64,000 bases of DNA, from NCBI RefSeq assembly GCF_022662105.1, contig NZ_JAKMCP010000003.1:558001-622000 (forward strand), written 5' to 3'. The DNA comes from Aestuariivivens sediminis (GTDB lineage Bacteria; Bacteroidota; Bacteroidia; Flavobacteriales; Flavobacteriaceae). The position numbers and the translations under genes are program-made. The notes under the pieces were generated by a model. That model saw only the letters and a list, made by a program, of their open reading frames with translations, made no database searches and was not told the origin of the DNA. Of the stretch, positions 1 through 64,000 are shown piece after piece (position 1 is the first letter of the stretch; every line of letters begins with the position of its first letter).

Positions 1-2
1 AT

Positions 3-242
3 AGTAATAGTTTATATTCAAAGGGTTACACCCTTACCAATTTAAAAATTGGCTATAAATTCGACATAGATAAAAAGTTCAATTTTAACTTATTTTATGG
101 ATTGGATAACATTTTTAATGAGAAATATGCATCGCAAATATTAATTAACACTATGGGCTTTGGAGGCACTGCGCCGAGGTATTATTACCCTGGAAATCCT
201 GTTAACTATTATTCAGGAATAAAATTCAATTATACTTTTTAA
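3..242 (+). CDS. TonB-dependent receptor, C-terminal end only (partial)
   Basis: The frame is open from the window edge to a TAA at 240-242 and encodes about 79 residues. The residues alternate hydrophobic and polar like outer-membrane beta strands, contain the segment GLDNIFNEKYAS that is typical of the last strands of TonB-dependent receptors (DNLFNxxY), and end in Phe (FNYTF), the usual C-terminal outer-membrane sorting signal. The plug and N-terminus lie outside the window, so the substrate cannot be judged. It sits 22 bases before a sugar dehydrogenase gene, so it may supply that enzyme's substrate, which is inference. Confidence 0.85.
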   Translation, partial: SNSLYSKGYTLTNLKIGYKFDIDKKFNFNLFYGLDNIFNEKYASQILINTMGFGGTAPRYYYPGNPVNYYSGIKFNYTF

Positions 243-264
243 TGAAATATATTTAACTTTGAAT

Positions 265-1410
265 ATGAAAAAAATAAATCCTGTGAAAAGAATAACGATA
301 CTCATTTTTATTATTTCCTCTACTTGTATTGCCTGTGCGCAACAAAATGAGTCCTTGATTAAAGCCGAATCACCTACTGATATTAAATATTCGACAGAAA
401 TTGTAGTGCCGGATATCCTTATTGCATGGGGTATGGCATTTTTACCTGATAAAAGCCTGTTAATCACTGAAAAATCTGGTGAACTCATACATTTTAAAAA
501 TGGTATGAAAACCTCTATAAAAGAAGTTCCGGAAATTTATGTTCGAGGTCAAGGTGGGTTTTTAGACATTAAACTACATCCTGATTATGAAACTAACGGC
601 TGGATTTATATGACTTACGGCTCTGCTGACGGAGATGGAGATGGAGGAAATACAACTTTAATGAGAGCCAAACTGGTTGAAAACACTTTGGTTGACAAAG
701 AAGTACTTTACAAGGCAGTACCCAATACCAAAAAAGGGCAACATTGGGGTTCCAGAATTACATTTGACAATGAAGGGTATTTATATTTTTCGGTTGGAGA
801 TCGTGGAAATAGAGATGTTAACCCGCAGGATATTACACGCGATGGAGGTAAAATTTACAGGCTTTATGATGATGGCCGCATTCCCGAAGACAATCCCTTT
901 TTCGATGATGAAAATGCCAAAAAAGCTATTTATAGTTATGGGCATCGAAATCCTCAGGGGTTGACTACAAATCCAATGACCGGAGAGATTTGGGAAAACG
1001 AACATGGTCCTCGAGGCGGTGACGAAATCAATATTATTAAAAAAGGAAAAAATTATGGTTGGCCCATTATTTCTTATGGCATTAATTATGACGGAACGAC
1101 TTTTACTGAAATCACAGAAAAAGAAGGCATGGAACAGCCCCTATTTTATTGGGTGCCATCCATAGCGCCATGCGGTATGACCTTTGTATCTTCTGATGTT
1201 TATCCCGATTGGAAAGGAGACGTTTTGGTAGGATCTCTGAAATTTTCCTATTTGGAACGTTTGGTTTTAGAAAATAACAAAGTCGTAAAACGGGAAAAGT
1301 TAATAGAAAATTTAGGGCGGATTAGGAATGTAATTCAAGGCCCAGATGGCTATATTTACGTTGCTGTTGAAGGTAAAGGCATTGTAAAAATAATTCCTAA
1401 CGAATCATAA
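265..1410 (+). CDS. PQQ-dependent aldose sugar dehydrogenase (GSDH family), exported
   Basis: The 382-residue product has an N-terminal hydrophobic segment ending in a Cys/Ala-rich region near residues 20-26, so it is exported, possibly as a lipoprotein. The body is a six-bladed propeller of the soluble glucose/aldose dehydrogenase type: WGMAFLPD and ITEKSGEL in blade 1, GGFLDIKLHPDY, HWGSRITFD with the conserved catalytic-type His, and YSYGHRNPQGL followed by ENEHGPRGGDE, which binds PQQ in this family. The family oxidises sugars in the periplasm and passes electrons to a cytochrome; a cytochrome c gene follows 5 bases later. A TTG two codons upstream is open, but the ATG is the more likely start. 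Confidence 0.9.
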   Translation: MKKINPVKRITILIFIISSTCIACAQQNESLIKAESPTDIKYSTEIVVPDILIAWGMAFLPDKSLLITEKSGELIHFKNGMKTSIKEVPEIYVRGQGGFLDIKLHPDYETNGWIYMTYGSADGDGDGGNTTLMRAKLVENTLVDKEVLYKAVPNTKKGQHWGSRITFDNEGYLYFSVGDRGNRDVNPQDITRDGGKIYRLYDDGRIPEDNPFFDDENAKKAIYSYGHRNPQGLTTNPMTGEIWENEHGPRGGDEINIIKKGKNYGWPIISYGINYDGTTFTEITEKEGMEQPLFYWVPSIAPCGMTFVSSDVYPDWKGDVLVGSLKFSYLERLVLENNKVVKREKLIENLGRIRNVIQGPDGYIYVAVEGKGIVKIIPNES

Positions 1411-1415
1411 AAAGC

Positions 1416-1817
1416 ATGAAATTCATTTTTTTGTTTTGCTTTTTACTCCTTCAAGCATTTATTTTTAACATCACCCAAGATCCAATCCTGGAAGAAAGTA
1501 TAAAAAGGGGAAGTGACATTTATAGCGATTTTTGCGTGACATGTCATTTACCGAATGGTGAAGGTGTTGATGGTGAATACCCTCCATTGGCTAAATCGGA
1601 TTTTTTAATGAAAAATCGTGTACAAAGTATAATGACCATTAAATATGGTGCAGAAGGTGAAATCATTGTCAATGGAAAAACATTTAATAATACCATGGCT
1701 CCTCTGGGTTTAGCTGATGACGAGATTGCCGATGTCATGAATTACATTACCAATAGCTGGGGTAATGAAAATGACAAAATGATTACTGAAGAAGAAGTTT
1801 CGAAAATTAAAAAATAA
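1416..1817 (+). CDS. Small monohaem cytochrome c
   Basis: The 133-residue protein begins with a short signal peptide (hydrophobic residues 2-18). A single haem-attachment motif, CVTCH, lies at about residues 40-44, followed by NGEGVDGEYPPL, the usual class I cytochrome c loop. A candidate Met axial ligand sits in NTMAPLG near residue 95. It is five bases downstream of the PQQ sugar dehydrogenase gene and probably co-transcribed, so the natural inference is that it accepts electrons from that enzyme. Confidence 0.92.
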   Translation: MKFIFLFCFLLLQAFIFNITQDPILEESIKRGSDIYSDFCVTCHLPNGEGVDGEYPPLAKSDFLMKNRVQSIMTIKYGAEGEIIVNGKTFNNTMAPLGLADDEIADVMNYITNSWGNENDKMITEEEVSKIKK

Positions 1818-1832
1818 GATTTTTCATTTAAC

Positions 1833-1840
1833 TAACTTTG
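1833..1840 (+). promoter_or_regulatory. Bacteroidota -7 promoter box upstream of udk
   Basis: TAACTTTG matches the TAnnTTTG -7 consensus of the Bacteroidota housekeeping sigma factor exactly. It ends 23 bases before the udk ATG. No convincing -33 TTG is visible. Confidence 0.6.
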
Positions 1841-1863
1841 TAAAGCTAATTCAACTACAAATT

Positions 1864-2469
1864 ATGTTAATTATTGGAATTGCTGGTGGTACAGGTTGTG
1901 GAAAGACAACAGTTGTCAATCAAATTCTTAACGAACTTCCTGAAGGTGAGGTTGGTGTAATTTCTCAAGATTCATATTATAAAGATACCACTCATTTACC
2001 ATTTGAAGAGCGAGAGAAAATAAATTTCGACCATCCAAGATCTATAGATTTTGAATTATTGGAAACCCATTTAAAAGCATTAAGAAATAATAGTCCCATA
2101 TACCAACCTGTTTATTCATTCGTTAAACATAATAGAACCGGGGATACCATTTTAACACATCCTAGAAAAGTTATGATTGTTGAAGGTATTTTAATTTTAA
2201 CAAATCCTGAGTTACGCAAAATATTCGATATTAAAATATTTGTACATGCCGATACGGACGAACGGTTAATCAGGCGTTTAAAACGTGATATTTCAGAACG
2301 TGGCAGGGATTTAAATGAGGTCCTTACTCGTTATAAAACCACACTAAAACCAATGCATGATCAATTTATTGAACCAATGAAAGAATATGCCGATATCATT
2401 ATTCCCAACAATAAATATAACACGGTGGCCATAGACATTGTAAAAACCATTATTAATAACAGATTGTAA
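1864..2469 (+). CDS. udk: Uridine kinase
   Basis: The 201-residue protein has the P-loop GGTGCGKTT at residues 8-16, then QDSYYKD and NFDHPRSIDF, the substrate-binding signature of uridine/cytidine kinases, and RRLKRDISERGRDL in the lid region. Length and motifs match bacterial Udk, which phosphorylates uridine and cytidine in pyrimidine salvage using ATP or GTP. It is cytosolic. It starts its own small operon with the DivIC-like gene one base downstream. Confidence 0.96.
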   Translation: MLIIGIAGGTGCGKTTVVNQILNELPEGEVGVISQDSYYKDTTHLPFEEREKINFDHPRSIDFELLETHLKALRNNSPIYQPVYSFVKHNRTGDTILTHPRKVMIVEGILILTNPELRKIFDIKIFVHADTDERLIRRLKRDISERGRDLNEVLTRYKTTLKPMHDQFIEPMKEYADIIIPNNKYNTVAIDIVKTIINNRL

Positions 2470-2470
2470 C

Positions 2471-2794
2471 ATGGGGGTTTTTAAAAAAAAATATTTAAAT
2501 CCTTTTAAAAACTGGTTTGTGATAATTTTAATTGGGTTTGTTATTTGGATGCTTTTCTTTGATGCCAATTCATGGTTTATTCACAATGAATTAAATAATG
2601 ATATTGAAGCGTTAGAGGCAGAAAAAGAATACTACCAAAGAGAAATTGAAACGGACAATAAGGCTATTGAAACTTTAAAAACAGAAGATGGTCTGGAAAA
2701 ATTTGCAAGAGAAGAATATTATATGAAACGTGAGAACGAAGAAATCTATATAATTGAATACGAGGACAGTTTAAAGGCCAAACAAAATGAGTAA
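2471..2794 (+). CDS. DivIC/FtsB-like septum formation initiator protein
   Basis: The 107-residue protein has a short basic N-terminus, one transmembrane segment at about residues 14-29, and then a coiled coil (ELNNDIEALEAEKEYYQREI) ending in the family's KFAREEYYMKRENEEIYII segment. This is the standard architecture of bitopic divisome proteins of the FtsB/DivIC family. It begins one base after udk and its last 8 bases overlap the methylmalonyl-CoA mutase gene, so translational coupling is likely. Confidence 0.88.
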   Translation: MGVFKKKYLNPFKNWFVIILIGFVIWMLFFDANSWFIHNELNNDIEALEAEKEYYQREIETDNKAIETLKTEDGLEKFAREEYYMKRENEEIYIIEYEDSLKAKQNE

Positions 2795-4187
2795 ACAATT
2801 ATTTGATGATTTTCCCGAAGTTTCAGCTAAACAGTGGAAGCAAAAAATTCAATTCGATCTCAAAGGGGCAGATTATAATAACACGCTCATTTGGAATACC
2901 ATTGAGGATATTGATGTAAAACCCTTTTATCATGCTGATGACTTCAGTGAACTTCCAGAAATCTCGAACACAAAGGCCAGTCAATGGAAGATTTGTGAGA
3001 CCATTTTTGTTCAAGATGCTGAAAAATCAAATCTATGGGCAAAAAATGCAATAGAACATGGTGCCGAAAGCATCAATTTTAAGGTCCCATCAGATTCTAT
3101 ATCTATTGAATCCTTATTAAAAGATATCCGTTTAGATGACATCTCTATTCAATTTGACCTTCAATTTCTTTCCACCGATTTTGTGAATAAATTGATTGCC
3201 TCTGCTCCGAAATCAATCCTTTTCCATAATGATATCATTGGCCATTTAGTAAAATCAGGAAACTGGTTCAATAACTTTAATCATGATTTTCTGCAATTCA
3301 TAAATATTTTTGAAGTTACACATTCGTTTTCCGTTAATGCATCGCGATACCAAAATGCTGGAGCTACCATGGTACAGCAATTGGCTTATAGTCTGGCTCA
3401 TGCCAACGAATACCTAAATTCTTTAAATAGCACTAAAAGTGATGCTGGGAATCCATCTTTTAAGCAACCGTATACAATACTGTTTAATGTGGCAATCGGG
3501 TCGAATTATTTCTTCGAAATCGCCAAATTAAGAGCGCTTCGGTTACTATGGAACTCATTGGCCTCTCAGTATGGTATACCTTTCGATTGCCAAATATTGG
3601 CTACACCAACCATGCGTAACAAAACCCTGTATGATTACAACACCAATATGTTGAGAACCACAACAGAATGTATGAGCGCCATTTTAGGAGGTGCAAACAC
3701 TATTTCGAATTTACCCTATGATTCTATTTATCATAAGAGTAATCCATTTGGTGAGCGCATTGCCAGAAACCAGTTATTAATTTTAAAACACGAGAGTTAT
3801 TTCAAAGTTGTTGATAATCCATGTGATGGTGCTTATTACATTGAATCATTAACACAACAACTTGCTCATAAAGCCTTACTCCTCTTTAAGAACATTGAAG
3901 CTAATGGAGGCTTTTTGAAACAGCTAAAAGAGGGTACTATTCAACGAAAAATAAGGGAAAGCGCGCATAAAGAACTACACGCTTTTATACATGGTCACGA
4001 AGTTCTAGTAGGTACGAATAAATATCCTAATCCCAAAGATCACATGAAAGACGACTTAGAACTTTATCCTTTTGTAAAAAGGAAGTCACGAAAAACTTTA
4101 ATAGAACCTGTAATAGAATACAGACTTTCGGAAGAAATCGAAAAGGAACGTTTAAAAAAAGAACAATATGATGAAAACAAAAATTAA
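2787..4187 (+). CDS. mutA: Methylmalonyl-CoA mutase, small (non-catalytic) subunit
   Basis: The 466-residue protein resembles the barrel half of methylmalonyl-CoA mutase, with the Q-(K/N)-x-L-x-R-(T/S)T-type segment seen here as NTNMLRTTTECMSAILGGAN and the GERIARNQ motif. It has no C-terminal DxHxxG cobalamin-binding domain, as expected for the small subunit of the heterodimeric bacterial enzyme. With the large subunit downstream it interconverts succinyl-CoA and (R)-methylmalonyl-CoA. It overlaps the genes on both sides, so this is a tight operon. Confidence 0.93.
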   Translation: MSKQLFDDFPEVSAKQWKQKIQFDLKGADYNNTLIWNTIEDIDVKPFYHADDFSELPEISNTKASQWKICETIFVQDAEKSNLWAKNAIEHGAESINFKVPSDSISIESLLKDIRLDDISIQFDLQFLSTDFVNKLIASAPKSILFHNDIIGHLVKSGNWFNNFNHDFLQFINIFEVTHSFSVNASRYQNAGATMVQQLAYSLAHANEYLNSLNSTKSDAGNPSFKQPYTILFNVAIGSNYFFEIAKLRALRLLWNSLASQYGIPFDCQILATPTMRNKTLYDYNTNMLRTTTECMSAILGGANTISNLPYDSIYHKSNPFGERIARNQLLILKHESYFKVVDNPCDGAYYIESLTQQLAHKALLLFKNIEANGGFLKQLKEGTIQRKIRESAHKELHAFIHGHEVLVGTNKYPNPKDHMKDDLELYPFVKRKSRKTLIEPVIEYRLSEEIEKERLKKEQYDENKN

Positions 4188-4836
4188 TGTAATTGCCTTT
4201 TTATTAGCACTAAACTTAATGGGCTGCAAAAAAGAACAACCTTTCAATGACTATCAGTATTCAGACAAGGGTATGGTTATAAACTGTGAAAATATGGATA
4301 CTAAATTATATAATGAAGCCCTTTACACCTTTGAAAATGATATCCTGAAATTTTATGGTACAGACAGACCAAATCAACTAAGAGCCTATTCGCAATTTGT
4401 AAGAGAGGCCGTATATAACCGTGCAAAATATGTTGATATTTTGTCCCCGCATACCGTTAATGTTTTTCAAGCTCTAAAAAAAGACAATACTCTATGGGAC
4501 GCGAACCAACCAAAAAGTCATTTAAACTATAACAGCCCTTTTTTTAAGTGTATTGCAGATAACATTCAAAGTAACGATTTAAAGGTAACACTCAATGCCT
4601 TGGTTTCAACCAAAAGTATGAGTCCCAAACTGTTTGGAACACCATTAACTTCGCAATATAGTCTAGCGATTAAGGACAAATATTTGGCGACCTATATAGC
4701 TTTTGATCTGTTTTACGCTAAATTGTTTGATGTTGACCTTAGCCAAATTAATATGGATAAACCCAAGGAAGCAGTAGACTTTAATAAAGTACCGAAAGAT
4801 ATAAATCCTGATATGCACGCGGGACACAATCACTAA
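4168..4836 (+). CDS. Lipoprotein of unknown function between the mutase subunits
   Basis: This 222-residue product has a short hydrophobic leader ending in the lipobox LMGC, with Cys at about residue 20, so it should be a lipoprotein. The mature part contains no motif I recognise; it is mixed alpha/beta and ends in a His-rich tail, MHAGHNH. The gene overlaps the end of mutA by 20 bases and ends one base before the large-subunit gene, so the three are almost certainly co-transcribed. An envelope lipoprotein has no obvious job in a cytosolic B12 enzyme; the His tail could bind metal, which is a guess. Confidence 0.8.
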
Positions 4837-4837
4837 A

Positions 4838-6973
4838 ATGCGAAAAAATCTTCAACATATAGAACTCAAGTTAGAATCCGATAACTTGAATCATGAAGAA
4901 AAATTCATTGAAACCGCAGAAGGAATTGCGATCAAATCTTTCTACACTAAAAAAGACATCAGGGATCTAAATCACCTGAACTTTGTAGCCGGTATTCCCC
5001 CATATTTAAGAGGTCCGTATAGCACCATGTATGTGCGAAGACCTTGGACCATAAGACAATATGCAGGGTTTTCTACCGCCAAAGAAAGTAATGCCTTTTA
5101 CAAGCGTAATTTAGCTGCTGGACAAAAAGGATTGTCCGTGGCCTTCGATTTAGCGACACACCGCGGGTATGACAGTGACCATGAACGTGTTATTGGTGAC
5201 GTTGGAAAAGCAGGTGTTGCCATTGATTCGGTTGAAGATATGAAAATCCTATTCGATCAGATTCCTTTAGATAAAATGTCGGTCTCCATGACTATGAATG
5301 GTGCTGTTTTACCGATTATGGCTTTTTACATCGTAGCCGCACAAGAACAAGGTGTGGAGCTAGAACAACTAACGGGTACAATTCAAAACGATATCTTAAA
5401 GGAATTCATGGTACGTAACACCTATATCTACCCTCCAACCCCATCCATGAAAATCATTTCCGATATTTTTGAATTTACAAGCAAGTATATGCCTAAATTC
5501 AATAGTATAAGTATCTCGGGATATCACATGCAGGAAGCTGGTGCAAGCGTCGATATAGAACTCGCTTATACCCTATCTGATGGATTGGAATACCTTAGAA
5601 CCGGTATAAAAGCTGGTATGGATATCGATATGTTTGCACCACGACTTTCTTTTTTTTGGGCTATAGGCATGAACCATTTTATGGAAATTGCCAAAATGCG
5701 TGCAGCACGTATGCTTTGGGCCAAACTGGTAAAACAATTTGAGCCTAAAAATGAAAAATCCCTGGCCTTGCGTACCCATTGCCAGACTTCCGGTTGGAGC
5801 TTAACCGAACAAGATCCGTTTAATAATGTGGCCCGAACCACTATAGAGGCGGCGGCAGCCGCTTTTGGCGGCACACAAAGTTTGCATACCAATGCATTAG
5901 ATGAAGCTATTGCCTTGCCATCTGATTTTTCGGCCCGCATTGCTAGAAACACACAATTATACTTGCAAGAAGAGACCAAAATCACCAAAACTGTTGATCC
6001 CTGGTCAGGAAGCTATTATGTTGAGTCTTTAACCCATGCTATAGCCCAAAAGGCCTGGCTACTTATTGAGGAGATTGAAGCTTTAGGTGGCATGACGAAA
6101 GCCATTGAAGCTGGTATTCCAAAAATACGAATAGAAGAGGCCGCCGCTAAAAAACAGGCCCGCATAGATTCAGGGCAAGATATAATAGTAGGTGTTAACA
6201 AATACACATTAGAAAAAGAAGAACTCATTTCGACACTTGAAGTAGATAACCAATCCGTTAGAAATCAACAAATTGAACGATTAGCTATTATAAAGTCTAA
6301 TAGAAATAATAACAAGGCCCAAGCAGCCTTGACTAAGTTAACCAAAGCTGCAAAAAATTCATTAAATTCGAGCCATACAGACAACAATTTACTGGCTTTA
6401 GCAGTCGAAGCTGCACGTGAACGTGCCACACTTGGTGAAATAAGCATGGCATTAGAAGTAGTTTATGGTCGCTATAAAGCTGAAATAAAATCATTTTCAG
6501 GGGTGTATAGTAAAGCAATAAAAGACAACGAATCATTCAAAAAAGCACAGGAACTGGCCAATGTTTTTGCCGAGCAAGATGGTAGACGGCCCCGAATTAT
6601 GATTGCAAAAATGGGACAAGACGGTCATGATCGTGGTGCTAAAGTCGTAGCCACCGGTTATGCCGATATTGGGTTTGATGTTGATATTGGTCCCTTGTTC
6701 CAAACACCGGAAGAAGTTGCAAAACAAGCAGTAGAAAACGATGTTCATGTTTTAGGCATATCGTCATTGGCTGCTGGTCATAAAACCCTTGTACCTCAAG
6801 TAATAGAAGAACTAAAAAAATATGGCCGTGACGATATTATGGTTATTGTAGGTGGGGTAATTCCAAAGCAAGACTACCAATACTTATTTGATGCAGGTGC
6901 CATTGCCGTTTTTGGTCCAGGTACTAAAATAAGTGATACGGCCATTACAATTTTAGAAATTTTGATTGATTAA
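4838..6973 (+). CDS. scpA: Methylmalonyl-CoA mutase, large (catalytic, B12-binding) subunit
   Basis: The 711-residue protein has the substrate barrel with [18 protein letters not shown] near residue 65, [12 protein letters not shown] and [16 protein letters not shown], all hallmarks of methylmalonyl-CoA mutase. The C-terminal 130 residues form the cobalamin domain with DGHDRGAKV (the DxHxxG motif whose His ligates cobalt), GISSLAAGH and VGGVIP. Length matches the family. It forms a heterodimer with the small subunit encoded upstream and links propionate-type metabolism to the TCA cycle. Confidence 0.97.
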
Positions 6974-6975
6974 TC

Positions 6976-6996
6976 TTATAACGAAACGCGTTATAA
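6976..6996. other. Perfect 8-bp hairpin after the mutase operon
   Basis: TTATAACG and CGTTATAA are separated by 5 bases, starting 3 bases after the scpA stop codon. There is no T tract after it, so it is at best a weak or factor-assisted terminator or an mRNA-stabilising 3' end. Confidence 0.35.
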
Positions 6997-7099
6997 TTCC
7001 TAAAGTTAAACTGGCATTAAAAAGTCAATTTTCATTGCTCTTAATTTTAATATTTTCAGTGCTAATTATTTGAATAATCAAAAAATCTTCAATTGCCAT

Positions 7100-9919
7100 A
7101 TGAAAAAAATAGCCTTTTTCTCACTGTTTTTATTGCTTAGTATTTCAAATAGGATTTTATCTCAAGAGGCTTCTAATGTAACTCAGAAAATTCCTATTTC
7201 TAAAGATGTAATAATTGGAAAACTTAGTAATGGTCTGACCTATTACATTCGGAACAATTCGAAACCTGAAGATAAGTTAGAACTAAGGCTTGTTTTAAAA
7301 GCGGGGTCCATTCTTGAGGACGAAGATCAGTTAGGTTTAGCACATTTTATGGAACACATGAATTTTAACGGAACAAAGAACTTTAAAAGAAATGATCTTA
7401 TCCATTATTTACAAAGTATCGGTGTATCATTCGGTGCAGATTTAAATGCCTATACCAGTTTTGATGAAACCGTATATATGTTGCCGATTCCAATTGATGA
7501 CAAAGATAAGCTTGACAAAGGATTTCAAATTCTTGAAGATTGGGCACATAATGCCACCTTGGATGAGGAAGAAATCGATAAAGAACGTGGTGTAGTCTTA
7601 GAAGAATATAGACTTGGTAGAGGTGCCGACGAACGTATGCTCCAGAACTACCTTCCTAAAGTTTTATATGGCTCAAAATATGCCTCAAGATTACCTATTG
7701 GAAAAAAAGAAATTCTGGAAAATTTTGACTACGAAGCCATCAGGAGGTTCCATAGAGATTGGTATAGACCGGATTTGATGGCTGTTATTGCCGTTGGTGA
7801 CGTAGACGCGGATACCTTGGAAGCACAGATTAAAAGCCACTTCGGTACTATTCCTGCAGTAAAAAATCCAAGGAAAAGGGAAACTTTTTATGTACCCAAT
7901 CATGAAGAAACCTTTATAGCTATTGAGTCAGATAAGGAAGCTTCATTTTCAAGAGTTCAGGTCTTATTTAAAGACAGCACCGATGTAAAACCAATAAAAA
8001 CTCTTGAACAATACAGAGAAACTATAGTTAAATCATTGTTTACGCAGATGATAAATAATCGCTTAAATGAGTTAAGGAATAGCGAAAATCCACCTTTTGT
8101 TTATGGCATCTCATATCACGGCAACACATGGGCAAAAACAAAAGCAGCCTATCAATCCGTTGCCATTTCCAGTGAAACGGGACAATTAGAGGCTTTAAAG
8201 ACCTTACTTATTGAAAACGAACGTGTGAGACGCTATGGTTTTTTTGAAGGGGAGTTCAATCGTGCTAAACAACATATTTTAGCCAGACTAGAAAAGGCTT
8301 ATAAAGACAAAGACAAAACGCTATCTCAAAATATTATTGGTGAATATATCAGACATTTCTTATCGAGCGAACCTATTCCGGGAATAGCCTGGGAATATAA
8401 TTTCCACAAACAAGAACTTCCAAATATTGAATTGGAAGAAGTAAATGATATTATAAATACCTATTTGAAAAGCAACAACAGGGTTATCGTAATTACAGGT
8501 CCGGAAAAGGAAGGTATAAATAAGGTCACAGAGCAAGAAGTTCAATATCTTTTAAATACGCTGGGTTCAATGGAAATTGAACCCTATCAGGATGAGGAAG
8601 TTGCACAATCTCTCATGGAAAATGATCCAGAAAAAGGTTCAGTAATTAATGAAGTAAAAGATAGTACGCTTGACATCACAACGCTTACTTTAAGCAATGG
8701 TATGAAGGTTACGTATAAGATTACCGATTTTAAAAATGATGAAATTTTGTTTGATTCCTTCAGTTACGGTGGTACTTCCTTATACTCCTTAGAAGATTAT
8801 CGCGCGACGGCCTATGCAAATGGAGCTTTAAGTCAGGCCGGAGTCAACAACTTTGACTACATTGAATTAGGCAAAATGCTTTCCGGAAAAATCGTTTCGG
8901 TTAGGCCAGACATAGGAACGTATAGTGAATCCATTTCTGGTTCAGCCTCACCAAAATACATGGAAGAGATGTTCCAATTGATACATCTTTATTTTACAGC
9001 ATTAAACAAAGATGACAAGGCTTTTGCTTCTTTTATTAATAAACAAAAAGCACTAATTGGTAATTTGCTTGCAAATCCACAATATTATTTTCAGAATGAA
9101 TTTAGTAAGTTCTTAAATGAAGGTAATCCACGATATTTAGGATTTCCTACCCAAGAAGATTTAAGTAATGCCGATTATGATTTAGCGTACAAACTATACA
9201 ACGAGCGATTTAAAAATGCTGGAGATTTCAACTTCTATTTTGTTGGAAACATCGAAGAAGAAAAGTTCAAAGACTTTTGTAAAACATATTTGGCTAGCTT
9301 ACCATCGGATGGAAAAAAAGAAAACTTTATAGTACCTGAACATCGCCCTTTAACAGGACGTCACACCAAAATCATTGAAAAAGGAGAAGACCCTAAAAGC
9401 AGCGTGAGCATTATATATCAGGGTGAGACGGAATATGATGAAGAGGAGGCACATGCTATGAAAAGTTTGGGGGAAATAGTGACTATTAAATTATTGGAAG
9501 AATTAAGAGAAGCTGAAAGCGGTGTTTATGGAGTTGGTGCAAGTGGAAACATTACAAAAATTCCTTATGGATGGTATACATTTAGAATAGGTTTCCCTTG
9601 TGGTCCGGAAAATGTAGATAAATTGGTTGAAGCTTCAATTAAGGAAGTTGAAAAAATTATAGATAATGGCCCAACGCCAGAAGATTTAGCCAAAGTAAAG
9701 GAAAATCAAATTCTGAAAACTAAACAGAATCTGGAACAAAATAAATACTGGTTGAATAGATTAAAGAATTCTGATTACAGTGATAAGGATCTTTCAGAAA
9801 TATTTGACTACAAGGACAAAATCAATGCGTTGACCGCAGAAAAAGTACAAGAAGTGGCTAAAAAATATTTGACTAAAGGCTATATTTTAGGTATTCACAA
9901 TCCTGAAGATGAAGAATAA
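7100..9919 (+). CDS. M16 family zinc metallopeptidase, exported
   Basis: The product has about 939 residues. A signal peptide covers residues 1-22 (ending LSQEAS). The inverted zinc motif HFMEH lies near residues 81-85 and the downstream acidic ligand region is ERGVVLEEYRLG. Two M16 halves are present, the C-terminal half being the inactive partner, which gives the typical length of the Bacteroidota periplasmic pitrilysin-like family. These enzymes degrade peptides. A TTG ten codons upstream is open, but the ATG directly before the signal peptide is preferred. It stands alone between the mutase operon and parA. Confidence 0.93.
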   Translation: MKKIAFFSLFLLLSISNRILSQEASNVTQKIPISKDVIIGKLSNGLTYYIRNNSKPEDKLELRLVLKAGSILEDEDQLGLAHFMEHMNFNGTKNFKRNDLIHYLQSIGVSFGADLNAYTSFDETVYMLPIPIDDKDKLDKGFQILEDWAHNATLDEEEIDKERGVVLEEYRLGRGADERMLQNYLPKVLYGSKYASRLPIGKKEILENFDYEAIRRFHRDWYRPDLMAVIAVGDVDADTLEAQIKSHFGTIPAVKNPRKRETFYVPNHEETFIAIESDKEASFSRVQVLFKDSTDVKPIKTLEQYRETIVKSLFTQMINNRLNELRNSENPPFVYGISYHGNTWAKTKAAYQSVAISSETGQLEALKTLLIENERVRRYGFFEGEFNRAKQHILARLEKAYKDKDKTLSQNIIGEYIRHFLSSEPIPGIAWEYNFHKQELPNIELEEVNDIINTYLKSNNRVIVITGPEKEGINKVTEQEVQYLLNTLGSMEIEPYQDEEVAQSLMENDPEKGSVINEVKDSTLDITTLTLSNGMKVTYKITDFKNDEILFDSFSYGGTSLYSLEDYRATAYANGALSQAGVNNFDYIELGKMLSGKIVSVRPDIGTYSESISGSASPKYMEEMFQLIHLYFTALNKDDKAFASFINKQKALIGNLLANPQYYFQNEFSKFLNEGNPRYLGFPTQEDLSNADYDLAYKLYNERFKNAGDFNFYFVGNIEEEKFKDFCKTYLASLPSDGKKENFIVPEHRPLTGRHTKIIEKGEDPKSSVSIIYQGETEYDEEEAHAMKSLGEIVTIKLLEELREAESGVYGVGASGNITKIPYGWYTFRIGFPCGPENVDKLVEASIKEVEKIIDNGPTPEDLAKVKENQILKTKQNLEQNKYWLNRLKNSDYSDKDLSEIFDYKDKINALTAEKVQEVAKKYLTKGYILGIHNPEDEE

Positions 9920-10034
9920 GCTTAGCATTATTTTAAACAATCGGGGCGAAAAACCCGTCGTTAATGTTAACAAGTTCCATTTTTATTCCTCATAAATAAT
10001 TGTATTTTTACCGCTTATTAAACCAAATCATTTA

Positions 10035-10799
10035 ATGGGTAAAATCATTGCAATTGCTAATCAAAAAGGTGGGGTCGGTAAAACGACTACCTCCATAAAT
10101 TTAGCAGCCTCACTTGGTGTTCTGGAAAAGAAAGTGCTCCTTATCGATGCCGATCCACAAGCCAATGCGACCTCCGGGATTGGCATTGACGTAGAATCGG
10201 TTGAAGTGGGTACCTACCAACTATTGGAACATTCCAATACAGCCAAGGAAGCCATTATTAAAACAGATACACCAAACTTATACGCTATTCCTGCTCATAT
10301 AGATCTTGTTGCCATTGAAATTGAACTGGTAGATAAGGATAACCGGGAATACATGTTGAAAATGGCTTTACATGAAATTAAAGATGAATTTGACTATATT
10401 ATAATTGATTGTGCTCCGTCTCTGGGATTATTAACCTTAAATGCCTTAACCGCAGCCGACGCCGTAATGATTCCCATTCAGTGTGAATATTTTGCGTTAG
10501 AAGGCTTAGGTAAATTGTTGAACACGATAAAAAGCGTCCAAAGAATCCATAATCCTGAGCTAGATATCGAGGGTCTCTTATTAACCATGTATGATTCTCG
10601 ACTAAGACTCTCTAATCAAGTGGTTGAAGAAGTTCAGAAGCATTTTAACAACATGGTTTTTCAAACCATAATCCAACGAAATGTCCGTTTAAGTGAGGCT
10701 CCGAGTTATGGTGAAAGTATAATTAATTATGATGCAAGTAGCAAGGGTGCATCGAATTACTTAAGTTTGGCAAAGGAAATTATCAATAAAAACGATTAA
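10035..10799 (+). CDS. parA: Chromosome-partitioning ATPase ParA (Soj)
   Basis: The 254-residue protein has the deviant Walker A KGGVGKTT at residues 11-18, LLIDADPQANAT (A') and IIIDCAPSLGLLTLNAL (Walker B), as in chromosomal ParA/Soj ATPases. It binds DNA non-specifically and moves ParB-parS complexes. parB starts one base after its stop codon. Confidence 0.97.
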   Translation: MGKIIAIANQKGGVGKTTTSINLAASLGVLEKKVLLIDADPQANATSGIGIDVESVEVGTYQLLEHSNTAKEAIIKTDTPNLYAIPAHIDLVAIEIELVDKDNREYMLKMALHEIKDEFDYIIIDCAPSLGLLTLNALTAADAVMIPIQCEYFALEGLGKLLNTIKSVQRIHNPELDIEGLLLTMYDSRLRLSNQVVEEVQKHFNNMVFQTIIQRNVRLSEAPSYGESIINYDASSKGASNYLSLAKEIINKND

Positions 10800-10800
10800 C

Positions 10801-11712
10801 ATGGCTAAGGCGACTAAAAAACAAGCTTTAGGTAGAGGCTTATCGGCACTCTTGAAAGATCCTGAAAACGACATAAAATCGGTTCAAGATAAAAATGCCG
10901 ATAAGGTTATAGGAAATATCATTGAATTAGATATCGATTATATTGAAGTTAATCCGTTTCAACCCAGAACCAATTTTAGTGAAGAATCGATAAAAGAATT
11001 GGCTTCATCCATAAAGGAGTTGGGTATCATACAGCCCATAACCGTTAGAAAATCGGATTTTAACAAATACCAATTGGTTTCTGGTGAACGTCGATTTAGG
11101 GCCGCCAAACTGGTTGGTTTAGACACCATTCCTGCTTACATAAGAATCGCCAACGACCAAGAGTCGTTAGAAATGGCCCTGGTTGAGAATATTCAGCGTC
11201 AAGATTTAGATCCCATAGAAATTGCATTGTCTTATCAACGCTTAATTGATGAAATTAATTTAACCCAGGAACAAATGAGTGAGCGTGTTGGTAAGAAACG
11301 TTCTACTATTGCCAACTATTTGCGATTATTAAAGTTAGATCCTATTATCCAAACCGGAATGCGGGATGGATTTATAAGTATGGGACATGGGAGGGCATTA
11401 ATTACTATTGAAGACCAGTCTATTCAACTTGATATTTACGAAAGTATTCTTTCTAAAAAATTATCCGTTAGAGAAACTGAAGAAATAGTGCGTAACTACG
11501 GTACAACCAAAGAACCTAAAACAACCAATAACAACACTACAGAGAAAGATAACCCGGAATATATTAAAAAAGGGATTACAGTCTTTTCTGAATACTTTGG
11601 CCATAAAATTGACGTTAAAGTTTCTAAAAATGGGAAAGGAAAAATTACCATTCCCTTCCATTCGGAAGAAGATTTTAACCGCATAAAAAAATTAGTTGAA
11701 GGTGCCAAATAA
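10801..11712 (+). CDS. parB: Chromosome-partitioning protein ParB (Spo0J)
   Basis: The 303-residue protein starts KKQALGRGLSALL, the ParA-contacting N-terminus. It then has the CTPase/nuclease-like domain with ELDIDYIEVNPFQPR and LVSGERRFRAAKL, the family ENIQRQDLDPIEIA motif, a helix-turn-helix (TQEQMSERVGKKRSTIANYLR) and a C-terminal dimerisation region. It would bind parS and spread as a clamp. I did not find a parS site of the TGTTTCACGTGAAACA type nearby. It overlaps the next gene by 17 bases. Confidence 0.97.
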   Translation: MAKATKKQALGRGLSALLKDPENDIKSVQDKNADKVIGNIIELDIDYIEVNPFQPRTNFSEESIKELASSIKELGIIQPITVRKSDFNKYQLVSGERRFRAAKLVGLDTIPAYIRIANDQESLEMALVENIQRQDLDPIEIALSYQRLIDEINLTQEQMSERVGKKRSTIANYLRLLKLDPIIQTGMRDGFISMGHGRALITIEDQSIQLDIYESILSKKLSVRETEEIVRNYGTTKEPKTTNNNTTEKDNPEYIKKGITVFSEYFGHKIDVKVSKNGKGKITIPFHSEEDFNRIKKLVEGAK

Positions 11713-12307
11713 ATGTATAACAGCTGCTGTAATTTCATTTCTGTTTTGTTTTCCAACACTTGCACAAGATAAGGAGGGGGAAAAACTCCCGGAGATTATC
11801 GATGAAAGAGCGGTTGAATTTAGTGAGGATATCAATCCCTTATCTCCAGCAAAAGCTGCTTTTTATTCTGCTGTATTACCCGGTTTAGGTCAAGCGTACA
11901 ATAAAAAATACTGGAAAATACCCATTGTTTATGGTGCCTTGGGTACTGGCATCTATTTTTATATCAACAACAACAATGAATATAATAGATATAGGGATGC
12001 TTATAAGAGTCGCTTAGCGGGATTTAAAACTGATGAATTTTATTTCGATCCGCAAGGTAATCCATTAACATCTCCAAGAATAACGGATGATGGTCTCCGG
12101 CGTGCCCAAAAATTTTATAGGAGAAATAAGGAATTGTCGCTTTTAGTTACTATTGGGATATATGCCTTAAATATTATTGATGCCAATGTTGATGCACATT
12201 TATTGCAATATAATGTAGACAAAAACTTATCTTTGGCACCGCATTATAAATTAAATGAGATGGATGCGAGGAGTAACCTCGGGTTAACTTTAAACTTTAA
12301 ATTTTGA
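11696..12307 (+). CDS. DUF5683 family exported protein
   Basis: The 203-residue protein has a signal-peptide-like N-terminus (AAVISFLFCFPTLAQ) followed by NPLSPAKAAFYSAVLPGLGQAYNKKYWK, the diagnostic start of the DUF5683 domain, with hydrophobic helices around IPIVYGALGTGIYFYI and at SLLVTIGIYALNIIDANVDAHL. Function is unknown; the gene often sits between parB and dapB in this family. No in-frame ATG precedes the signal peptide. The start must be TTG (11696) or GTG (11702), both inside parB; the ATG at 11713 is in another frame. Confidence 0.85.
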   Translation: MKVPNKCITAAVISFLFCFPTLAQDKEGEKLPEIIDERAVEFSEDINPLSPAKAAFYSAVLPGLGQAYNKKYWKIPIVYGALGTGIYFYINNNNEYNRYRDAYKSRLAGFKTDEFYFDPQGNPLTSPRITDDGLRRAQKFYRRNKELSLLVTIGIYALNIIDANVDAHLLQYNVDKNLSLAPHYKLNEMDARSNLGLTLNFKF

Positions 12308-12309
12308 AA

Positions 12310-13011
12310 ATGGACATTGCATTATTAGGCTATGGAAAGATGGGAAAAACCATAGAGCAAATTGCCCTCAAAAGAGGGCATACTATTGTATTAAAGATAG
12401 ATAAAGATGACAAAGATTATGATATTACCAAAGCTGATGTAGCCATAGATTTTAGTATTCCGGAGGTAGCCTTTAACAATATATCGCTTTGCTTAAACCA
12501 AAACGTGCCGGTCGTTTCAGGTACCACAGGCTGGCTAAACGATTTTGATAATGCCGTTAGGCTTTGTAAAGAAAACAATGGCGCCTTTATTTATGCATCC
12601 AATTACAGCTTGGGGGTAAACATTTTTTTTGAACTCAATAAAACACTGGCTAAAATGATGAGTAATCTTAAACAATACCATGTAAGCATGGAAGAAATTC
12701 ATCATACACAAAAGTTGGATGCACCAAGTGGTACCGCCATTTCGTTGGCTAATGATATCATTGCAAATCATAACAATTTAGATGACTGGAAATTAAATAT
12801 GGGTAATGAAAACACTATTCCTATTGTGTCTAAACGTATTGCAGATGTTCCAGGCACCCATAGCATAACTTACAAAAGTGAGGTAGATACCATAAATATT
12901 GAGCATATAGCCCATAATCGGCAAGGGTTTGCCTTAGGGGCCGTAATTGCTGCCGAATGGCTGGTGGGAAAAACAGGGGTTTATAATATGAAGGATGTCT
13001 TGGGGATTTAA
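12310..13011 (+). CDS. dapB: 4-hydroxy-tetrahydrodipicolinate reductase
   Basis: The 233-residue protein has the nucleotide-binding GYGKMGK at residues 7-13, DFSIPE, VSGTTGW, the catalytic region MEEIHHTQKLDAPSGTA, and the C-terminal HSITYKSEVDTINIEHIAHNR segment of DapB. The enzyme reduces the DapA product with NAD(P)H in lysine and meso-diaminopimelate synthesis. The ATG lies two bases after the preceding stop. It is slightly short, as is usual for Bacteroidota DapB. Confidence 0.96.
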   Translation: MDIALLGYGKMGKTIEQIALKRGHTIVLKIDKDDKDYDITKADVAIDFSIPEVAFNNISLCLNQNVPVVSGTTGWLNDFDNAVRLCKENNGAFIYASNYSLGVNIFFELNKTLAKMMSNLKQYHVSMEEIHHTQKLDAPSGTAISLANDIIANHNNLDDWKLNMGNENTIPIVSKRIADVPGTHSITYKSEVDTINIEHIAHNRQGFALGAVIAAEWLVGKTGVYNMKDVLGI

Positions 13012-13220
13012 ATTTTTAAAAGTATTGAAAATAAACAATTAAGAATTGATCTTTATACGGTCTCATGTTGCATTTGTGATTCCTTTTCATAATTTTTGAT
13101 AATTCTTTGTTAAAAAAAGTCAACCAAGGTAACAGGATTTTTTTATCATCTAGAAAAACTGCAAATTTGAACATTAAAAATTAATTTCTTGCCATTTGGC
13201 AATTATCAATAGTAAAGATT

Positions 13221-14798
13221 ATGACGCTAACACAATGGTTTATATTTCTTCTAGTCATACAAATAGTACATGGTTTAGGGACTTGGAAATTATATTTAAA
13301 AGCGGGTAGAAAACCATGGGAAGCCTTTGTCCCCATCTATAATGGTATTATTCTAATGAAAATAATTAACCGGCCTTGGTGGTGGGTTATATTAATGTTC
13401 TTACCAATTGTTAACCTGATCATGTTCATTGTAATCTGGGTAGAAACCGCCAGGAGTTTTGGCAGGAATTCTTACTCAGACACCTTTTTAGCAGTTGTTA
13501 CACTTGGGTTTTACAGTTACTATCTAAACTATGTTACGGATGTCAATTACATTGAGAACCGAAGTACACAGCCTAAATCTGGATCTGGAGAATGGACAAG
13601 CTCTATATTATTCGCTATTGTCGCTGCCACTATCGTGCATACTTATTTTATGCAGCCTTTCACCATTCCATCATCGTCATTGGAAAAATCTCTTTTGGTT
13701 GGTGACTTCTTATTTGTGAGCAAATTTCATTATGGTGCCAGGGTGCCCATGACCACGGTAGCTGCACCCATGGTGCATGATACCATTCCTGGGTTAAAAG
13801 TAAAATCCTATCTATTTGATGACCACAAAGGGAGTCATTCATGGAAAAATAAACTTCAGCTACCCTATTTAAGGATTCCCGGTTTTGAAAAAATAAAACG
13901 AAATGAAATAGTAGTATTTAATCAACCTGCGGATACGCTATTAAATATGAACGATTTTCATCCAGATCGAAATTACTACAAACCTATCGATAAAAAAACC
14001 AATTTGGTAAAACGATGTGTGGGACTACCCGGAGATTCATTAGAGGTTCGTAATGGTTATGTTTACATCAATGGAAAACAAAACCAATTACCAGATAGGA
14101 CTCAACTGCAGTTTAGCTATTATGTACAGCCAAAAAATAGTCGTTTTAATGCAAAATTTTTAAAAGATCGTTATGATATTACGGATTATTTTGGAATTAT
14201 TAATGCCCAAAACACCTATAGGTTTTCTGCAATTTCAGATGCCGCTTTGGCTAAATTTAAAAATCATCCTAATGTAGCGAGTATTACACCCGTAAAAGCT
14301 GAAAAGGGTGTTAGAGATGCCAATCTATTTCCACAACATCCTGATTATAATTGGAATATAGATTTTTTCGGTCCTTTATACATTCCCGAAAAGGATGAAA
14401 CCATTGCAATTAACCTGGAGAGTTTACCCTTATACAAACGTGTTATTACAGAATATGAAGGTAATACGTTACAAGTAAAAGGCAATCAAATTTTAATAAA
14501 TGGTGAAGTGACGGACACCTATACCTTTAAACAAAATTACTATTGGATGATGGGCGACAACCGACACAATTCTATTGACGCGAGGGCATGGGGCTTTGTC
14601 CCCTTTGACCATGTTGTTGGTAAGCCGGTGTTTATTTGGATGAGTTGGGATGGACTCAAACACCCGCGTTGGGAACGCTTCTTTACAACAGTACATGGTA
14701 AAGGAAAAGCAACATCTTATCTTATACCTTTTTTAATTGTACTATTGGGTTGGATCGGTATTAGCAAATGGAGAAAACGACGAAAAGACAAAAGTTAA
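13221..14798 (+). CDS. lepB: Signal peptidase I, long Bacteroidota form
   Basis: The 525-residue protein begins with a four-helix membrane region (residues about 1-115, DUF5684-like: WEAFVPIYNGIILMKI). The S26 peptidase follows: TIPSSSLEKSLLVGDFLFV carries the catalytic Ser, NLVKRCVGLPGDSLEV the general-base Lys, and MGDNRHNSIDAR WGFVP is box E. A large insertion separates the Lys from box E. A C-terminal transmembrane helix ends in KWRKRRKDKS. It cleaves export signal peptides. A 209-base upstream gap holds no gene. Confidence 0.94.
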   Translation: MTLTQWFIFLLVIQIVHGLGTWKLYLKAGRKPWEAFVPIYNGIILMKIINRPWWWVILMFLPIVNLIMFIVIWVETARSFGRNSYSDTFLAVVTLGFYSYYLNYVTDVNYIENRSTQPKSGSGEWTSSILFAIVAATIVHTYFMQPFTIPSSSLEKSLLVGDFLFVSKFHYGARVPMTTVAAPMVHDTIPGLKVKSYLFDDHKGSHSWKNKLQLPYLRIPGFEKIKRNEIVVFNQPADTLLNMNDFHPDRNYYKPIDKKTNLVKRCVGLPGDSLEVRNGYVYINGKQNQLPDRTQLQFSYYVQPKNSRFNAKFLKDRYDITDYFGIINAQNTYRFSAISDAALAKFKNHPNVASITPVKAEKGVRDANLFPQHPDYNWNIDFFGPLYIPEKDETIAINLESLPLYKRVITEYEGNTLQVKGNQILINGEVTDTYTFKQNYYWMMGDNRHNSIDARAWGFVPFDHVVGKPVFIWMSWDGLKHPRWERFFTTVHGKGKATSYLIPFLIVLLGWIGISKWRKRRKDKS

Positions 14799-14884
14799 AT
14801 CCTTAATGGGTTTATGTTGATTTGATTATTTGAGAATTTTTCAAAACTATTAGTATCTATTTCTATTAAAAATCAAATCGACAA

Positions 14885-15502
14885 ATGAATATCCTCATCC
14901 ACCCAACATACTTCCCTTCGATAGCTCATTTTGTAGCCATTGCAAAGGCTACGGAAGTAAGGTTTGAAATGGAGGATAATTTTATTAAGCAAACCTATAG
15001 AAATAGGGCCTATATATACGGTGCTAATGGTAAATTGGCATTAAACGTTCCAATAATCCATTCACAAAAAAACAGACAAAAATATAGAGATGTAAAAATT
15101 TTTAATGAAGAACAATGGCAAAGTGTACATTGGAAATCTTTACTTTCTGCCTATAGTACCTCACCTTTTTTTGAATTTTATAAAGATGAATTGGCTATAC
15201 TTTTTCAAAAACCTTTTCATTTCATTTTAGATTTTAACTTAATCTGTTTTGAAATCCTTTGCGATTGTTTACAATTAGACCCAGACACCACTAAATCTGA
15301 TATGTACAGAAAATCCATTGAAAGTCACTTGGACTTGCGTTATCTCGTACAAGCTAAAAAAGAGCAACCTCAAGATTTTAGACCCTATACCCAAGTATTT
15401 AATAGTAAACATGGGTTTATTCCCAATTTAAGTGTATTGGATTTACTATTTAATGAAGGGCCCAATGCATTAACATATTTAAAATCACAAGAGATACGAT
15501 GA
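14885..15502 (+). CDS. WbqC family protein
   Basis: The 205-residue protein starts LIHPTYFPSIAHFVAIAKA and contains FIKQTYRNRAYIYGANGKLALNVPI and WQSVHWKSLLSAYSTSPFF, the signature blocks of WbqC-like proteins. Family members are often linked to surface polysaccharide loci, but the biochemical role is not established. The next gene overlaps its end by 4 bases. Confidence 0.9.
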   Translation: MNILIHPTYFPSIAHFVAIAKATEVRFEMEDNFIKQTYRNRAYIYGANGKLALNVPIIHSQKNRQKYRDVKIFNEEQWQSVHWKSLLSAYSTSPFFEFYKDELAILFQKPFHFILDFNLICFEILCDCLQLDPDTTKSDMYRKSIESHLDLRYLVQAKKEQPQDFRPYTQVFNSKHGFIPNLSVLDLLFNEGPNALTYLKSQEIR

Positions 15503-15819
15503 GTTCAATATTACAGCCTGTTGTGCATTACGGTTGTCATTTTTTGCTTCCATTGGCCATCGCTTTACTATGGTACAAATCAAACTGGAAAATAGCATAT
15601 GTAACAATGTTGTCTGCATTTTTAATTGATTTAGACCACTTAATTGCCAGCCCGATTTTTGACCCTAACAGATGTGGTATTGGTTTTCATCCATTACACT
15701 CCTCTTTTGCGATAACAATTTATTTGTTTCTTTTAATTCCAAAAAAATCACGCTTACTTGCCCTTGGTTTGGTTATCCATATTATATCGGATGCTGTAGA
15801 TTGTTTATTAATGCATTGA
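15499..15819 (+). CDS. DUF6122 family small membrane protein
   Basis: The 106-residue protein has three to four predicted transmembrane helices and conserved polar residues: VHYGCHFLLPL, FLIDLDHL, FDPNRCGIGFHPLHS and HIISDAVDC. The Asp/His pattern in membrane segments recalls the membrane-bound metal-dependent hydrolase (YdjM-like) group, which is inference. It is translationally coupled to the WbqC gene by a 4-base overlap. Confidence 0.8.
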   Translation: MSSILQPVVHYGCHFLLPLAIALLWYKSNWKIAYVTMLSAFLIDLDHLIASPIFDPNRCGIGFHPLHSSFAITIYLFLLIPKKSRLLALGLVIHIISDAVDCLLMH

Positions 15820-15858
15820 TCATTACATACGGTATGCACTTATTGCAACTGGGGTTTT

Positions 15859-16878
15859 TCAGATTTCTAAAGTGGCCATAATTGGATAATGGTCAGAATA
15901 GTGCTCTTCATAGGTATTAAATCCATTAACTCGAATATTGGCATCCGTAAAAATAAAATCAATCCTTATAGGAAAAAATTTAAAATCGTAAGTACGACCA
16001 AATCCGTTACCTGCTTCTTTGAATGCATCTTTTAAATCACCTTTAATCGTTCGGTATACATATGAAAAAGCGGTATTGTTAAAGTCTCCGCAAATAACCA
16101 TTTTATAGTTGCACTGTTTTTTATGTGCCATGAATAATTCTGTTTGAAATTGTTGCATTTTAAAGGTCTTACTGACTCTTTTGAATAAGCGCTCAGAATC
16201 TTCTTTCTTAAGGCTTTCCACATTGGTATCGATATGTAATGACTCCAAATGGATATTATAAATCCGAATCGTATCGTTTCCTTTAACAATATCGGCATAA
16301 ATGGCATTGTTTCCAGTATTTGGGAATTCTATGGAACCGCTATCAACAATAGGAAACTGAGAAAAAATCGCTTGTCCCGATTTCACTTTTTTTCCTGATA
16401 ATTTTTCATATTTGTACCTAAAAAAAGTAAGATCAATATTCTTATGTGGATGATATTCTTGTAAACTTAAAATATCTGGTGCCTGTTCTTTAAAAAATTC
16501 TATTGTTTTGGCTTCAATGTTTTTTTTTGGTATCCAATTATATAGATTAAACAACCTAACATTAAAGTTCATCACTTTCAAATTGTTTTTTTTCTGAATG
16601 TTTTCTGATGCTGAGAAATTATATAAAGACCCATAGAACAGATACCCTATACATAACACTAAGAATGACAAAAATAGCTGCTTTTTTACTCTAAATAACC
16701 AGTACAGGAAGAACAGAACATTGGTTAAAATCAAAAATGGAACTCCCAAATTGATCACCGATAAAATGGAGAATGTTTGGGGAGGAAGTAAGGGCAACAT
16801 ATAAGATAATAAAAGAAGTATCGCGAATAGGACATTTATTATATAAATGATTTTATCGAAAAAACGTAATTTTTTCAT
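15859..16878 (-). CDS. Membrane-anchored endonuclease/exonuclease/phosphatase (EEP) family protein
   Basis: The 339-residue protein has three N-terminal transmembrane helices (residues about 10-90), then an EEP fold: MNFNVRLFN (Asn), LSLQEYH (catalytic Glu), IYNIHLES, CGDFNNTAFS (metal-binding DxN) and the C-terminal SDHYPI with the catalytic Asp-His pair. Substrate could be DNA, a phospholipid or a phosphoester; the membrane anchor suggests an envelope role. It is the last gene of a minus-strand run that begins near the TPR gene. Confidence 0.9.
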   Translation of the reverse strand: MKKLRFFDKIIYIINVLFAILLLLSYMLPLLPPQTFSILSVINLGVPFLILTNVLFFLYWLFRVKKQLFLSFLVLCIGYLFYGSLYNFSASENIQKKNNLKVMNFNVRLFNLYNWIPKKNIEAKTIEFFKEQAPDILSLQEYHPHKNIDLTFFRYKYEKLSGKKVKSGQAIFSQFPIVDSGSIEFPNTGNNAIYADIVKGNDTIRIYNIHLESLHIDTNVESLKKEDSERLFKRVSKTFKMQQFQTELFMAHKKQCNYKMVICGDFNNTAFSYVYRTIKGDLKDAFKEAGNGFGRTYDFKFFPIRIDFIFTDANIRVNGFNTYEEHYSDHYPIMATLEI

Positions 16879-16931
16879 GATCTCCCCAGTCTAAAATATT
16901 ATACTATGACTCAATTCAAACTATTTTTACG

Positions 16932-17798
16932 TCATTTACCCGCTCTAAACAAAAACTCCTTTTCTTCTTTGGTTAGGCTTTCGTAACCACTTTTACTAAT
17001 TTTTTCTAAAATAATATCTATCTTCTTTTGTTTATTGAACTCATTAAAATCAGATTTATTAAAACCGCCTACTTTGTTTTTGTTCTTATGCACTTTTTTA
17101 AAGGGTTTACGATTTGAAAATTTAAATACCCCTGCAATAGCATCGACAAATTTTTCAAACCCCTTCCCTATATCGGTACCCCTGGCTAATTGCTTTGCAT
17201 ATAAATACCCAAGAAATGCACCTCCCAAATGCGCGATATTACCACCGGAATTGCCATAAATAGGATCTTTTATACCAGAAATAAGACCTAAAACATCCAA
17301 TATTACAATAGCAAGACCTATGTACCATAATTTTATACTCAGGGTGAAAAACCGGAATTCCTTATGAGGCATATAAGCACATAAAAAAATAAGCAGTGCC
17401 CTGACCGAAGCAGAAGCCCCAACCAGTCGAGAATTCATGAAAACATCAGGAAATAGGTTATACACCAGCACATACAATACGGCTCCTGATATAGCCCCCA
17501 GAAAATAAATATTTAGGGCCATTTTTGGGTTAAATAAATTTAAAATCCATTGCGCAATTATGTACAACCATAGCATATTGAACAAAATGTGCATAAATTC
17601 ATAATGTACAAAGGCATAACTTACCAAGCTCCAAGGTTGTAAAATGAATGTATTAAAACTACTCGGTAACTCAAACCACTCTAAAAGTGGTCTGTAAATT
17701 AACCCTAAAAGGAAAACAACCAGGTTAATGACTATTATTTTCTCAAAAACATTTAATCGTTTCAGCTTATTCTTTATGTCTTGATTAAGTGATGTCAT
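16932..17798 (-). CDS. Rhomboid family intramembrane serine protease (second of a tandem pair)
   Basis: The 288-residue protein has six hydrophobic segments, the rhomboid loop motif NSRLVGASASVRALL with the candidate catalytic Ser in GAS, and the partner His in NIAHLGGAFLGYLYA. The last 80 residues are basic and soluble, ending with a helical tail (LTKEEKEFLFRAGK) common in Bacteroidota rhomboids. The canonical GxSG reads GASA here. The start at 17798 gives an ATGA overlap with the upstream rhomboid stop codon; an ATG three codons earlier is also possible. Confidence 0.9.
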   Translation of the reverse strand: MTSLNQDIKNKLKRLNVFEKIIVINLVVFLLGLIYRPLLEWFELPSSFNTFILQPWSLVSYAFVHYEFMHILFNMLWLYIIAQWILNLFNPKMALNIYFLGAISGAVLYVLVYNLFPDVFMNSRLVGASASVRALLIFLCAYMPHKEFRFFTLSIKLWYIGLAIVILDVLGLISGIKDPIYGNSGGNIAHLGGAFLGYLYAKQLARGTDIGKGFEKFVDAIAGVFKFSNRKPFKKVHKNKNKVGGFNKSDFNEFNKQKKIDIILEKISKSGYESLTKEEKEFLFRAGK

Positions 17799-18544
17799 AA
17801 ATCCCACCTGTTTTTATTGAATTGGTTCTTTTTCCAATACCACATAATAATACCTCCGGTGATGGCACCTCCCACATGAGCAAAATGTGCAATATTGGCA
17901 CCGCCAAAAATAGATTGTCCCCTTAGCCCTAAAATGGCTTCAATAATTAGTAGTGCTGGAATAAAATATTTTGCTTTTACAGGAATAGGTAGAAAAATAA
18001 GCATTAATCGAGCCTCTGGATTCATTATTCCAAAAGCAGCCAATATTCCCATCAGGCAACCCGAGGCCCCTACCATAGTAACACTATACAAATAATAGGC
18101 TTCTTGTAAATACTGATGCTGTGTAGCACTCATCCCGTCAACACCTCTCGCGCTGGCCAGCATTTGCAAAATTTCTGATTTGGAAAAACCAGAAGCAATC
18201 AGGTCATTGAAATAGGGCATAAATCTAAAATAATATTCACCCAATTGCAGCGCCAAAGCCCCTAAACCCGCTGAAAAATATATAAATAAAAATTTTTTTG
18301 AACCTAATACTTGCTCTACTGGGGTTCCAAACATCCAAAGCCCAAACATATTCAATGCCAAATGCATAAATCCAGCATGCATAAACATATGGGTTAATAC
18401 TTGCCAATAATTAAAACTTTCATTTTTTGGAAAATGCATAGCGAACCATTCGTAAAACAAATTTCCACCAATAGTCATTGTTCCAATAAACATAATCACA
18501 TTAATGATTATCAAATGTTTTACTGAATCTGTCAATCTTATCAT
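17795..18544 (-). CDS. Rhomboid family intramembrane serine protease (first of a tandem pair)
   Basis: The 249-residue protein has six to seven transmembrane helices, FMHAGFMHLALNMFGLWMFG (rhomboid HxxxN region), the catalytic VGASGCLMG with an intact GxSG, and NIAHFAHVGGAITGG carrying the catalytic His. It would cleave transmembrane substrates. It lies 3 bases after the mutL stop codon and overlaps the next rhomboid by 4 bases, so the three are probably one transcript. Confidence 0.93.
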   Translation of the reverse strand: MIRLTDSVKHLIIINVIMFIGTMTIGGNLFYEWFAMHFPKNESFNYWQVLTHMFMHAGFMHLALNMFGLWMFGTPVEQVLGSKKFLFIYFSAGLGALALQLGEYYFRFMPYFNDLIASGFSKSEILQMLASARGVDGMSATQHQYLQEAYYLYSVTMVGASGCLMGILAAFGIMNPEARLMLIFLPIPVKAKYFIPALLIIEAILGLRGQSIFGGANIAHFAHVGGAITGGIIMWYWKKNQFNKNRWDL

Positions 18545-18547
18545 AAT

Positions 18548-20386
18548 CTAAATAAATTTTTTATCCAATTCATCAACACCAACAGTAATAAATATTAAAC
18601 GATTGGCAGGAGATATATTTGGCTCTTTACATGCAAAAAGCCTATTAACAATATATTCTTGCTCATCCTTTTTTAATATCTGTCCCGTTTTTATGGCTAA
18701 ACTTTTTGCCATCGATTTTGCTAGTAAATCGATAGCACTAAAATTGGAATTAGGAACTTCATGCTGTACATCGTTAATCAACTGCTCTAAAATAATAGAC
18801 ACCTCACTTTCCGGGACATTTAAGGGCACTCCTGTTATTTCTACCGATTCATTTGCGATTTTAGAAAACACAAAGCCCGTATGTTCCAAATCCTCCTTCA
18901 ATTGTTTAATAATTTCAATTTCTTGTGATGAAAAGTGTAATTCTAAGGCAAACAGTAATTGCTGGCTTACAGCCTCTTTAACCGTCATATTTTGAAGAAA
19001 ATCTTCGTATAATACACGTTGATGTGCGCGATATTGGTCAATCACCAACATTCCTGATTTAATTGCACTAATGATGTATTTATTGTGAAGCTGATAAGTC
19101 ATGTTCACCTGTTCATTTGATTCAAATAGTGAGCCATCCGACGCTTCACCTTCAAATTTCATATCACTATTCCCTTGTGGCGTGATATTTTTGGAATCTA
19201 ATCCCACATACAGACTATCCCAAGAATCTGAAGGTCGCTTATTAAACGACGAGGTCTGTCTTTTAAAAGACTCCGAATCTTGAAAAGGATTATAATTTCT
19301 ATCTATTTCAATCTTAGGTGCACGAACTGTAGATTTAGAGTAATTATAGGGCGTATCTAAATTTGAATCACGTTCAAAATCAAGAACAGGAGAAATATTA
19401 AACTGCCCAAGGCTATGCTTTACTGCAGAACGTAAAATAGCATAAAGTGTATGTTCATCATCAAACTTTATTTCCGTCTTTGTAGGATGAATATTAATGT
19501 CTATCGTTTGAGGGTCTACTGTTAAATTCAAAAAATAACTAGGATGTGTTCCCGTTTTTATTAATCCTTCAAAGGCTGATAATATGGCATGGTTTAAATA
19601 GGCACTTCTTATAAATCGATTGTTAACAAAAAAATATTGTTCTCCTCTCGTCTTTTTGGCAAACTCAGGTTTCCCGACAAAACCAGAAATTTTTATTACT
19701 TCGGTTTCTTCTTCTACAGGCACCAATTTTTCATTGGTTTTACTTCCAAAAATATTCACGATGCGTTGCCTGTAATTACTAACAGGTAGATTGAAGGTTT
19801 CACTCCCATTATTATACAGTAAAAAATGCACCTTGGGATGCGCCAATGCTACCCTGTGAAATTCGTCAATAACATGGCGCAATTCAACAGTATCAGACTT
19901 TAAAAAATTACGTCGTGCAGGAATGTTGAAAAACAAGTTTTTTACAGATACAGAAGTACCAATAGGGGTAACAACAACCTCTTGAGATACCATATGACTT
20001 CCTTCAATGCAAATAGAAGTTCCAGTTTCAACCTGCTCCTGCCTGGTTTTAAGTTCGACATGAGCAATAGCTGCAATGCTTGCCAATGCTTCTCCTCTAA
20101 ACCCTTTGGTATTTAAATGAAATAAATCGTCAGCTGTTTTTATTTTTGAAGTGGCATGGCGTTCAAAACTTAAACGGGCATCAGTTGTACTCATACCCTT
20201 ACCATTGTCTATTACCTGAATTAAAGTTTTACCTGCATCCTTGATAATTAATTTTATCGTTGTAGCCTCTGCATCTATTGCATTTTCCAAAAGTTCCTTT
20301 ACAACTGAAGCAGGACGTTGCACCACTTCTCCCGCGGCAATCTGGTTGGCAACATGATCGGGTAATAGCTGAATGATATCTGCCAT
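18548..20386 (-). CDS. mutL: DNA mismatch repair protein MutL
   Basis: The 612-residue protein has the GHKL ATPase motifs: ELLENAIDAEAT, IDNGKGM, TSKIKTADDL and KGFRGEALASIA, then the transducer domain and a C-terminal dimerisation domain. The C-terminal endonuclease motif DQHA(x)2E(x)4E of many bacterial MutL proteins appears here as VIDQYRAHQRVLYE, with the His and first Glu positions altered, so nicking activity is uncertain. MutL couples MutS to downstream repair factors. Confidence 0.96.
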   Translation of the reverse strand: MADIIQLLPDHVANQIAAGEVVQRPASVVKELLENAIDAEATTIKLIIKDAGKTLIQVIDNGKGMSTTDARLSFERHATSKIKTADDLFHLNTKGFRGEALASIAAIAHVELKTRQEQVETGTSICIEGSHMVSQEVVVTPIGTSVSVKNLFFNIPARRNFLKSDTVELRHVIDEFHRVALAHPKVHFLLYNNGSETFNLPVSNYRQRIVNIFGSKTNEKLVPVEEETEVIKISGFVGKPEFAKKTRGEQYFFVNNRFIRSAYLNHAILSAFEGLIKTGTHPSYFLNLTVDPQTIDINIHPTKTEIKFDDEHTLYAILRSAVKHSLGQFNISPVLDFERDSNLDTPYNYSKSTVRAPKIEIDRNYNPFQDSESFKRQTSSFNKRPSDSWDSLYVGLDSKNITPQGNSDMKFEGEASDGSLFESNEQVNMTYQLHNKYIISAIKSGMLVIDQYRAHQRVLYEDFLQNMTVKEAVSQQLLFALELHFSSQEIEIIKQLKEDLEHTGFVFSKIANESVEITGVPLNVPESEVSIILEQLINDVQHEVPNSNFSAIDLLAKSMAKSLAIKTGQILKKDEQEYIVNRLFACKEPNISPANRLIFITVGVDELDKKFI

Positions 20387-20389
20387 GAA

Positions 20390-20677
20390 TTACTTTGAAA
20401 AGAATATGGAAAGATCGAAATCAATGATAATTAGAAACACTAAAATCAATATAGCTATTATAATTAAAATGCGTCTATTTGCATCTCGATCAGGATTATT
20501 TTTAAAATCATCGAAAGCATTATTAATCTTCGTCTTTAAACCGGAGTTACTACCTACGGTTTTCCTGTAGGCATCAAATTTATGTTTCATTTGGAAAGGA
20601 CTTCCCTCACCCTTATCGTCATAAAAACGCGGTGTATAATTATACCTTTTATTCTTGCGCAACTTTAAAAGTCCCAT
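20390..20677 (-). CDS. Small C-tail membrane protein (often mislabelled riboflavin synthase beta)
   Basis: The 95-residue product starts MGLLKLRKNKRYNYTPRF, is basic and soluble for about 65 residues, then has one hydrophobic helix (ILIIIAILILVFLIII) near the C-terminus. No enzyme motif is visible. From memory, relatives carry the name riboflavin synthase subunit beta, apparently because ribH is nearby; the sequence gives no support for that. An upstream in-frame ATG would add 17 residues, but MGLLKLRK fits the conserved start. It shares a YNYTPRF-like block and layout with the gene just upstream. Confidence 0.75.
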   Translation of the reverse strand: MGLLKLRKNKRYNYTPRFYDDKGEGSPFQMKHKFDAYRKTVGSNSGLKTKINNAFDDFKNNPDRDANRRILIIIAILILVFLIIIDFDLSIFFSK

Positions 20678-20694
20678 AATGTAAAAGTTTCGGT

Positions 20695-20928
20695 TTACAT
20701 GTATTTCTTGTCCAACAAATACATACAAAGCAATAATAGTACCAAAAGTAAAATTAAAATACTCAGTTTCATACCACCTTTAAACTTGCGTTTACCCCTG
20801 GCTTGGGCTTCTTTCCACTTAGGGATAAAATCGGTTTCTTTCGAAGCGTTTAAATGCGATTCGTCTTCCTTATTTTTTATAAACCTGGGCTTATATTTAA
20901 AGGTTTTATGCCTGCGTTGTTTGAACAA
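20695..20928 (-). CDS. Small C-tail membrane protein, likely paralogue of the next gene
   Basis: The 77-residue protein begins MFKQRRHKTFKYKPRF, is strongly basic, and ends with one transmembrane helix (LSILILLLVLLLLCMYLL) and a short KKYM tail. The FKYKPRF block matches YNYTPRF in the downstream gene, which also has a soluble basic N-part and C-terminal helix, so the two look like an old tandem duplication. No function can be assigned. A good -7 box lies 23 bases upstream. Confidence 0.7.
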   Translation of the reverse strand: MFKQRRHKTFKYKPRFIKNKEDESHLNASKETDFIPKWKEAQARGKRKFKGGMKLSILILLLVLLLLCMYLLDKKYM

Positions 20929-20950
20929 AGTTTAAGTAATGCTTATCTCT

Positions 20951-20958
20951 CAAAAATA
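20951..20958 (-). promoter_or_regulatory. -7 promoter box for the small membrane protein/mutL run
   Basis: On the minus strand the bases read TATTTTTG, an exact TAnnTTTG match, 22 bases before the ATG of the 77-residue gene. A 14-bp perfect palindrome, CAAACTATAGTTTG (20959-20972), abuts it upstream. Confidence 0.55.
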
Positions 20959-20972
20959 CAAACTATAGTTTG
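20959..20972. promoter_or_regulatory. Perfect 14-bp palindrome next to a promoter box (possible operator)
   Basis: CAAACTATAGTTTG equals its own reverse complement and directly abuts a minus-strand -7 box, where a regulator bound between -33 and -7 would interfere with transcription. No T tract follows, so it does not look like a terminator. Operator function is inference. Confidence 0.3.
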
Positions 20973-21103
20973 AAGTTAAAAAGTTTAAAGGAATAAGTTA
21001 TCAAAAACACATCTATCTATCATACGAAGTTTAAGCACGGAGAATGAGTAACTTTCAACTTAATAGTTAGAATAACAATAAAATAACTATAAATCAAATG
21101 ATG

Positions 21104-21589
21104 CTAACTGTTCTTACGCAGCTCTGCCATCTTAATTGCTGCAATGGCAGACTCTATACCTTTATTGCCATGTTTTCCGCCTGAACGATCCAAGGCCTGC
21201 TGCATGTTATTATCGGTAAGGACACAAAAAACTACAGGTGTTTCACTGTTTACATTGAGGTCTTTTATACCCTGTGCAACAGCTTCACAAACAAAATCGA
21301 AATGCTTAGTTTCTCCCTGAATAACACTTCCTATAGCTATAACCGCATTAACCATTTGCTTCTGCATCTTTTTACAACCATAAATAAGTTCAAAACTACC
21401 GGGCACATGCCATGTGATTATGTTTTTAGGTAAAACCCCATGTTCTAAAAGGGTGTTATACGCTCCTTCATAGAGATTTCCTGTGATGGTATCGTTCCAT
21501 TCTGAAACAACAATCCCAAACCGAAATTTATTCGCGTTTGGGATTGTTGATTTATCATAATTCGATAAATTTTTATTTTCAGTAGCCAT
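21104..21589 (-). CDS. ribH: 6,7-dimethyl-8-ribityllumazine synthase
   Basis: The 161-residue protein has the substrate-binding SEWNDTIT, HVPGSFELIYGCKKM, AIGSVIQGETKHFDFVCEAVAQG (with the catalytic His) and VLTDNNMQQALDRSGG, all characteristic of lumazine synthase. It joins the ribityl pyrimidine with 3,4-dihydroxybutanone phosphate in riboflavin synthesis and forms a large shell. It begins one base after the TPR gene's stop codon. Confidence 0.96.
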   Translation of the reverse strand: MATENKNLSNYDKSTIPNANKFRFGIVVSEWNDTITGNLYEGAYNTLLEHGVLPKNIITWHVPGSFELIYGCKKMQKQMVNAVIAIGSVIQGETKHFDFVCEAVAQGIKDLNVNSETPVVFCVLTDNNMQQALDRSGGKHGNKGIESAIAAIKMAELRKNS

Positions 21590-21590
21590 G

Positions 21591-22361
21591 TTATTTGCTT
21601 GATAGCACCTGGGCCTTACCTATAAAAACCTCTATATTAGACGCTTCTGAGGCATCAGGGTAGTCGTTCTTTATTCTTTCAAAATAATCTAATGCTTTAT
21701 TTGCCTGACCTAGGTCTAGGGCAATCGTTCCAGCCTTGAATAAATACATTGGGGTGGTATAGGTATTATCCCGCATTTCAGCAGCTTCCTCATAATAATC
21801 CAATGCATCTTCCGGTTGATTTAACTGGACAAATGCATCACCTATATTCCCTTTGGCCAAAGGTGCCAATATTTCATCATCACTATCAAAATGACTCAAA
21901 TAGGCCACAGCATTTTTATAATCCTTTAGTCTTAAATATGCAGTACCCGCATAATAATTGGCCAAATTTGCCGCAGGGGTTCCATCATATTCATTTACAA
22001 TATCCAACATGCCATACTTTCCTTCACCACCATTCAAAGCCAAATTGTATAAAGAATCCTTTTCTACTCCATTCACAGCTTCTTCAAAATATTTCTGGGC
22101 CTGAAACATTTCGTTCATTGCTTCAACTTGTTTAGGTTTAGCAATGAACTCGTTGTAGCCCAAGTATCCCAAAACAACAACAGCAACAATACCAATAATT
22201 ATAAAAATGAACTTTTGGTTTTTTTCAACAAAAGCTTCAGTCTTGGACGCCGTTTCGTCTAATGTATTAAAAACTTCTGCAGTAGTTGATCCCTCCTCAA
22301 TATTGTGTTGCTTTTCTGCTTTAGTTTTTGGTTTGAAACCCTTTTTATTATAAGTTGCCAT
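21591..22361 (-). CDS. TPR-containing membrane-anchored protein
   Basis: The 256-residue protein starts MATYNKKGFKPKTKAEKQH, has one transmembrane helix (FIFIIIGIVAVVVLGYLGY, about residues 52-70) and then tetratricopeptide-type repeats such as AANLANYYAGTAYLRLKDYKNAVAYL and LFKAGTIALDLGQANKALDYF. It resembles YfgM/YbgF-like envelope scaffold proteins; its partner is unknown. ATG codons upstream are open, but the -7 box at 22383-22390 excludes them. Confidence 0.88.
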   Translation of the reverse strand: MATYNKKGFKPKTKAEKQHNIEEGSTTAEVFNTLDETASKTEAFVEKNQKFIFIIIGIVAVVVLGYLGYNEFIAKPKQVEAMNEMFQAQKYFEEAVNGVEKDSLYNLALNGGEGKYGMLDIVNEYDGTPAANLANYYAGTAYLRLKDYKNAVAYLSHFDSDDEILAPLAKGNIGDAFVQLNQPEDALDYYEEAAEMRDNTYTTPMYLFKAGTIALDLGQANKALDYFERIKNDYPDASEASNIEVFIGKAQVLSSK

Positions 22362-22382
22362 ATGTATTAAATTAATGCGCCG

Positions 22383-22390
22383 CAAAAATA
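22383..22390 (-). promoter_or_regulatory. -7 promoter box of the TPR-ribH operon
   Basis: Minus-strand TATTTTTG, an exact TAnnTTTG match, ends 21 bases before the TPR ATG at 22361 and supports that start codon. Confidence 0.55.
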
Positions 22391-22501
22391 TGATTTTTCT
22401 TTATAACTAAAAGGGTATTTATTTGATAATTTTCAATATTTTGCGCATCTTAAAGATTTTCGAAATACCAGGATTAAATTCTTTTTAAGTTACTATTTTA
22501 T

Positions 22502-23581
22502 ATGGTTTTGAAATCCCTTTCCTTAGTCAATTATAAAAATTTGGGCAATAAATCCTTTGAATTCAATACCAAAATAAATTGTATTGTAGGAAATAATGGC
22601 ATAGGTAAGACAAACATTCTAGATGCGATCTATCATCTGTCTTTTGGTAAAAGTTATTTTAACCCTGTTGCCACACAAAACATAAAACACGGTGAAGATT
22701 TTTTTGTTATTCATGGAGACTATATCAAGCAAAATAAACCGGTGAAGGTAGTAGTTAGCCTAAAACGCGGGCAAAAAAAAATAATGAAGTGTAATAATAA
22801 ACCTTACGATAAGCTTAGTGATCATATTGGCTTATTACCGTTGGTCATAATTTCGCCTGCCGATAGGGATTTGATTATTGAAGGTAGCGATACCCGCCGT
22901 AAATTTATTGATAGCGTTATTTCGCAAAGCGACAAATCCTATCTTTCGGCATTAATTAAATATAACAAGGTGTTAGCACAGCGGAATGCCCTTTTGAAAT
23001 ATTTTGCGTTAAACCATACCTTTAATCCAGACACTATTGCCGTTTATAATGAACAACTAAATCAATATGGTTCAGTAATTTTTAAAAAGAGACATGAATT
23101 TTTAAAAACCTTTATCCCCATTTTTAAAGTGCGATATCACACCATTAGTAATGGTCATGATGATGTCGATTTGATTTACAACAGTGATTTATTTGAAAAG
23201 GATCTTAAGGTTTTACTCGAACAACAGATACACAAAGACAAAACACTACAGTATACTAGTGTTGGCATCCATAAAGATGATTTAACTTTTAACATAGGGG
23301 AACATCCCATTAAGAAATTTGGAAGTCAGGGGCAGCAAAAATCTTTTTTAATAGCATTAAAATTAGCGCAATTCGATTTTATAAAAATGCATAATGGCAC
23401 TAACCCCATTTTGTTATTAGATGATATTTTCGATAAATTAGATGAGCATCGTGTAGCACAAATCGTTAAATTAGTTGGTGAGGATAGTTTTGGACAAATT
23501 TTTATTAGTGACACCCATGCTGAACGTACTGAAAGCATAGTAAAACAAGCACATCAATCTTATGAGATTTTTAAATTGTAA
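22502..23581 (+). CDS. recF: DNA replication and repair protein RecF
   Basis: The 359-residue SMC-like ATPase has Walker [16 protein letters not shown] at residues 30-44, [25 protein letters not shown], the signature [19 protein letters not shown] and Walker [16 protein letters not shown]. RecF loads RecA at gaps with RecO and RecR. It is divergent from the TPR gene; the DUF721 gene follows 11 bases later. Confidence 0.96.
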
Positions 23582-23592
23582 ATACAGACATC

Positions 23593-23889
23593 GTGCCTAA
23601 GAGACATAACGAATATATAAGTATAAAAGAAGCATTAAAAGAATTTGTAGAGACCAATAAATTAAATAAAGGGCTAAACAAAGTTAATGTTGCAGAGGCT
23701 TGGGCCAAACTTATGGGTAAGGGTGTAAACAATTACACAACTGGAATTCATCTGGAGCGTCATACGCTTTATATTCATTTAAGTTCCAGCGTACTGCGTG
23801 AAGAATTAAGTTATGGAAAACAAAAGATTATTCGTATGCTCAATGAAGAACTGGGTGAAGAAATTGTTACAAAATTGATTTTACGCTAG
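23593..23889 (+). CDS. DUF721 (DciA-like) protein
   Basis: The 98-residue protein reads SIKEALKEFVETNKLNKGLNKVNVAEAWAKLMG and HLERHTLYIHLSSSVLREELSYGKQKIIRMLNEELG, the standard DUF721 pattern of an alpha helix followed by a KH-like fold. DUF721 includes DciA, the ancestral loader of the replicative helicase, and the neighbouring recF agrees with a replication role. It starts with GTG at 23593; no in-frame ATG is available at the conserved start. Confidence 0.87.
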   Translation: MPKRHNEYISIKEALKEFVETNKLNKGLNKVNVAEAWAKLMGKGVNNYTTGIHLERHTLYIHLSSSVLREELSYGKQKIIRMLNEELGEEIVTKLILR

Positions 23890-23953
23890 TTTCATTTTTT
23901 TCCAAAAAAAAGAAAAAAGACATCCAAATCCAAAAAAATATAATTATTTACAT

Positions 23954-23961
23954 TACCTTTG
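23954..23961 (+). promoter_or_regulatory. -7 promoter box of the cold-shock gene
   Basis: TACCTTTG matches TAnnTTTG exactly and lies 27 bases before the csp ATG, leaving a short 5' UTR of about 20 bases. Confidence 0.6.
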
Positions 23962-23988
23962 CAACTTAATTATTTTAATACAAATACA

Positions 23989-24180
23989 ATGAGTAAAGGT
24001 ACAGTTAAGTTCTTCAACGACTCCAAAGGATATGGGTTTATTGTTGAAGAAGACAACAACAAAGAGCATTTTGTTCACATTTCTGGATTAATTGATGAGA
24101 TTCGCGAAGGTGATGAAGTTGAGTTTGATTTACAGGAAGGTAGAAAAGGTTTAAACGCAGTAAACGTAAAAGTTATTTAA
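23989..24180 (+). CDS. Cold-shock domain protein
   Basis: The 63-residue protein is a single cold-shock domain: KGTVKFFNDSKGYGFIVEED carries RNP1 (KGYGFI) and EHFVHISGL carries RNP2 (FVHIS). Such proteins bind single-stranded RNA and DNA and melt RNA structure. The gene is monocistronic, with a promoter box 27 bases upstream and a strong terminator 27 bases downstream. An upstream alternative start is ruled out because it lies near the -7 box. Confidence 0.96.
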   Translation: MSKGTVKFFNDSKGYGFIVEEDNNKEHFVHISGLIDEIREGDEVEFDLQEGRKGLNAVNVKVI

Positions 24181-24207
24181 TCTTAATTATATATACTTTA
24201 ACATTAC

Positions 24208-24242
24208 AAAAAAAGCCTATCAAATATTTGATAGGCTTTTTT
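24208..24242 (+). terminator. Intrinsic terminator of the cold-shock gene
   Basis: A perfect 11-bp inverted repeat with no spacer bases, GCCTATCAAAT/ATTTGATAGGC (24215-24236), is flanked by an A tract and followed by six Ts. Confidence 0.92.
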
Positions 24243-24346
24243 AATTGATATATACTTGATTATAAAGTTTAAAACCATATCGAATTCCTTTCAAAAAACT
24301 TCTGTTATTCATTGAAAACCTTATATGTAACCGTATAAGAACTGTA

Positions 24347-24766
24347 TTAAAACATTTCTCTACCGGAAAAATGAAATGCACTTTCTATTGCAGCATTTTC
24401 ATCACTATCACTACCATGAACCGCATTTTCGCCCATTGAAGCGGCAAATAATTTACGTATTGTACCTTCTGCAGCATCAGCAGGATTCGTGGAACCAATT
24501 AAAGTTCTAAAATCCTCAACAGCATTATCTTTCTCCAATACGGCTGCCACTATAGGTCCACGTGTCATATATGCAACCAATTCCCCAAAGAAAGGACGTT
24601 CATTATGAATAGCGTAAAACGTTTGTGCATCCGCTTTAGACATTTGGGTCAATTTCATTGCCACGATCTTAAATCCAGAAGCAATAATTTTTTCTAATAT
24701 TGCGCCAATGTGTCCTTTTTCAACCGCATCCGGCTTAAGCATAGTAAATGTTCTGTTTGTTGCCAT
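24347..24766 (-). CDS. ndk: Nucleoside-diphosphate kinase
   Basis: The 139-residue protein starts [18 protein letters not shown] and ends with the active-site block [16 protein letters not shown], whose His is phosphorylated in catalysis. Size and motifs match bacterial Ndk, which equilibrates NTP and NDP pools. Upstream in-frame starts are excluded by the -7 box at 24786-24793. Confidence 0.97.
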
Positions 24767-24785
24767 TTCTCGTTTAAATTTTGTG

Positions 24786-24793
24786 CAAAAGTA
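24786..24793 (-). promoter_or_regulatory. -7 promoter box of ndk
   Basis: Minus-strand TACTTTTG, an exact TAnnTTTG match, ends 19 bases before the ndk ATG at 24766. Confidence 0.55.
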
Positions 24794-24853
24794 ATTTATT
24801 TCCATTTAAAAACAAGCCTTGGCAATTTTAAAAAAATTGTATCTTCGTTTCTT

Positions 24854-25873
24854 ATGAATAGTCAAGAAATAGAAGGCTTAAAGCAATTGCTCTCAACATC
24901 AAAAAAAATAGTAATTGTATCCCACTTAAACCCCGACGGAGATGCGGTCGGCTCAACCTTAGCACTTTATCATTATCTATTAAAATACAATCATGATACA
25001 ACCGTTATTTTGCCTAATAATTTCCCTAACTTTTTAAAATGGATTCCAGGAGCTGATAACATCTTAATCTACGATTACCTATCTGATGTTTCTAATGTCA
25101 AAATAAAAGAAGCAGAAGTTATTTTTACTTTGGATTTTAATGCGTTACACAGAACCGGTAATATGGAAAAGCCTTTAAAAGAAAGTCAAGCATTAAAAAT
25201 AATGATTGATCATCATCAAACTCCGGAGGGCTATGCAAATTTTACTTTTTCTGATGTAAGTATGAGCTCCACCTGTGAAATGATTTATCATTTTTTGGAC
25301 ATGTTGAAAGACACCGATAGTATAGATTCTACAATTGCCACATGCTTGTATGTGGGTATTATGACAGATACCGGTTCTTTTAAATTCGACTGTACTTCAA
25401 GTACTACTCACCATATTATTGCACAACTTATTGACAAAGGTGCCAATAATTCAGAAATTCACAATTTCGTATACGACACGAACAGCTACGAACGTTTGCA
25501 GCTCTTGGGCTGCGCCTTGAAAAACCTTAAGGTATTACCTGAATATAGAACAGCATATACCAGTTTGTCGCAAAAGGAGTTAAATCGGTTTAACTATAAG
25601 AAAGGAGATACAGAAGGTGTTGTAAATTATGGTTTATCCATAGATAATGTAGTACTGGCAGCTATTTTTATTGAAGACAGCCAGGAAGGAATTATTAAAA
25701 TTTCGTTGCGTTCTAAAGGACAACTTTCAGTTAACGAATTATCCAGAGACCATTTTAATGGTGGTGGACACAACAATGCTGCTGGAGGAAAGAGCTATTT
25801 ATCATTAAAAGATACCATTGAAAAATTTATTAGTATATTGCCTAGTTATAAAAAAGCCCTGAACAATGAATAA
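24854..25873 (+). CDS. DHH-family phosphoesterase, NrnA-like (oligoribonuclease/pAp phosphatase)
   Basis: The 339-residue protein has SHLNPDGDAVGSTLAL (DHH motif I), FTLDFNALHRTG, IDHHQTPE (the DHH motif), VGIMTDTGSFK and the C-terminal DHHA1 motif NGGGHNNAAGGKS. Domain order and length match NrnA-type enzymes that degrade nanoRNA and pAp with Mn2+. It is divergent from ndk; its last 8 bases overlap gldI. Confidence 0.93.
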   Translation: MNSQEIEGLKQLLSTSKKIVIVSHLNPDGDAVGSTLALYHYLLKYNHDTTVILPNNFPNFLKWIPGADNILIYDYLSDVSNVKIKEAEVIFTLDFNALHRTGNMEKPLKESQALKIMIDHHQTPEGYANFTFSDVSMSSTCEMIYHFLDMLKDTDSIDSTIATCLYVGIMTDTGSFKFDCTSSTTHHIIAQLIDKGANNSEIHNFVYDTNSYERLQLLGCALKNLKVLPEYRTAYTSLSQKELNRFNYKKGDTEGVVNYGLSIDNVVLAAIFIEDSQEGIIKISLRSKGQLSVNELSRDHFNGGGHNNAAGGKSYLSLKDTIEKFISILPSYKKALNNE

Positions 25874-26411
25874 ATTAAAACCAATTATTTGGGTAGCGCT
25901 CTTGGTTTTTTGCTGTAAAACTCCAGAAGCCCGAAAGCCCATTTCTGTAAAAACAGGTTCTTTTATTGATGCTTCTGTAGAACGCAATAAAAAACTAAAT
26001 GCACAGGAACAATCACATATTCTTAAAATTATTAAACAACAACCCGATAAAAGCTTCATCGCTTCTGAAAGCGGTTTCTGGTACTATTACAATACAAAAA
26101 CAGACGTTGATTCGTTGCATACACCTCACTTTGGAGATATCATAGATTATAATTACGATGTAAAAAATCTAAGTGGAAAGACGATTTATTCCAAGGAAGA
26201 CATTAATGCACAACGCTATGTTATGGATCAACAAGAGTTGTTTACTGGATTGAGAGAAGGACTAAAACTTATGAAAACCGGGGAGACAGTCACATTTCTA
26301 TTTCCTTCCCAAAAGGCATATGGTTATTACGGCGATCAGAATAAAATAGGGAGTAATACCCCTTTAATTTGTGAAGTTACAGTGTTTTCAATAACCGAAA
26401 ACAATAATTAA
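25866..26411 (+). CDS. gldI: Gliding motility lipoprotein GldI, FKBP-type peptidyl-prolyl isomerase
   Basis: The 181-residue protein has a short signal peptide ending VFCCKT, so it is a lipoprotein with Cys near residue 17. The C-terminal 90 residues form an FKBP fold: [43 protein letters not shown] and [13 protein letters not shown]. In Flavobacterium GldI is needed for gliding and probably folds or stabilises envelope Gld proteins of the type IX secretion machinery. Other gld genes are not in this window. Confidence 0.9.
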
Positions 26412-26418
26412 TCATTAT

Positions 26419-27564
26419 ATGTTATCAAAAAGAGCTTACTTAAAGTTTTTTGCAATCGTATTACTCATTTTTAACTTAACGTCTTGCAAAGTTCAATACC
26501 CTGAATTAGAAGATGGAATTTATGCAGAAATAATTACCGAAAAGGGTAACATGATTGCCAGGTTAGAACTCGAAAAAACACCGGTTACTGTAGCTAATTT
26601 TGTGTCGCTTGCTGAAGGTAACAATACCATGGTCGATGAAACCTATAAAGACAAGCCGTTCTACAACGGACTAAAATTCCATCGGGTAATTTCCGACTTT
26701 ATGATCCAGGGTGGTGACCCCAAAGGTGACGGCTCAGGAAATCCAGGTTATCGATTTGATGACGAATTTGATATCCGTTTATCGCATGATAAAAAGGGTA
26801 TTTTGGCCATGGCAAATTCGGGGTATGGAACCAATGGCAGTCAGTTTTATATCACTCATAAAGCAACACCCTGGTTGGATGCCTATGATGAAGAAGGAAA
26901 ACTTAAAAATTGTGAAAATAGACGCGTGAGTTGTCATACCGTATTTGGCGAAGTCATTATGGGACTTGAGGTTATTGACTCTATAAAACAAAACGATATT
27001 ATTGAAGCAATTAACATCATTAGAAAAGGAAGACCTGCAAAAAATTTTGATGCCCCAGCTATTTTTAAGGATCATTTTATTGAAGCCAAACGTATCAAGG
27101 AGGAAAAAGAAGCCAAAGCCCATGCCATTATAAAATCAACCCTTGAAAAATTCGAAAAGCAACGATCTAGCGCCGTAACTCTTCCTTCTGGATTACAATA
27201 TGTCGTGACCGAAAATGGTAATGGTGCAAAAATATCTGAAACCTCCAAAGTATTAGCACATTATGCGGTATACTTTGAGAATGGAAAGCTAATACAAACC
27301 AGTAAATTAGAAATTGCTAAAGCCTTGGATGCTATAGATGAACAACAAAAAAATGCGGGAAGATATGAACCTATTACCTGTGATATTGGTCCTGATGCCA
27401 GAATGATTCCTGGGTTTAAAGAAGGGTTAAGACAATTACATGTTGGTGATAAGGCCACCTTGTTTATTCCTTACCATTTAGCCTATGGTGAAGCCGGCGG
27501 TAATGGTATTCCTCCAAAATCTAACATTATCTTTGAAGTTGAAATTCTTAAACTTGTAAATTAG
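26419..27564 (+). CDS. Lipoprotein with fused cyclophilin and FKBP peptidyl-prolyl isomerase domains
   Basis: This 381-residue lipoprotein (lipobox LTSC, Cys near residue 23) has a cyclophilin domain at about residues 30-215 ([40 protein letters not shown]) and an FKBP domain at about 270-381 ([44 protein letters not shown]). It is a double-headed periplasmic foldase. It lies 7 bases after gldI and is likely co-transcribed, giving three isomerase domains in a row. Confidence 0.93.
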
Positions 27565-27582
27565 TTAACTAAAGACACGCAT

Positions 27583-28515
27583 ATGCACGTATTAAAATTC
27601 GATTGGAACCCCATTACCGGGATAGACATTGTTGGCAACTTCAAACTCCATTTCTATAGCCTTATGTGGGTAATCGCTTTTATTGTGGGTTGGTACATAA
27701 TGAAGCGCATTTTTACTAAAGAAAAAGTGTCACTAGAATATCTGGATCCACTTTTTATTTATACAGTACTCGCTACCATGATTGGTGCCCGCTTGGGTCA
27801 TGTCCTTTTTTATCAATCAGAATTAATAACCCAAGATTTTTTCAGCATATTTCTGCCCTTTAAATTTAAAGGAGGCTTCCAGTTTACCGGTTTTCAAGGT
27901 TTGGCAAGTCACGGTGCGGCAATAGGGATTATTATAGGCATGTATTTATATCGAAAAAAATACCGATACAAATCGCTACTCTGGGTTTTGGACCGAGTTG
28001 TAATTTCAGTTGCATCCGGGGCCGTTTTCATAAGGATAGGAAACTTCATAAATTCAGAAATTATTGGAAAAACATCGGGTGATTTCCCTCTTGGAGTTCG
28101 TTTTGTCCAGGATTACTATAGTAAATATGAAATTGTAAGGGAAACGGGTATAAAGAATGTACAGAAAGCCTATAACGCTGTGATTGATAACCCTCAATTT
28201 TCTGAATTATTAGAAGTCGTACCGTATCGTCATCCAGCTCAGTTGTACGAGTCGTTTTGTTATATTTTTGTCTTTTTAATACTGTGGTATGTATACTCTA
28301 AAACGTCTAAAAAGGATCAAGGTGGATTCCTATTTGGATTGTTTTTAGTACTGCTTTGGACGATACGCTTTTTTATAGAATTTGTAAAGGAACCTCAAGG
28401 AGAAGAATACATTAACTGGTTGGGCTTGCAAACGGGTCAATGGCTAAGTGTTCCTTTTATTGGGATTGGTCTATACTTTATGTTTGTTTATAAAACAAAA
28501 TCCAAAGTGGGCTAA
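27583..28515 (+). CDS. lgt: Prolipoprotein diacylglyceryl transferase
   Basis: The 310-residue protein has about seven transmembrane helices and the Lgt motifs: GARLGHVLFY, GLASHGAAIGI (essential His region), RIGNFINSEIIG (Lgt signature) and YRHPAQLYES. It attaches diacylglycerol to the lipobox cysteine of prolipoproteins. The surrounding operon encodes several lipoproteins, its own substrates. Confidence 0.95.
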   Translation: MHVLKFDWNPITGIDIVGNFKLHFYSLMWVIAFIVGWYIMKRIFTKEKVSLEYLDPLFIYTVLATMIGARLGHVLFYQSELITQDFFSIFLPFKFKGGFQFTGFQGLASHGAAIGIIIGMYLYRKKYRYKSLLWVLDRVVISVASGAVFIRIGNFINSEIIGKTSGDFPLGVRFVQDYYSKYEIVRETGIKNVQKAYNAVIDNPQFSELLEVVPYRHPAQLYESFCYIFVFLILWYVYSKTSKKDQGGFLFGLFLVLLWTIRFFIEFVKEPQGEEYINWLGLQTGQWLSVPFIGIGLYFMFVYKTKSKVG

Positions 28516-28516
28516 A

Positions 28517-28993
28517 ATGTGGTTTAGACGAATTGCTTTTTTATTTCTGTGTTGTAGTTTCATTATTGCTTCCTGCAAGAATGAAAAAAGAGTCATCAAA
28601 CAAACTGAAATCACATTTAATAAAGAAGGGGAACTAACCATAATTAAATCTGATTCTTCCTTAGTTGTACTGGACATTGAGATTGCAGATACTGAATTTG
28701 ACACCCAAACGGGATTGATGTATCGAAATAGCATGGAGGATTCCCAAGGGATGCTCTTTATTTTTAAGGATGAAGCCCCTCGTTCATTTTATATGAAAAA
28801 TACGCATATCCCCCTGGATATCGTATTTATATCGGAAAATAATAAGATTGTTAGCTTTCAAAAAAATGCCAAACCATTTGACGAATCCTCTATCCCATCA
28901 CATGCTCCTGCAAAATATGTTTTAGAAATTAATGCGGGCCTGGTTGATAAATGGGATTTAAAAATTGGTAATACCATTAATTACACGCAGTAA
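28517..28993 (+). CDS. DUF192 family lipoprotein
   Basis: The 158-residue protein has a signal peptide ending IIASCKNE (lipobox Cys near residue 19). The DUF192 core follows: EFDTQTGLMYRNSMEDSQGMLFIFKDEAPRSFYMKNTHIPLDIVFI and KYVLEINAGLVDKWDLKIGN. Function of the family is unknown. It starts one base after the lgt stop codon. Farther upstream ATGs lie inside lgt and would destroy the signal peptide. Confidence 0.92.
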   Translation: MWFRRIAFLFLCCSFIIASCKNEKRVIKQTEITFNKEGELTIIKSDSSLVVLDIEIADTEFDTQTGLMYRNSMEDSQGMLFIFKDEAPRSFYMKNTHIPLDIVFISENNKIVSFQKNAKPFDESSIPSHAPAKYVLEINAGLVDKWDLKIGNTINYTQ

Positions 28994-29005
28994 AGGAAGA
29001 CTCTT

Positions 29006-30439
29006 ATGATAAGACTTGTTGTACTATACATGTTTCTTATGTCCATAATTGGTTATGCACAGGACAAAAAGTATAATGTTTTGTTTCTTATTTCTGATGA
29101 CTTATCGGCAACGGCTGTTTCCGCTTATGACAATAAGGTCTGTCATACCCCCAATATAGATCAATTGGCTTCTGAAGGCATTCTTTATACTAAAGCTTAC
29201 AGCCAATTTCCCGTTTGCGGTCCTTCAAGGGCGTCCTTCATGTCCGGATACTACCCCAGTGCCACAAAAACTTATGGGTATGTCAGTGGGCGCAAAAATA
29301 TTGGTCCTCAACGCCAAACTTGGTCCCAATTATTTAAGGATAATGGCTATTATACGGCTAGGGTGAGTAAAATATTCCATATGGGAGTTCCTATAGACAT
29401 AGAAACAGGGTCTAATGGTCAGGATGATCAGGCTTCCTGGACGGAACGTTATAATAGTCAAGGTCCCGAGTGGAAAGCCATCGGTGAAGCCGAATTGGTT
29501 CAAAACAACCCTAATGGAACGATAGATCGTAAAGGGGGTAATGTTATGACTATTGTAAAAGCTGATGGAGGGGAACACATTCATTCTGACGGTAAAACCG
29601 CGATAAAAGCTATAGAACTCATTAAAACCCATAAAAATGAACCATTCTTTCTAGCTGTGGGTTTTGTGAGGCCACATGTCCCCTTCGTGGCCCCAAAGTC
29701 TTATTTTAAACCTTACCCTTATGAAAACATAACTTTGCCAAAAAAAATAGAAAATGATTGGGACGATATTCCTGAACGCGGTATAAATTATGTGACAAGC
29801 GTAAACGGTGAAATGTCATTAGAACAACAAAAAAAAGCTGTTGCGGCTTATTATGCGAGCGTATCCTACATGGATTCTCAGGTTGGTAAGGTATTACAAG
29901 CACTTAAAGCTGAAGGATTAGAGGATAATACCATAATTGTGTTTACATCCGATCACGGGTTTCATTTGGGTGAACATGACTTTTGGATGAAGGTAAGTCT
30001 TCATGAGGAATCCGTGCGTGTACCCTTAATTATAAAAGTTCCGGGTAGTCCTCCAAAAATATGCCATTCATTTGTTGAGTTAATAGACCTTTACCCCACC
30101 ATTTCTGAATTGGCTGGACTAGACTATTCGAAACACCTACAAGGTAAAAGTTTGGTTAAAACCCTTAAAAATCCTGAACACCAAGTTAGAAATATGGCCT
30201 TTAGTGTGAGTCAGGGAGGACAATCATTTTTATTGAGAAGCAACAAATGGGCCTATATTCAATACAACGAAGACGCCTCGGCGGGCATAGAATTATTTGA
30301 CATGCAAAGCGATCCTAAACAGTATACCAATTTAGCCAATGACAAAAAATATGGTAAAACGGTTACCTATTTTAAAAGGCAACTTAAAAAGAAATTAAAA
30401 CTGGTTAGAACCAATGATTTAGGAATTCAATATGATTAA
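29006..30439 (+). CDS. Exported S1-type sulfatase, iduronate-2-sulfatase-like
   Basis: The 477-residue protein has a signal peptide (residues 1-18, ending GYAQ), the metal-binding LLISDDLSA, and the sulfatase signature CGPSRASFMSG with the formylglycine-forming Cys at about residue 71 (CxPSR type). Later blocks are FVRPHVPFVAPKSYF and TSDHGFHLGEHDFWMK with the DHG metal ligands. The layout is that of iduronate-2-sulfatase-like enzymes of the S1 family, which desulfate glycans. No other polysaccharide-utilisation gene is nearby; it sits 12 bases after the DUF192 gene. Confidence 0.92.
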   Translation: MIRLVVLYMFLMSIIGYAQDKKYNVLFLISDDLSATAVSAYDNKVCHTPNIDQLASEGILYTKAYSQFPVCGPSRASFMSGYYPSATKTYGYVSGRKNIGPQRQTWSQLFKDNGYYTARVSKIFHMGVPIDIETGSNGQDDQASWTERYNSQGPEWKAIGEAELVQNNPNGTIDRKGGNVMTIVKADGGEHIHSDGKTAIKAIELIKTHKNEPFFLAVGFVRPHVPFVAPKSYFKPYPYENITLPKKIENDWDDIPERGINYVTSVNGEMSLEQQKKAVAAYYASVSYMDSQVGKVLQALKAEGLEDNTIIVFTSDHGFHLGEHDFWMKVSLHEESVRVPLIIKVPGSPPKICHSFVELIDLYPTISELAGLDYSKHLQGKSLVKTLKNPEHQVRNMAFSVSQGGQSFLLRSNKWAYIQYNEDASAGIELFDMQSDPKQYTNLANDKKYGKTVTYFKRQLKKKLKLVRTNDLGIQYD

Positions 30440-30616
30440 ATTTGCTTATTTTTAAATCGATTAACGACGTTCCTCTATCCCCCAAAGGATTGAACGTTTC
30501 GTATATTATGAATCCTAACTTTAACATAACAGAAAGACTTCTATCCTAAATTCCAGCTCCCTTTTTTAGCACTTGGAATGGATAAGGGGAAAACCCATTA
30601 ATTGTTTGTTTACTAT

Positions 30617-30649
30617 AAAAAAAAGCCTACCAGCTAGATGCTAATAGGC
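30617..30649 (-). terminator. Intrinsic terminator of secDF
   Basis: Read on the minus strand, GCCTATTAGC pairs with GCTGGTAGGC around a 5-base loop (30649-30625), with two G-U pairs, followed by eight Ts. The G-U pairs would be A-C mismatches on the plus strand, so direction is clear. It starts 25 bases after the secDF stop codon. Confidence 0.88.
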
Positions 30650-30673
30650 CTTTAGAAAAGAAAAAAATTTGAG

Positions 30674-33670
30674 TTAGTTATTTTTCTTCTTTTTATCATC
30701 CAATTTTTGCACCGAATCGAACATTATGGGTGTGGCAATAAACAATGATGAATATGTACCAACAATAACACCGATTATAAGAGCGAACATAAACCCTCTA
30801 ATTGAATCACCACCAAATATAAATATAGCCAAAAGCACTACCAAAGTCGTCAACGAAGTGTTTAAGGTCCTACTCAGAGTGCTGCTTAAAGAAACGTTAA
30901 CCACACGGTTAAATTCCCAACTGGTATGCTCATTAAAGTATTCCCTAATCCTGTCAAAAACCACCACAGTATCGTTAAGTGAATACCCAATTACAGTTAA
31001 TATGGCGGCAATAAAGGCCTGATCAATTTCCATGCTAAAGGGCATGAACTTATAAGTTAATGAGAATATCCCTAATACAATTAGCACATCGTGAAACACT
31101 GCTGCAACTGCTCCCAACGAATATTGCCATCTTTTAAAACGCATTAAAATATAAAGGAACACCACGATAAGAGAACCTAAAATCGCCCAAAATGAAGCCT
31201 GTTTGATGTCATCCGCTATAGTAGGACTCACCTTAAAAGATTCCAACAAGCCAACTTGCTTATTCTCATCATTTAAATCGATAAACTCTTCATACGTCTG
31301 TCCTGACAATTGTGGTTGTAAGGTATTATAGAGCATTTCCCTAATTTCCTCATCAACCTCCGTGCTTGCTTCATTTACTTTGTACTTCGTAGTAATTTTC
31401 AATTGATTGGCACTACCAAAAGTCTTCGCATCTGCACTGCCAAAAACATCAGCTAAGCCTGCAGAAATTTCAGTGGCGTTTACATCATGTTCAAAACGCA
31501 CCTGATAGGTTCTTCCTCCAACAAAATCGACACCTTGATTCAAACCTACGGTAAATAAGGACCCCAAACCAACAACTATCATGGCACCGGATATTACATA
31601 AGCAACTTTACGCTTTTGCAGGAATTCTATACTAATATTTCTGAATAGATTTTTAGTAATTTTTGTTGAAAAGTCTAATTTACCACCTTTATTCACATAC
31701 CAATCGACTAACAATCGCGTAATAAAAATAGCCGTAAACAAGGATGTACCAATACCAATCAGCAAGGTTGTGGCAAACCCTTTAATGGGTCCTGTTCCAA
31801 ATATAAATAATATTAATGCGGTTAAGCCCGTTGTAATGTTAGCATCCAAGATGGAGGATAATGCATTACTAAATCCATCCTGAATGGCTTCTTTCTGTCC
31901 TTTCCCTTTTGCTATTTCTTCACGAATCCGTTCGAAAATAAGGACGTTGGCATCAACGGACATACCAATGGTTAATACAATACCGGCAATACCGGGTAAG
32001 GTTAATACAGCTCCTAGTCCAGAAAGAATTCCAAAAATCAAAAGGATATTCAATAGCATTGCAATATCTGCAAAGCCTCCGGATTTACCGTAGTACAGGA
32101 TCATCCACAATAATACCAATATCAATGCAATCATAAAGGACATGGTACCGCTCTCAATGGCTTCCTGACCTAAAGAAGGTCCAACAACTTCACTGGATAT
32201 AATATCTGCCGACGCGGGTAATTTACCTGCACGTAATACATTGGCTAAATCTTCAGCTTCATTTAATGTAAAACTACCAGAAATGGATGAGTTGCCACCG
32301 GCAATTGGTCCAGAGGTAACTCCCGGTGCAGAATAAACAATATCATCGAGAACAATAGCAATCTGGCTACCTTGTGAAAAAGCCTCGCCAGTCATTTGCT
32401 CCCAAATCTTGGCTCCTTTCGAATTCATTTGCATGGAAACTTCAGGTTTTCCTGTTGGACCAAAATTTACACGAGCATCGGTTACAACCGCCCCACTAAG
32501 TTGAGGAATATTATCTCTGTTACCTTCTAAGGCGTATAAGTCAACAATTTCACTATTACTTTCTGGTTTACCAAAAACAAACTTTGCATAACGTTGCTCA
32601 ACCGGCAACAATGCCCTGATTTCCGGTTTGTTTAAGTATTCTAAAACCGTTTCCTTATCCTTAAGTTCAAATCTTGCAATTATGGGTCCTCCCTGATACC
32701 CCGGACCTCTTATTAAATCCAATAGCGGATTGACCGTAGCTACAGTAGTTGAATCTGTCTCAGCTTCACCCAAGAGGTCATCAATTGCGGAATCTTGGGC
32801 ATTTTCTTGGTCTTGTGGTTCAGTATCGGCAACTTCTTGAGAATCTTCTACATCGACCAATTCTTTTAAAGTCTCATTAGCTTGAGATAAAAACCCGAAA
32901 AATTGTTCACCCTTATAAGCATCCCAGAATTCTAATTGGGCTGTACTTTGCAATAAACTTGTTGCACGTTCTACATCTTTTACACCAGGTAATTCTACTA
33001 AAATACGTCCTGAAGTTCCCAATCGCTGGATATTCGGAGAGGTTACCCCAAATTCATCTATACGTTTACGTAAAACCTCAAAAGCAGAAACGATGGATTC
33101 ATCAATTTTGGTTCCAATAATATTCTGAACTTCCTCATCAGACATATTACCATCTATTTCACCATCTAGTGCCTTAGTGTAAAATATATCCGGAGATGCC
33201 AATTTGGTATCCCCTTTTATTGCATCAAAAGCAATGAAAAAATCCTCTAAATAGGTATTCTGACTGTTTTTTTGAAGCTCGGTAGCATCTTCTAATGCCT
33301 TATTGAACACCGGATCTTTGGTGTTATTTGCTAAGCCCTTCAAGATATCTTTTACCGAAACTTGAAGAATAACGTTAATCCCACCTTTTAAATCCAACCC
33401 AAGGTTCATGGCCTTTTCCTTCACCTCATTATAAGTGAATTTGGCTATCCCTATATTAAATACGGTATCCGTTGCAATAGACTCCAAATAATCGGCTTCT
33501 TCTTGACTTCGCTTAGCCCGGTAATCATCTTCGGTATCAGGAATTTTATTAATGGCCAACTCCTGAGCTTCCTCTTCTATTTGATTGGCCTTAAATGTAA
33601 ATGATAATTGATAAATACTTACCAATCCAAATAACAGCGCAAATAGTTTTACTAATCCTTTATTTTGCAT
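30674..33670 (-). CDS. secDF: Protein translocase subunit SecDF (fused)
   Basis: The 998-residue protein joins SecD and SecF. The SecD half has an N-terminal helix, the LGLDLKGGINVILQVSV motif, a large P1 domain (EVLRKRIDEFGVTSPNIQRLG) with an acidic low-complexity insertion near residues 275-310, and the RND helices with VDANVLIFERIREE. The SecF half starts near residue 685 with VDFVGGRTYQVRF and has SLNDTVVVFDRIRE. It uses proton motive force to pull proteins through SecYEG. A 238-base gap upstream holds no gene or clear promoter box. Confidence 0.97.
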   Translation of the reverse strand: MQNKGLVKLFALLFGLVSIYQLSFTFKANQIEEEAQELAINKIPDTEDDYRAKRSQEEADYLESIATDTVFNIGIAKFTYNEVKEKAMNLGLDLKGGINVILQVSVKDILKGLANNTKDPVFNKALEDATELQKNSQNTYLEDFFIAFDAIKGDTKLASPDIFYTKALDGEIDGNMSDEEVQNIIGTKIDESIVSAFEVLRKRIDEFGVTSPNIQRLGTSGRILVELPGVKDVERATSLLQSTAQLEFWDAYKGEQFFGFLSQANETLKELVDVEDSQEVADTEPQDQENAQDSAIDDLLGEAETDSTTVATVNPLLDLIRGPGYQGGPIIARFELKDKETVLEYLNKPEIRALLPVEQRYAKFVFGKPESNSEIVDLYALEGNRDNIPQLSGAVVTDARVNFGPTGKPEVSMQMNSKGAKIWEQMTGEAFSQGSQIAIVLDDIVYSAPGVTSGPIAGGNSSISGSFTLNEAEDLANVLRAGKLPASADIISSEVVGPSLGQEAIESGTMSFMIALILVLLWMILYYGKSGGFADIAMLLNILLIFGILSGLGAVLTLPGIAGIVLTIGMSVDANVLIFERIREEIAKGKGQKEAIQDGFSNALSSILDANITTGLTALILFIFGTGPIKGFATTLLIGIGTSLFTAIFITRLLVDWYVNKGGKLDFSTKITKNLFRNISIEFLQKRKVAYVISGAMIVVGLGSLFTVGLNQGVDFVGGRTYQVRFEHDVNATEISAGLADVFGSADAKTFGSANQLKITTKYKVNEASTEVDEEIREMLYNTLQPQLSGQTYEEFIDLNDENKQVGLLESFKVSPTIADDIKQASFWAILGSLIVVFLYILMRFKRWQYSLGAVAAVFHDVLIVLGIFSLTYKFMPFSMEIDQAFIAAILTVIGYSLNDTVVVFDRIREYFNEHTSWEFNRVVNVSLSSTLSRTLNTSLTTLVVLLAIFIFGGDSIRGFMFALIIGVIVGTYSSLFIATPIMFDSVQKLDDKKKKNN

Positions 33671-33908
33671 TTTTTATTATTTTTAATTTCGTATAATTTG
33701 AAAATTTACGGCATAATTAAATTTACCGCTTGAAAATTAAGTATGTTATGATTTTTTTTTGATGAAAGTTAATTAAACATGAGTCCATTTGAAATTTGTT
33801 TCATCTCATGAAATTCTTAAATGATTTTTCGCTTAAATAATTTTTAATCACCCGCGAGAGTTGTAAACAAATAAAATTGAATAAACTTTAAACCCTTTAT
33901 GATTCTGA

Positions 33909-34526
33909 TCAGCAAAAAGGACCAGCTCTCACTTCCGGAATAATGTGTAAAGGGTCTTGTATTTCAAGTACAAGTTGTTGATATCGTTTATGGTTAACAC
34001 GACAATCTTCCGCATTACATGGTTTCCAATAATTGCAGAAGTTATAAAAATCCGGACAATTATAGCGATCTCCTTTATAATTGACTGTCAGGACTGATTT
34101 TCCACTAAAATCGGATGCTGAACCATCATCATTATGTATTTCGTATATATCAAGATTACAGCTAACTTTATGGTCTTCTGAAGGTACATGAGACCCTTTT
34201 TGCTCTGATCCGTTCGTAGAATATTCAAATACGAAGGCATTGTTCTTGGAAAGCGCATTTTTTACTTTTGTGACATTAATGGCGCTATGATAACTTATCC
34301 TTAACTTTCCTTGCCGGCCTTCCTTAACTTGAATGTTTTTCGCACCTAAACTCTGCAATTGGTCCTTTACCAGGGCAATGGTACTTTGAGTATCGTTCGG
34401 GGTTATTTCAGAATCTGTGAATTCAAGCACAATTTCTTGATTAGGCAAGATAGATTGCTGCTGAACAACAACACCTAAAAAAGTAAGAAATACTATTAAT
34501 GCTCCTACGTACTTTCTAAAATTCAT
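33909..34526 (-). CDS. Cys-rich membrane-anchored protein with SecD P1-like region, unknown function
   Basis: The 205-residue protein has an N-terminal hydrophobic segment (YVGALIVFLTFLGVVV) and no known enzyme motif. Residues about 40-100 (IALVKDQLQSLGAKNIQVKEG then LRISYHSAINVTKVKNAL and AFVFEY) follow the same pattern as the SecD P1 stretch next door (VLRKRIDEFGVTSPNIQRLG, RILVELPGVKDVERATSLL, LEFWDAY). The C-terminal half holds about seven Cys, as in NCPDFYNFCNYW and PCNAEDC, suggesting disulfides outside the cytosol. It lies between mdh and secDF. A role in export is only a guess. Confidence 0.75.
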   Translation of the reverse strand: MNFRKYVGALIVFLTFLGVVVQQQSILPNQEIVLEFTDSEITPNDTQSTIALVKDQLQSLGAKNIQVKEGRQGKLRISYHSAINVTKVKNALSKNNAFVFEYSTNGSEQKGSHVPSEDHKVSCNLDIYEIHNDDGSASDFSGKSVLTVNYKGDRYNCPDFYNFCNYWKPCNAEDCRVNHKRYQQLVLEIQDPLHIIPEVRAGPFC

Positions 34527-34530
34527 GCGC

Positions 34531-34538
34531 CAAATATA
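34531..34538 (-). promoter_or_regulatory. -7 box almost abutting the ATG (possible leaderless transcript)
   Basis: Minus-strand TATATTTG, an exact TAnnTTTG match, is followed by only GCGC before the ATG at 34526. If used, transcription would begin at or just after the start codon. Confidence 0.45.
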
Positions 34539-34544
34539 TAAAAA

Positions 34545-34570
34545 TAAAGACTGTATTGCTACAGTCTTTA
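34545..34570 (-). terminator. Intrinsic terminator of mdh
   Basis: TAAAGACTGTA and TACAGTCTTTA form a perfect 11-bp stem with a 4-base loop, 29 bases after the mdh stop codon on the minus strand, followed by TTTTTATA. Confidence 0.85.
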
Positions 34571-34598
34571 CATAAATATGATTTATGGCTACCCATCC

Positions 34599-35525
34599 TT
34601 AAAATTCAAGTAATCCATTTGTTTTCCGCACACCTTCGGCACTGGCCTTCATGTGTTCTTTTTCGGCCTCGCTAATTGGGACATTTACAATGTCCTCAAT
34701 ACCGTTCTTACCCAAAATTACGGGTACACCAATGCAAATATCGTTCAACCCATATTCGCCCTCTAAAAAAGTTGAACAAGGAAACATTTTCTTTTGGTCA
34801 CAGGCGATTGCTTGCACAAGGCCACTTACCGCAGCTCCGGGAGCATACCACGCCGAAGTCCCTAAAAGTTTTGTAAGTGTAGCACCTCCAACTTTGGTGT
34901 CTTCCTTAACTTGATTTAACCGTTCTTCACTTAAAAATTCCGAAACCTTTACACTGTTTCTTGTGGCATGACTGGTTAGTGGTACCATACCGGTATCACT
35001 ATGACCTCCAATTACCATACCATCTACGTCACTTATTGGAGCCCCTAGAGCTTCAGCTAATCTGTATTTAAATCTTGCCGAATCTAAAGCTCCTCCCATA
35101 CCGATTATTCGGTGCTTGGGTAAATTCGTCGATTTATGAACCAAATAGGTCATGGTGTCCATCGGGTTACTCACCACTATTAGTATCGTATTAGGAGAAT
35201 GTTCTATTAAATTGGTTGCTACCGTTTTCACAATGCCAGCATTAATGCCAATCAATTCTTCACGGGTCATCCCAGGTTTACGGGGTATTCCTGAAGTAAT
35301 CACGCAAATATTACTATTCGCGGTTTTATTGTAATCGTTTGTTACTCCTGTAATTTTGGTGTCAAACCCATTTAAGGAGGCACATTGCATAAGATCCATG
35401 GCCTTACCTTCGGCATAGCCCTCTTTTATGTCCAACAATACAACTTCGGATGCGAAATTCTTAATAGCAATGTATTCAGCACAGCTTGCACCAACTGCTC
35501 CTGCTCCAACGACGGTAACTTTCAT
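34599..35525 (-). CDS. mdh: Malate dehydrogenase
   Basis: The 308-residue protein has the NAD-binding VVGAGAVGASCAEY at residues 4-17, ITSGIPRKPGMTREELI, VSNPMDTMTYL, and the active-site IGGHSDTGMVPL with the catalytic His. It is the LDH-like type of malate dehydrogenase usual in Bacteroidota (RKPGMTR loop), and interconverts malate and oxaloacetate. It is flanked by its own terminator and an upstream -7 box. Confidence 0.96.
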   Translation of the reverse strand: MKVTVVGAGAVGASCAEYIAIKNFASEVVLLDIKEGYAEGKAMDLMQCASLNGFDTKITGVTNDYNKTANSNICVITSGIPRKPGMTREELIGINAGIVKTVATNLIEHSPNTILIVVSNPMDTMTYLVHKSTNLPKHRIIGMGGALDSARFKYRLAEALGAPISDVDGMVIGGHSDTGMVPLTSHATRNSVKVSEFLSEERLNQVKEDTKVGGATLTKLLGTSAWYAPGAAVSGLVQAIACDQKKMFPCSTFLEGEYGLNDICIGVPVILGKNGIEDIVNVPISEAEKEHMKASAEGVRKTNGLLEF

Positions 35526-35633
35526 AATGTTATTTTTAAATTATTTTTTTATACGTTTTATTTTGGCAAAATTCTGGAAAACCAGTGGTTTAAAAAATGA
35601 TTTCTGTTGGTTTTTCTTAAATATTTTAAATAG

Positions 35634-35641
35634 CAAATGTA
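35634..35641 (-). promoter_or_regulatory. Possible -7 box of mdh
   Basis: Minus-strand TACATTTG matches TAnnTTTG exactly, about 110 bases before the mdh ATG, which would leave a long 5' UTR. No -33 element is clear. Confidence 0.35.
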
Positions 35642-35661
35642 AGAATAAATTGCACTTAAAT

Positions 35662-35696
35662 AAAAAAGCACAAGGATTAATTCCCGTGCTTTTTTA
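35662..35696 (-). terminator. Intrinsic terminator of the DUF6588 gene
   Basis: AAAAAAGCAC and GTGCTTTTTT arms flank an imperfect inner stem. The inner pairs are G-U pairs only when read on the minus strand, 23 bases after the DUF6588 stop codon, followed by a T tract. Confidence 0.8.
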
Positions 35697-35718
35697 AGGA
35701 TGTGTGATTAAACGTATT

Positions 35719-36750
35719 TTATCTAAATCCAAAATTTATCCCCACGGAAAAGGCATTAAAATCCGACAAGTGATATTCAGCATTAAGTCTAAAAAATCCC
35801 AATTTTAATTTGGTGCCTATGGTTCCACGCACATTTGAAACTTTACTGGACACTGTAAATGGATCTACAAGGGTTTCATTCAAAAGAGGTCCGCTAGAAA
35901 TAATATACGTCCCCAACAAATCGGATTCAGATTTTCCTTTAATGTAGCCTAAACCTCCATAAAAGTTAATCACCGGTAATTTGGTTGAAGCAATCAATTG
36001 GATTAACCAAGTATTGGTGTCCGACTCTAACCGTTGATTATCGCCGTCTATTCCAGAATCTTCAAGGTTATAGGTGCCATTTAAATGCGTGTAAGCCACT
36101 AATCCCGATATAGCAACAGGCAAGACCTTATCTGCGGGTAACCATTTGGTGAACTCCATTTGCAAACCCGCACCGTACATGCTTATGTCAACTTCATCCG
36201 TCTTAATTTCAGGCACAAAACGTGCTTTTATTTCAAACCCTTTACTCAATCCCAATGCCCCTTGTATAAAAGCGGTTGGCAATAAATTTGCTGTTGCATC
36301 TCCAATCCCGGAGGGCAAAGTAATAGTCTCTTGCTGCTGTCCTAAAATAGGGTCATCATAAGTAACAACAATATCTATATCTGAATCATTTTCACCTAAG
36401 GCAGAGGCTACCCTTTTTTCACTGGATTGGTCGGCGAATTCAACCGTAAAATCCTGACCGGGATCACTATTATAATCGGCAATATTCATTAAAAATGATT
36501 TATGCTCATTCTTAACCGATGCTGCATTTGCTATAATGGAAATTTCAAAACCGCCTAAAGGTTTAGCATCAGCTGTGTTAAACCAATTGGCATTCATACT
36601 ATGCATTAAACCGCTTGTACCCGACATTAAATAATCGTTAGCAAATTTTTCAGCATTATCAACTCCTGCCTCCAATAGACCATCGATATCTTGGGCGGAT
36701 GAGATTATTGTTGCTAAACATAGCAACATAAGTGAGGTTTTCCTTTTCAT
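35719..36750 (-). CDS. DUF6588 family outer-membrane-like protein
   Basis: The 343-residue protein has a signal peptide (KRKTSLMLLCLATIISSAQD) and the DUF6588 pattern: LLEAGVDNAEKFANDYLMSGTSGLMHSMNANWFNTA, LPTAFIQGALGLSKGFEIKARFVPEI and a final beta-strand ending SVGINFGFR. Alternating hydrophobic strands and the terminal aromatic residue suggest a beta barrel in the outer membrane. Function is unknown. The ATG at 36750 directly precedes the signal peptide, and two -7 boxes upstream support it. Confidence 0.87.
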   Translation of the reverse strand: MKRKTSLMLLCLATIISSAQDIDGLLEAGVDNAEKFANDYLMSGTSGLMHSMNANWFNTADAKPLGGFEISIIANAASVKNEHKSFLMNIADYNSDPGQDFTVEFADQSSEKRVASALGENDSDIDIVVTYDDPILGQQQETITLPSGIGDATANLLPTAFIQGALGLSKGFEIKARFVPEIKTDEVDISMYGAGLQMEFTKWLPADKVLPVAISGLVAYTHLNGTYNLEDSGIDGDNQRLESDTNTWLIQLIASTKLPVINFYGGLGYIKGKSESDLLGTYIISSGPLLNETLVDPFTVSSKVSNVRGTIGTKLKLGFFRLNAEYHLSDFNAFSVGINFGFR

Positions 36751-36779
36751 TTTTATGTTTTTAATAAATTTGAGACACA

Positions 36780-36787
36780 CAAAGCTA
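36780..36787 (-). promoter_or_regulatory. -7 promoter box of the DUF6588 gene
   Basis: Minus-strand TAGCTTTG, an exact TAnnTTTG match, lies 29 bases before the ATG. A second exact match, TATTTTTG, is at 36802-36809 on the same strand. Confidence 0.5.
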
Positions 36788-36958
36788 TAAAATATTTCAT
36801 ACAAAAATACTTTTAATCGTATATTTTTAACTTTTAATCGATTAATTGACTAATATTGTAGCATATTTAGGCCTTTAGTTGTTTATATTACATATTAAAC
36901 CACTATTTAAATTAAAACCTGTTATTGCGTTATTTTGTTAGTGAAAAAATAATATCAT

Positions 36959-37741
36959 ATGCTTAGCCCCATGCTTAAAATTAAAATCCTGTCCCTGATC
37001 TTTGTTTTCTTTTTAACCAGTGCGTGTTCAAAAGATGAATCAGTTGACCCGAACGATTCTAATAACGTTAATGTATTCGATAACAGACAAAGTACAGGAA
37101 GTTCTGCTCACGATATATTATCAGACAATACCTTTACTAGTATGCGTATTGAATTGGTTTATGTTGAGGGATATGAACCAACAGAAACTGCGGTCAATAA
37201 TTTTATTTCGTTTTTAACAGATCGTATTCATAAACCTCTAGGTATTAGCTTAAACAAACGTGCCATTACTTCCCCCGGGAAAACCACCTATTCCATCGAA
37301 GACATTGCCCAAATTGAAAGAGAACAGAGAGAGATCTATAACAATGGCAGCATAATTGCCATTTGGGCTTATTTTACTGATGGTAAATCTGATAAGGACA
37401 CTGCAGATAATATCACACTAGGCACTGCTTATTGGAATACTTCCTTTGTGATTTTTGAAGAAACCTTAAGAGGATTGAGCAATAGTCCCCTGGAACCCAA
37501 TCGAAATCTTTTAGAAACCACTGTTATTAATCATGAGTTCGGACATTTACTGGGTCTTACGAACTTAGGTTCTCCAATGCAAACGGCACATGAAGACAGC
37601 GAACATGAAAATCATTGTAACGTTAACAATTGCCTCATGTATTGGGCCACGGAATATGCCGTCGGTATTGGCAATATGACTGGGGTACCACAATTAGATG
37701 CCCAGTGTATTGCTGATTTAAAGGCTAATGGTGGCAAATAA
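36959..37741 (+). CDS. Zincin-type metalloprotease lipoprotein
   Basis: The 260-residue protein has a lipoprotein signal (FLTSACSK, Cys near residue 22). The zinc motif HEFGHLLGLTN lies at about residues 192-202, followed by a Cys pair (HCNVNNCLMYW) containing the likely Met-turn. In metzincins the third ligand in HExxHxxGxxH is His or Asp; here that position is Asn, so either Asn or another residue completes the site. It is exposed outside the cytosol; substrate unknown. It is divergent from the DUF6588 gene and convergent with gyrB. Confidence 0.82.
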   Translation: MLSPMLKIKILSLIFVFFLTSACSKDESVDPNDSNNVNVFDNRQSTGSSAHDILSDNTFTSMRIELVYVEGYEPTETAVNNFISFLTDRIHKPLGISLNKRAITSPGKTTYSIEDIAQIEREQREIYNNGSIIAIWAYFTDGKSDKDTADNITLGTAYWNTSFVIFEETLRGLSNSPLEPNRNLLETTVINHEFGHLLGLTNLGSPMQTAHEDSEHENHCNVNNCLMYWATEYAVGIGNMTGVPQLDAQCIADLKANGGK

Positions 37742-37820
37742 ACTTTATGCCAAGCTAAAAGAATTACAATAAAAGATGCAAATTACACCAACTTATTTGT
37801 TTTAAATGGGCATACGAAAG

Positions 37821-39764
<1,944 letters not shown>

Positions 39765-39877
39765 TTATGATTTGATTTAATATTATTTTTTACCTTAATG
39801 GTTTCTGTATTCAATTAAACTTTGACAATGATTTTAATTGACTTTGACTGTCCTTGTGAATTTCAAATTTCTCTTAC

Positions 39878-39910
39878 ATAAAAAAATGACGCATCAGCAT
39901 CATTTTTCAG
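39878..39910 (-). other. Hairpin with T tract and 9-codon Met-rich mini-ORF in the gyrB leader
   Basis: On the minus strand, AAAAATGA pairs with TCATTTTT around an inner GC-rich loop and runs into seven Ts, like an intrinsic terminator. The same bases contain a mini-ORF, ATG ATG CTG ATG CGT CAT TTT TTT ATG TAA (MMLMRHFFM). An exact -7 box lies 13 bases before its ATG. The hairpin is about 115 bases upstream of gyrB, so it may be a leader attenuator or only a terminator-like palindrome. Confidence 0.4.
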
Positions 39911-39916
39911 TACTAA

Positions 39917-39924
39917 CAAATATA
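39917..39924 (-). promoter_or_regulatory. -7 promoter box upstream of gyrB
   Basis: Minus-strand TATATTTG, an exact TAnnTTTG match, 155 bases before the gyrB ATG. Initiation here would place the terminator-like hairpin at the very 5' end of the mRNA. Confidence 0.5.
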
Positions 39925-40292
39925 CGAAATATTAGGGCCGTTAAAAACCATTTTAGTGCGTTTACTTAATAATTATCAACAATTGTTAATTAATTGAAAG
40001 TGTCTTAAATCGCCTAAAAACCGCCTTAAAATCGATTTTACATGTTTTAAGGTGTCTTTAAAACTGGATAAAATACACAAAGGTCTTAAAATCGATATTC
40101 TTTGCTTTAATCCTTAAAATTTTTTTATAAAAAGCAGGCCCATTTTACATCTGAGAAACAGTTTTTCAACAAAAAAATAGTACAACAAAGCATAAAATTT
40201 AAATAACATCAATCATTCACCTCATTTTTTAATAATTTGACAATACAGCAAACGATATGGAAAAAAATAGTGTTTAGTTTGTTATTTCTCTA
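39925..40292. other. AT-rich gene-free stretch with short repeats and palindromes
   Basis: No gene is visible on either strand. It holds a perfect 14-bp palindrome TAAAATCGATTTTA (40027-40040); the 12-mer CTTAAAATCGAT at 40025 and again at 40085 (60 bases apart); inverted CCTTAAAA/TTTTAAGG arms around the palindrome; and TTATCAACA near 39974, one base off a DnaA box. These could be regulator sites or structural DNA; nothing decides. Confidence 0.4.
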
Positions 40293-40300
40293 TATATTTG
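40293..40300 (+). promoter_or_regulatory. -7 promoter box of the gatC-gatA-gatB/aspS operon
   Basis: TATATTTG is an exact TAnnTTTG match, 15 bases before the leader-peptide ATG. The transcript would start near 40306-40308, giving a leader of about 135 bases before gatC. Confidence 0.7.
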
Positions 40301-40315
40301 GGGCATATAATTTTT

Positions 40316-40363
40316 ATGGCAAGTAATAATAACAATAATAATTTCAATAATCCTAGCATATAG
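40316..40363 (+). CDS. Asn-rich leader peptide of an attenuator
   Basis: This 15-codon ORF reads MASNNNNNNFNNPSI and ends with TAG at 40361-40363. Eight of fifteen codons are Asn (seven AAT, one AAC), six of them consecutive. It lies 15 bases after an exact -7 box and is followed by mutually exclusive hairpins and a terminator just ahead of genes that make Asn-tRNA(Asn). Its evident job is to be translated as a sensor of charged tRNA-Asn: the ribosome stalls on the Asn run when that tRNA is scarce. Chance low-complexity sequence is the alternative, but position, stop-codon spacing and downstream pairing all fit attenuation. Confidence 0.85.
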   Translation: MASNNNNNNFNNPSI

Positions 40364-40424
40364 GACTGGAAGGTTATTGTTTAAAAATATGATTTAAGCC
40401 TTCCGATTTCGGAAGGCTTTTTTT
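40351..40424 (+). promoter_or_regulatory. Asn-responsive transcription attenuator (pause, antiterminator, terminator)
   Basis: Pause-type stem: TCCTA/TAGGA (40351-40355 with 40361-40365). Antiterminator: TGGAAGG plus TTA (40367-40376) pairs with TAA plus CCTTCCG (40395-40405), about ten pairs including one G-U and one bulged G at 40398. Terminator: 40396-40419, sharing the same CCTTCC strand. The antiterminator strand begins 3 bases after the leader stop codon. A ribosome that finishes the peptide would cover it and allow termination; one stalled on an Asn codon would leave it free. Confidence 0.82.
40396..40424 (+). terminator. Intrinsic terminator inside the gat operon leader
   Basis: AAGCCTTCCGA and TCGGAAGGCTT form a perfect 11-bp stem with a 2-base loop, running into seven Ts, only 19 bases before the gatC ATG. 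No full gene lies upstream on this strand that would need it; it follows only the 15-codon leader. Confidence 0.95.
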
Positions 40425-40443
40425 AATTAAAACCTATTATGAC

Positions 40444-40713
40444 ATGAGTAAAATTATGACGGTCGACATTTTGTCTAGTATTAAAGGGGCACAGCCCAGT
40501 AAGGCTGTAAACAAACTTTTTGAAGTTATTAAAAAGGCTAATCCATCCCACAATAATGCTTTTAACAGTACCCTTAATAGTGTTGCGTCATTGGATCATT
40601 TGAGAGACGATGTGGTTATTGAAAGTTCTGAGTTGGAAAAACAAATTATCATACAAAACTTTCCGAAATCCAAGAATAACTACCTGGTCGTTTCTAAAGT
40701 CATTGAAGAATAA
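40444..40713 (+). CDS. gatC: Aspartyl/glutamyl-tRNA amidotransferase subunit C (divergent)
   Basis: The 89-residue protein is divergent, but its second half follows GatC: LDHLRDDVVIESSELE corresponds to the LRxDxV block, and NFPKSKNNYLVVSKVIEE to the conserved NxPxxxxxYxVVPKVIE end. GatC is the belt that holds GatA and GatB together. Placement 2 bases before gatA and ahead of gatB confirms the call. The first 45 residues are less recognisable. Confidence 0.85.
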   Translation: MSKIMTVDILSSIKGAQPSKAVNKLFEVIKKANPSHNNAFNSTLNSVASLDHLRDDVVIESSELEKQIIIQNFPKSKNNYLVVSKVIEE

Positions 40714-40715
40714 TT

Positions 40716-42116
40716 ATGGACTCTCAAATAGAAAAACTCCACCAGCAATTGGTAGACCAAGACATATCCTGTAAATCATTGGTACAGGAAAAACTGGATG
40801 TTTTAAAACCGAATACTCACAATACGGTAAACACCTTGTTAGATAAAATGGCACTGGATTTAGCTGAAAAGGTTGATGCCAAAATTGCCAGTGGGGAGCC
40901 AATCGGTTTGCTCGAGGGCATTCCTTTTGGTGTTAAAGATGTATACATGGTTCAAGGGACAAAGACTACCGCGAGCTCCAATTTATTGAAACACTATACA
41001 TCGGCATATACGGCGACAGCCATCCAAAAATTATTGGATGCAGGGGCTATTCCTATTGTAAAAGAAAACTGTGACAGCTTTGGTCATGGTTCTTCCAGTG
41101 AAAACACCATTTTTGGTGCGGTTAAAAATGCGATTAACCCGAATTTGGTAGCCGGTGGTTCCAGTGGAGGCTCTGCCGTAAATGTTGCCAAAGATTACAC
41201 CGTTTTTTCTATTGGTGGCGATACCGGTGGCTCGATCCGTCAGCCCGCAGGTTATAATAGCGTTTATGGTTTGAAACCGACTTACGGTCGCATTTCAAGA
41301 TATGGTTTAATGGCTTACGCATCGTCCACAGATTGTGTGGGTCCCATCGCAAGATCTCTTGAAGATATTCGTATTGTGCTAAATACGATGAGTGGAAAAG
41401 ATCCAAAAGACCAAACGACTTACGCTTCGGTACCAATTTCAAAAGAAAGCCTGTCCCATATAAAAACTATAAAGGCCGTTGGTTATTTTAAAAATTTTAT
41501 TGAAAACAAAGCCATCGATCCAAAGATTAAATCCGATTTTTTGATGACCATTGAAAAGATAAAGGCCAATGGCTTTGAGGTGAAGCCACTGGATTTTTTT
41601 GAGTCGGAAACTTTAGTTTCAACTTATTACACCTTAGCTATGGCTGAAACCGCTTCAAACTTATCGCGGTTGGATGGCACGAACTACGGGAGCCGGGTTG
41701 AAGCCGAAAACTTAAAGGAAACCTATTCCGTTACTCGGTCTCAAAATTTTTCAGAAGAGACCAAACGACGGATAGTTGGTGGGAACCAAGTACTTTCACA
41801 AGGGTTTTCTGATGAAATCTATTTAAAGGCATTAGCGATACGGGATCAAATTTCAGAGAATTTTGAAAATGATTTTAGCTCTGTTGATATTATCATTTCA
41901 CCCGTTACTCCAAATACGCCTCCTCAGATTGGAAGCAGCCTAAAGGACCCACTGGCCATGTACCTTTCTGATGCCTTTACCGTCGGTTTTAGTTTAGGGC
42001 AACTGCCAACCTTAACCGTACCTCAGGGGACTGCTACAGGTTTACAAATTACAGCAGCCAAGGACAAAGATGGTCTCGTACTAACCTTTGCTAACTTTTT
42101 AAAAGATATGATGTAA
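40716..42116 (+). CDS. gatA: Asp-tRNA(Asn)/Glu-tRNA(Gln) amidotransferase subunit A
   Basis: The 466-residue amidase-signature enzyme has GIPFGVKDVYMVQG with the catalytic Lys at about residue 74, VAGGSSGGSAVNVA (cis-Ser, about 149) and GGDTGGSIRQPAGY (nucleophile Ser, about 172), plus GLKPTYGRISRYGLMAYASSTD, the GatA-specific block. It releases ammonia from glutamine (or asparagine) for GatB. It lies 2 bases after gatC and 85 bases before the gatB/aspS fusion. Confidence 0.94.
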   Translation: MDSQIEKLHQQLVDQDISCKSLVQEKLDVLKPNTHNTVNTLLDKMALDLAEKVDAKIASGEPIGLLEGIPFGVKDVYMVQGTKTTASSNLLKHYTSAYTATAIQKLLDAGAIPIVKENCDSFGHGSSSENTIFGAVKNAINPNLVAGGSSGGSAVNVAKDYTVFSIGGDTGGSIRQPAGYNSVYGLKPTYGRISRYGLMAYASSTDCVGPIARSLEDIRIVLNTMSGKDPKDQTTYASVPISKESLSHIKTIKAVGYFKNFIENKAIDPKIKSDFLMTIEKIKANGFEVKPLDFFESETLVSTYYTLAMAETASNLSRLDGTNYGSRVEAENLKETYSVTRSQNFSEETKRRIVGGNQVLSQGFSDEIYLKALAIRDQISENFENDFSSVDIIISPVTPNTPPQIGSSLKDPLAMYLSDAFTVGFSLGQLPTLTVPQGTATGLQITAAKDKDGLVLTFANFLKDMM

Positions 42117-42201
42117 TGAAATACACAAAAGGAAAATTTTTGAAACCAGCAAGGACATTCATTGGTGTATGGCATCTGAACTCTAAACATATAATGAACA
42201 G

Positions 42202-45200
42202 ATGAAACTGGAACAATTAAATGAGCTGTTAAAGGCTCACGAAATAGAATTAGTTATTGGTCTGGAGACCCATGTTCGACTGAATACCAAAACCAAGTTA
42301 TTCTGTTCCTGTGCCAACCAAGAATCGGAGATTCCTAATACCAATATTTGTTCGGTATGTACCGGACAAATGGGCGTTCTACCGGCGGTTAACAAAGAAG
42401 CTGTTAAAAAAGCTATCTACTTTGGCAAAGCCGTGAAATCAACCTTTGAAAATGACGTGATTTCTTGGGATCGAAAGCATTACGAATATCCCGACAATCC
42501 TAAAAATATTCAAATAACACAATTCCATAATCCTATAATCCCTGATGGGCAAGTATCGTGTTTTAGAAATGATGGTTCTCAATTTACCGTTAATCTGACG
42601 CAAGTTCATATTGAAGAAGATGCCGCTAAATTGATGCACGAGAAAACAATCTCCTTGGTAGATTTTAATAAGGCCGGAGTGCCTCTCATAGAAATTGTTA
42701 CAGAACCTTGTATTCGGCATATTGAAGACGCCTCAACATATGCGCAATACATTCAACGGATAGTCCAAAACTTAAAAATATCTGAGGCCAATCTGGAAAA
42801 AGGTGAATTTAAAAGTGATGTCTCGGTATCACTCAGAAAAAAGCACAGCTATAACCTGAATCCCCGTACCGAAATAAAGAACTTAAACTCCTTTAAGTTT
42901 ATGGTGGAGGCCCTAAAAGAAGAGGTTGAAAAGCAACTGCATTATTATTTGGAGCACAAAGATTTTAGGCCAGAGCAAACTACTGTTCTCTTTGACGCCG
43001 ATTTGAAGCAAACCAAAACCATGCGTAAAAAGGAATATGAAGCGGACTATCGTTTTATTTCGGAACCCGATTTGCCTTTTGTAAACATTAAAGCGGTTGT
43101 AGATACTATCGATGTCGATATTAGTGCTTTACCCTTTGCTGTAGAATCCATATTAATTAGAGGCGGCGTTTTACCCCAGGATGCAAAATTCTTTACAGCC
43201 GACGCTTTACGTTCTGAAACGTTTGTAACCATTAATAATATCATAAAAGACCCGTCCTTTGTTGCAAAGACATTAACCAATAACATTAAGCCCGAAGACT
43301 ATTCTCAAATTAAGAACGTCTCGGATTTTATAGCGATTTTCAATTTATTGAAAGACGAAAAAGTAACGCCTGTATTAGCGCAACATGCCATTAAATCGCT
43401 GTTGAAAGATTCTCGATTTGACTACAAATCCTATTTTGAGTCCAATTCCATTTCCGAAGAAAAAATCCATGATGCGATACAACAGGTTCTTTCAAAAAAT
43501 GAATCTGTGGCTAACGATATATTAGCCGGAAATCAAGGAAAAGCCGGAATTCTCGTTGGAAAGGTGATAGCCATTATTGGAAAGGGTGCCTCAGGCAAAG
43601 TCATACGCGAAGGCATTATTAATCAATTGCAAAGTAGGGCGACCATAGCACCAGGTAGTTCGATTTCTGTTGAAAAACCAACATCCCCTAAAAAGGAGCA
43701 ATTAACAAAAGTACAGGAAGAAGAGAACTTACCTGAAATTCCTATTGTTGTAAAGGACAATTATCGTACCCACAAGGCTTCACAGCTTTCTGAACGTTCA
43801 ATTTCGGAAAGGGTAACCCTAGCAGGGTGGGTATCCAGTGTTCGTGATCACGGCGAACTGATCTTTATTGACTTAAGGGATTCCAGTCATGAAACGTTTC
43901 AGGTGCGATTAAGCAGGGAATCATTTCCAAATCTGGATGAACTGGTAAAATTGAAACCCGAATCGGTCATTACCGTAACCGGTGTTATTGTAAAGCGACA
44001 TGCCGATGATTATAATCCAACCCTTAGAACGGGAACCATTGAATTAGAAACGTCTCATTTGGACATTCTTAACTTGTCGAGAACCCTGCCTTTTGAAATC
44101 AAACGTGCCCATAAAACGAACGAAACGGTCCGTTTTCAATATAAATATCTGGATCATAGAAATGATGACGTACGTCGCGCTATTGTAAACCGTCATAAGG
44201 TCATTAAGTTAATGCGCGATATCCTGGATGAACAAGAATTTTTGGAAGTAGAGACCCCAATTCTTACTGCTGGAACCGATGAAGGTGCCAGGGAGTTTAT
44301 TGTTCCCACAAGAAAGAAGGCAGGATCTTTTTATACCCTTCCTCAGGCTCCTCAACAGTTTAAACAAATGTTAATGGTGAGTGGTTATGAGAAATATTTT
44401 CAGATAGCACGCTGTTTTAGGGATGAAGATTCTCGTGGCGATAGACAACCGGAATTTACCCAATTGGATATTGAAATGGCCTATGCCAGTATGCAGGACA
44501 TTATCGATTTAAATACCAATTTATTTAATGCCATTGTCAACAAAATTTATGGTAAAAAATGGATGTTATACCCATTTGAAGTCATTACGTATCAAGAGGC
44601 AATGGATAAATATGGTTGCGATCGCCCTGATTTGCGTTTTGGTTTACCATTACAGGATATTACGGATATTGTTAAAGAAACCTCTTTTCAGGTTTTTAGC
44701 AAGCCCATTGACGATGGTGGTATTGTAAAATGTATTAAAGTTACCGCGAAAGAGCAAGGCAAAAAACGGTTGTCGAAAGGACAAATTGAAAACCTCACAG
44801 CTATTGCACAAGAGCATGGCTTGGGAGGTCTGGCCTATATTATCGTGAATGAGCATGATCTCCAATCTCCTATTATCAAATTTTTAGGTGAGGCCATTGC
44901 AGAAAATATTATTACAACCACCAATGCCCAGGTTGGTGATATCGTATTTTTCTCGGCTGCCGATTACGACACCGCCAATAAAGCTTTAGACGCGGTTAGA
45001 CAGGCATTGGGCAGGATGCTTAAACTGATAAACCCCAAAGAATTACGCCCCGCTTGGGTAGTTGACTTCCCCATGTTTGAAAAAACGGATGAAGGTCGCT
45101 GGACCTTTACACACAATCCTTTTTCCATGCCGGTGGTTAGCGATATTCAAAAGCATATTGATGGCAAAGAGGAGGAAATAGGGGCTATTATTGCCCAACA

Positions 45201-45543
45201 ATATGATTTAATCCTAAACGGTTACGAAATTGGTGGAGGATCTATAAGGGCTCATAAGCCGGAAATTTTGGAGGCCACCTACAGAAATATGGGTTACAAT
45301 AAACAAGACATGCTTAAAAGTGTGGGAACCATGTATAAAGCCTTTCATTATGGAGCTCCTCCTCATGGTGGTATTGCCTGGGGTGTGGATCGATTAATGA
45401 TGATACTGGAGAAAAAAGCGTCCATTAGAGAGGTCATGGCATTTCCAAAAACCGGTACCAGCGAAGATTTGTTATTTGGATCACCATCACCGCTACCCGA
45501 CAAAAAAGTTGAGGAAATGAATGTAAAAGTGATTAAAAAATAA
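42202..45543 (+). CDS. gatB/aspS: GatB-aspartyl-tRNA synthetase fusion protein
   Basis: One 1113-residue frame holds two enzymes. Residues about 1-480 are GatB: ELVIGLETHVRLNTKTKLFC, zinc Cys pairs CSC and CSVC, EDAAKLMHE, FNKAGVPLIEIVTEP, and the YqeY-like tail ending GKASGKVIREGI (loosely). Residues about 481-520 are a hydrophilic linker. Residues about 521-1113 are bacterial-type AspRS: anticodon-binding domain (GWVSSVRDHGELIFIDLRD), motif 2 (CFRDEDSRGDRQPEFTQLD), an inserted GAD domain and motif 3 (GGIAWGVDRLMM). AspRS would make Asp-tRNA(Asn) and GatCAB amidate it. RDHG has His where E. coli AspRS has Leu, as in non-discriminating enzymes. Checked in the given bases: no stop or frameshift at the junction. 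Confidence 0.95.
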   Translation: MKLEQLNELLKAHEIELVIGLETHVRLNTKTKLFCSCANQESEIPNTNICSVCTGQMGVLPAVNKEAVKKAIYFGKAVKSTFENDVISWDRKHYEYPDNPKNIQITQFHNPIIPDGQVSCFRNDGSQFTVNLTQVHIEEDAAKLMHEKTISLVDFNKAGVPLIEIVTEPCIRHIEDASTYAQYIQRIVQNLKISEANLEKGEFKSDVSVSLRKKHSYNLNPRTEIKNLNSFKFMVEALKEEVEKQLHYYLEHKDFRPEQTTVLFDADLKQTKTMRKKEYEADYRFISEPDLPFVNIKAVVDTIDVDISALPFAVESILIRGGVLPQDAKFFTADALRSETFVTINNIIKDPSFVAKTLTNNIKPEDYSQIKNVSDFIAIFNLLKDEKVTPVLAQHAIKSLLKDSRFDYKSYFESNSISEEKIHDAIQQVLSKNESVANDILAGNQGKAGILVGKVIAIIGKGASGKVIREGIINQLQSRATIAPGSSISVEKPTSPKKEQLTKVQEEENLPEIPIVVKDNYRTHKASQLSERSISERVTLAGWVSSVRDHGELIFIDLRDSSHETFQVRLSRESFPNLDELVKLKPESVITVTGVIVKRHADDYNPTLRTGTIELETSHLDILNLSRTLPFEIKRAHKTNETVRFQYKYLDHRNDDVRRAIVNRHKVIKLMRDILDEQEFLEVETPILTAGTDEGAREFIVPTRKKAGSFYTLPQAPQQFKQMLMVSGYEKYFQIARCFRDEDSRGDRQPEFTQLDIEMAYASMQDIIDLNTNLFNAIVNKIYGKKWMLYPFEVITYQEAMDKYGCDRPDLRFGLPLQDITDIVKETSFQVFSKPIDDGGIVKCIKVTAKEQGKKRLSKGQIENLTAIAQEHGLGGLAYIIVNEHDLQSPIIKFLGEAIAENIITTTNAQVGDIVFFSAADYDTANKALDAVRQALGRMLKLINPKELRPAWVVDFPMFEKTDEGRWTFTHNPFSMPVVSDIQKHIDGKEEEIGAIIAQQYDLILNGYEIGGGSIRAHKPEILEATYRNMGYNKQDMLKSVGTMYKAFHYGAPPHGGIAWGVDRLMMILEKKASIREVMAFPKTGTSEDLLFGSPSPLPDKKVEEMNVKVIKK

Positions 45544-45675
45544 GCCATAATGGATCTCTCTAATTAATTTTTCCAAACCATAATTTTAAACTTTAACATT
45601 CTAATACCTTATTTTACCATAATATTAACACCATTTTCTTTTAACTTTAGACTTTGTAATTAAAAAACCCTTCTA

Positions 45676-46203
45676 ATGAAAAAATCGACACTTATTTCAA
45701 CCATCATCTTTGCATTTATTTTGGTATTATCAACAACTGTCACCGCTCAGGATTTTGCGGGCTTGGATAAGAGTCCTATGGATGCAGCCTTATATAAAAC
45801 GTCTCGAAATGCACCTGTTATTGCAAAAGTCATTTACAGTAGACCCCAATTAAAAGGACGTTCATTAGGCAGTTTGGCTCCTAATGGGAAGGTTTGGCGT
45901 ACTGGAGCTAACGAGGCTGCTGATGTCATTATTTACAAAGACGTTGAAATAGGTGGAAAAGCAGTTAGTGCTGGTGAATATTCACTTTTTACCATTCCAG
46001 GAGAAAATGAATGGACCATTATTTTAAACAAAGACATTAACGTTTGGGGTGCATACTCATACAATGCAGATAACGATGTTATTCGAGTGAAAGCACCGGT
46101 TAGTTCGGGACCCGAATTGGAAGCCTTTTCCATAGCTTTTAGCAATGGCACCATGCATTTAGGTTGGGGTACGGTAAGGGTTAATGTTCCTTTTAGCAAT
46201 TAA
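45676..46203 (+). CDS. DUF2911 family exported protein
   Basis: The 175-residue protein has a signal peptide ending VTAQ and the DUF2911 core: VIYSRPQLKGRSLGSLAPNGKVWRTGANEA, AGEYSLFTIPGENEWTIILNKD and FSNGTMHLGWGTVRVNVPF. The fold is a periplasmic beta sandwich of unknown function, common in Bacteroidota. It is monocistronic with a bidirectional terminator downstream. Confidence 0.92.
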   Translation: MKKSTLISTIIFAFILVLSTTVTAQDFAGLDKSPMDAALYKTSRNAPVIAKVIYSRPQLKGRSLGSLAPNGKVWRTGANEAADVIIYKDVEIGGKAVSAGEYSLFTIPGENEWTIILNKDINVWGAYSYNADNDVIRVKAPVSSGPELEAFSIAFSNGTMHLGWGTVRVNVPFSN

Positions 46204-46223
46204 ATTTCATATACCTGTTATAG

Positions 46224-46264
46224 AAAAGGCTAAAAATCAAATTTCTTTTTAGCCTTTATTTTTA
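46224..46264. terminator. Bidirectional intrinsic terminator between DUF2911 gene and queE
   Basis: AAAGGCTAAAAA (46225-46236) and TTTTTAGCCTTT (46246-46257) form a perfect 12-bp stem with a 9-base loop and T-rich flanks on both strands. It sits between two convergent genes. Confidence 0.88.
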
Positions 46265-46891
46265 TGGGATATTTAAATATTTATGGGTTTGTAAGGACAC
46301 TTTCCATTTTGGGTTTTTCATCACATAATCTACGATGTCCGGAATGACCTTTTCCCTTCTACTCCATTCGGGCTGTAAATATAAAATGCAGTTTTTATTT
46401 ACCTTGGCTGCCTGCTCTTCGGCAAATATGAAATCGGCCCTGTTATAAACAATAACTTTTAGCTCATCTGCTTTATCATATATCTCCGGGGTTGGAAGTT
46501 TTAATTTTTTTGGCGATAAACAAATCCAATCCCAAGTTCCTGTTAACTTATAGGCTCCCGAGGTTTCGACGTGCACCTGCATCCCTTCTGCTTTAAGTAA
46601 TCCCGTTAAGGGTGCCATATCCCAAGTTAAGGGTTCGCCACCAGTTACCACAACCGTATCACTGTATTGTTTTGCATGGTGTACGATCTCCGTGGTGCGA
46701 GTTGGAGGATGTAAATCGGCATTCCAACTTTCCTTTACATCACACCAGTGGCACCCTACATCACAGCCACCAATCCGCACAAAATAAGCTGCTGTCCCCT
46801 TATGGTAGCCCTCCCCCTGTATGGTATAAAATTCCTCCATTAAGGGTAGCATTTCTCCTCGATCCACCAATTGCTGTATCTCTTTTTTCAT
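46262..46891 (-). CDS. queE: 7-carboxy-7-deazaguanine synthase (radical SAM)
   Basis: The 209-residue protein has EFYTIQGEGYHKGTAAYFVRIGGCDVGCHWCD, with the QueE radical-SAM cysteines arranged CxxxCxxC, then VVTGGEPLTW and the C-terminal LQPEWSRR block. It converts carboxytetrahydropterin to CDG in queuosine synthesis. Queuosine modifies tRNA-Asn, -Asp, -His and -Tyr, an intriguing neighbour for the gat operon, though adjacency may be chance. A longer start at 46930 is excluded by the -7 box at 46898-46905. Confidence 0.94.
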   Translation of the reverse strand: MKKEIQQLVDRGEMLPLMEEFYTIQGEGYHKGTAAYFVRIGGCDVGCHWCDVKESWNADLHPPTRTTEIVHHAKQYSDTVVVTGGEPLTWDMAPLTGLLKAEGMQVHVETSGAYKLTGTWDWICLSPKKLKLPTPEIYDKADELKVIVYNRADFIFAEEQAAKVNKNCILYLQPEWSRREKVIPDIVDYVMKNPKWKVSLQTHKYLNIP

Positions 46892-46897
46892 CGTTGG

Positions 46898-46905
46898 CAA
46901 AGATA
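46898..46905 (-). promoter_or_regulatory. -7 promoter box of queE
   Basis: Minus-strand TATCTTTG, an exact TAnnTTTG match, ends 6 bases before the queE ATG at 46891. The 5' UTR would be nearly absent. Confidence 0.5.
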
Positions 46906-46997
46906 ACGCATTTGCAAGGGAAATGTTCAAAAGATTTTATATATCTTGTTCATTTGAATTGTCGTATAATGGTTATTTTTAGCAAAATATCGCACGT

Positions 46998-48536
46998 ATG
47001 AGCAAAAAGGAAACTTTTTTTAAACATATCACTGAAGGCTATACTACTAAAGGTGATTTTATCCCCATTGGAGCAGCCATGTTAAACGGTGAAACGATAA
47101 CCGGGGCCCATGTAAAGATTCCCTTGAAAACCATGAATCGCCATGGCTTAATAGCAGGGGCTACAGGCACGGGGAAAACCAAATCATTACAAATATTAGC
47201 TGAACATCTCAGTGATAAAGGTATCCCTGTTTTATTGATGGACATTAAAGGTGACCTAAGCGGTCTGTCCAAGCCAAGTCCCGGACATCCAAAAATTGAT
47301 GAACGCCATGAAAAGATAGGCCTTCCATTTGAAGCGAAGGACTTTCCTGTTGAAATTTTAACGCTATCCGAACAGGATGGTGTGCGCCTAAGAGCTACAG
47401 TGAGTGAATTTGGTCCGGTTCTCCTATCAAGGATTTTAGACTTATCGGACGCTCAAACTGGTGTTGTTGCTGTTCTTTTTCAATATTGTGATGACCATAA
47501 ATTACCTGTATTGGATTTAAAGGATTTTAAAAAAATCCTGCATTATGCTACCAATGAAGGTAAAGAGGAATTTTCCCGGACCTATGGCAGAATATCTACA
47601 GCATCAACGGGAGCCATTCTAAGAAAAATTATTGAATTGGAACAACAGGGTGCCGATTTATTTTTTGGAGAAACGTCGTTTGAGGTTGATGACCTCTTGA
47701 GAATTGACGAAGATGGCCGGGGGTATATTAACATCTTAAGGTTAACTGATATCCAGGATCGGCCTAAATTATTTTCCACCTTCATGTTGAGCTTATTGGG
47801 AGAAATTTATTCTACTTTCCCGGAACAAGGCGATAGTGATAGACCGGAACTTGTTCTGTTTATAGATGAGGCCCATTTAATTTTTAACGAGGCCTCCAAG
47901 CCTTTATTAAATCAAATTGAAAGTATAGTAAAATTAATTAGGAGCAAAGGTGTGGGCCTATACTTTGTAACACAAAACCCCTCTGATATTCCCGAAGCGG
48001 TTTTAGGCCAATTAGGACTTAAAATACAACATGCCCTTCGGGCGTTCACTGCCAACGATAGAAAAGCCATAAAACTCACTGCCCAAAACTATCCGGATTC
48101 CGAATTTTACGATACCACAGCGGTTTTGACATCACTGGGTATTGGCGAGGCTTTGGTCTCAGCTTTAGATGAAAAGGGACGTCCCACGCCTCTGTCCGCC
48201 ACCATGATGCGTGCCCCTATGAGTAGAATGGATGTGTTATCCGATACCGAATTAAGTGAGTTACTTTCCCAATCTAAATTGGTGGCAAAATATAATGACA
48301 CTATTGACAGGGAAAGTGCCTATGAGATGTTAAATGAAAAAATAGAACGTGCAGAGGCTAAAGAAGCCAGGGAAAAAGCACAGAAAGAACGGGAAGCAAT
48401 GATAAAATCGGCATCGAAAAAAAGCACTTCAACATATAGAAGGAGTACGAGAATGCATCCCGTTGTTAAAGTTTTGACCAGTGCCACATTTATTAGAAGT
48501 GTGTTCGGGATATTAACAAAAATGATGAAAAATTAA
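46998..48536 (+). CDS. HerA-like ATPase (DUF853 family)
   Basis: The 512-residue protein has Walker A GATGTGKTKSLQ at about residues 52-63, DIKGDLSGLS, Walker B LFIDEAHLIFNEA, the sensor-like YFVTQNPSDIPEAVLGQLG, and a basic C-terminal tail. It belongs to the FtsK/HerA superfamily, DUF853 branch. The family is widespread and no clear role is known; no NurA-type nuclease gene accompanies it here, so this need not be a DNA end-resection system. Confidence 0.9.
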   Translation: MSKKETFFKHITEGYTTKGDFIPIGAAMLNGETITGAHVKIPLKTMNRHGLIAGATGTGKTKSLQILAEHLSDKGIPVLLMDIKGDLSGLSKPSPGHPKIDERHEKIGLPFEAKDFPVEILTLSEQDGVRLRATVSEFGPVLLSRILDLSDAQTGVVAVLFQYCDDHKLPVLDLKDFKKILHYATNEGKEEFSRTYGRISTASTGAILRKIIELEQQGADLFFGETSFEVDDLLRIDEDGRGYINILRLTDIQDRPKLFSTFMLSLLGEIYSTFPEQGDSDRPELVLFIDEAHLIFNEASKPLLNQIESIVKLIRSKGVGLYFVTQNPSDIPEAVLGQLGLKIQHALRAFTANDRKAIKLTAQNYPDSEFYDTTAVLTSLGIGEALVSALDEKGRPTPLSATMMRAPMSRMDVLSDTELSELLSQSKLVAKYNDTIDRESAYEMLNEKIERAEAKEAREKAQKEREAMIKSASKKSTSTYRRSTRMHPVVKVLTSATFIRSVFGILTKMMKN

Positions 48537-48571
48537 TCTATATATAAACCTTCAAATAAATCAAAAAATTA

Positions 48572-49129
48572 ATGAACAGACTACTTTTAAGCCTTCTAAT
48601 AGCCATTTATGCCACCAGCTGCAACTATGAAACAAAGGATTTTGAGATTGGCAAATATCATGTTGGTCACTTAACGGATTCAACCCAAGTTAAGGATTTA
48701 AAGATGATTTTTAGCAATGATTCCATATCACATTTTGATAGTGATAATGCCCTTTCCAGTAATATCAAGGCTATTGAAATCTTTGATAAACAAGGCAATA
48801 AACTGTTAGTGCTTTCACCGAGAATATTTTCCGATTCAACTTCGGTTATTAGTAATGTACAAATCATGGATTCCAGATATAAGACTAAAGAAAACATATC
48901 CACTTTAAGTACTTTTAAAGATATTGCTGATGCCTATAAAATTACCAGAATTAATAATTTGATAAATTCAATAGTCGTATCTGTTAATACAATTAATGCC
49001 GCTTTCACCATCGATAAAAAAGAATTGCCAGCCAATCTAAGGTTTGATAGAAAATTAAATATAGAAGCCACCCACATTCCGGATAACGCAAAAATCAAAT
49101 ATTTTTTCGTAAACTGGAACAACAAATAA
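48572..49129 (+). CDS. Lipoprotein of unknown function
   Basis: The 185-residue protein has a lipoprotein signal (YATSCNYE, Cys near residue 17) and then an all-beta-looking body with no motif I recognise. It lies 35 bases after the HerA-like gene and 11 bases before a YitT gene, so it may belong to a short operon. Confidence 0.75.
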   Translation: MNRLLLSLLIAIYATSCNYETKDFEIGKYHVGHLTDSTQVKDLKMIFSNDSISHFDSDNALSSNIKAIEIFDKQGNKLLVLSPRIFSDSTSVISNVQIMDSRYKTKENISTLSTFKDIADAYKITRINNLINSIVVSVNTINAAFTIDKKELPANLRFDRKLNIEATHIPDNAKIKYFFVNWNNK

Positions 49130-49140
49130 ATAGGTAATAA

Positions 49141-50115
49141 ATGAATCCGTTTCTTTCTAAAATATTGGTCGATATTGCCCGCAAAAGAATAGCGCATAAA
49201 CGTCCTAACCAACCTGTTAGAAAGAGGGAGATTGTGCCTGTAGTCAGGAACCTTCAGGTTGAATTGGCGCACACCATAAAAAAATATATTTTTATAACCA
49301 TTGGTATCTTTTCAGCTGGATTTGGCTTAAAAGGATTTTTGTTACCCAATAGATTTATAGATGGCGGTGCCACAGGGATTTCCCTGTTAATAGAGAATAT
49401 TACTCATATTAAACTGGAGTTCTTACTCGTTATCATCAACCTCCCTTTTATATTGTTGGCGTCCAAAACCATAAACCTAAGATTTGCCATTCGTAGCATA
49501 ATAGCCATTCTGTTTTTGGCTATTGTAGTGCATTACGTGGAATATCCAATAATAACAGAGGACAAACTTCTTATTGCTGTTTTTGGGGGTTTCTTTTTAG
49601 GTCTTGGCATAGGGATGTCCATGCGAGGCGGAAGTGTTATTGATGGTACAGAGGTATTGGCTATTTACTTAAGTAGAAAATTGTCATTAACGGTTGGAGA
49701 TGTTTTATTATTGATAAATATCATTATATTTTCTTTTGGTGCCTATATCCTGTCCATAGAGGTTGCATTATATGCTATCCTTACCTATTTGGCTGCCTCT
49801 AAAACGGTTGACTTTGTTGTTGATGGCGTTGAAGAATATGTTGGGGTAACCATAATTTCCGAAAAGCATGAAGCCATTCGGTTAATGATCATTGAAAAAT
49901 TACAACGGGCCTGTACCATCTATTCCGGAAAGGGAGGCTATGGAGCCGGTAAGACCTCCTTCACCAAAGACATTATTTATACGGTAATGACCCGACTTGA
50001 GATATCCAAACTTAAAACTGAAATTGATAAAATTGATAAAAAAGCATTTTTGGTAATGGGCATAGTTAAGGATATTAAAGGCGGTACGATAAAGCGAAAG
50101 CCCTTAAAAGATTAA
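49141..50115 (+). CDS. YitT family membrane protein (DUF161/DUF2179)
   Basis: The 324-residue protein has a basic 45-residue N-terminal extension, about five to six transmembrane helices with GFGLKGFLLPNRFIDGGATGISLL, GIGMSMRGGSVIDGTEVLA and YLAASKTVDFVVDG, then a cytosolic DUF2179 domain (CTIYSGKGGYGAGKTSFTKDI). Function of YitT-type transport-like proteins is not settled. It is close to a lipoprotein gene upstream and a cupin gene 2 bases downstream. Confidence 0.9.
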   Translation: MNPFLSKILVDIARKRIAHKRPNQPVRKREIVPVVRNLQVELAHTIKKYIFITIGIFSAGFGLKGFLLPNRFIDGGATGISLLIENITHIKLEFLLVIINLPFILLASKTINLRFAIRSIIAILFLAIVVHYVEYPIITEDKLLIAVFGGFFLGLGIGMSMRGGSVIDGTEVLAIYLSRKLSLTVGDVLLLINIIIFSFGAYILSIEVALYAILTYLAASKTVDFVVDGVEEYVGVTIISEKHEAIRLMIIEKLQRACTIYSGKGGYGAGKTSFTKDIIYTVMTRLEISKLKTEIDKIDKKAFLVMGIVKDIKGGTIKRKPLKD

Positions 50116-50117
50116 GA

Positions 50118-50483
50118 ATGAAAAAATACCAAATTCAAGACAACCCAATTATTATTCCAACAAGTGATGGTAAACTTATTAAAGAGCACTTTGGCCTGTT
50201 AAGTGATGTTAATTCGAAAATAAGTATTGCCCACATGATAGCACCCGCCGGTTGGCAAGAACCGTTTCAAAGACCTGAATTTGATGAGTATACATTTATT
50301 ATTAAAGGAAAAAAACAATTTATAATTGATGGCGATACAGTTATTTTGGAAGCTGGCCAATCCATTAAAGTTCAAAAAGATACCCGGGTTCAATACTCAA
50401 ATCCATTTAATGAAGCCTGTGAGTATATTGCTATATGTCTGCCTGCTTTTAGCATGGAATTGGTTAATAGAGAAAATGAATGA
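50118..50483 (+). CDS. Cupin domain protein
   Basis: The 121-residue protein is a single small beta barrel: AGWQEPFQRPEFDEYTFIIKGKKQFIIDGDTVILEAGQSIKVQKDTRVQYSNPF matches the two cupin motifs, with Glu retained but few metal-binding His. It could bind a small ligand; no substrate can be named. It overlaps the hydrolase gene by 4 bases. Confidence 0.85.
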   Translation: MKKYQIQDNPIIIPTSDGKLIKEHFGLLSDVNSKISIAHMIAPAGWQEPFQRPEFDEYTFIIKGKKQFIIDGDTVILEAGQSIKVQKDTRVQYSNPFNEACEYIAICLPAFSMELVNRENE

Positions 50484-51307
50484 AATTGGTTGTAGCAAAA
50501 TGCATTGGATTATATATTAACCTCCTCGGCTATATTGCACCAAATGACGCTGCTCGCCTGGCCATTTCACTGTTTTCTAAACCAAGAAAAGGCAAACACA
50601 CCCAAGAAGCTCATGATTTTTTAAATACTGCATTTCAAGAGGAAGTCTTTTTTAATGGAACCTCCATAATGACCTACAGATGGCCCGGAATCCATGAGAC
50701 CATTTTATTGGTTCATGGGTGGGAAAGCAATGCCTTTAGATGGGAAGCATTAATTAACAGGTTAAGATTAAAGAACCATAATATAGTTGCGGTTGATGCT
50801 CCGGGTCACGGTAAATCTGGAAGCAAATCCTTCAATATTATTGACTACTCTGAATACCTAAAGGTTGTAACTTATAAGTTTAATGTCCAAGCAATCATAG
50901 CACACTCATTTGGGGGAATGGCCACAATATTCTTTCAATATAAATATCAGGTCCCTTTATTAAAAAAAATTGTTTTACTAGGAGCACCATCTAATCTAGA
51001 AGATGTTATTAAACGCTACACAAAAATGATGGGATTTAATACCATCGTTACCAACGCGTTAAAAGCCTTTTACCTGCAGCATTTTGGACATTCGCCCGAA
51101 TATTATCATGCCGCTAAATTTACTAAAGCCATAAAAACTAGGGGTCTGATTATTCACGATCCAGAAGATCATATTATTCCGTATCGCGATGCATTGGAAT
51201 ACCAGGCCTTCTACCCTAATGTTAAGCTAATCACAACGGAAAATTTAGACCACAGTTTAAAATCTGAAGCGGTTGACCAGCACATTTTAGAATTTATTGC
51301 CGACTAG
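50480..51307 (+). CDS. Alpha/beta hydrolase
   Basis: The 275-residue protein has the oxyanion-hole region LLVHGWESNAFRWEAL, VDAPGHGKS, the nucleophile elbow AHSFGG, the acid in HDPEDHIIPYRDA and the His in ENLDHS, a full serine-hydrolase triad. Substrate is unknown. It overlaps the cupin gene by 4 bases and contains the promoter of the next gene near its end. Confidence 0.9.
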   Translation: MKLVVAKCIGLYINLLGYIAPNDAARLAISLFSKPRKGKHTQEAHDFLNTAFQEEVFFNGTSIMTYRWPGIHETILLVHGWESNAFRWEALINRLRLKNHNIVAVDAPGHGKSGSKSFNIIDYSEYLKVVTYKFNVQAIIAHSFGGMATIFFQYKYQVPLLKKIVLLGAPSNLEDVIKRYTKMMGFNTIVTNALKAFYLQHFGHSPEYYHAAKFTKAIKTRGLIIHDPEDHIIPYRDALEYQAFYPNVKLITTENLDHSLKSEAVDQHILEFIAD

Positions 51308-51314
51308 ATTATTG

Positions 51315-51322
51315 TATTTTTG
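51315..51322 (+). promoter_or_regulatory. -7 box 4 bases before an ATG (possible leaderless transcript)
   Basis: TATTTTTG, an exact TAnnTTTG match, is followed by TACT and then the ATG of the pseudouridine synthase gene. Start-site placement 5-7 bases downstream would make the mRNA leaderless. Confidence 0.5.
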
Positions 51323-51326
51323 TACT

Positions 51327-52073
51327 ATGGAAAAAGCATTAAAACGAATTAATAAGTTTTTAAGTGAGATTGGCTACTGTTCACGACGTGAGGCCGATAA
51401 GCTTATTGAAGCAGGTCGTGTTACTGTTAATGGCAAAATTCCAGAAAAAGGCACTAAAATTGCGCCCACCGATGAAGTTGCTATTGATGGAAAAACGGTT
51501 GAAAAAGCTAAAAAAGGCTTTGTTTATCTTGCCTTTAATAAACCTGTAGGCATTGTTTGCACCACAGATACCCAAGTGGAAAAAGACAATATCATAGATT
51601 ACATCAATTATCCCAAGCGCATTTTTCCGGTGGGCCGATTAGACAAGCTTAGTGAAGGACTTATTTTGCTCACTGACGATGGTGATATCGTAAATAAAAT
51701 TCTTCGGGCCAGTAACAATCATGAAAAAGAATATGTGGTACAGGTAGATAAACCCATTTCCCAGACTTTTATTGAACGAATGTCCAAAGGGATTTATCTA
51801 AAAGAACTAGGACAAACCACAAAACCTTGCAAGGTCGAAAAAATAGACAGGTTCCACTTCAAAATCATTTTAACCCAAGGCCTAAACAGACAGATTAGGC
51901 GAATGTGTGACTATTTGAGCTATGATGTCATCGCATTAAGACGTACTAGAATAATGAACATAGTACTGGATACTCCTATGGGAACATATAGAGAATTGAC
52001 CCAAAAAGAATTAACCACTTTGAACGATCTTTTGAAATTATCATCCAAAACATTTAAACCCTCTAAATTTTAA
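51327..52073 (+). CDS. RsuA/RluF-type rRNA pseudouridine synthase
   Basis: The 248-residue protein has an N-terminal S4 RNA-binding domain (KFLSEIGYCSRREADKLIEAGRVTVNG) and the catalytic GRLDKLSEGLILLTDDGD with the essential Asp, then LTQGLNRQIRRMCDYLSY. This is the RsuA/RluB/E/F family; length and the MCDYLSY block favour RluF (23S rRNA), but this is not proven. Starts upstream of the -7 box are unlikely. Confidence 0.92.
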   Translation: MEKALKRINKFLSEIGYCSRREADKLIEAGRVTVNGKIPEKGTKIAPTDEVAIDGKTVEKAKKGFVYLAFNKPVGIVCTTDTQVEKDNIIDYINYPKRIFPVGRLDKLSEGLILLTDDGDIVNKILRASNNHEKEYVVQVDKPISQTFIERMSKGIYLKELGQTTKPCKVEKIDRFHFKIILTQGLNRQIRRMCDYLSYDVIALRRTRIMNIVLDTPMGTYRELTQKELTTLNDLLKLSSKTFKPSKF

Positions 52074-52085
52074 ACTTTTAGAAAA

Positions 52086-52514
52086 ATGAAAAACAAAATC
52101 AGCCCTTTCCATCTGGCAATTCCGGTTAACAATATAGAAATCAGCCGTAAGTTCTATCAGGAAATTCTTGGTTGTGAGGCAGGTAGGAGCAGTACTAGTT
52201 GGGTGGACTTTAATTTTTTTGGTCATCAAGTAGTTATCCATTACAAACCTAAATCTGAACACTCAGAGTTACATACGAATCCTGTAGACGGGAAAGATGT
52301 CCCAGTACCGCATTTTGGAGTTATATTACCTTGGGATAAATTTCATGGCTTGGCAAAACACTTAAAAAACAAAAACGTGACCTTTATTATTGAACCCTAT
52401 ATTCGTTTTAAGGGCATGGTTGGCGAACAAGCCACTATGTTTTTTTATGATCCATCAGGAAACGCTTTAGAGTTTAAGGCCTTTAAGGATATTAATCAAT
52501 TATTCACCAAATAA
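52086..52514 (+). CDS. VOC (glyoxalase/dioxygenase fold) protein
   Basis: The 142-residue protein starts [28 protein letters not shown], with the His ligand, and ends [14 protein letters not shown] with the Glu ligand, the two landmarks of vicinal-oxygen-chelate metalloenzymes. The specific reaction is unknown. It lies 12 bases after the pseudouridine synthase gene and converges on folD. Confidence 0.9.
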
Positions 52515-52559
52515 TTCCAAACTTAAATCAACATCCCAAACCCCCTTCAATACAACTGG

Positions 52560-53435
52560 CTAATTACGCCTTTTTCTTGCCAACAAGGTGTTTTTAAGCA
52601 ACATGGCTCTGGTCATAGGCCCAACGCCCCCAGGAACCGGAGTAATATACGCTGCTTTGGGACTTACACTTTCAAAATGGACATCGCCAGCTAAACGGTA
52701 GCCCCGCTTTTTTGTTTCGTCAGGAATGCGGGTAATACCCACGTCAACAATAGTAACTCCGTCTTTAACCATATCTCCCGTTAAAAACTCCGGAATACCT
52801 AAGGCTGCAATAATAATATCTGCTTGCCTGGTAAGGTTCTCTAAATTTGTAGTCCTACTATGCGCAATCGTTACAGTTGCATTCCCAGCCTTCCTTTTTT
52901 GACTCATCAAAATACTCATGGGGCGTCCTACTATATGGCTTCTTCCTATCACTACAACATGCTTACCTGAAGTTTGTATTTGATATCGTTCCAACAGCTC
53001 CAAAATGCCAAACGGAGTTGCTGATATAAAGGCAGGTAAATCTAAAGTCATTTTTCCAACATTCACTGGGTGAAAGCCATCGACATCTTTATCTGGATTA
53101 ATAGCCATTAACACCTTTTGCTCATTGATATGTTTAGGCAACGGTAATTGGACGATAAAGCCATCAATATCATCATTTGTATTCAGATCCTGAATAATTT
53201 CCAATAACTTTTCTTCCGTTGTTTCTTCGGGTAAATCAATTAAAGTAGAACCAAAACCAACCATTTCACAATCCTTCACCTTCGAATTCACATAAGTCAT
53301 ACTGGCCCCATCGGTCCCAACCAAAACTGCTGCCAAATGAGGTACTTTCTCTCCTTTGGATTTAATTTGAATGACTTCCTCGGCTATTTCATCCTTAATA
53401 TCTTTACTGATTTTATTCCCGTCTAGTATGGTCAT
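52560..53435 (-). CDS. folD: Bifunctional methylene-THF dehydrogenase/methenyl-THF cyclohydrolase
   Basis: The 291-residue protein has [21 protein letters not shown] with the catalytic Lys (normally YVxxKxK), [38 protein letters not shown] and [15 protein letters not shown]. FolD interconverts one-carbon folates using NADP+. Length is normal. It is downstream of ffh on the minus strand with a 70-base gap. Confidence 0.97.
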
Positions 53436-53505
53436 GGTTTATATAGGTATATTACGTTTAAGATCCTTTGACTGCACTTGGCATGACACTTTTAAGATGT
53501 AACAA

Positions 53506-54834
53506 TTAACGCATATTTTTCATCATCTGCATCATCTTTCTACCACCTCCACCTTGCATCATCTTCATCATTTTACTCATTTGAGTGAACTGCTTTAACA
53601 GTTGATTGACTTCCTGCACTGAAGTTCCGGATCCCTTCCCGATTCTCCTTTTTCTGCTGGCATTGAGAATGGATGGATTAGAACGTTCTTTTGGTGTCAT
53701 AGAATGAATAATGGCTTCAATTCCTTTAAACGCGTCATCATCAATATCGATATCCTTCATCATTTTTCCGGCACCGGGAATCATTCCAATGAGGTCTTTC
53801 ATATTTCCCATTTTCTTTATCTGCTGAATTTGTTTTAGGAAATCATCAAAACCAAATTGATTTTTAGCTATTTTCTTTTGAAGTTTTCTTGCCTCTTGTT
53901 CATCAAATTGCTCCTGTGCACGTTCCACTAAAGACACAACATCCCCCATGCCTAAGATACGATCGGCCATACGGGACGGGTGGAAAACATCTATGGCCTC
54001 CATTTTTTCACCAGTACCAATAAACTTAATGGGTTTATGGACCACCGATTTAATGGATATGGCTGCACCACCTCTTGTATCCCCATCCAATTTGGTTAGG
54101 ATTACCCCATCAAAATTCAATACATCGTTAAATGCCTTTGCCGTATTCACCGCATCTTGACCAGTCATAGAATCCACAACAAAGAGCGTTTCTTCAGGAT
54201 GTATGGCCTTATGAATATTAGAAATTTCAGTCATCATGACCTCATCTACTGCCAATCGGCCAGCGGTATCAATAATAACCACATTAAACCCATTGGCTTT
54301 AGCATGAGCTATCCCTGCTTTTGCTATGGCAACAGGATCATTGTTACCTTTATCACTAAAGACATCGACATTAATTTGATCCCCTACAATATGTAATTGG
54401 TCAATTGCAGCCGGACGGTATACATCACATGCGACTAATAAGGGTTTCTTCGTTTTTTTATTTTTAAGATAATAGGCAAGTTTACCGGAAAAGGTTGTTT
54501 TACCAGAACCTTGGAGACCAGACATTAAAATAACGCTTGGTGATCCCGTAAGGTTAACATCCACAGCTTCACCTCCCATAAGTTCAGTTAACTCGTCCTT
54601 TACTATTTTAACTAATAATTGACCAGGCTGTAAAGACTTTAACACATTTTGTCCAAGTGCTTTTTCTTTTACGCTATTGGTAAATTCCTTTGCTATTTTA
54701 AAATTAACATCAGCATCTAAAAGGGCTCGCCTTACTTCTTTTAAAGTCTCTGCTACATTTACCTCAGTAATGCTCCCATGGCCTTTAAGAACGTGTAAGG
54801 CTTTATCTAATTTGTCACTTAAATTACTAAACAT
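53506..54834 (-). CDS. ffh: Signal recognition particle protein Ffh
   Basis: The 442-residue protein has the N domain, G domain motifs GLQGSGKTTFSGKLA (G1), DTAGRLAVDE (G3), LTKLDGDTRGG (G4 region), and a Met-rich M domain ending MMQGGGGRKMMQMMKNMR that binds signal sequences and 4.5S RNA. It targets nascent membrane proteins to SecYEG. The ATG at 54834 fits the family start (MFSNLSDKLDKAL). Confidence 0.97.
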   Translation of the reverse strand: MFSNLSDKLDKALHVLKGHGSITEVNVAETLKEVRRALLDADVNFKIAKEFTNSVKEKALGQNVLKSLQPGQLLVKIVKDELTELMGGEAVDVNLTGSPSVILMSGLQGSGKTTFSGKLAYYLKNKKTKKPLLVACDVYRPAAIDQLHIVGDQINVDVFSDKGNNDPVAIAKAGIAHAKANGFNVVIIDTAGRLAVDEVMMTEISNIHKAIHPEETLFVVDSMTGQDAVNTAKAFNDVLNFDGVILTKLDGDTRGGAAISIKSVVHKPIKFIGTGEKMEAIDVFHPSRMADRILGMGDVVSLVERAQEQFDEQEARKLQKKIAKNQFGFDDFLKQIQQIKKMGNMKDLIGMIPGAGKMMKDIDIDDDAFKGIEAIIHSMTPKERSNPSILNASRKRRIGKGSGTSVQEVNQLLKQFTQMSKMMKMMQGGGGRKMMQMMKNMR

Positions 54835-54858
54835 GTGTTCTCTAAATTTTAGGAAGTG

Positions 54859-54866
54859 CAAAGTTA
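54859..54866 (-). promoter_or_regulatory. -7 promoter box of ffh
   Basis: Minus-strand TAACTTTG, an exact TAnnTTTG match, ends 24 bases before the ffh ATG and supports that start. Confidence 0.55.
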
Positions 54867-54905
54867 ATGAATTGAAGCATATAATTGAAACCTGATATTA
54901 TAAAG

Positions 54906-54937
54906 AAAAAAAAAGCTGTCAATTTATCATTGACAGC
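54906..54937 (-). terminator. Intrinsic terminator of the repeat lipoprotein gene
   Basis: GCTGTCAAT and ATTGACAGC form a perfect 9-bp stem with a 5-base loop, read into a tract of nine Ts on the minus strand, 75 bases after the lipoprotein stop codon. Confidence 0.92.
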
Positions 54938-55012
54938 CCAAAAAGGATTACCTAGCTAACTAACCTAGTTAAAATCGATTTATGAAGTCTTCCTTTTTTA
55001 ACCAAAACATAA

Positions 55013-56779
55013 TTATACTTTCTTTTCGAGAACCAAAATACGTTCTACTTCACCGTTGGAATCCAAATCTTTCAATTCAATTCTACCTTCTGTTATTTCA
55101 ACTAGTTTCCATCTGTGGTTTAATGCACTAAATGGCGCATTATCCGCGAAATACAACCCCAAGTTTAATCCCGACTTTCTGTAAGATAACCATGATCCGC
55201 CAAAGGTGCCGTTATTTGGATCTGTAACTTTTACCCTGCCTGATTCATAAAAGCTTAAGGTGTACATATAAAAGTCGTTATCCTTTTCCAATTCTCCTTC
55301 CACTATGAAATACCTAGCCACTTCCCAATCACTACTTATTAAAATATCATCTACATAATTCAAATCATCATCCGTATTTGGGCAATGTCTTTCCAAAACC
55401 ATTTTATTGTCCGGGTTACCTAAACTTTCAAGTTTTATCAATCCGGGTTCAAGGAATGTAATGAGCCATTCCAGTTGTAAGTTCGGTCTTCCTTCCAATT
55501 GTATTTGAAGTACAAATCCAGTATTGAATGCCAAAACGTCATATGTTCCTTGAACAAATTCTCCGTTAACACGTATTTTAACTACATTATCCGGGAAGAA
55601 TTTTAAAGGGGTACCGATATAATCTTTTTCATTATCCACACCATCAATACGCAAACGGGTTACTCTCCATAAACATTCTTGCAAATAATTAAGAACACGT
55701 TCCTTAGTTACATCAAAAGTAATATCACAGTTTTTCTTTAGGATAATTCGGTTACCACCAGCCTGATACAATTTAATTCTTCCATGTTCTATATCGTATA
55801 CAAACCATTCCAATGTAAAATCTACTAAGGTGTCGAATTCTAATTTAATTAAAGCGCCTCTATCTCCTACTCTGGTTGTCCAGGTTCCTGTCAAAATATC
55901 ACCATTTCTTTTTCGAACTTTAACCACATTTTCAGCTTTAAATACCATTACATATTCAAAGTAATTATCCGCCAAACTCACAGCGTCTCTTTCAAATTCA
56001 TGAACCACCCATGGACATGACATCAACAGGTTATCCAAGCGCTCTTTAGTAAAGTCATCATCTCCATAATCATTATCATCATCTTCGTCACATGTATCTT
56101 TGGCTTCTTCTATGGTTTGTTCCAACTCCAAATTATTGTGAACTACAATTTGTGTTCCATCGGCAAGTACCATAGTCACCGGGAAATTTAAACTGGCCAA
56201 TACTTCGGCGTCAATAACGCGTTCTATGAAACGGTGCAATTGCCTGTCACTTTCAATAGAAACAACATCTATAACCTGGAAGTTTCTATCATAAACTGAA
56301 AATGAAATCGGATATTTAAAATCTACACACTCTATATCGTCATCTGTCTCGTTTTCACCCTTACAACTGGCCACAAATTCTTCTAAATGAGCTGCATTTT
56401 CAATAACTATCTCTTCATGGTTTTCGGTAATTATGGTAATGGGAAATATTATTTCCAAATGATCATTATCATCCTCGAATTCATCAAAAATAGCTTCAAT
56501 AGTTTTAAAGTCTTCTTCTGAATCAATACTAATTTCAAGATTATTGACCACCACCGTAACAGGAAGTTCTATTGACAAACAACTCGCTTTATCAATTATA
56601 TTGTCTTTAGAACCATCCCGTTGTGAAGTAGCACTAACCAAAGCAGTTAAATTAGAATCGGCAACAAGTGCTTCAGTTTCATTGGGGTTTGTAATTTCGG
56701 TTACTTCATCCTGACATGAAGTAAACATTAAGAGGGCAAAAAAAGGAAGCAGGATTAAGAATTTGATTTTTGTTTTCAT
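55013..56779 (-). CDS. Large lipoprotein built from two kinds of internal repeat
   Basis: The 588-residue protein has a lipoprotein signal (LLMFTSCQDE, Cys near residue 22). Residues about 65-245 hold four copies of a roughly 45-residue unit (ELPVTVVVNNLEISI, IFPITIITENHEEIVI, KYPISFSVYDRNFQVI, NFPVTMVLADGTQIVV), each followed by an acidic helix. Residues about 270-588 hold three lipocalin-like units that open with SCPWVVHEF, ECLWRVTRL and SSDWEVARY and share lines such as VVKVRKRNGDILTGTW. Clusters of Asp are frequent. It looks like a surface-displayed binding protein; ligand unknown. It is divergent from an ECF sigma gene and shares a promoter motif with fecR. Confidence 0.85.
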   Translation of the reverse strand: MKTKIKFLILLPFFALLMFTSCQDEVTEITNPNETEALVADSNLTALVSATSQRDGSKDNIIDKASCLSIELPVTVVVNNLEISIDSEEDFKTIEAIFDEFEDDNDHLEIIFPITIITENHEEIVIENAAHLEEFVASCKGENETDDDIECVDFKYPISFSVYDRNFQVIDVVSIESDRQLHRFIERVIDAEVLASLNFPVTMVLADGTQIVVHNNLELEQTIEEAKDTCDEDDDNDYGDDDFTKERLDNLLMSCPWVVHEFERDAVSLADNYFEYVMVFKAENVVKVRKRNGDILTGTWTTRVGDRGALIKLEFDTLVDFTLEWFVYDIEHGRIKLYQAGGNRIILKKNCDITFDVTKERVLNYLQECLWRVTRLRIDGVDNEKDYIGTPLKFFPDNVVKIRVNGEFVQGTYDVLAFNTGFVLQIQLEGRPNLQLEWLITFLEPGLIKLESLGNPDNKMVLERHCPNTDDDLNYVDDILISSDWEVARYFIVEGELEKDNDFYMYTLSFYESGRVKVTDPNNGTFGGSWLSYRKSGLNLGLYFADNAPFSALNHRWKLVEITEGRIELKDLDSNGEVERILVLEKKV

Positions 56780-56815
56780 GATATTTAATTTTGGGTTCAA
56801 CATAGCATTTTATTG

Positions 56816-56847
56816 ATAAAACAGCATAACTTCAAAAATTCCTACCC
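56816..56847 (-). promoter_or_regulatory. Predicted ECF-sigma promoter of the repeat lipoprotein
   Basis: Minus strand: GGGTAGGAA (56847-56839), 15 bases, then TGTTTTAT (56823-56816). The same two blocks with the same spacing precede fecR. The start site would be about 8 bases further, 29 or so bases before the ATG. Confidence 0.65.
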
Positions 56848-56927
56848 TCCTACAAAAAAAAATATGAAAAATTGCAAAACCTAAATTCCAAAAAGCCTTA
56901 TTTTAGAGGCACCAACTACCAAAACCC

Positions 56928-57443
56928 ATGGCAAAACCACTGCATGACAACATTTGTGAGGAACATATTTTTTCATCCATTTTCAATACCTATTCCAAAG
57001 ACCTGCACGATTTTTTATATTACAAATTTGGAGATCGTTTAAACCCTAAGGACAAGGTTCAGGAAGCTTTTATAAAGTTGTGGCAAAATTGTGCAAAAGT
57101 CACACCGGATAAAGCAAAAAGCTTTGTGTTTACCACTGCAAATAATTTAATGCTAAATGAAGCAGCACACCAAAAAGTGGTCCTGAAACATCAGCAGAAT
57201 AAGCCGAAAAGGCATACTAATGAAAATCCTGAATTTTTAATGCAAGAGAAGGAGTATAGCGAAAAATTACAAAGAGCCCTGGAAAATTTAACGGAACCGC
57301 AGCGTGTCGCTTTTATGATGAACCGTGTTGAAGGTAAACGATTTAAGGAAATTGCAGAGCTCCTGGAAATATCCACTAAGGCAGTCGAAAAAAGAATTTA
57401 TGGGGCCTTAGAAAAGTTAAGGAAGGATATAAAGGAAATATAG
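56928..57443 (+). CDS. ECF-type RNA polymerase sigma factor
   Basis: The 171-residue protein has region 2 (FSSIFNTYSKDLHDFLYYKFGDRLNPKDKVQEAFIKLW, with the DxVQExFxxxW core) and region 4 (LENLTEPQRVAFMMNRVEGKRFKEIAELLEISTKAVEKRIYGALEKLR). It is followed by a fecR gene and an STN-domain TonB receptor, the classical cell-surface signalling trio. The ECF sigma drives expression when the anti-sigma is inactivated. It starts its own transcript; fecR appears to have a separate sigma-dependent promoter. Confidence 0.94.
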   Translation: MAKPLHDNICEEHIFSSIFNTYSKDLHDFLYYKFGDRLNPKDKVQEAFIKLWQNCAKVTPDKAKSFVFTTANNLMLNEAAHQKVVLKHQQNKPKRHTNENPEFLMQEKEYSEKLQRALENLTEPQRVAFMMNRVEGKRFKEIAELLEISTKAVEKRIYGALEKLRKDIKEI

Positions 57444-57499
57444 ATTCAAGACTCAAAACTTATATTTTGAAACTTGAATTTTAAATTTTTTTAAAATAA

Positions 57500-57531
57500 G
57501 GGTAGGAAAAAATTAAAACTAAGTGTTATAT
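57500..57531 (+). promoter_or_regulatory. Predicted ECF-sigma promoter of fecR and the TonB receptor
   Basis: GGGTAGGAA (57500-57508), 15 bases, then TGTTATAT (57524-57531). It matches the lipoprotein promoter in both blocks (9/9 and 7/8) and in spacing. Initiation near 57539 would rule out the TTG at 57534 as a start codon for fecR. Confidence 0.65.
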
Positions 57532-57545
57532 AGTTGAATACAGAA

Positions 57546-58448
57546 ATGATGAATCGAGAAAAACTCATATCAAAATGGTTAGATAACAACCTAAACGATC
57601 AGGAACTTCAAGCATTTAAAGCACTTGAAGACCATGATGATTTAGTGAGGTTAAACACGCATCTACAAAGGTTTAAAGCTGATGATTATGAGGTTTCTGA
57701 AGAGTTACATCATGTTTTAACCAACATTAGAAGGGAACCACAGAAACCACGGATGCACTGGTTAAAACCAATAATGCGTGTTGCGGCTGTATTGGCTATT
57801 TGTTTTAGTCTTTACTATTATACGACGACATTAGATACGACCATTTCAACTGATATTGCAGAAAAATCGATGGTAGAATTGCCTGATGCATCTCATGTTA
57901 TACTTAATGCAAAATCTACACTGGTATTCAATAAAAAAAATTGGAAAAAAGTACGTGATGTTGAACTAAAAGGAGAAGCCTTTTTTAAGGTTTCAAAAGG
58001 TTCCTCATTTAATGTACTAACAGCATCCGGATCCGTAACGGTGTATGGCACCCAGTTTAATGTCAAACAAAGAAATAATTATTTTGAAGTTATATGCTAC
58101 GAAGGTTTAGTTGGGGTTACCTATAAATCTCATGAAACTAAATTAAGACCTGGTGACAGTTTTTTAATTATAGATGGGGAAATTATTGCTAAAGAAAAAG
58201 AAAACCTCACAACACCTTCGTGGCTAAATAATGAAAGCCTTTTTAACAGTATTCCTTACAAAGTTGTTATTGCCGAATTTGAACGACAATACCATGTTGA
58301 TTTTACACTTTTGGGTGTTGACAGCACTCAATTATTTACAGGTGGTTTTTCTCATGACAATATAGATGTTGCATTACAATCTATTACCTTACCTTTACAC
58401 TTAACGTATAGTAAAGAAAATAATTCCATTATCTTAAGGGGTGACTAG
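57546..58448 (+). CDS. FecR-type anti-sigma factor (with DUF4974)
   Basis: The product has about 300 residues. A cytosolic N-terminal 75 residues (KLISKWLDNNLNDQELQAF) is followed by one transmembrane helix (VAAVLAICFSLYYY, about 82-95), then the periplasmic FecR domain (TDIAEKSMVELPDASHVILNAKSTL, GEAFFKVSKG, VTVYGTQFNVKQR) and a C-terminal DUF4974 (LFTGGFSHDNIDVALQSITLPLHLTY). It would hold the ECF sigma factor until signalled by the receptor. ATGs at 57546 and 57549 are both possible. Confidence 0.93.
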   Translation: MMNREKLISKWLDNNLNDQELQAFKALEDHDDLVRLNTHLQRFKADDYEVSEELHHVLTNIRREPQKPRMHWLKPIMRVAAVLAICFSLYYYTTTLDTTISTDIAEKSMVELPDASHVILNAKSTLVFNKKNWKKVRDVELKGEAFFKVSKGSSFNVLTASGSVTVYGTQFNVKQRNNYFEVICYEGLVGVTYKSHETKLRPGDSFLIIDGEIIAKEKENLTTPSWLNNESLFNSIPYKVVIAEFERQYHVDFTLLGVDSTQLFTGGFSHDNIDVALQSITLPLHLTYSKENNSIILRGD

Positions 58449-60795
58449 AAAAGGTATATTTTCCGTTTTTATTGTCTTATTTTTTTTGAACATTTTTCTT
58501 ACCACAGCCCAAACGGTTCAAAAAGAAAAACTCAGTCTTACTACAATTTTAAAGACCTTAGAAGACCTGTATAACGTTAAATTTTCATATGTGGATGAAA
58601 CCCTAAAAGACCTATCGCTTGTCTTACCGGATAGGGACTTTACTTTGGTAGATATACTGAACTTTATTAGTACAAAGACTCCATTGAATTTTAAGTTACT
58701 GGATAACCGTTTTATTGTTGTTACTTCCGAAACCCTGAGTAATGATTCAAATTTTATAACCCAACAATTGGAAGAAGTTGTCGTTGTAAATTATCTAACC
58801 TCCGGTTTAACCAAACTCAATGACGGAAGCCTTACTATAAAACCTGAAACTTTTGGCATATTACCGGGGCTAATTGAGCCCGATGTGCTCCAAACCATCC
58901 AGGCACTGCCTGGAATTTTTAGTGTGGACGAATCCGTCTCAAACATTAATGTGAGAGGAGGTACCCATGATCAAAATTTATTGCTCTGGGATGGCATTAA
59001 AATGTACCAATCCGGCCATTTCTTTGGATTAATTTCGGCTTTCAATCCATATACTACGAAATCGGTTAACGTATCCAAGAATGGGACTTCTGCGAAATAT
59101 GGCGATGGCGTTTCAAGCATAATAGATATGCAACTTTCAAATACAATAGACCAAAAATTTGATGCTGGTCTGGGATTCAATTTGATTAATGCCGATGGTT
59201 TTGCTAAAATTCCATTGTCAAGTAAAACAGAATTACAATTGTCCACAAGGCGTTCGCTTACCGACTTATTGGTTACTCCAACCTACGATCAATATTTTAA
59301 AAGAGTGTTCCAGGATTCCGATTTAAACCAAAACAACGACGCCTTCATTTCTAAAAACGAAAATTTCTTTTTTTATGATGTTACGGCAAAATTGTTATAT
59401 GATATTGGCCCTAAGGATAAACTGCGCTTCAATGTTCTGGTTGTCAATAATTCTTTGGATTATGATGAACAATCCACAAGTAATGACAGAAATGAGGCCT
59501 TAAATAGTAAACTCTCCCAACAAAATTTAGCAACGAGTTTGATGTACCTTAGAGACTGGAATACCAAATGGTCTACCAGTGTACAATTATACGTTTCCAA
59601 TTACGACCTCGATGCCACTAATTTTGACATTATTAATAACCAGAGATTAGTTCAGGAAAACGAAGTGTATGACAGTTCGGTAAAATTGGATATTAATTAT
59701 AAGCATAATCAAAACTTTAATTTCAGCTCAGGCTATCAATTTACCGAGGTTGGCATTAGCAATCTGGAGGACGTTAACAACCCTGTATTTAGAAGTTATA
59801 TCAAAGAGGTTGTAAGGAGTCATTCGATTTACGGTGAGGGTGGGTTTTTATCCAATAATGCCAAAACCAAATTAAATTTTGGTACCCGACTTAACTACTT
59901 TGCAAAATTTGATAAGCTATTGGTGGAACCGCGTTTAAGCTTTAGCCAACGTTTTTTAAATTACTTAAGGCTTGAAATTTTAGGTGAGTTAAAAAGTCAG
60001 ACGACATCTCAGATTATCGATTTACAAAACGATTTTTTAGGTATTGAAAAAAGGCGTTGGGTCTTATCGAACAATAATACCGAAGTGACGGTCAACAATA
60101 ACGTTACCGTATTTCCCGTTCCCATCCTGAGAAGCAAGCAAGTTTCTCTGGGGCTTCACTATACCAAAAACCAATTTTTGATAAGTGCAGAAGGATTCAT
60201 TAAAAAAGTAGATGGTATTACCAGTAGGAGTCAAGGATTTCAAAATCAATACCAATTTGTTTATGATACCGGCAGTTATCGTATCACAGGAATTGATCTC
60301 CTTTTCAATAAACAGTTCGACGCCATTTTTAGTACTTGGTTAAGTTATACGTTAAGCAAAAATGACTATACCTTTTCCACATTAAACGGAGGTAAACCAT
60401 TTCCCAATAACGCCGATGTAAGACATAATATGAGCTTCGGTGGCGTTTATACCTATAAGGACATAAAATTAGCGCTTGGTATTAATTGGCATACAGGTAG
60501 ACCGACAACACATTATTTAGGTGTTAATGATAGTTCTACGGATCGCGAAATAATATACGATACGCCGAACAGTAATAACTTAAAAGACTATCTAAGAACG
60601 GATTTTTCGTTATTGTATAATTTTGATATTTCAAAAACGGTAAAAGCTTCCATTGGAGCTTCAGTTTGGAATGTATTAAATCAAAAAAACATATTAAACA
60701 CGTATTACCTCCTTAACGACAATAATACCATTTCTGCCGTAGAAAACCAATCCTTAGGAATAACGCCAAATGTTAGCTTTCGTGTAAATTTTTAA
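58441..60795 (+). CDS. TonB-dependent transducer-receptor with STN domain
   Basis: The 784-residue protein starts with GTG, overlapping fecR by 8 bases; the signal peptide (GIFSVFIVLFFLNIFLTTAQ) follows directly, which supports this start. An STN secretin/TonB signalling domain lies at about residues 28-95, then the plug (LPGIFSVDESVSNINVRGGTHDQNLLLWDGIKMY) and a beta barrel ending VSFRVNF. No carboxypeptidase-like domain is visible. The STN domain would pass ligand occupancy to FecR. Ligand unknown; the co-regulated repeat lipoprotein may work with it. Confidence 0.94.
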   Translation: MTRKGIFSVFIVLFFLNIFLTTAQTVQKEKLSLTTILKTLEDLYNVKFSYVDETLKDLSLVLPDRDFTLVDILNFISTKTPLNFKLLDNRFIVVTSETLSNDSNFITQQLEEVVVVNYLTSGLTKLNDGSLTIKPETFGILPGLIEPDVLQTIQALPGIFSVDESVSNINVRGGTHDQNLLLWDGIKMYQSGHFFGLISAFNPYTTKSVNVSKNGTSAKYGDGVSSIIDMQLSNTIDQKFDAGLGFNLINADGFAKIPLSSKTELQLSTRRSLTDLLVTPTYDQYFKRVFQDSDLNQNNDAFISKNENFFFYDVTAKLLYDIGPKDKLRFNVLVVNNSLDYDEQSTSNDRNEALNSKLSQQNLATSLMYLRDWNTKWSTSVQLYVSNYDLDATNFDIINNQRLVQENEVYDSSVKLDINYKHNQNFNFSSGYQFTEVGISNLEDVNNPVFRSYIKEVVRSHSIYGEGGFLSNNAKTKLNFGTRLNYFAKFDKLLVEPRLSFSQRFLNYLRLEILGELKSQTTSQIIDLQNDFLGIEKRRWVLSNNNTEVTVNNNVTVFPVPILRSKQVSLGLHYTKNQFLISAEGFIKKVDGITSRSQGFQNQYQFVYDTGSYRITGIDLLFNKQFDAIFSTWLSYTLSKNDYTFSTLNGGKPFPNNADVRHNMSFGGVYTYKDIKLALGINWHTGRPTTHYLGVNDSSTDREIIYDTPNSNNLKDYLRTDFSLLYNFDISKTVKASIGASVWNVLNQKNILNTYYLLNDNNTISAVENQSLGITPNVSFRVNF

Positions 60796-60887
60796 TATAT
60801 TCCACTGCAGGGATACCCCTAACTTCTGGGATCAGTAACACTTGATTGCTATAAAATATTTCACTACAATAAGATCAAAACAAAAAT

Positions 60888-61532
60888 ATGAAAATGAAAA
60901 ACCATTTGCTTTTAGTACAAATCGTTCTTACTTTAACTATTCTTAGCACTAGCTGCCGTAAAAATGTCAGGGAGGCTGAAACAGGGGAAGCCGAAACCGT
61001 TACTGCTGCCAGGACATATTCAGAAACTTATAAGGCTTTACCTTCCGAATCCACGATTACGTGGTCTGGTTATAAGCCTACAGGGTCGCATACCGGAAGC
61101 ATAGACCTAAGCCATGGTGAATTTACCATAAACGATGGTACTATTGAAAGCGGCACATTTACTATAGATATGACAACGATTAAAGACTCGGAACGCAATG
61201 CAAAACTTGAAAAACACTTGAAAAGTGATGATTTTCTTCATGTAGAGAAGCACCCCGTGTCAACATTCAAAATTACCGACATTGAAGACATTAATGGAAA
61301 AACATTTTTATCTGGAAATTTAACCTTAAAAGACACTACCAATAATGTGTCCTTTCCAGTATCTGTAATCCATAAAGGCGATTCCATTATCCTCAACAGT
61401 GAAACATTCACCATAGATCGCTCCAAATGGAACGTTAAGTATGGATCAAGAACCTTTTTTGATAATTTGGGTGATAAATATGTTAATGATGATATAGAAT
61501 TGACGATAGTCGTAAAAGGGACAAAGGCTTAA
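60888..61532 (+). CDS. YceI family lipoprotein
   Basis: The 214-residue protein has a lipoprotein signal (LSTSCRKN, Cys near residue 23) and a YceI lipocalin-like domain: STITWSGYKPTGSHTGSIDLSHGEF, GTFTIDMTTIKDSE, LEKHLKSDDFLHVEKHPVSTFKI and NLTLKDTTNNVSFPV. YceI proteins bind isoprenoid chains or other lipophilic molecules in the periplasm. It stands alone and converges on the next locus. Confidence 0.93.
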   Translation: MKMKNHLLLVQIVLTLTILSTSCRKNVREAETGEAETVTAARTYSETYKALPSESTITWSGYKPTGSHTGSIDLSHGEFTINDGTIESGTFTIDMTTIKDSERNAKLEKHLKSDDFLHVEKHPVSTFKITDIEDINGKTFLSGNLTLKDTTNNVSFPVSVIHKGDSIILNSETFTIDRSKWNVKYGSRTFFDNLGDKYVNDDIELTIVVKGTKA

Positions 61533-61565
61533 TTCAAGCTTTATCTTTTGAAGAAGAGGAAATAA

Positions 61566-63113
61566 TCACTGCATGTTAACGGTGCTGTATTTGGCATTTA
61601 TAACAATGCTCTTACCGGAATTCAAATCACCTATTGAAAATGAGGTATCGTTCTCCTTGGTCAATTTTTGAGGGTGACTAAATCGTGTGCGATCCCCCTT
61701 ATATTGAAGACTATATCCCACTTTGGGAAGTGAAATAACCGCATTGGTATTGTGCAGAATGGCATTTAAATTAGTAAATGTATCCTCGATGTTCAAAATT
61801 TGCAAATCGCCAATACTTCCATTTATAATAGCATTGCCTTTCAGATTGTCAATTTTAATATTGGATGAGTTAGCATTGAGGACCATTTGTCCTACATTTT
61901 CCAAATTGGCATGCGCTACATAGTTTAAGTTAAGCTCCCCGATATCCCAGTGACTCACTCGAACTGGGGAATAGGTAGCATTAATGGAAGTTCGACTTCC
62001 ATTAATGCTTTGGGCAATAAAATTTGTATATGACAAATCCGCTTTTAAATTATTGATGCTTGTTGCCAATTTTAATTCGCCATGTTTCACATTAAGTTTT
62101 AATTGGGCCCCTTTGGGCATTTTAATCCTAATGGTCTTTTTAAACTTTGAATGTGATTCTCCATGAACCAATCGCTCTATTTTAATTCGCCGTTCATCGG
62201 CTAGTTTTGCACGTTTTTCATGCAGTTTTTCACGTACCTTTTGACGTTCTTTCATTATTTCTGCTTCGTGTTCTGAACGAGATTCCTTAAGTTTTTCACG
62301 AGCCTTTTTCTGTTCTTCCCTCAGTTTTAAACGCTGCTCGGCACGTTGTTCCATTTGTTCCGCAAACCGTTCCCCCCAGGCTTCCATTTGCTTGCCATAG
62401 TGTTCTCCAAACTGCTCTCCCCAGGCTTCCATTTGCTTAGCATATTCTTCTTCCCACTCCTTACCGAACTTTTCCTCCCAGATTTCCATTTTCATTTCAA
62501 AATCCTTACCAAATTTTGATTCGAATTGTCTGGTATATTCCTCTAAGTATTTATCTCCGTCTTTTTGATATGCTTGATAATCAAACTGAAAATTGTTAAT
62601 TCCCTCCGGCAATTCCGGTAACTCGGGCATTGGCGGCATTGGCGGGACCGGTGGAACGTCTGGCATTTCGGGTATTTCAGGCATTTCAAAATTAAAATCG
62701 AAATCTATTTCTGGTAAGTCTGCCAATTCAAACTTCAGTTCTTCTAAGATGGCTTGGACTGCCTCACCATCCGGATGATTAAACGGATGGTCCCATGGGC
62801 CATGTGCCTTATCTCTAGTATTTATGGTAACCGATCCCGTTGAGGCATCCACCTCAACCACCCAGTTTTCCAACGCTTTTTCTAATGCTTCCCTGCTCAA
62901 ATCGTCACCTTCAATATAGGCCTCGATCTCTACCGTATTCTTATTCCAGGTATCAAATTCTATATTGCAATAGCTCGTATTTAAATCAATAGTAACATCT
63001 TTATCCACCTTTATGGATTGAGATACTTTGATTAATTTTTCCTGTGCCGATAATGTAGTGAGCATAGAACAGCACAGTAGTAATAGCTTTAATAATATAA
63101 TTGACTGTTTCAT
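61566..63113 (-). CDS. Exported Pro-rich/coiled-coil protein with DUF4097-like beta domain
   Basis: The 515-residue protein has a signal peptide ending LSAQ, an N-terminal beta region (VTIDLNTSYCNIEFDTWNKNTVEIEAYIEG), a Pro-rich run of MPEIP/MPDVP-like units near residues 140-165, a long charged helix with a 16-residue tandem repeat (KQMEAWGEQFGEHYG), and a C-terminal beta helix-like part (LKLNVKHGELKLATSINNLKADLSYTNF) resembling DUF4097 adhesin-like proteins. It is the last gene of an operon with an ECF sigma and an anti-sigma factor, 15 bases downstream. Confidence 0.82.
   Translation of the reverse strand: MKQSIILLKLLLLCCSMLTTLSAQEKLIKVSQSIKVDKDVTIDLNTSYCNIEFDTWNKNTVEIEAYIEGDDLSREALEKALENWVVEVDASTGSVTINTRDKAHGPWDHPFNHPDGEAVQAILEELKFELADLPEIDFDFNFEMPEIPEMPDVPPVPPMPPMPELPELPEGINNFQFDYQAYQKDGDKYLEEYTRQFESKFGKDFEMKMEIWEEKFGKEWEEEYAKQMEAWGEQFGEHYGKQMEAWGERFAEQMEQRAEQRLKLREEQKKAREKLKESRSEHEAEIMKERQKVREKLHEKRAKLADERRIKIERLVHGESHSKFKKTIRIKMPKGAQLKLNVKHGELKLATSINNLKADLSYTNFIAQSINGSRTSINATYSPVRVSHWDIGELNLNYVAHANLENVGQMVLNANSSNIKIDNLKGNAIINGSIGDLQILNIEDTFTNLNAILHNTNAVISLPKVGYSLQYKGDRTRFSHPQKLTKENDTSFSIGDLNSGKSIVINAKYSTVNMQ
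62379..62448 (-). repeat. Tandem coding repeat in the coiled-coil protein
   Basis: The DNA encoding KQMEAWGE(Q/R)F occurs twice about 48 bases apart (plus-strand copies of CCCAGGCTTCCATTTGCTT near 62379 and 62427), an in-frame 16-codon duplication inside the charged helix. Confidence 0.75.
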
Positions 63114-63128
63114 TTTGTGATTGATGTT

Positions 63129-63701
63129 TTAAACTGATTGTGTTTGTAAATCAGCATCAGTTTCTGTTGTTTTTAAGACATTTAATTGTTCTTTAAGACG
63201 ATACAATAAGTTTAAACGAAGTTTCAAATTATCTATAAGGGCATTAACCGTTAACTCTGTGGGCCCTAATTCGGTCAACTCTTTTGATAATTGGTTGTAT
63301 TCTTTATTGAGTTCTTCGAGTTGCTTTAAGTAACCGTCAAATAAATCTCTGGTTTCCGGAGTATATTTTATTTTTGAAAGTTCTAAATTGATACTGGCTA
63401 AATAATAATCCTCAACCTTTTTTAATCCCGGCGACACATCACCTAAAGTTTTGATTTTAGAGGGTTGACTTCCATGGGTTAAAGAACCTTCATCAGATGA
63501 AAAAAAATGAGTAAAAGCACCATAACCTATGCCCAAAAGCAATACCACACTGGCCGCTATATTGTACCATTTAAATGGCTTTCGCCTGGCTTCCGGTAAG
63601 GCTTTGTCCAATTTTTCAAGAAACCTTACCTGGTGATTATCTGGCATTTTTAAGCTCGAAATTTTATCGTTTTTAAACATTTTCCTTATATCCTGTGCCA
63701 T
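63129..63701 (-). CDS. Single-pass membrane protein, probable anti-sigma factor
   Basis: The 190-residue protein has a cytosolic N-terminal 45 residues (DIRKMFKNDKISSLKMPDNHQVRFLEKLDKALP), one transmembrane helix (IAASVVLLLGIGYGAF) and a periplasmic helical part that ends in a coiled coil. It overlaps the ECF sigma gene upstream by 29 bases, which, with the topology, is the reason for calling it an anti-sigma factor; no zinc-binding (ZAS) HxxxCxxC motif is present. Confidence 0.78.
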   Translation of the reverse strand: MAQDIRKMFKNDKISSLKMPDNHQVRFLEKLDKALPEARRKPFKWYNIAASVVLLLGIGYGAFTHFFSSDEGSLTHGSQPSKIKTLGDVSPGLKKVEDYYLASINLELSKIKYTPETRDLFDGYLKQLEELNKEYNQLSKELTELGPTELTVNALIDNLKLRLNLLYRLKEQLNVLKTTETDADLQTQSV

Positions 63702-64000
63702 AGCCTTTGCGTGTTAACAGTTCTTTTAATTTTGATTTTCCCCTGGATAATTGCGTTCGGGATGATACCTCAGATATGTTCATAATTTCCGATATTTCCC
63801 GGTGATCATAACCTTCAATTAAGTAAAGCATAACCACATACTTGTATTTATCTGGTAACTTGTTTATTGCACCCTTAACATCTTCTAATGTTGTTGCATC
63901 GTCTACAAACCATTTGTCGTCTACATTAGCGTCAATAACTTTTAAGTGCACGTCTTCTAATTCAACCATCCTTTGTTTTTTAGATTTTAAGAAATCGATG
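63673..64000 (-). CDS. ECF-type sigma factor, N-terminus off the window (partial)
   Basis: The frame is open to the window edge; the visible 109 residues begin IDFLKSKKQR, the end of sigma region 2 (typically NxAIDxLRKxK), and contain region 4: INKLPDKYKYVVMLYLIEGYDHREISEIMNISEVSSRTQLSRGKSKL. It therefore continues upstream, and the internal ATG at 63969 is not the start. It forms an operon with the anti-sigma and DUF4097-like genes. Confidence 0.9.
   Translation of the reverse strand, partial: IDFLKSKKQRMVELEDVHLKVIDANVDDKWFVDDATTLEDVKGAINKLPDKYKYVVMLYLIEGYDHREISEIMNISEVSSRTQLSRGKSKLKELLTRKGYGTGYKENV

Follow-up and report, generated by a model that had tools for sequence, protein, structure and literature searches.

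The region in front of gatC in Aestuariivivens sediminis very probably acts as a transcription attenuator of the ribosome-mediated kind, which would sense Asn-tRNA(Asn) and thereby control the tRNA-dependent synthesis of asparagine. In the window analysed, a stretch of 64,000 nucleotides, a compact leader occupies the gap between gyrB (37821-39761, minus strand) and the gatC start at 40444. Attenuation by sensing of Asn-tRNA had been put forward in the original prediction and is now supported by comparative evidence, namely the observed sequence anatomy, conservation, competing folds in calculation under a ribosome mask and gene content, with no data from cells. The leader meets three of the demands made on such an attenuator: its ORF is rich in Asn (8 of 15 codons in A. 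sediminis), antiterminator and U-tailed terminator exclude each other as judged from sequence, folding and alignment, and the downstream genes for GatCAB and AspRS supply the sensed amino acid.

A -7 box of the TAnnTTTG class, TATATTTG, can be read on the plus strand at 40293-40300, exactly where it had been placed. According to the available part of PMC9723704 the flavobacterial -7 box is positioned at -12 to -5, which puts the predicted transcript start at about 40305, 11 nt upstream of the ATG; this start is inferred and not mapped. Further 5', at 40269-40292, a GTGT..(T)AGT stretch is kept in six aligned leaders, in the place where one might look for a TTG -33 element. The leader peptide ORF MASNNNNNNFNNPSI on the plus strand has 15 codons, eight of them for Asn, and runs from the ATG at 40316 to the TAG at 40361-40363, as originally described. 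Within the Asn codons, AACAATAAT together with TTTC (strand 1, 40331-40345) is able to pair with the antiterminator arm TGGAAGGTTATTGTTT (strand 2, 40367-40382) according to RNA folding. Strand 2 begins 3 nt past the stop codon, and TGGAAGGTTA does start 3 nt 3' of the TAG, as had been noticed before. It is followed by the terminator 5' arm AAGCCTTCCG (strand 3, 40396-40405), whose CCTTCC core can pair with either strand 2 or strand 4, and by the 3' arm CGGAAGGCTT with its T tail (strand 4, 40410-40424), all on the plus strand.

As a whole the terminator reads AAGCCTTCCG-ATTT-CGGAAGGCTT and ends in the seven Ts ascribed to it (T418-T424); the stem comprises 10 bp and not 11 as claimed, and two of the seven terminal Ts belong to it. 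Since gyrB lies upstream on the other strand, the terminator serves no upstream gene. The RNA 40307-40425 folds at -30.3 kcal/mol compared to a mean of -17.4 kcal/mol for shuffled sequences (z -3.9), and none of 200 shuffles was as good. The proposal that the CCTTCC strand can pair with either of two partners was borne out in the sequence, the complementarity between antiterminator and terminator 5' arm being equalled in only 5 of 2000 shuffles of the spacer.

We propose the following course of events, in which ribosome stalling, termination and read-through in cells are inferred in the absence of transcript or translation data. Transcription would begin about 11 nt 5' of the Asn-rich ORF. With ample Asn-tRNA, the ribosome would reach the TAG and cover the adjoining GGAAGG strand, whereupon the GCCTTCC/GGAAGGC terminator would form and the RNA would end near 40424. 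If Asn-tRNA is in short supply, the ribosome would stall in the Asn run and leave GGAAGG free to pair with CCTTCC before the terminator 3' arm is made, allowing read-through into gatC-gatA-gatB::aspS. Through the fused AspRS, probably a non-discriminating enzyme, and GatCAB, Asp would then be turned into Asn on tRNA(Asn), and the signal would end.

The competition between the stems was calculated for 78 distinct leaders by folding the RNA with strand 4 not yet made and with everything from the transcript start to the leading edge of the ribosome removed, a mask that is cruder than the footprint of a real ribosome. With the ribosome stalled at any of four tested codons the antiterminator formed with a mean probability of 0.993-0.995 (lowest single value 0.89), and with the ribosome at the stop codon this mean was 0.008 (highest 0.06), in agreement with what had been predicted for a ribosome mask. 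Without a ribosome the mean was 0.87 and the antiterminator formed in most of the leaders, so shut-off would depend on translation. In A. sediminis itself the value without ribosome was 0.16 and the Asn codons pair with strand 2; this protector hairpin of strands 1 and 2 is dominant here, but not in most other leaders. In the model it is the ribosome at the stop codon that seems to bring about shut-off, with the protector hairpin being no shared feature, and the position of the ribosome would decide which stem forms, as far as calculation can tell without demonstration in cells.

We determined how widely the leader occurs. In a sample of 149 Flavobacteriaceae genomes 23 carry gatC, and in 14 of these loci, chosen by gatC alone, a -7 box, an Asn-rich ATG...TAG peptide, the GGAAGG strand and a terminator precede the gene; the test of orthologous leaders for an Asn-rich ORF and two stems thus came out in favor of the original prediction, with no leader found upstream of gatC in the remaining 9 of the 23. 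A TA..TTTG box is present within 50 nt of gatC in five of the nine leaderless loci. Among the leaderless loci, the upstream sequences of L011, L013, L015, L020 and L023 all contain CTTTCGTAATTTT near gatC, which may be an unattenuated promoter. A sequence pattern derived from six leaders matched 28 of 397 family genomes, once in each, and the reversed pattern gave no match in the same 397 genomes. Together with two more leaders found via gatC this makes 30 family leaders, all with ATG and TAG. GatC was not found in a search of viral contigs.

When applied to a collection of named species, the pattern matched 73 contigs, and in 72 of them gatC starts 111-282 nt past the start of the pattern; the 73rd (L117) is cut off too early to show gatC. 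All 73 leaders have ATG, TAG and 7-10 Asn codons, and 72 have a TA..TTTG box 18-27 nt upstream of the ATG. The contig titles name Algibacter, Polaribacter, Flavivirga, Confluentibacter, Seonamhaeicola, Hyunsoonleella, Tamlana, Mariniflexile and others, genera which we take to be Flavobacteriaceae; the remaining titles read 'Flavobacteriaceae bacterium', except for a single 'Bacteroidia bacterium' (L095). The patterns fixed NFNNP and GGAAGGTTRTTG (GGAAGGTTATTG for the family scan), so conservation at these places is not independent evidence, whereas the start codon, the Asn run 5' of NFNNP, the stop codon, the -7 box and the terminator were left free. A fixed rule asking for an Asn-rich ORF and a terminator was met by only one of 289 other ORFs of at least 150 aa in the loci, and this one has a Trp-rich (WWW) leader 5' of a trpE-like gene. 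The 63/66 matches of the same rule at gatC are non-independent, since the loci had been picked by the leader pattern.

The way in which the leaders vary points to translation of the ORF and to competition between the stems. AAT alternates with AAC at three positions of the Asn run, both being widespread, with non-Asn codons in 7, 5 and 1 of the 78 distinct leaders; a codon nearer the Phe is non-Asn in 13 of 78, mostly Arg. GGAAGG is found 3-5 nt past the stop codon in 77 of the 78 leaders; in the L071 leader the stop codon is located two codons later. All 77 leaders with a located stem keep CCTTCC, which the search score favored, and six of the 77 have an altered core in the opposite terminator arm (strand 4), every change still allowing pairing by G.U. 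This asymmetry of 6 versus 0 (p 0.016 if the changes are independent), a fixed CCTTCC facing a variable arm, is expected of an arm with two partners. In 30 aligned leaders the pair closing the terminator loop is GC in 13, AU in 12 and unpaired in 5. All eight antiterminator pairs are kept throughout these 30 sequences (240 of 240 cells), 28 of which had been selected with a pattern containing one arm. Strands 1 and 2 are pairable in 99.6% of cells. Two-sided covariation for strands 1:2 and 2:3 was not found among the aligned leaders.

Downstream of the leader the order gatC-gatA-gatB/aspS stood as predicted, but the third gene turned out to encode one fused GatB-AspRS protein. The gatC ORF (40444-40713, plus strand) has no NCBIfam match; it was assigned from its position ahead of gatA and gatB and from kinship. 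The product of gatA (40716-42116, plus strand) matches TIGR00132 with 435 bits, which is under the curated cut-off of 481.1 and nevertheless by far the best match. The fusion (42202-45543, plus strand; 1113 aa) exceeds the cut-offs of NF004012 and NF001750, with GatB at about residues 14-477 and a bacterial-type AspRS at about 520-1113. Gene order and fusion are the same in all 25 named loci with at least 5300 nt downstream, and 22 of the 23 gatC genomes were seen to have a fused AspRS; in the one remaining genome the contig is short. The AspRS part is 38% identical to the stand-alone AspRS of the same genome and carries RDHG where the stand-alone enzyme of A. sediminis has RDKG; RDHG is also present in all 6 fused genes that were fetched and, out of 25 named loci, in the 2 that the search motif picked up. 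We take the His of RDHG to be the mark of a non-discriminating AspRS, although no paper supporting this was found, and the fused AspRS is probably non-discriminating, a specificity that we infer.

We also assessed how asparagine is supplied in genomes carrying gatC. AsnRS was detected above cut-off in 148 of 149 family genomes including A. sediminis, which rules out gatC as its replacement, and GlnRS and a stand-alone AspRS occur in all 23 gatC genomes, again including A. sediminis. The statement that the controlled genes make Asn-tRNA is incomplete with regard to these other synthetases. Canonical AsnB was found in 0 of 23 gatC genomes compared to 109 of 126 without gatC (p about 1e-16, uncorrected for kinship). 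The query at E up to 1e-30 had matched 115 of 149 genomes before filtering; six were left out (G006, G007, G033, G044, G124, G132), their best match being N-terminal only with E between 1e-36 and 1e-31, and two of the remaining 109 have partial genes (G048, G079). AsnA is present in 10 of the 149 genomes and in none of the 23 with gatC. In the A. sediminis genome neither AsnA, canonical AsnB nor any AsnB-family match above the TIGR01536 cut-off was found. With AsnRS, GlnRS and stand-alone AspRS present and AsnA and AsnB missing, the operon is read as a route of asparagine biosynthesis. Most likely, as judged from gene content and with the AspRS specificity inferred, gatC-gatA-gatB::aspS makes Asn on the very tRNA that is sensed by the leader, and the identity of the operon's product and the molecule sensed would create an unusually direct feedback loop.

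Two observations limit this reading for other genomes. The general AsnB family (TIGR01536) is above cut-off in 9 of the 23 gatC genomes (G002, G006, G034, G044, G061, G113, G124, G132, G134; calls for G034 and G061 judged by E-value), where GatCAB need not be the sole source of Asn; these proteins, whose function is not known, give at best weak matches to the canonical AsnB query. Of the 126 genomes without gatC, 11 yielded neither canonical AsnB nor AsnA, so absence of both synthetases alone is no proof of tRNA-dependent synthesis. According to the accessible portion of PMC4206432, bacterial GatCAB recognises U1-A72 of tRNA(Asn), and bacteria, including Bacteroidetes, that possess AsnRS, GlnRS and GatCAB but lack Asn synthetase probably synthesise their Asn on the tRNA. 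As far as that portion goes, its criteria are fulfilled in A. sediminis, which has GatCAB, an extra AspRS, a U1-A72 tRNA(Asn) and no detected Asn synthetase. The acceptor ends of 30 genomes, read by eye, all showed U1-A72 (19 with gatC, 11 without), and this pair does not separate the two groups.

Asn-rich leaders were also observed in front of other genes. An Asn-rich ORF and a terminator lie 5' of asnA in 6 of 24 loci (L062, L138, L139, L140, L195, L199), two of the six outside Flavobacteriaceae. Besides L062, the 24 loci comprise 10 from the family and another 13 taken from a sample of the phylum, which includes one more member of the family; the pair is absent in 17 of the 24, and L146 lacks a usable ORF. 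Some terminators of L138 and L140 were spotted by eye in the sequence. In L140, and perhaps in L138, two Asn-rich leader ORFs are arranged in tandem 5' of asnA, each followed by a terminator. The antiterminator helices were matched by few of 1000 shuffles in L140 (13 and 3), the first of L138 (1), L195 (31), L199 (1) and L164 (6), and did not stand out from the shuffles in L139 (154), L062 (97), L160 (203) and the second of L138 (411). Upstream of asnB an Asn-rich leader with terminator is present in 2 of 20 regions taken from 109 genomes, and a third region (L156) has a terminator without a qualifying ORF. None of 20 regions upstream of asnS, from 20 of the 23 gatC genomes, contains an Asn-rich leader.

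It is possible, though we put it forward only tentatively and somewhat short of probable, that Asn-specific attenuators sensed by the ribosome have several origins in Bacteroidota, in front of gatCAB, of asnA (there with tandem copies) and of asnB, where they would do the job of T-boxes, and that the one at gatCAB reports when transamidation has been completed. EF-Tu is not known to deliver Asp-tRNA(Asn). The ribosome would therefore count the mischarged tRNA as missing, which a mere sensor of charging could not do, and the leader would offer a simple reporter for whether the ribosome sees mischarged Asp-tRNA(Asn) as starvation.

Other explanations of the leader have to be considered. The ORF could respond to slowed translation in general, e.g. 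in the presence of antibiotics, instead of Asn-tRNA, as any stalled ribosome would free the antiterminator, and a ribosome at any tested codon before the stop does free strand 2 in the mask model. We regard this as very unlikely, because the Asn codons are kept despite changes between AAT and AAC and because Asn-rich leaders of their own stand in front of some asnA and asnB genes and in none of the 20 asnS regions. An independent small gene for a small protein or an sRNA, located before gatC by chance, would explain a promoter box of its own and a strong terminator, but then it would hardly be followed by gatC in all 72 leaders with enough downstream sequence, nor would the strand common to both stems be conserved. 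In 14 leaders the terminator moreover starts 47-79 nt before gatC, leaving little room for a separate promoter (promoters were not systematically searched), and the possibility appears extremely unlikely.

Direct binding of uncharged tRNA(Asn) by the leader RNA, as in a T-box, has some appeal since the AspRS/GatCAB pathway is reportedly under T-box control in Clostridium acetobutylicum (so the title of Saad et al. 2012, the only part known to us). Such binding is nonetheless extremely unlikely here, as it would leave the conserved start codon, stop codon and reading frame unexplained. T-boxes number zero in seven Bacteroidetes/Chlorobi genomes according to the part of PMC2494555 at hand, and the leader region gave six Rfam matches at E values up to 1, none of them to a T-box. 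All Rfam matches at the leader are sub-threshold, the best being ncr1575 with 34.5 bits versus 60; Phe_leader (RF01859) reaches 30.5 bits, under its gathering score of 55, and no T-box was found at gathering scores in 10 loci.

In the trp-, his- and phe-type attenuators of Proteobacteria, a short leader peptide with many residues of the regulated amino acid and an antiterminator that competes with a terminator stand in front of a biosynthetic operon, and the attenuator proposed for gatC resembles them in all these respects. It differs in sensing asparagine and in that GatCAB and the fused AspRS make the product on the sensed tRNA, as well as in its Bacteroidota promoter, with a transcript start predicted 11 nt before the ATG, and the lack of a generally stable protector hairpin. 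Nearest in logic is the Clostridium T-box, where a shortage at tRNA(Asn) switches on the same AspRS/GatCAB route; there the RNA itself is said to bind the tRNA, whereas a translating ribosome would be the sensor in the gatC leader. Within the same family, the accessible part of PMC9723704 gives strong clues for leader-peptide attenuation 5' of amino acid biosynthesis operons in Flavobacterium psychrophilum. Its main text contains neither 'asparagine' nor any word starting with 'asn'; an Asn case may still be listed in its supplementary table. Short ORFs that recall leader peptides are mentioned for Bacteroides thetaiotaomicron in what is available of PMC7366714. Among the matches listed in open-licence literature, supplements excluded, no paper dealt with an Asn-sensing leader peptide or with control of gatCAB by such a peptide. 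Attenuation by leader peptides is known as such; the novelty appears to lie in the amino acid sensed, in the target and in the recurrence ahead of further genes for making Asn. If true, asparagine would join the amino acids sensed by leader peptides, and the leader would show how bacteria without reported T-boxes can regulate amino acid synthesis on tRNA.

An RNA model of the leader matched 12 of 296 genomes of the order, including A. sediminis, and revealed two new gatC leaders (L052 and L054). It also gave ten weak places of 43-52 bits, of which one is the asnA leader of L062 and two lie 5' of ilvD-like genes (L058, L063); the other seven look like unrelated terminators. On the minus strand of L085 a trp-type leader, MKNNTNNTWWWNSLI, and a terminator precede a trpE-like ORF starting at 1705. 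In L063 and L058 terminators are located 5' of the ilvD-like genes, and L063 additionally has a short ORF rich in Ile and Val, MMQISIIITSVVVVNVIHTSASGMV, in front of the terminator.
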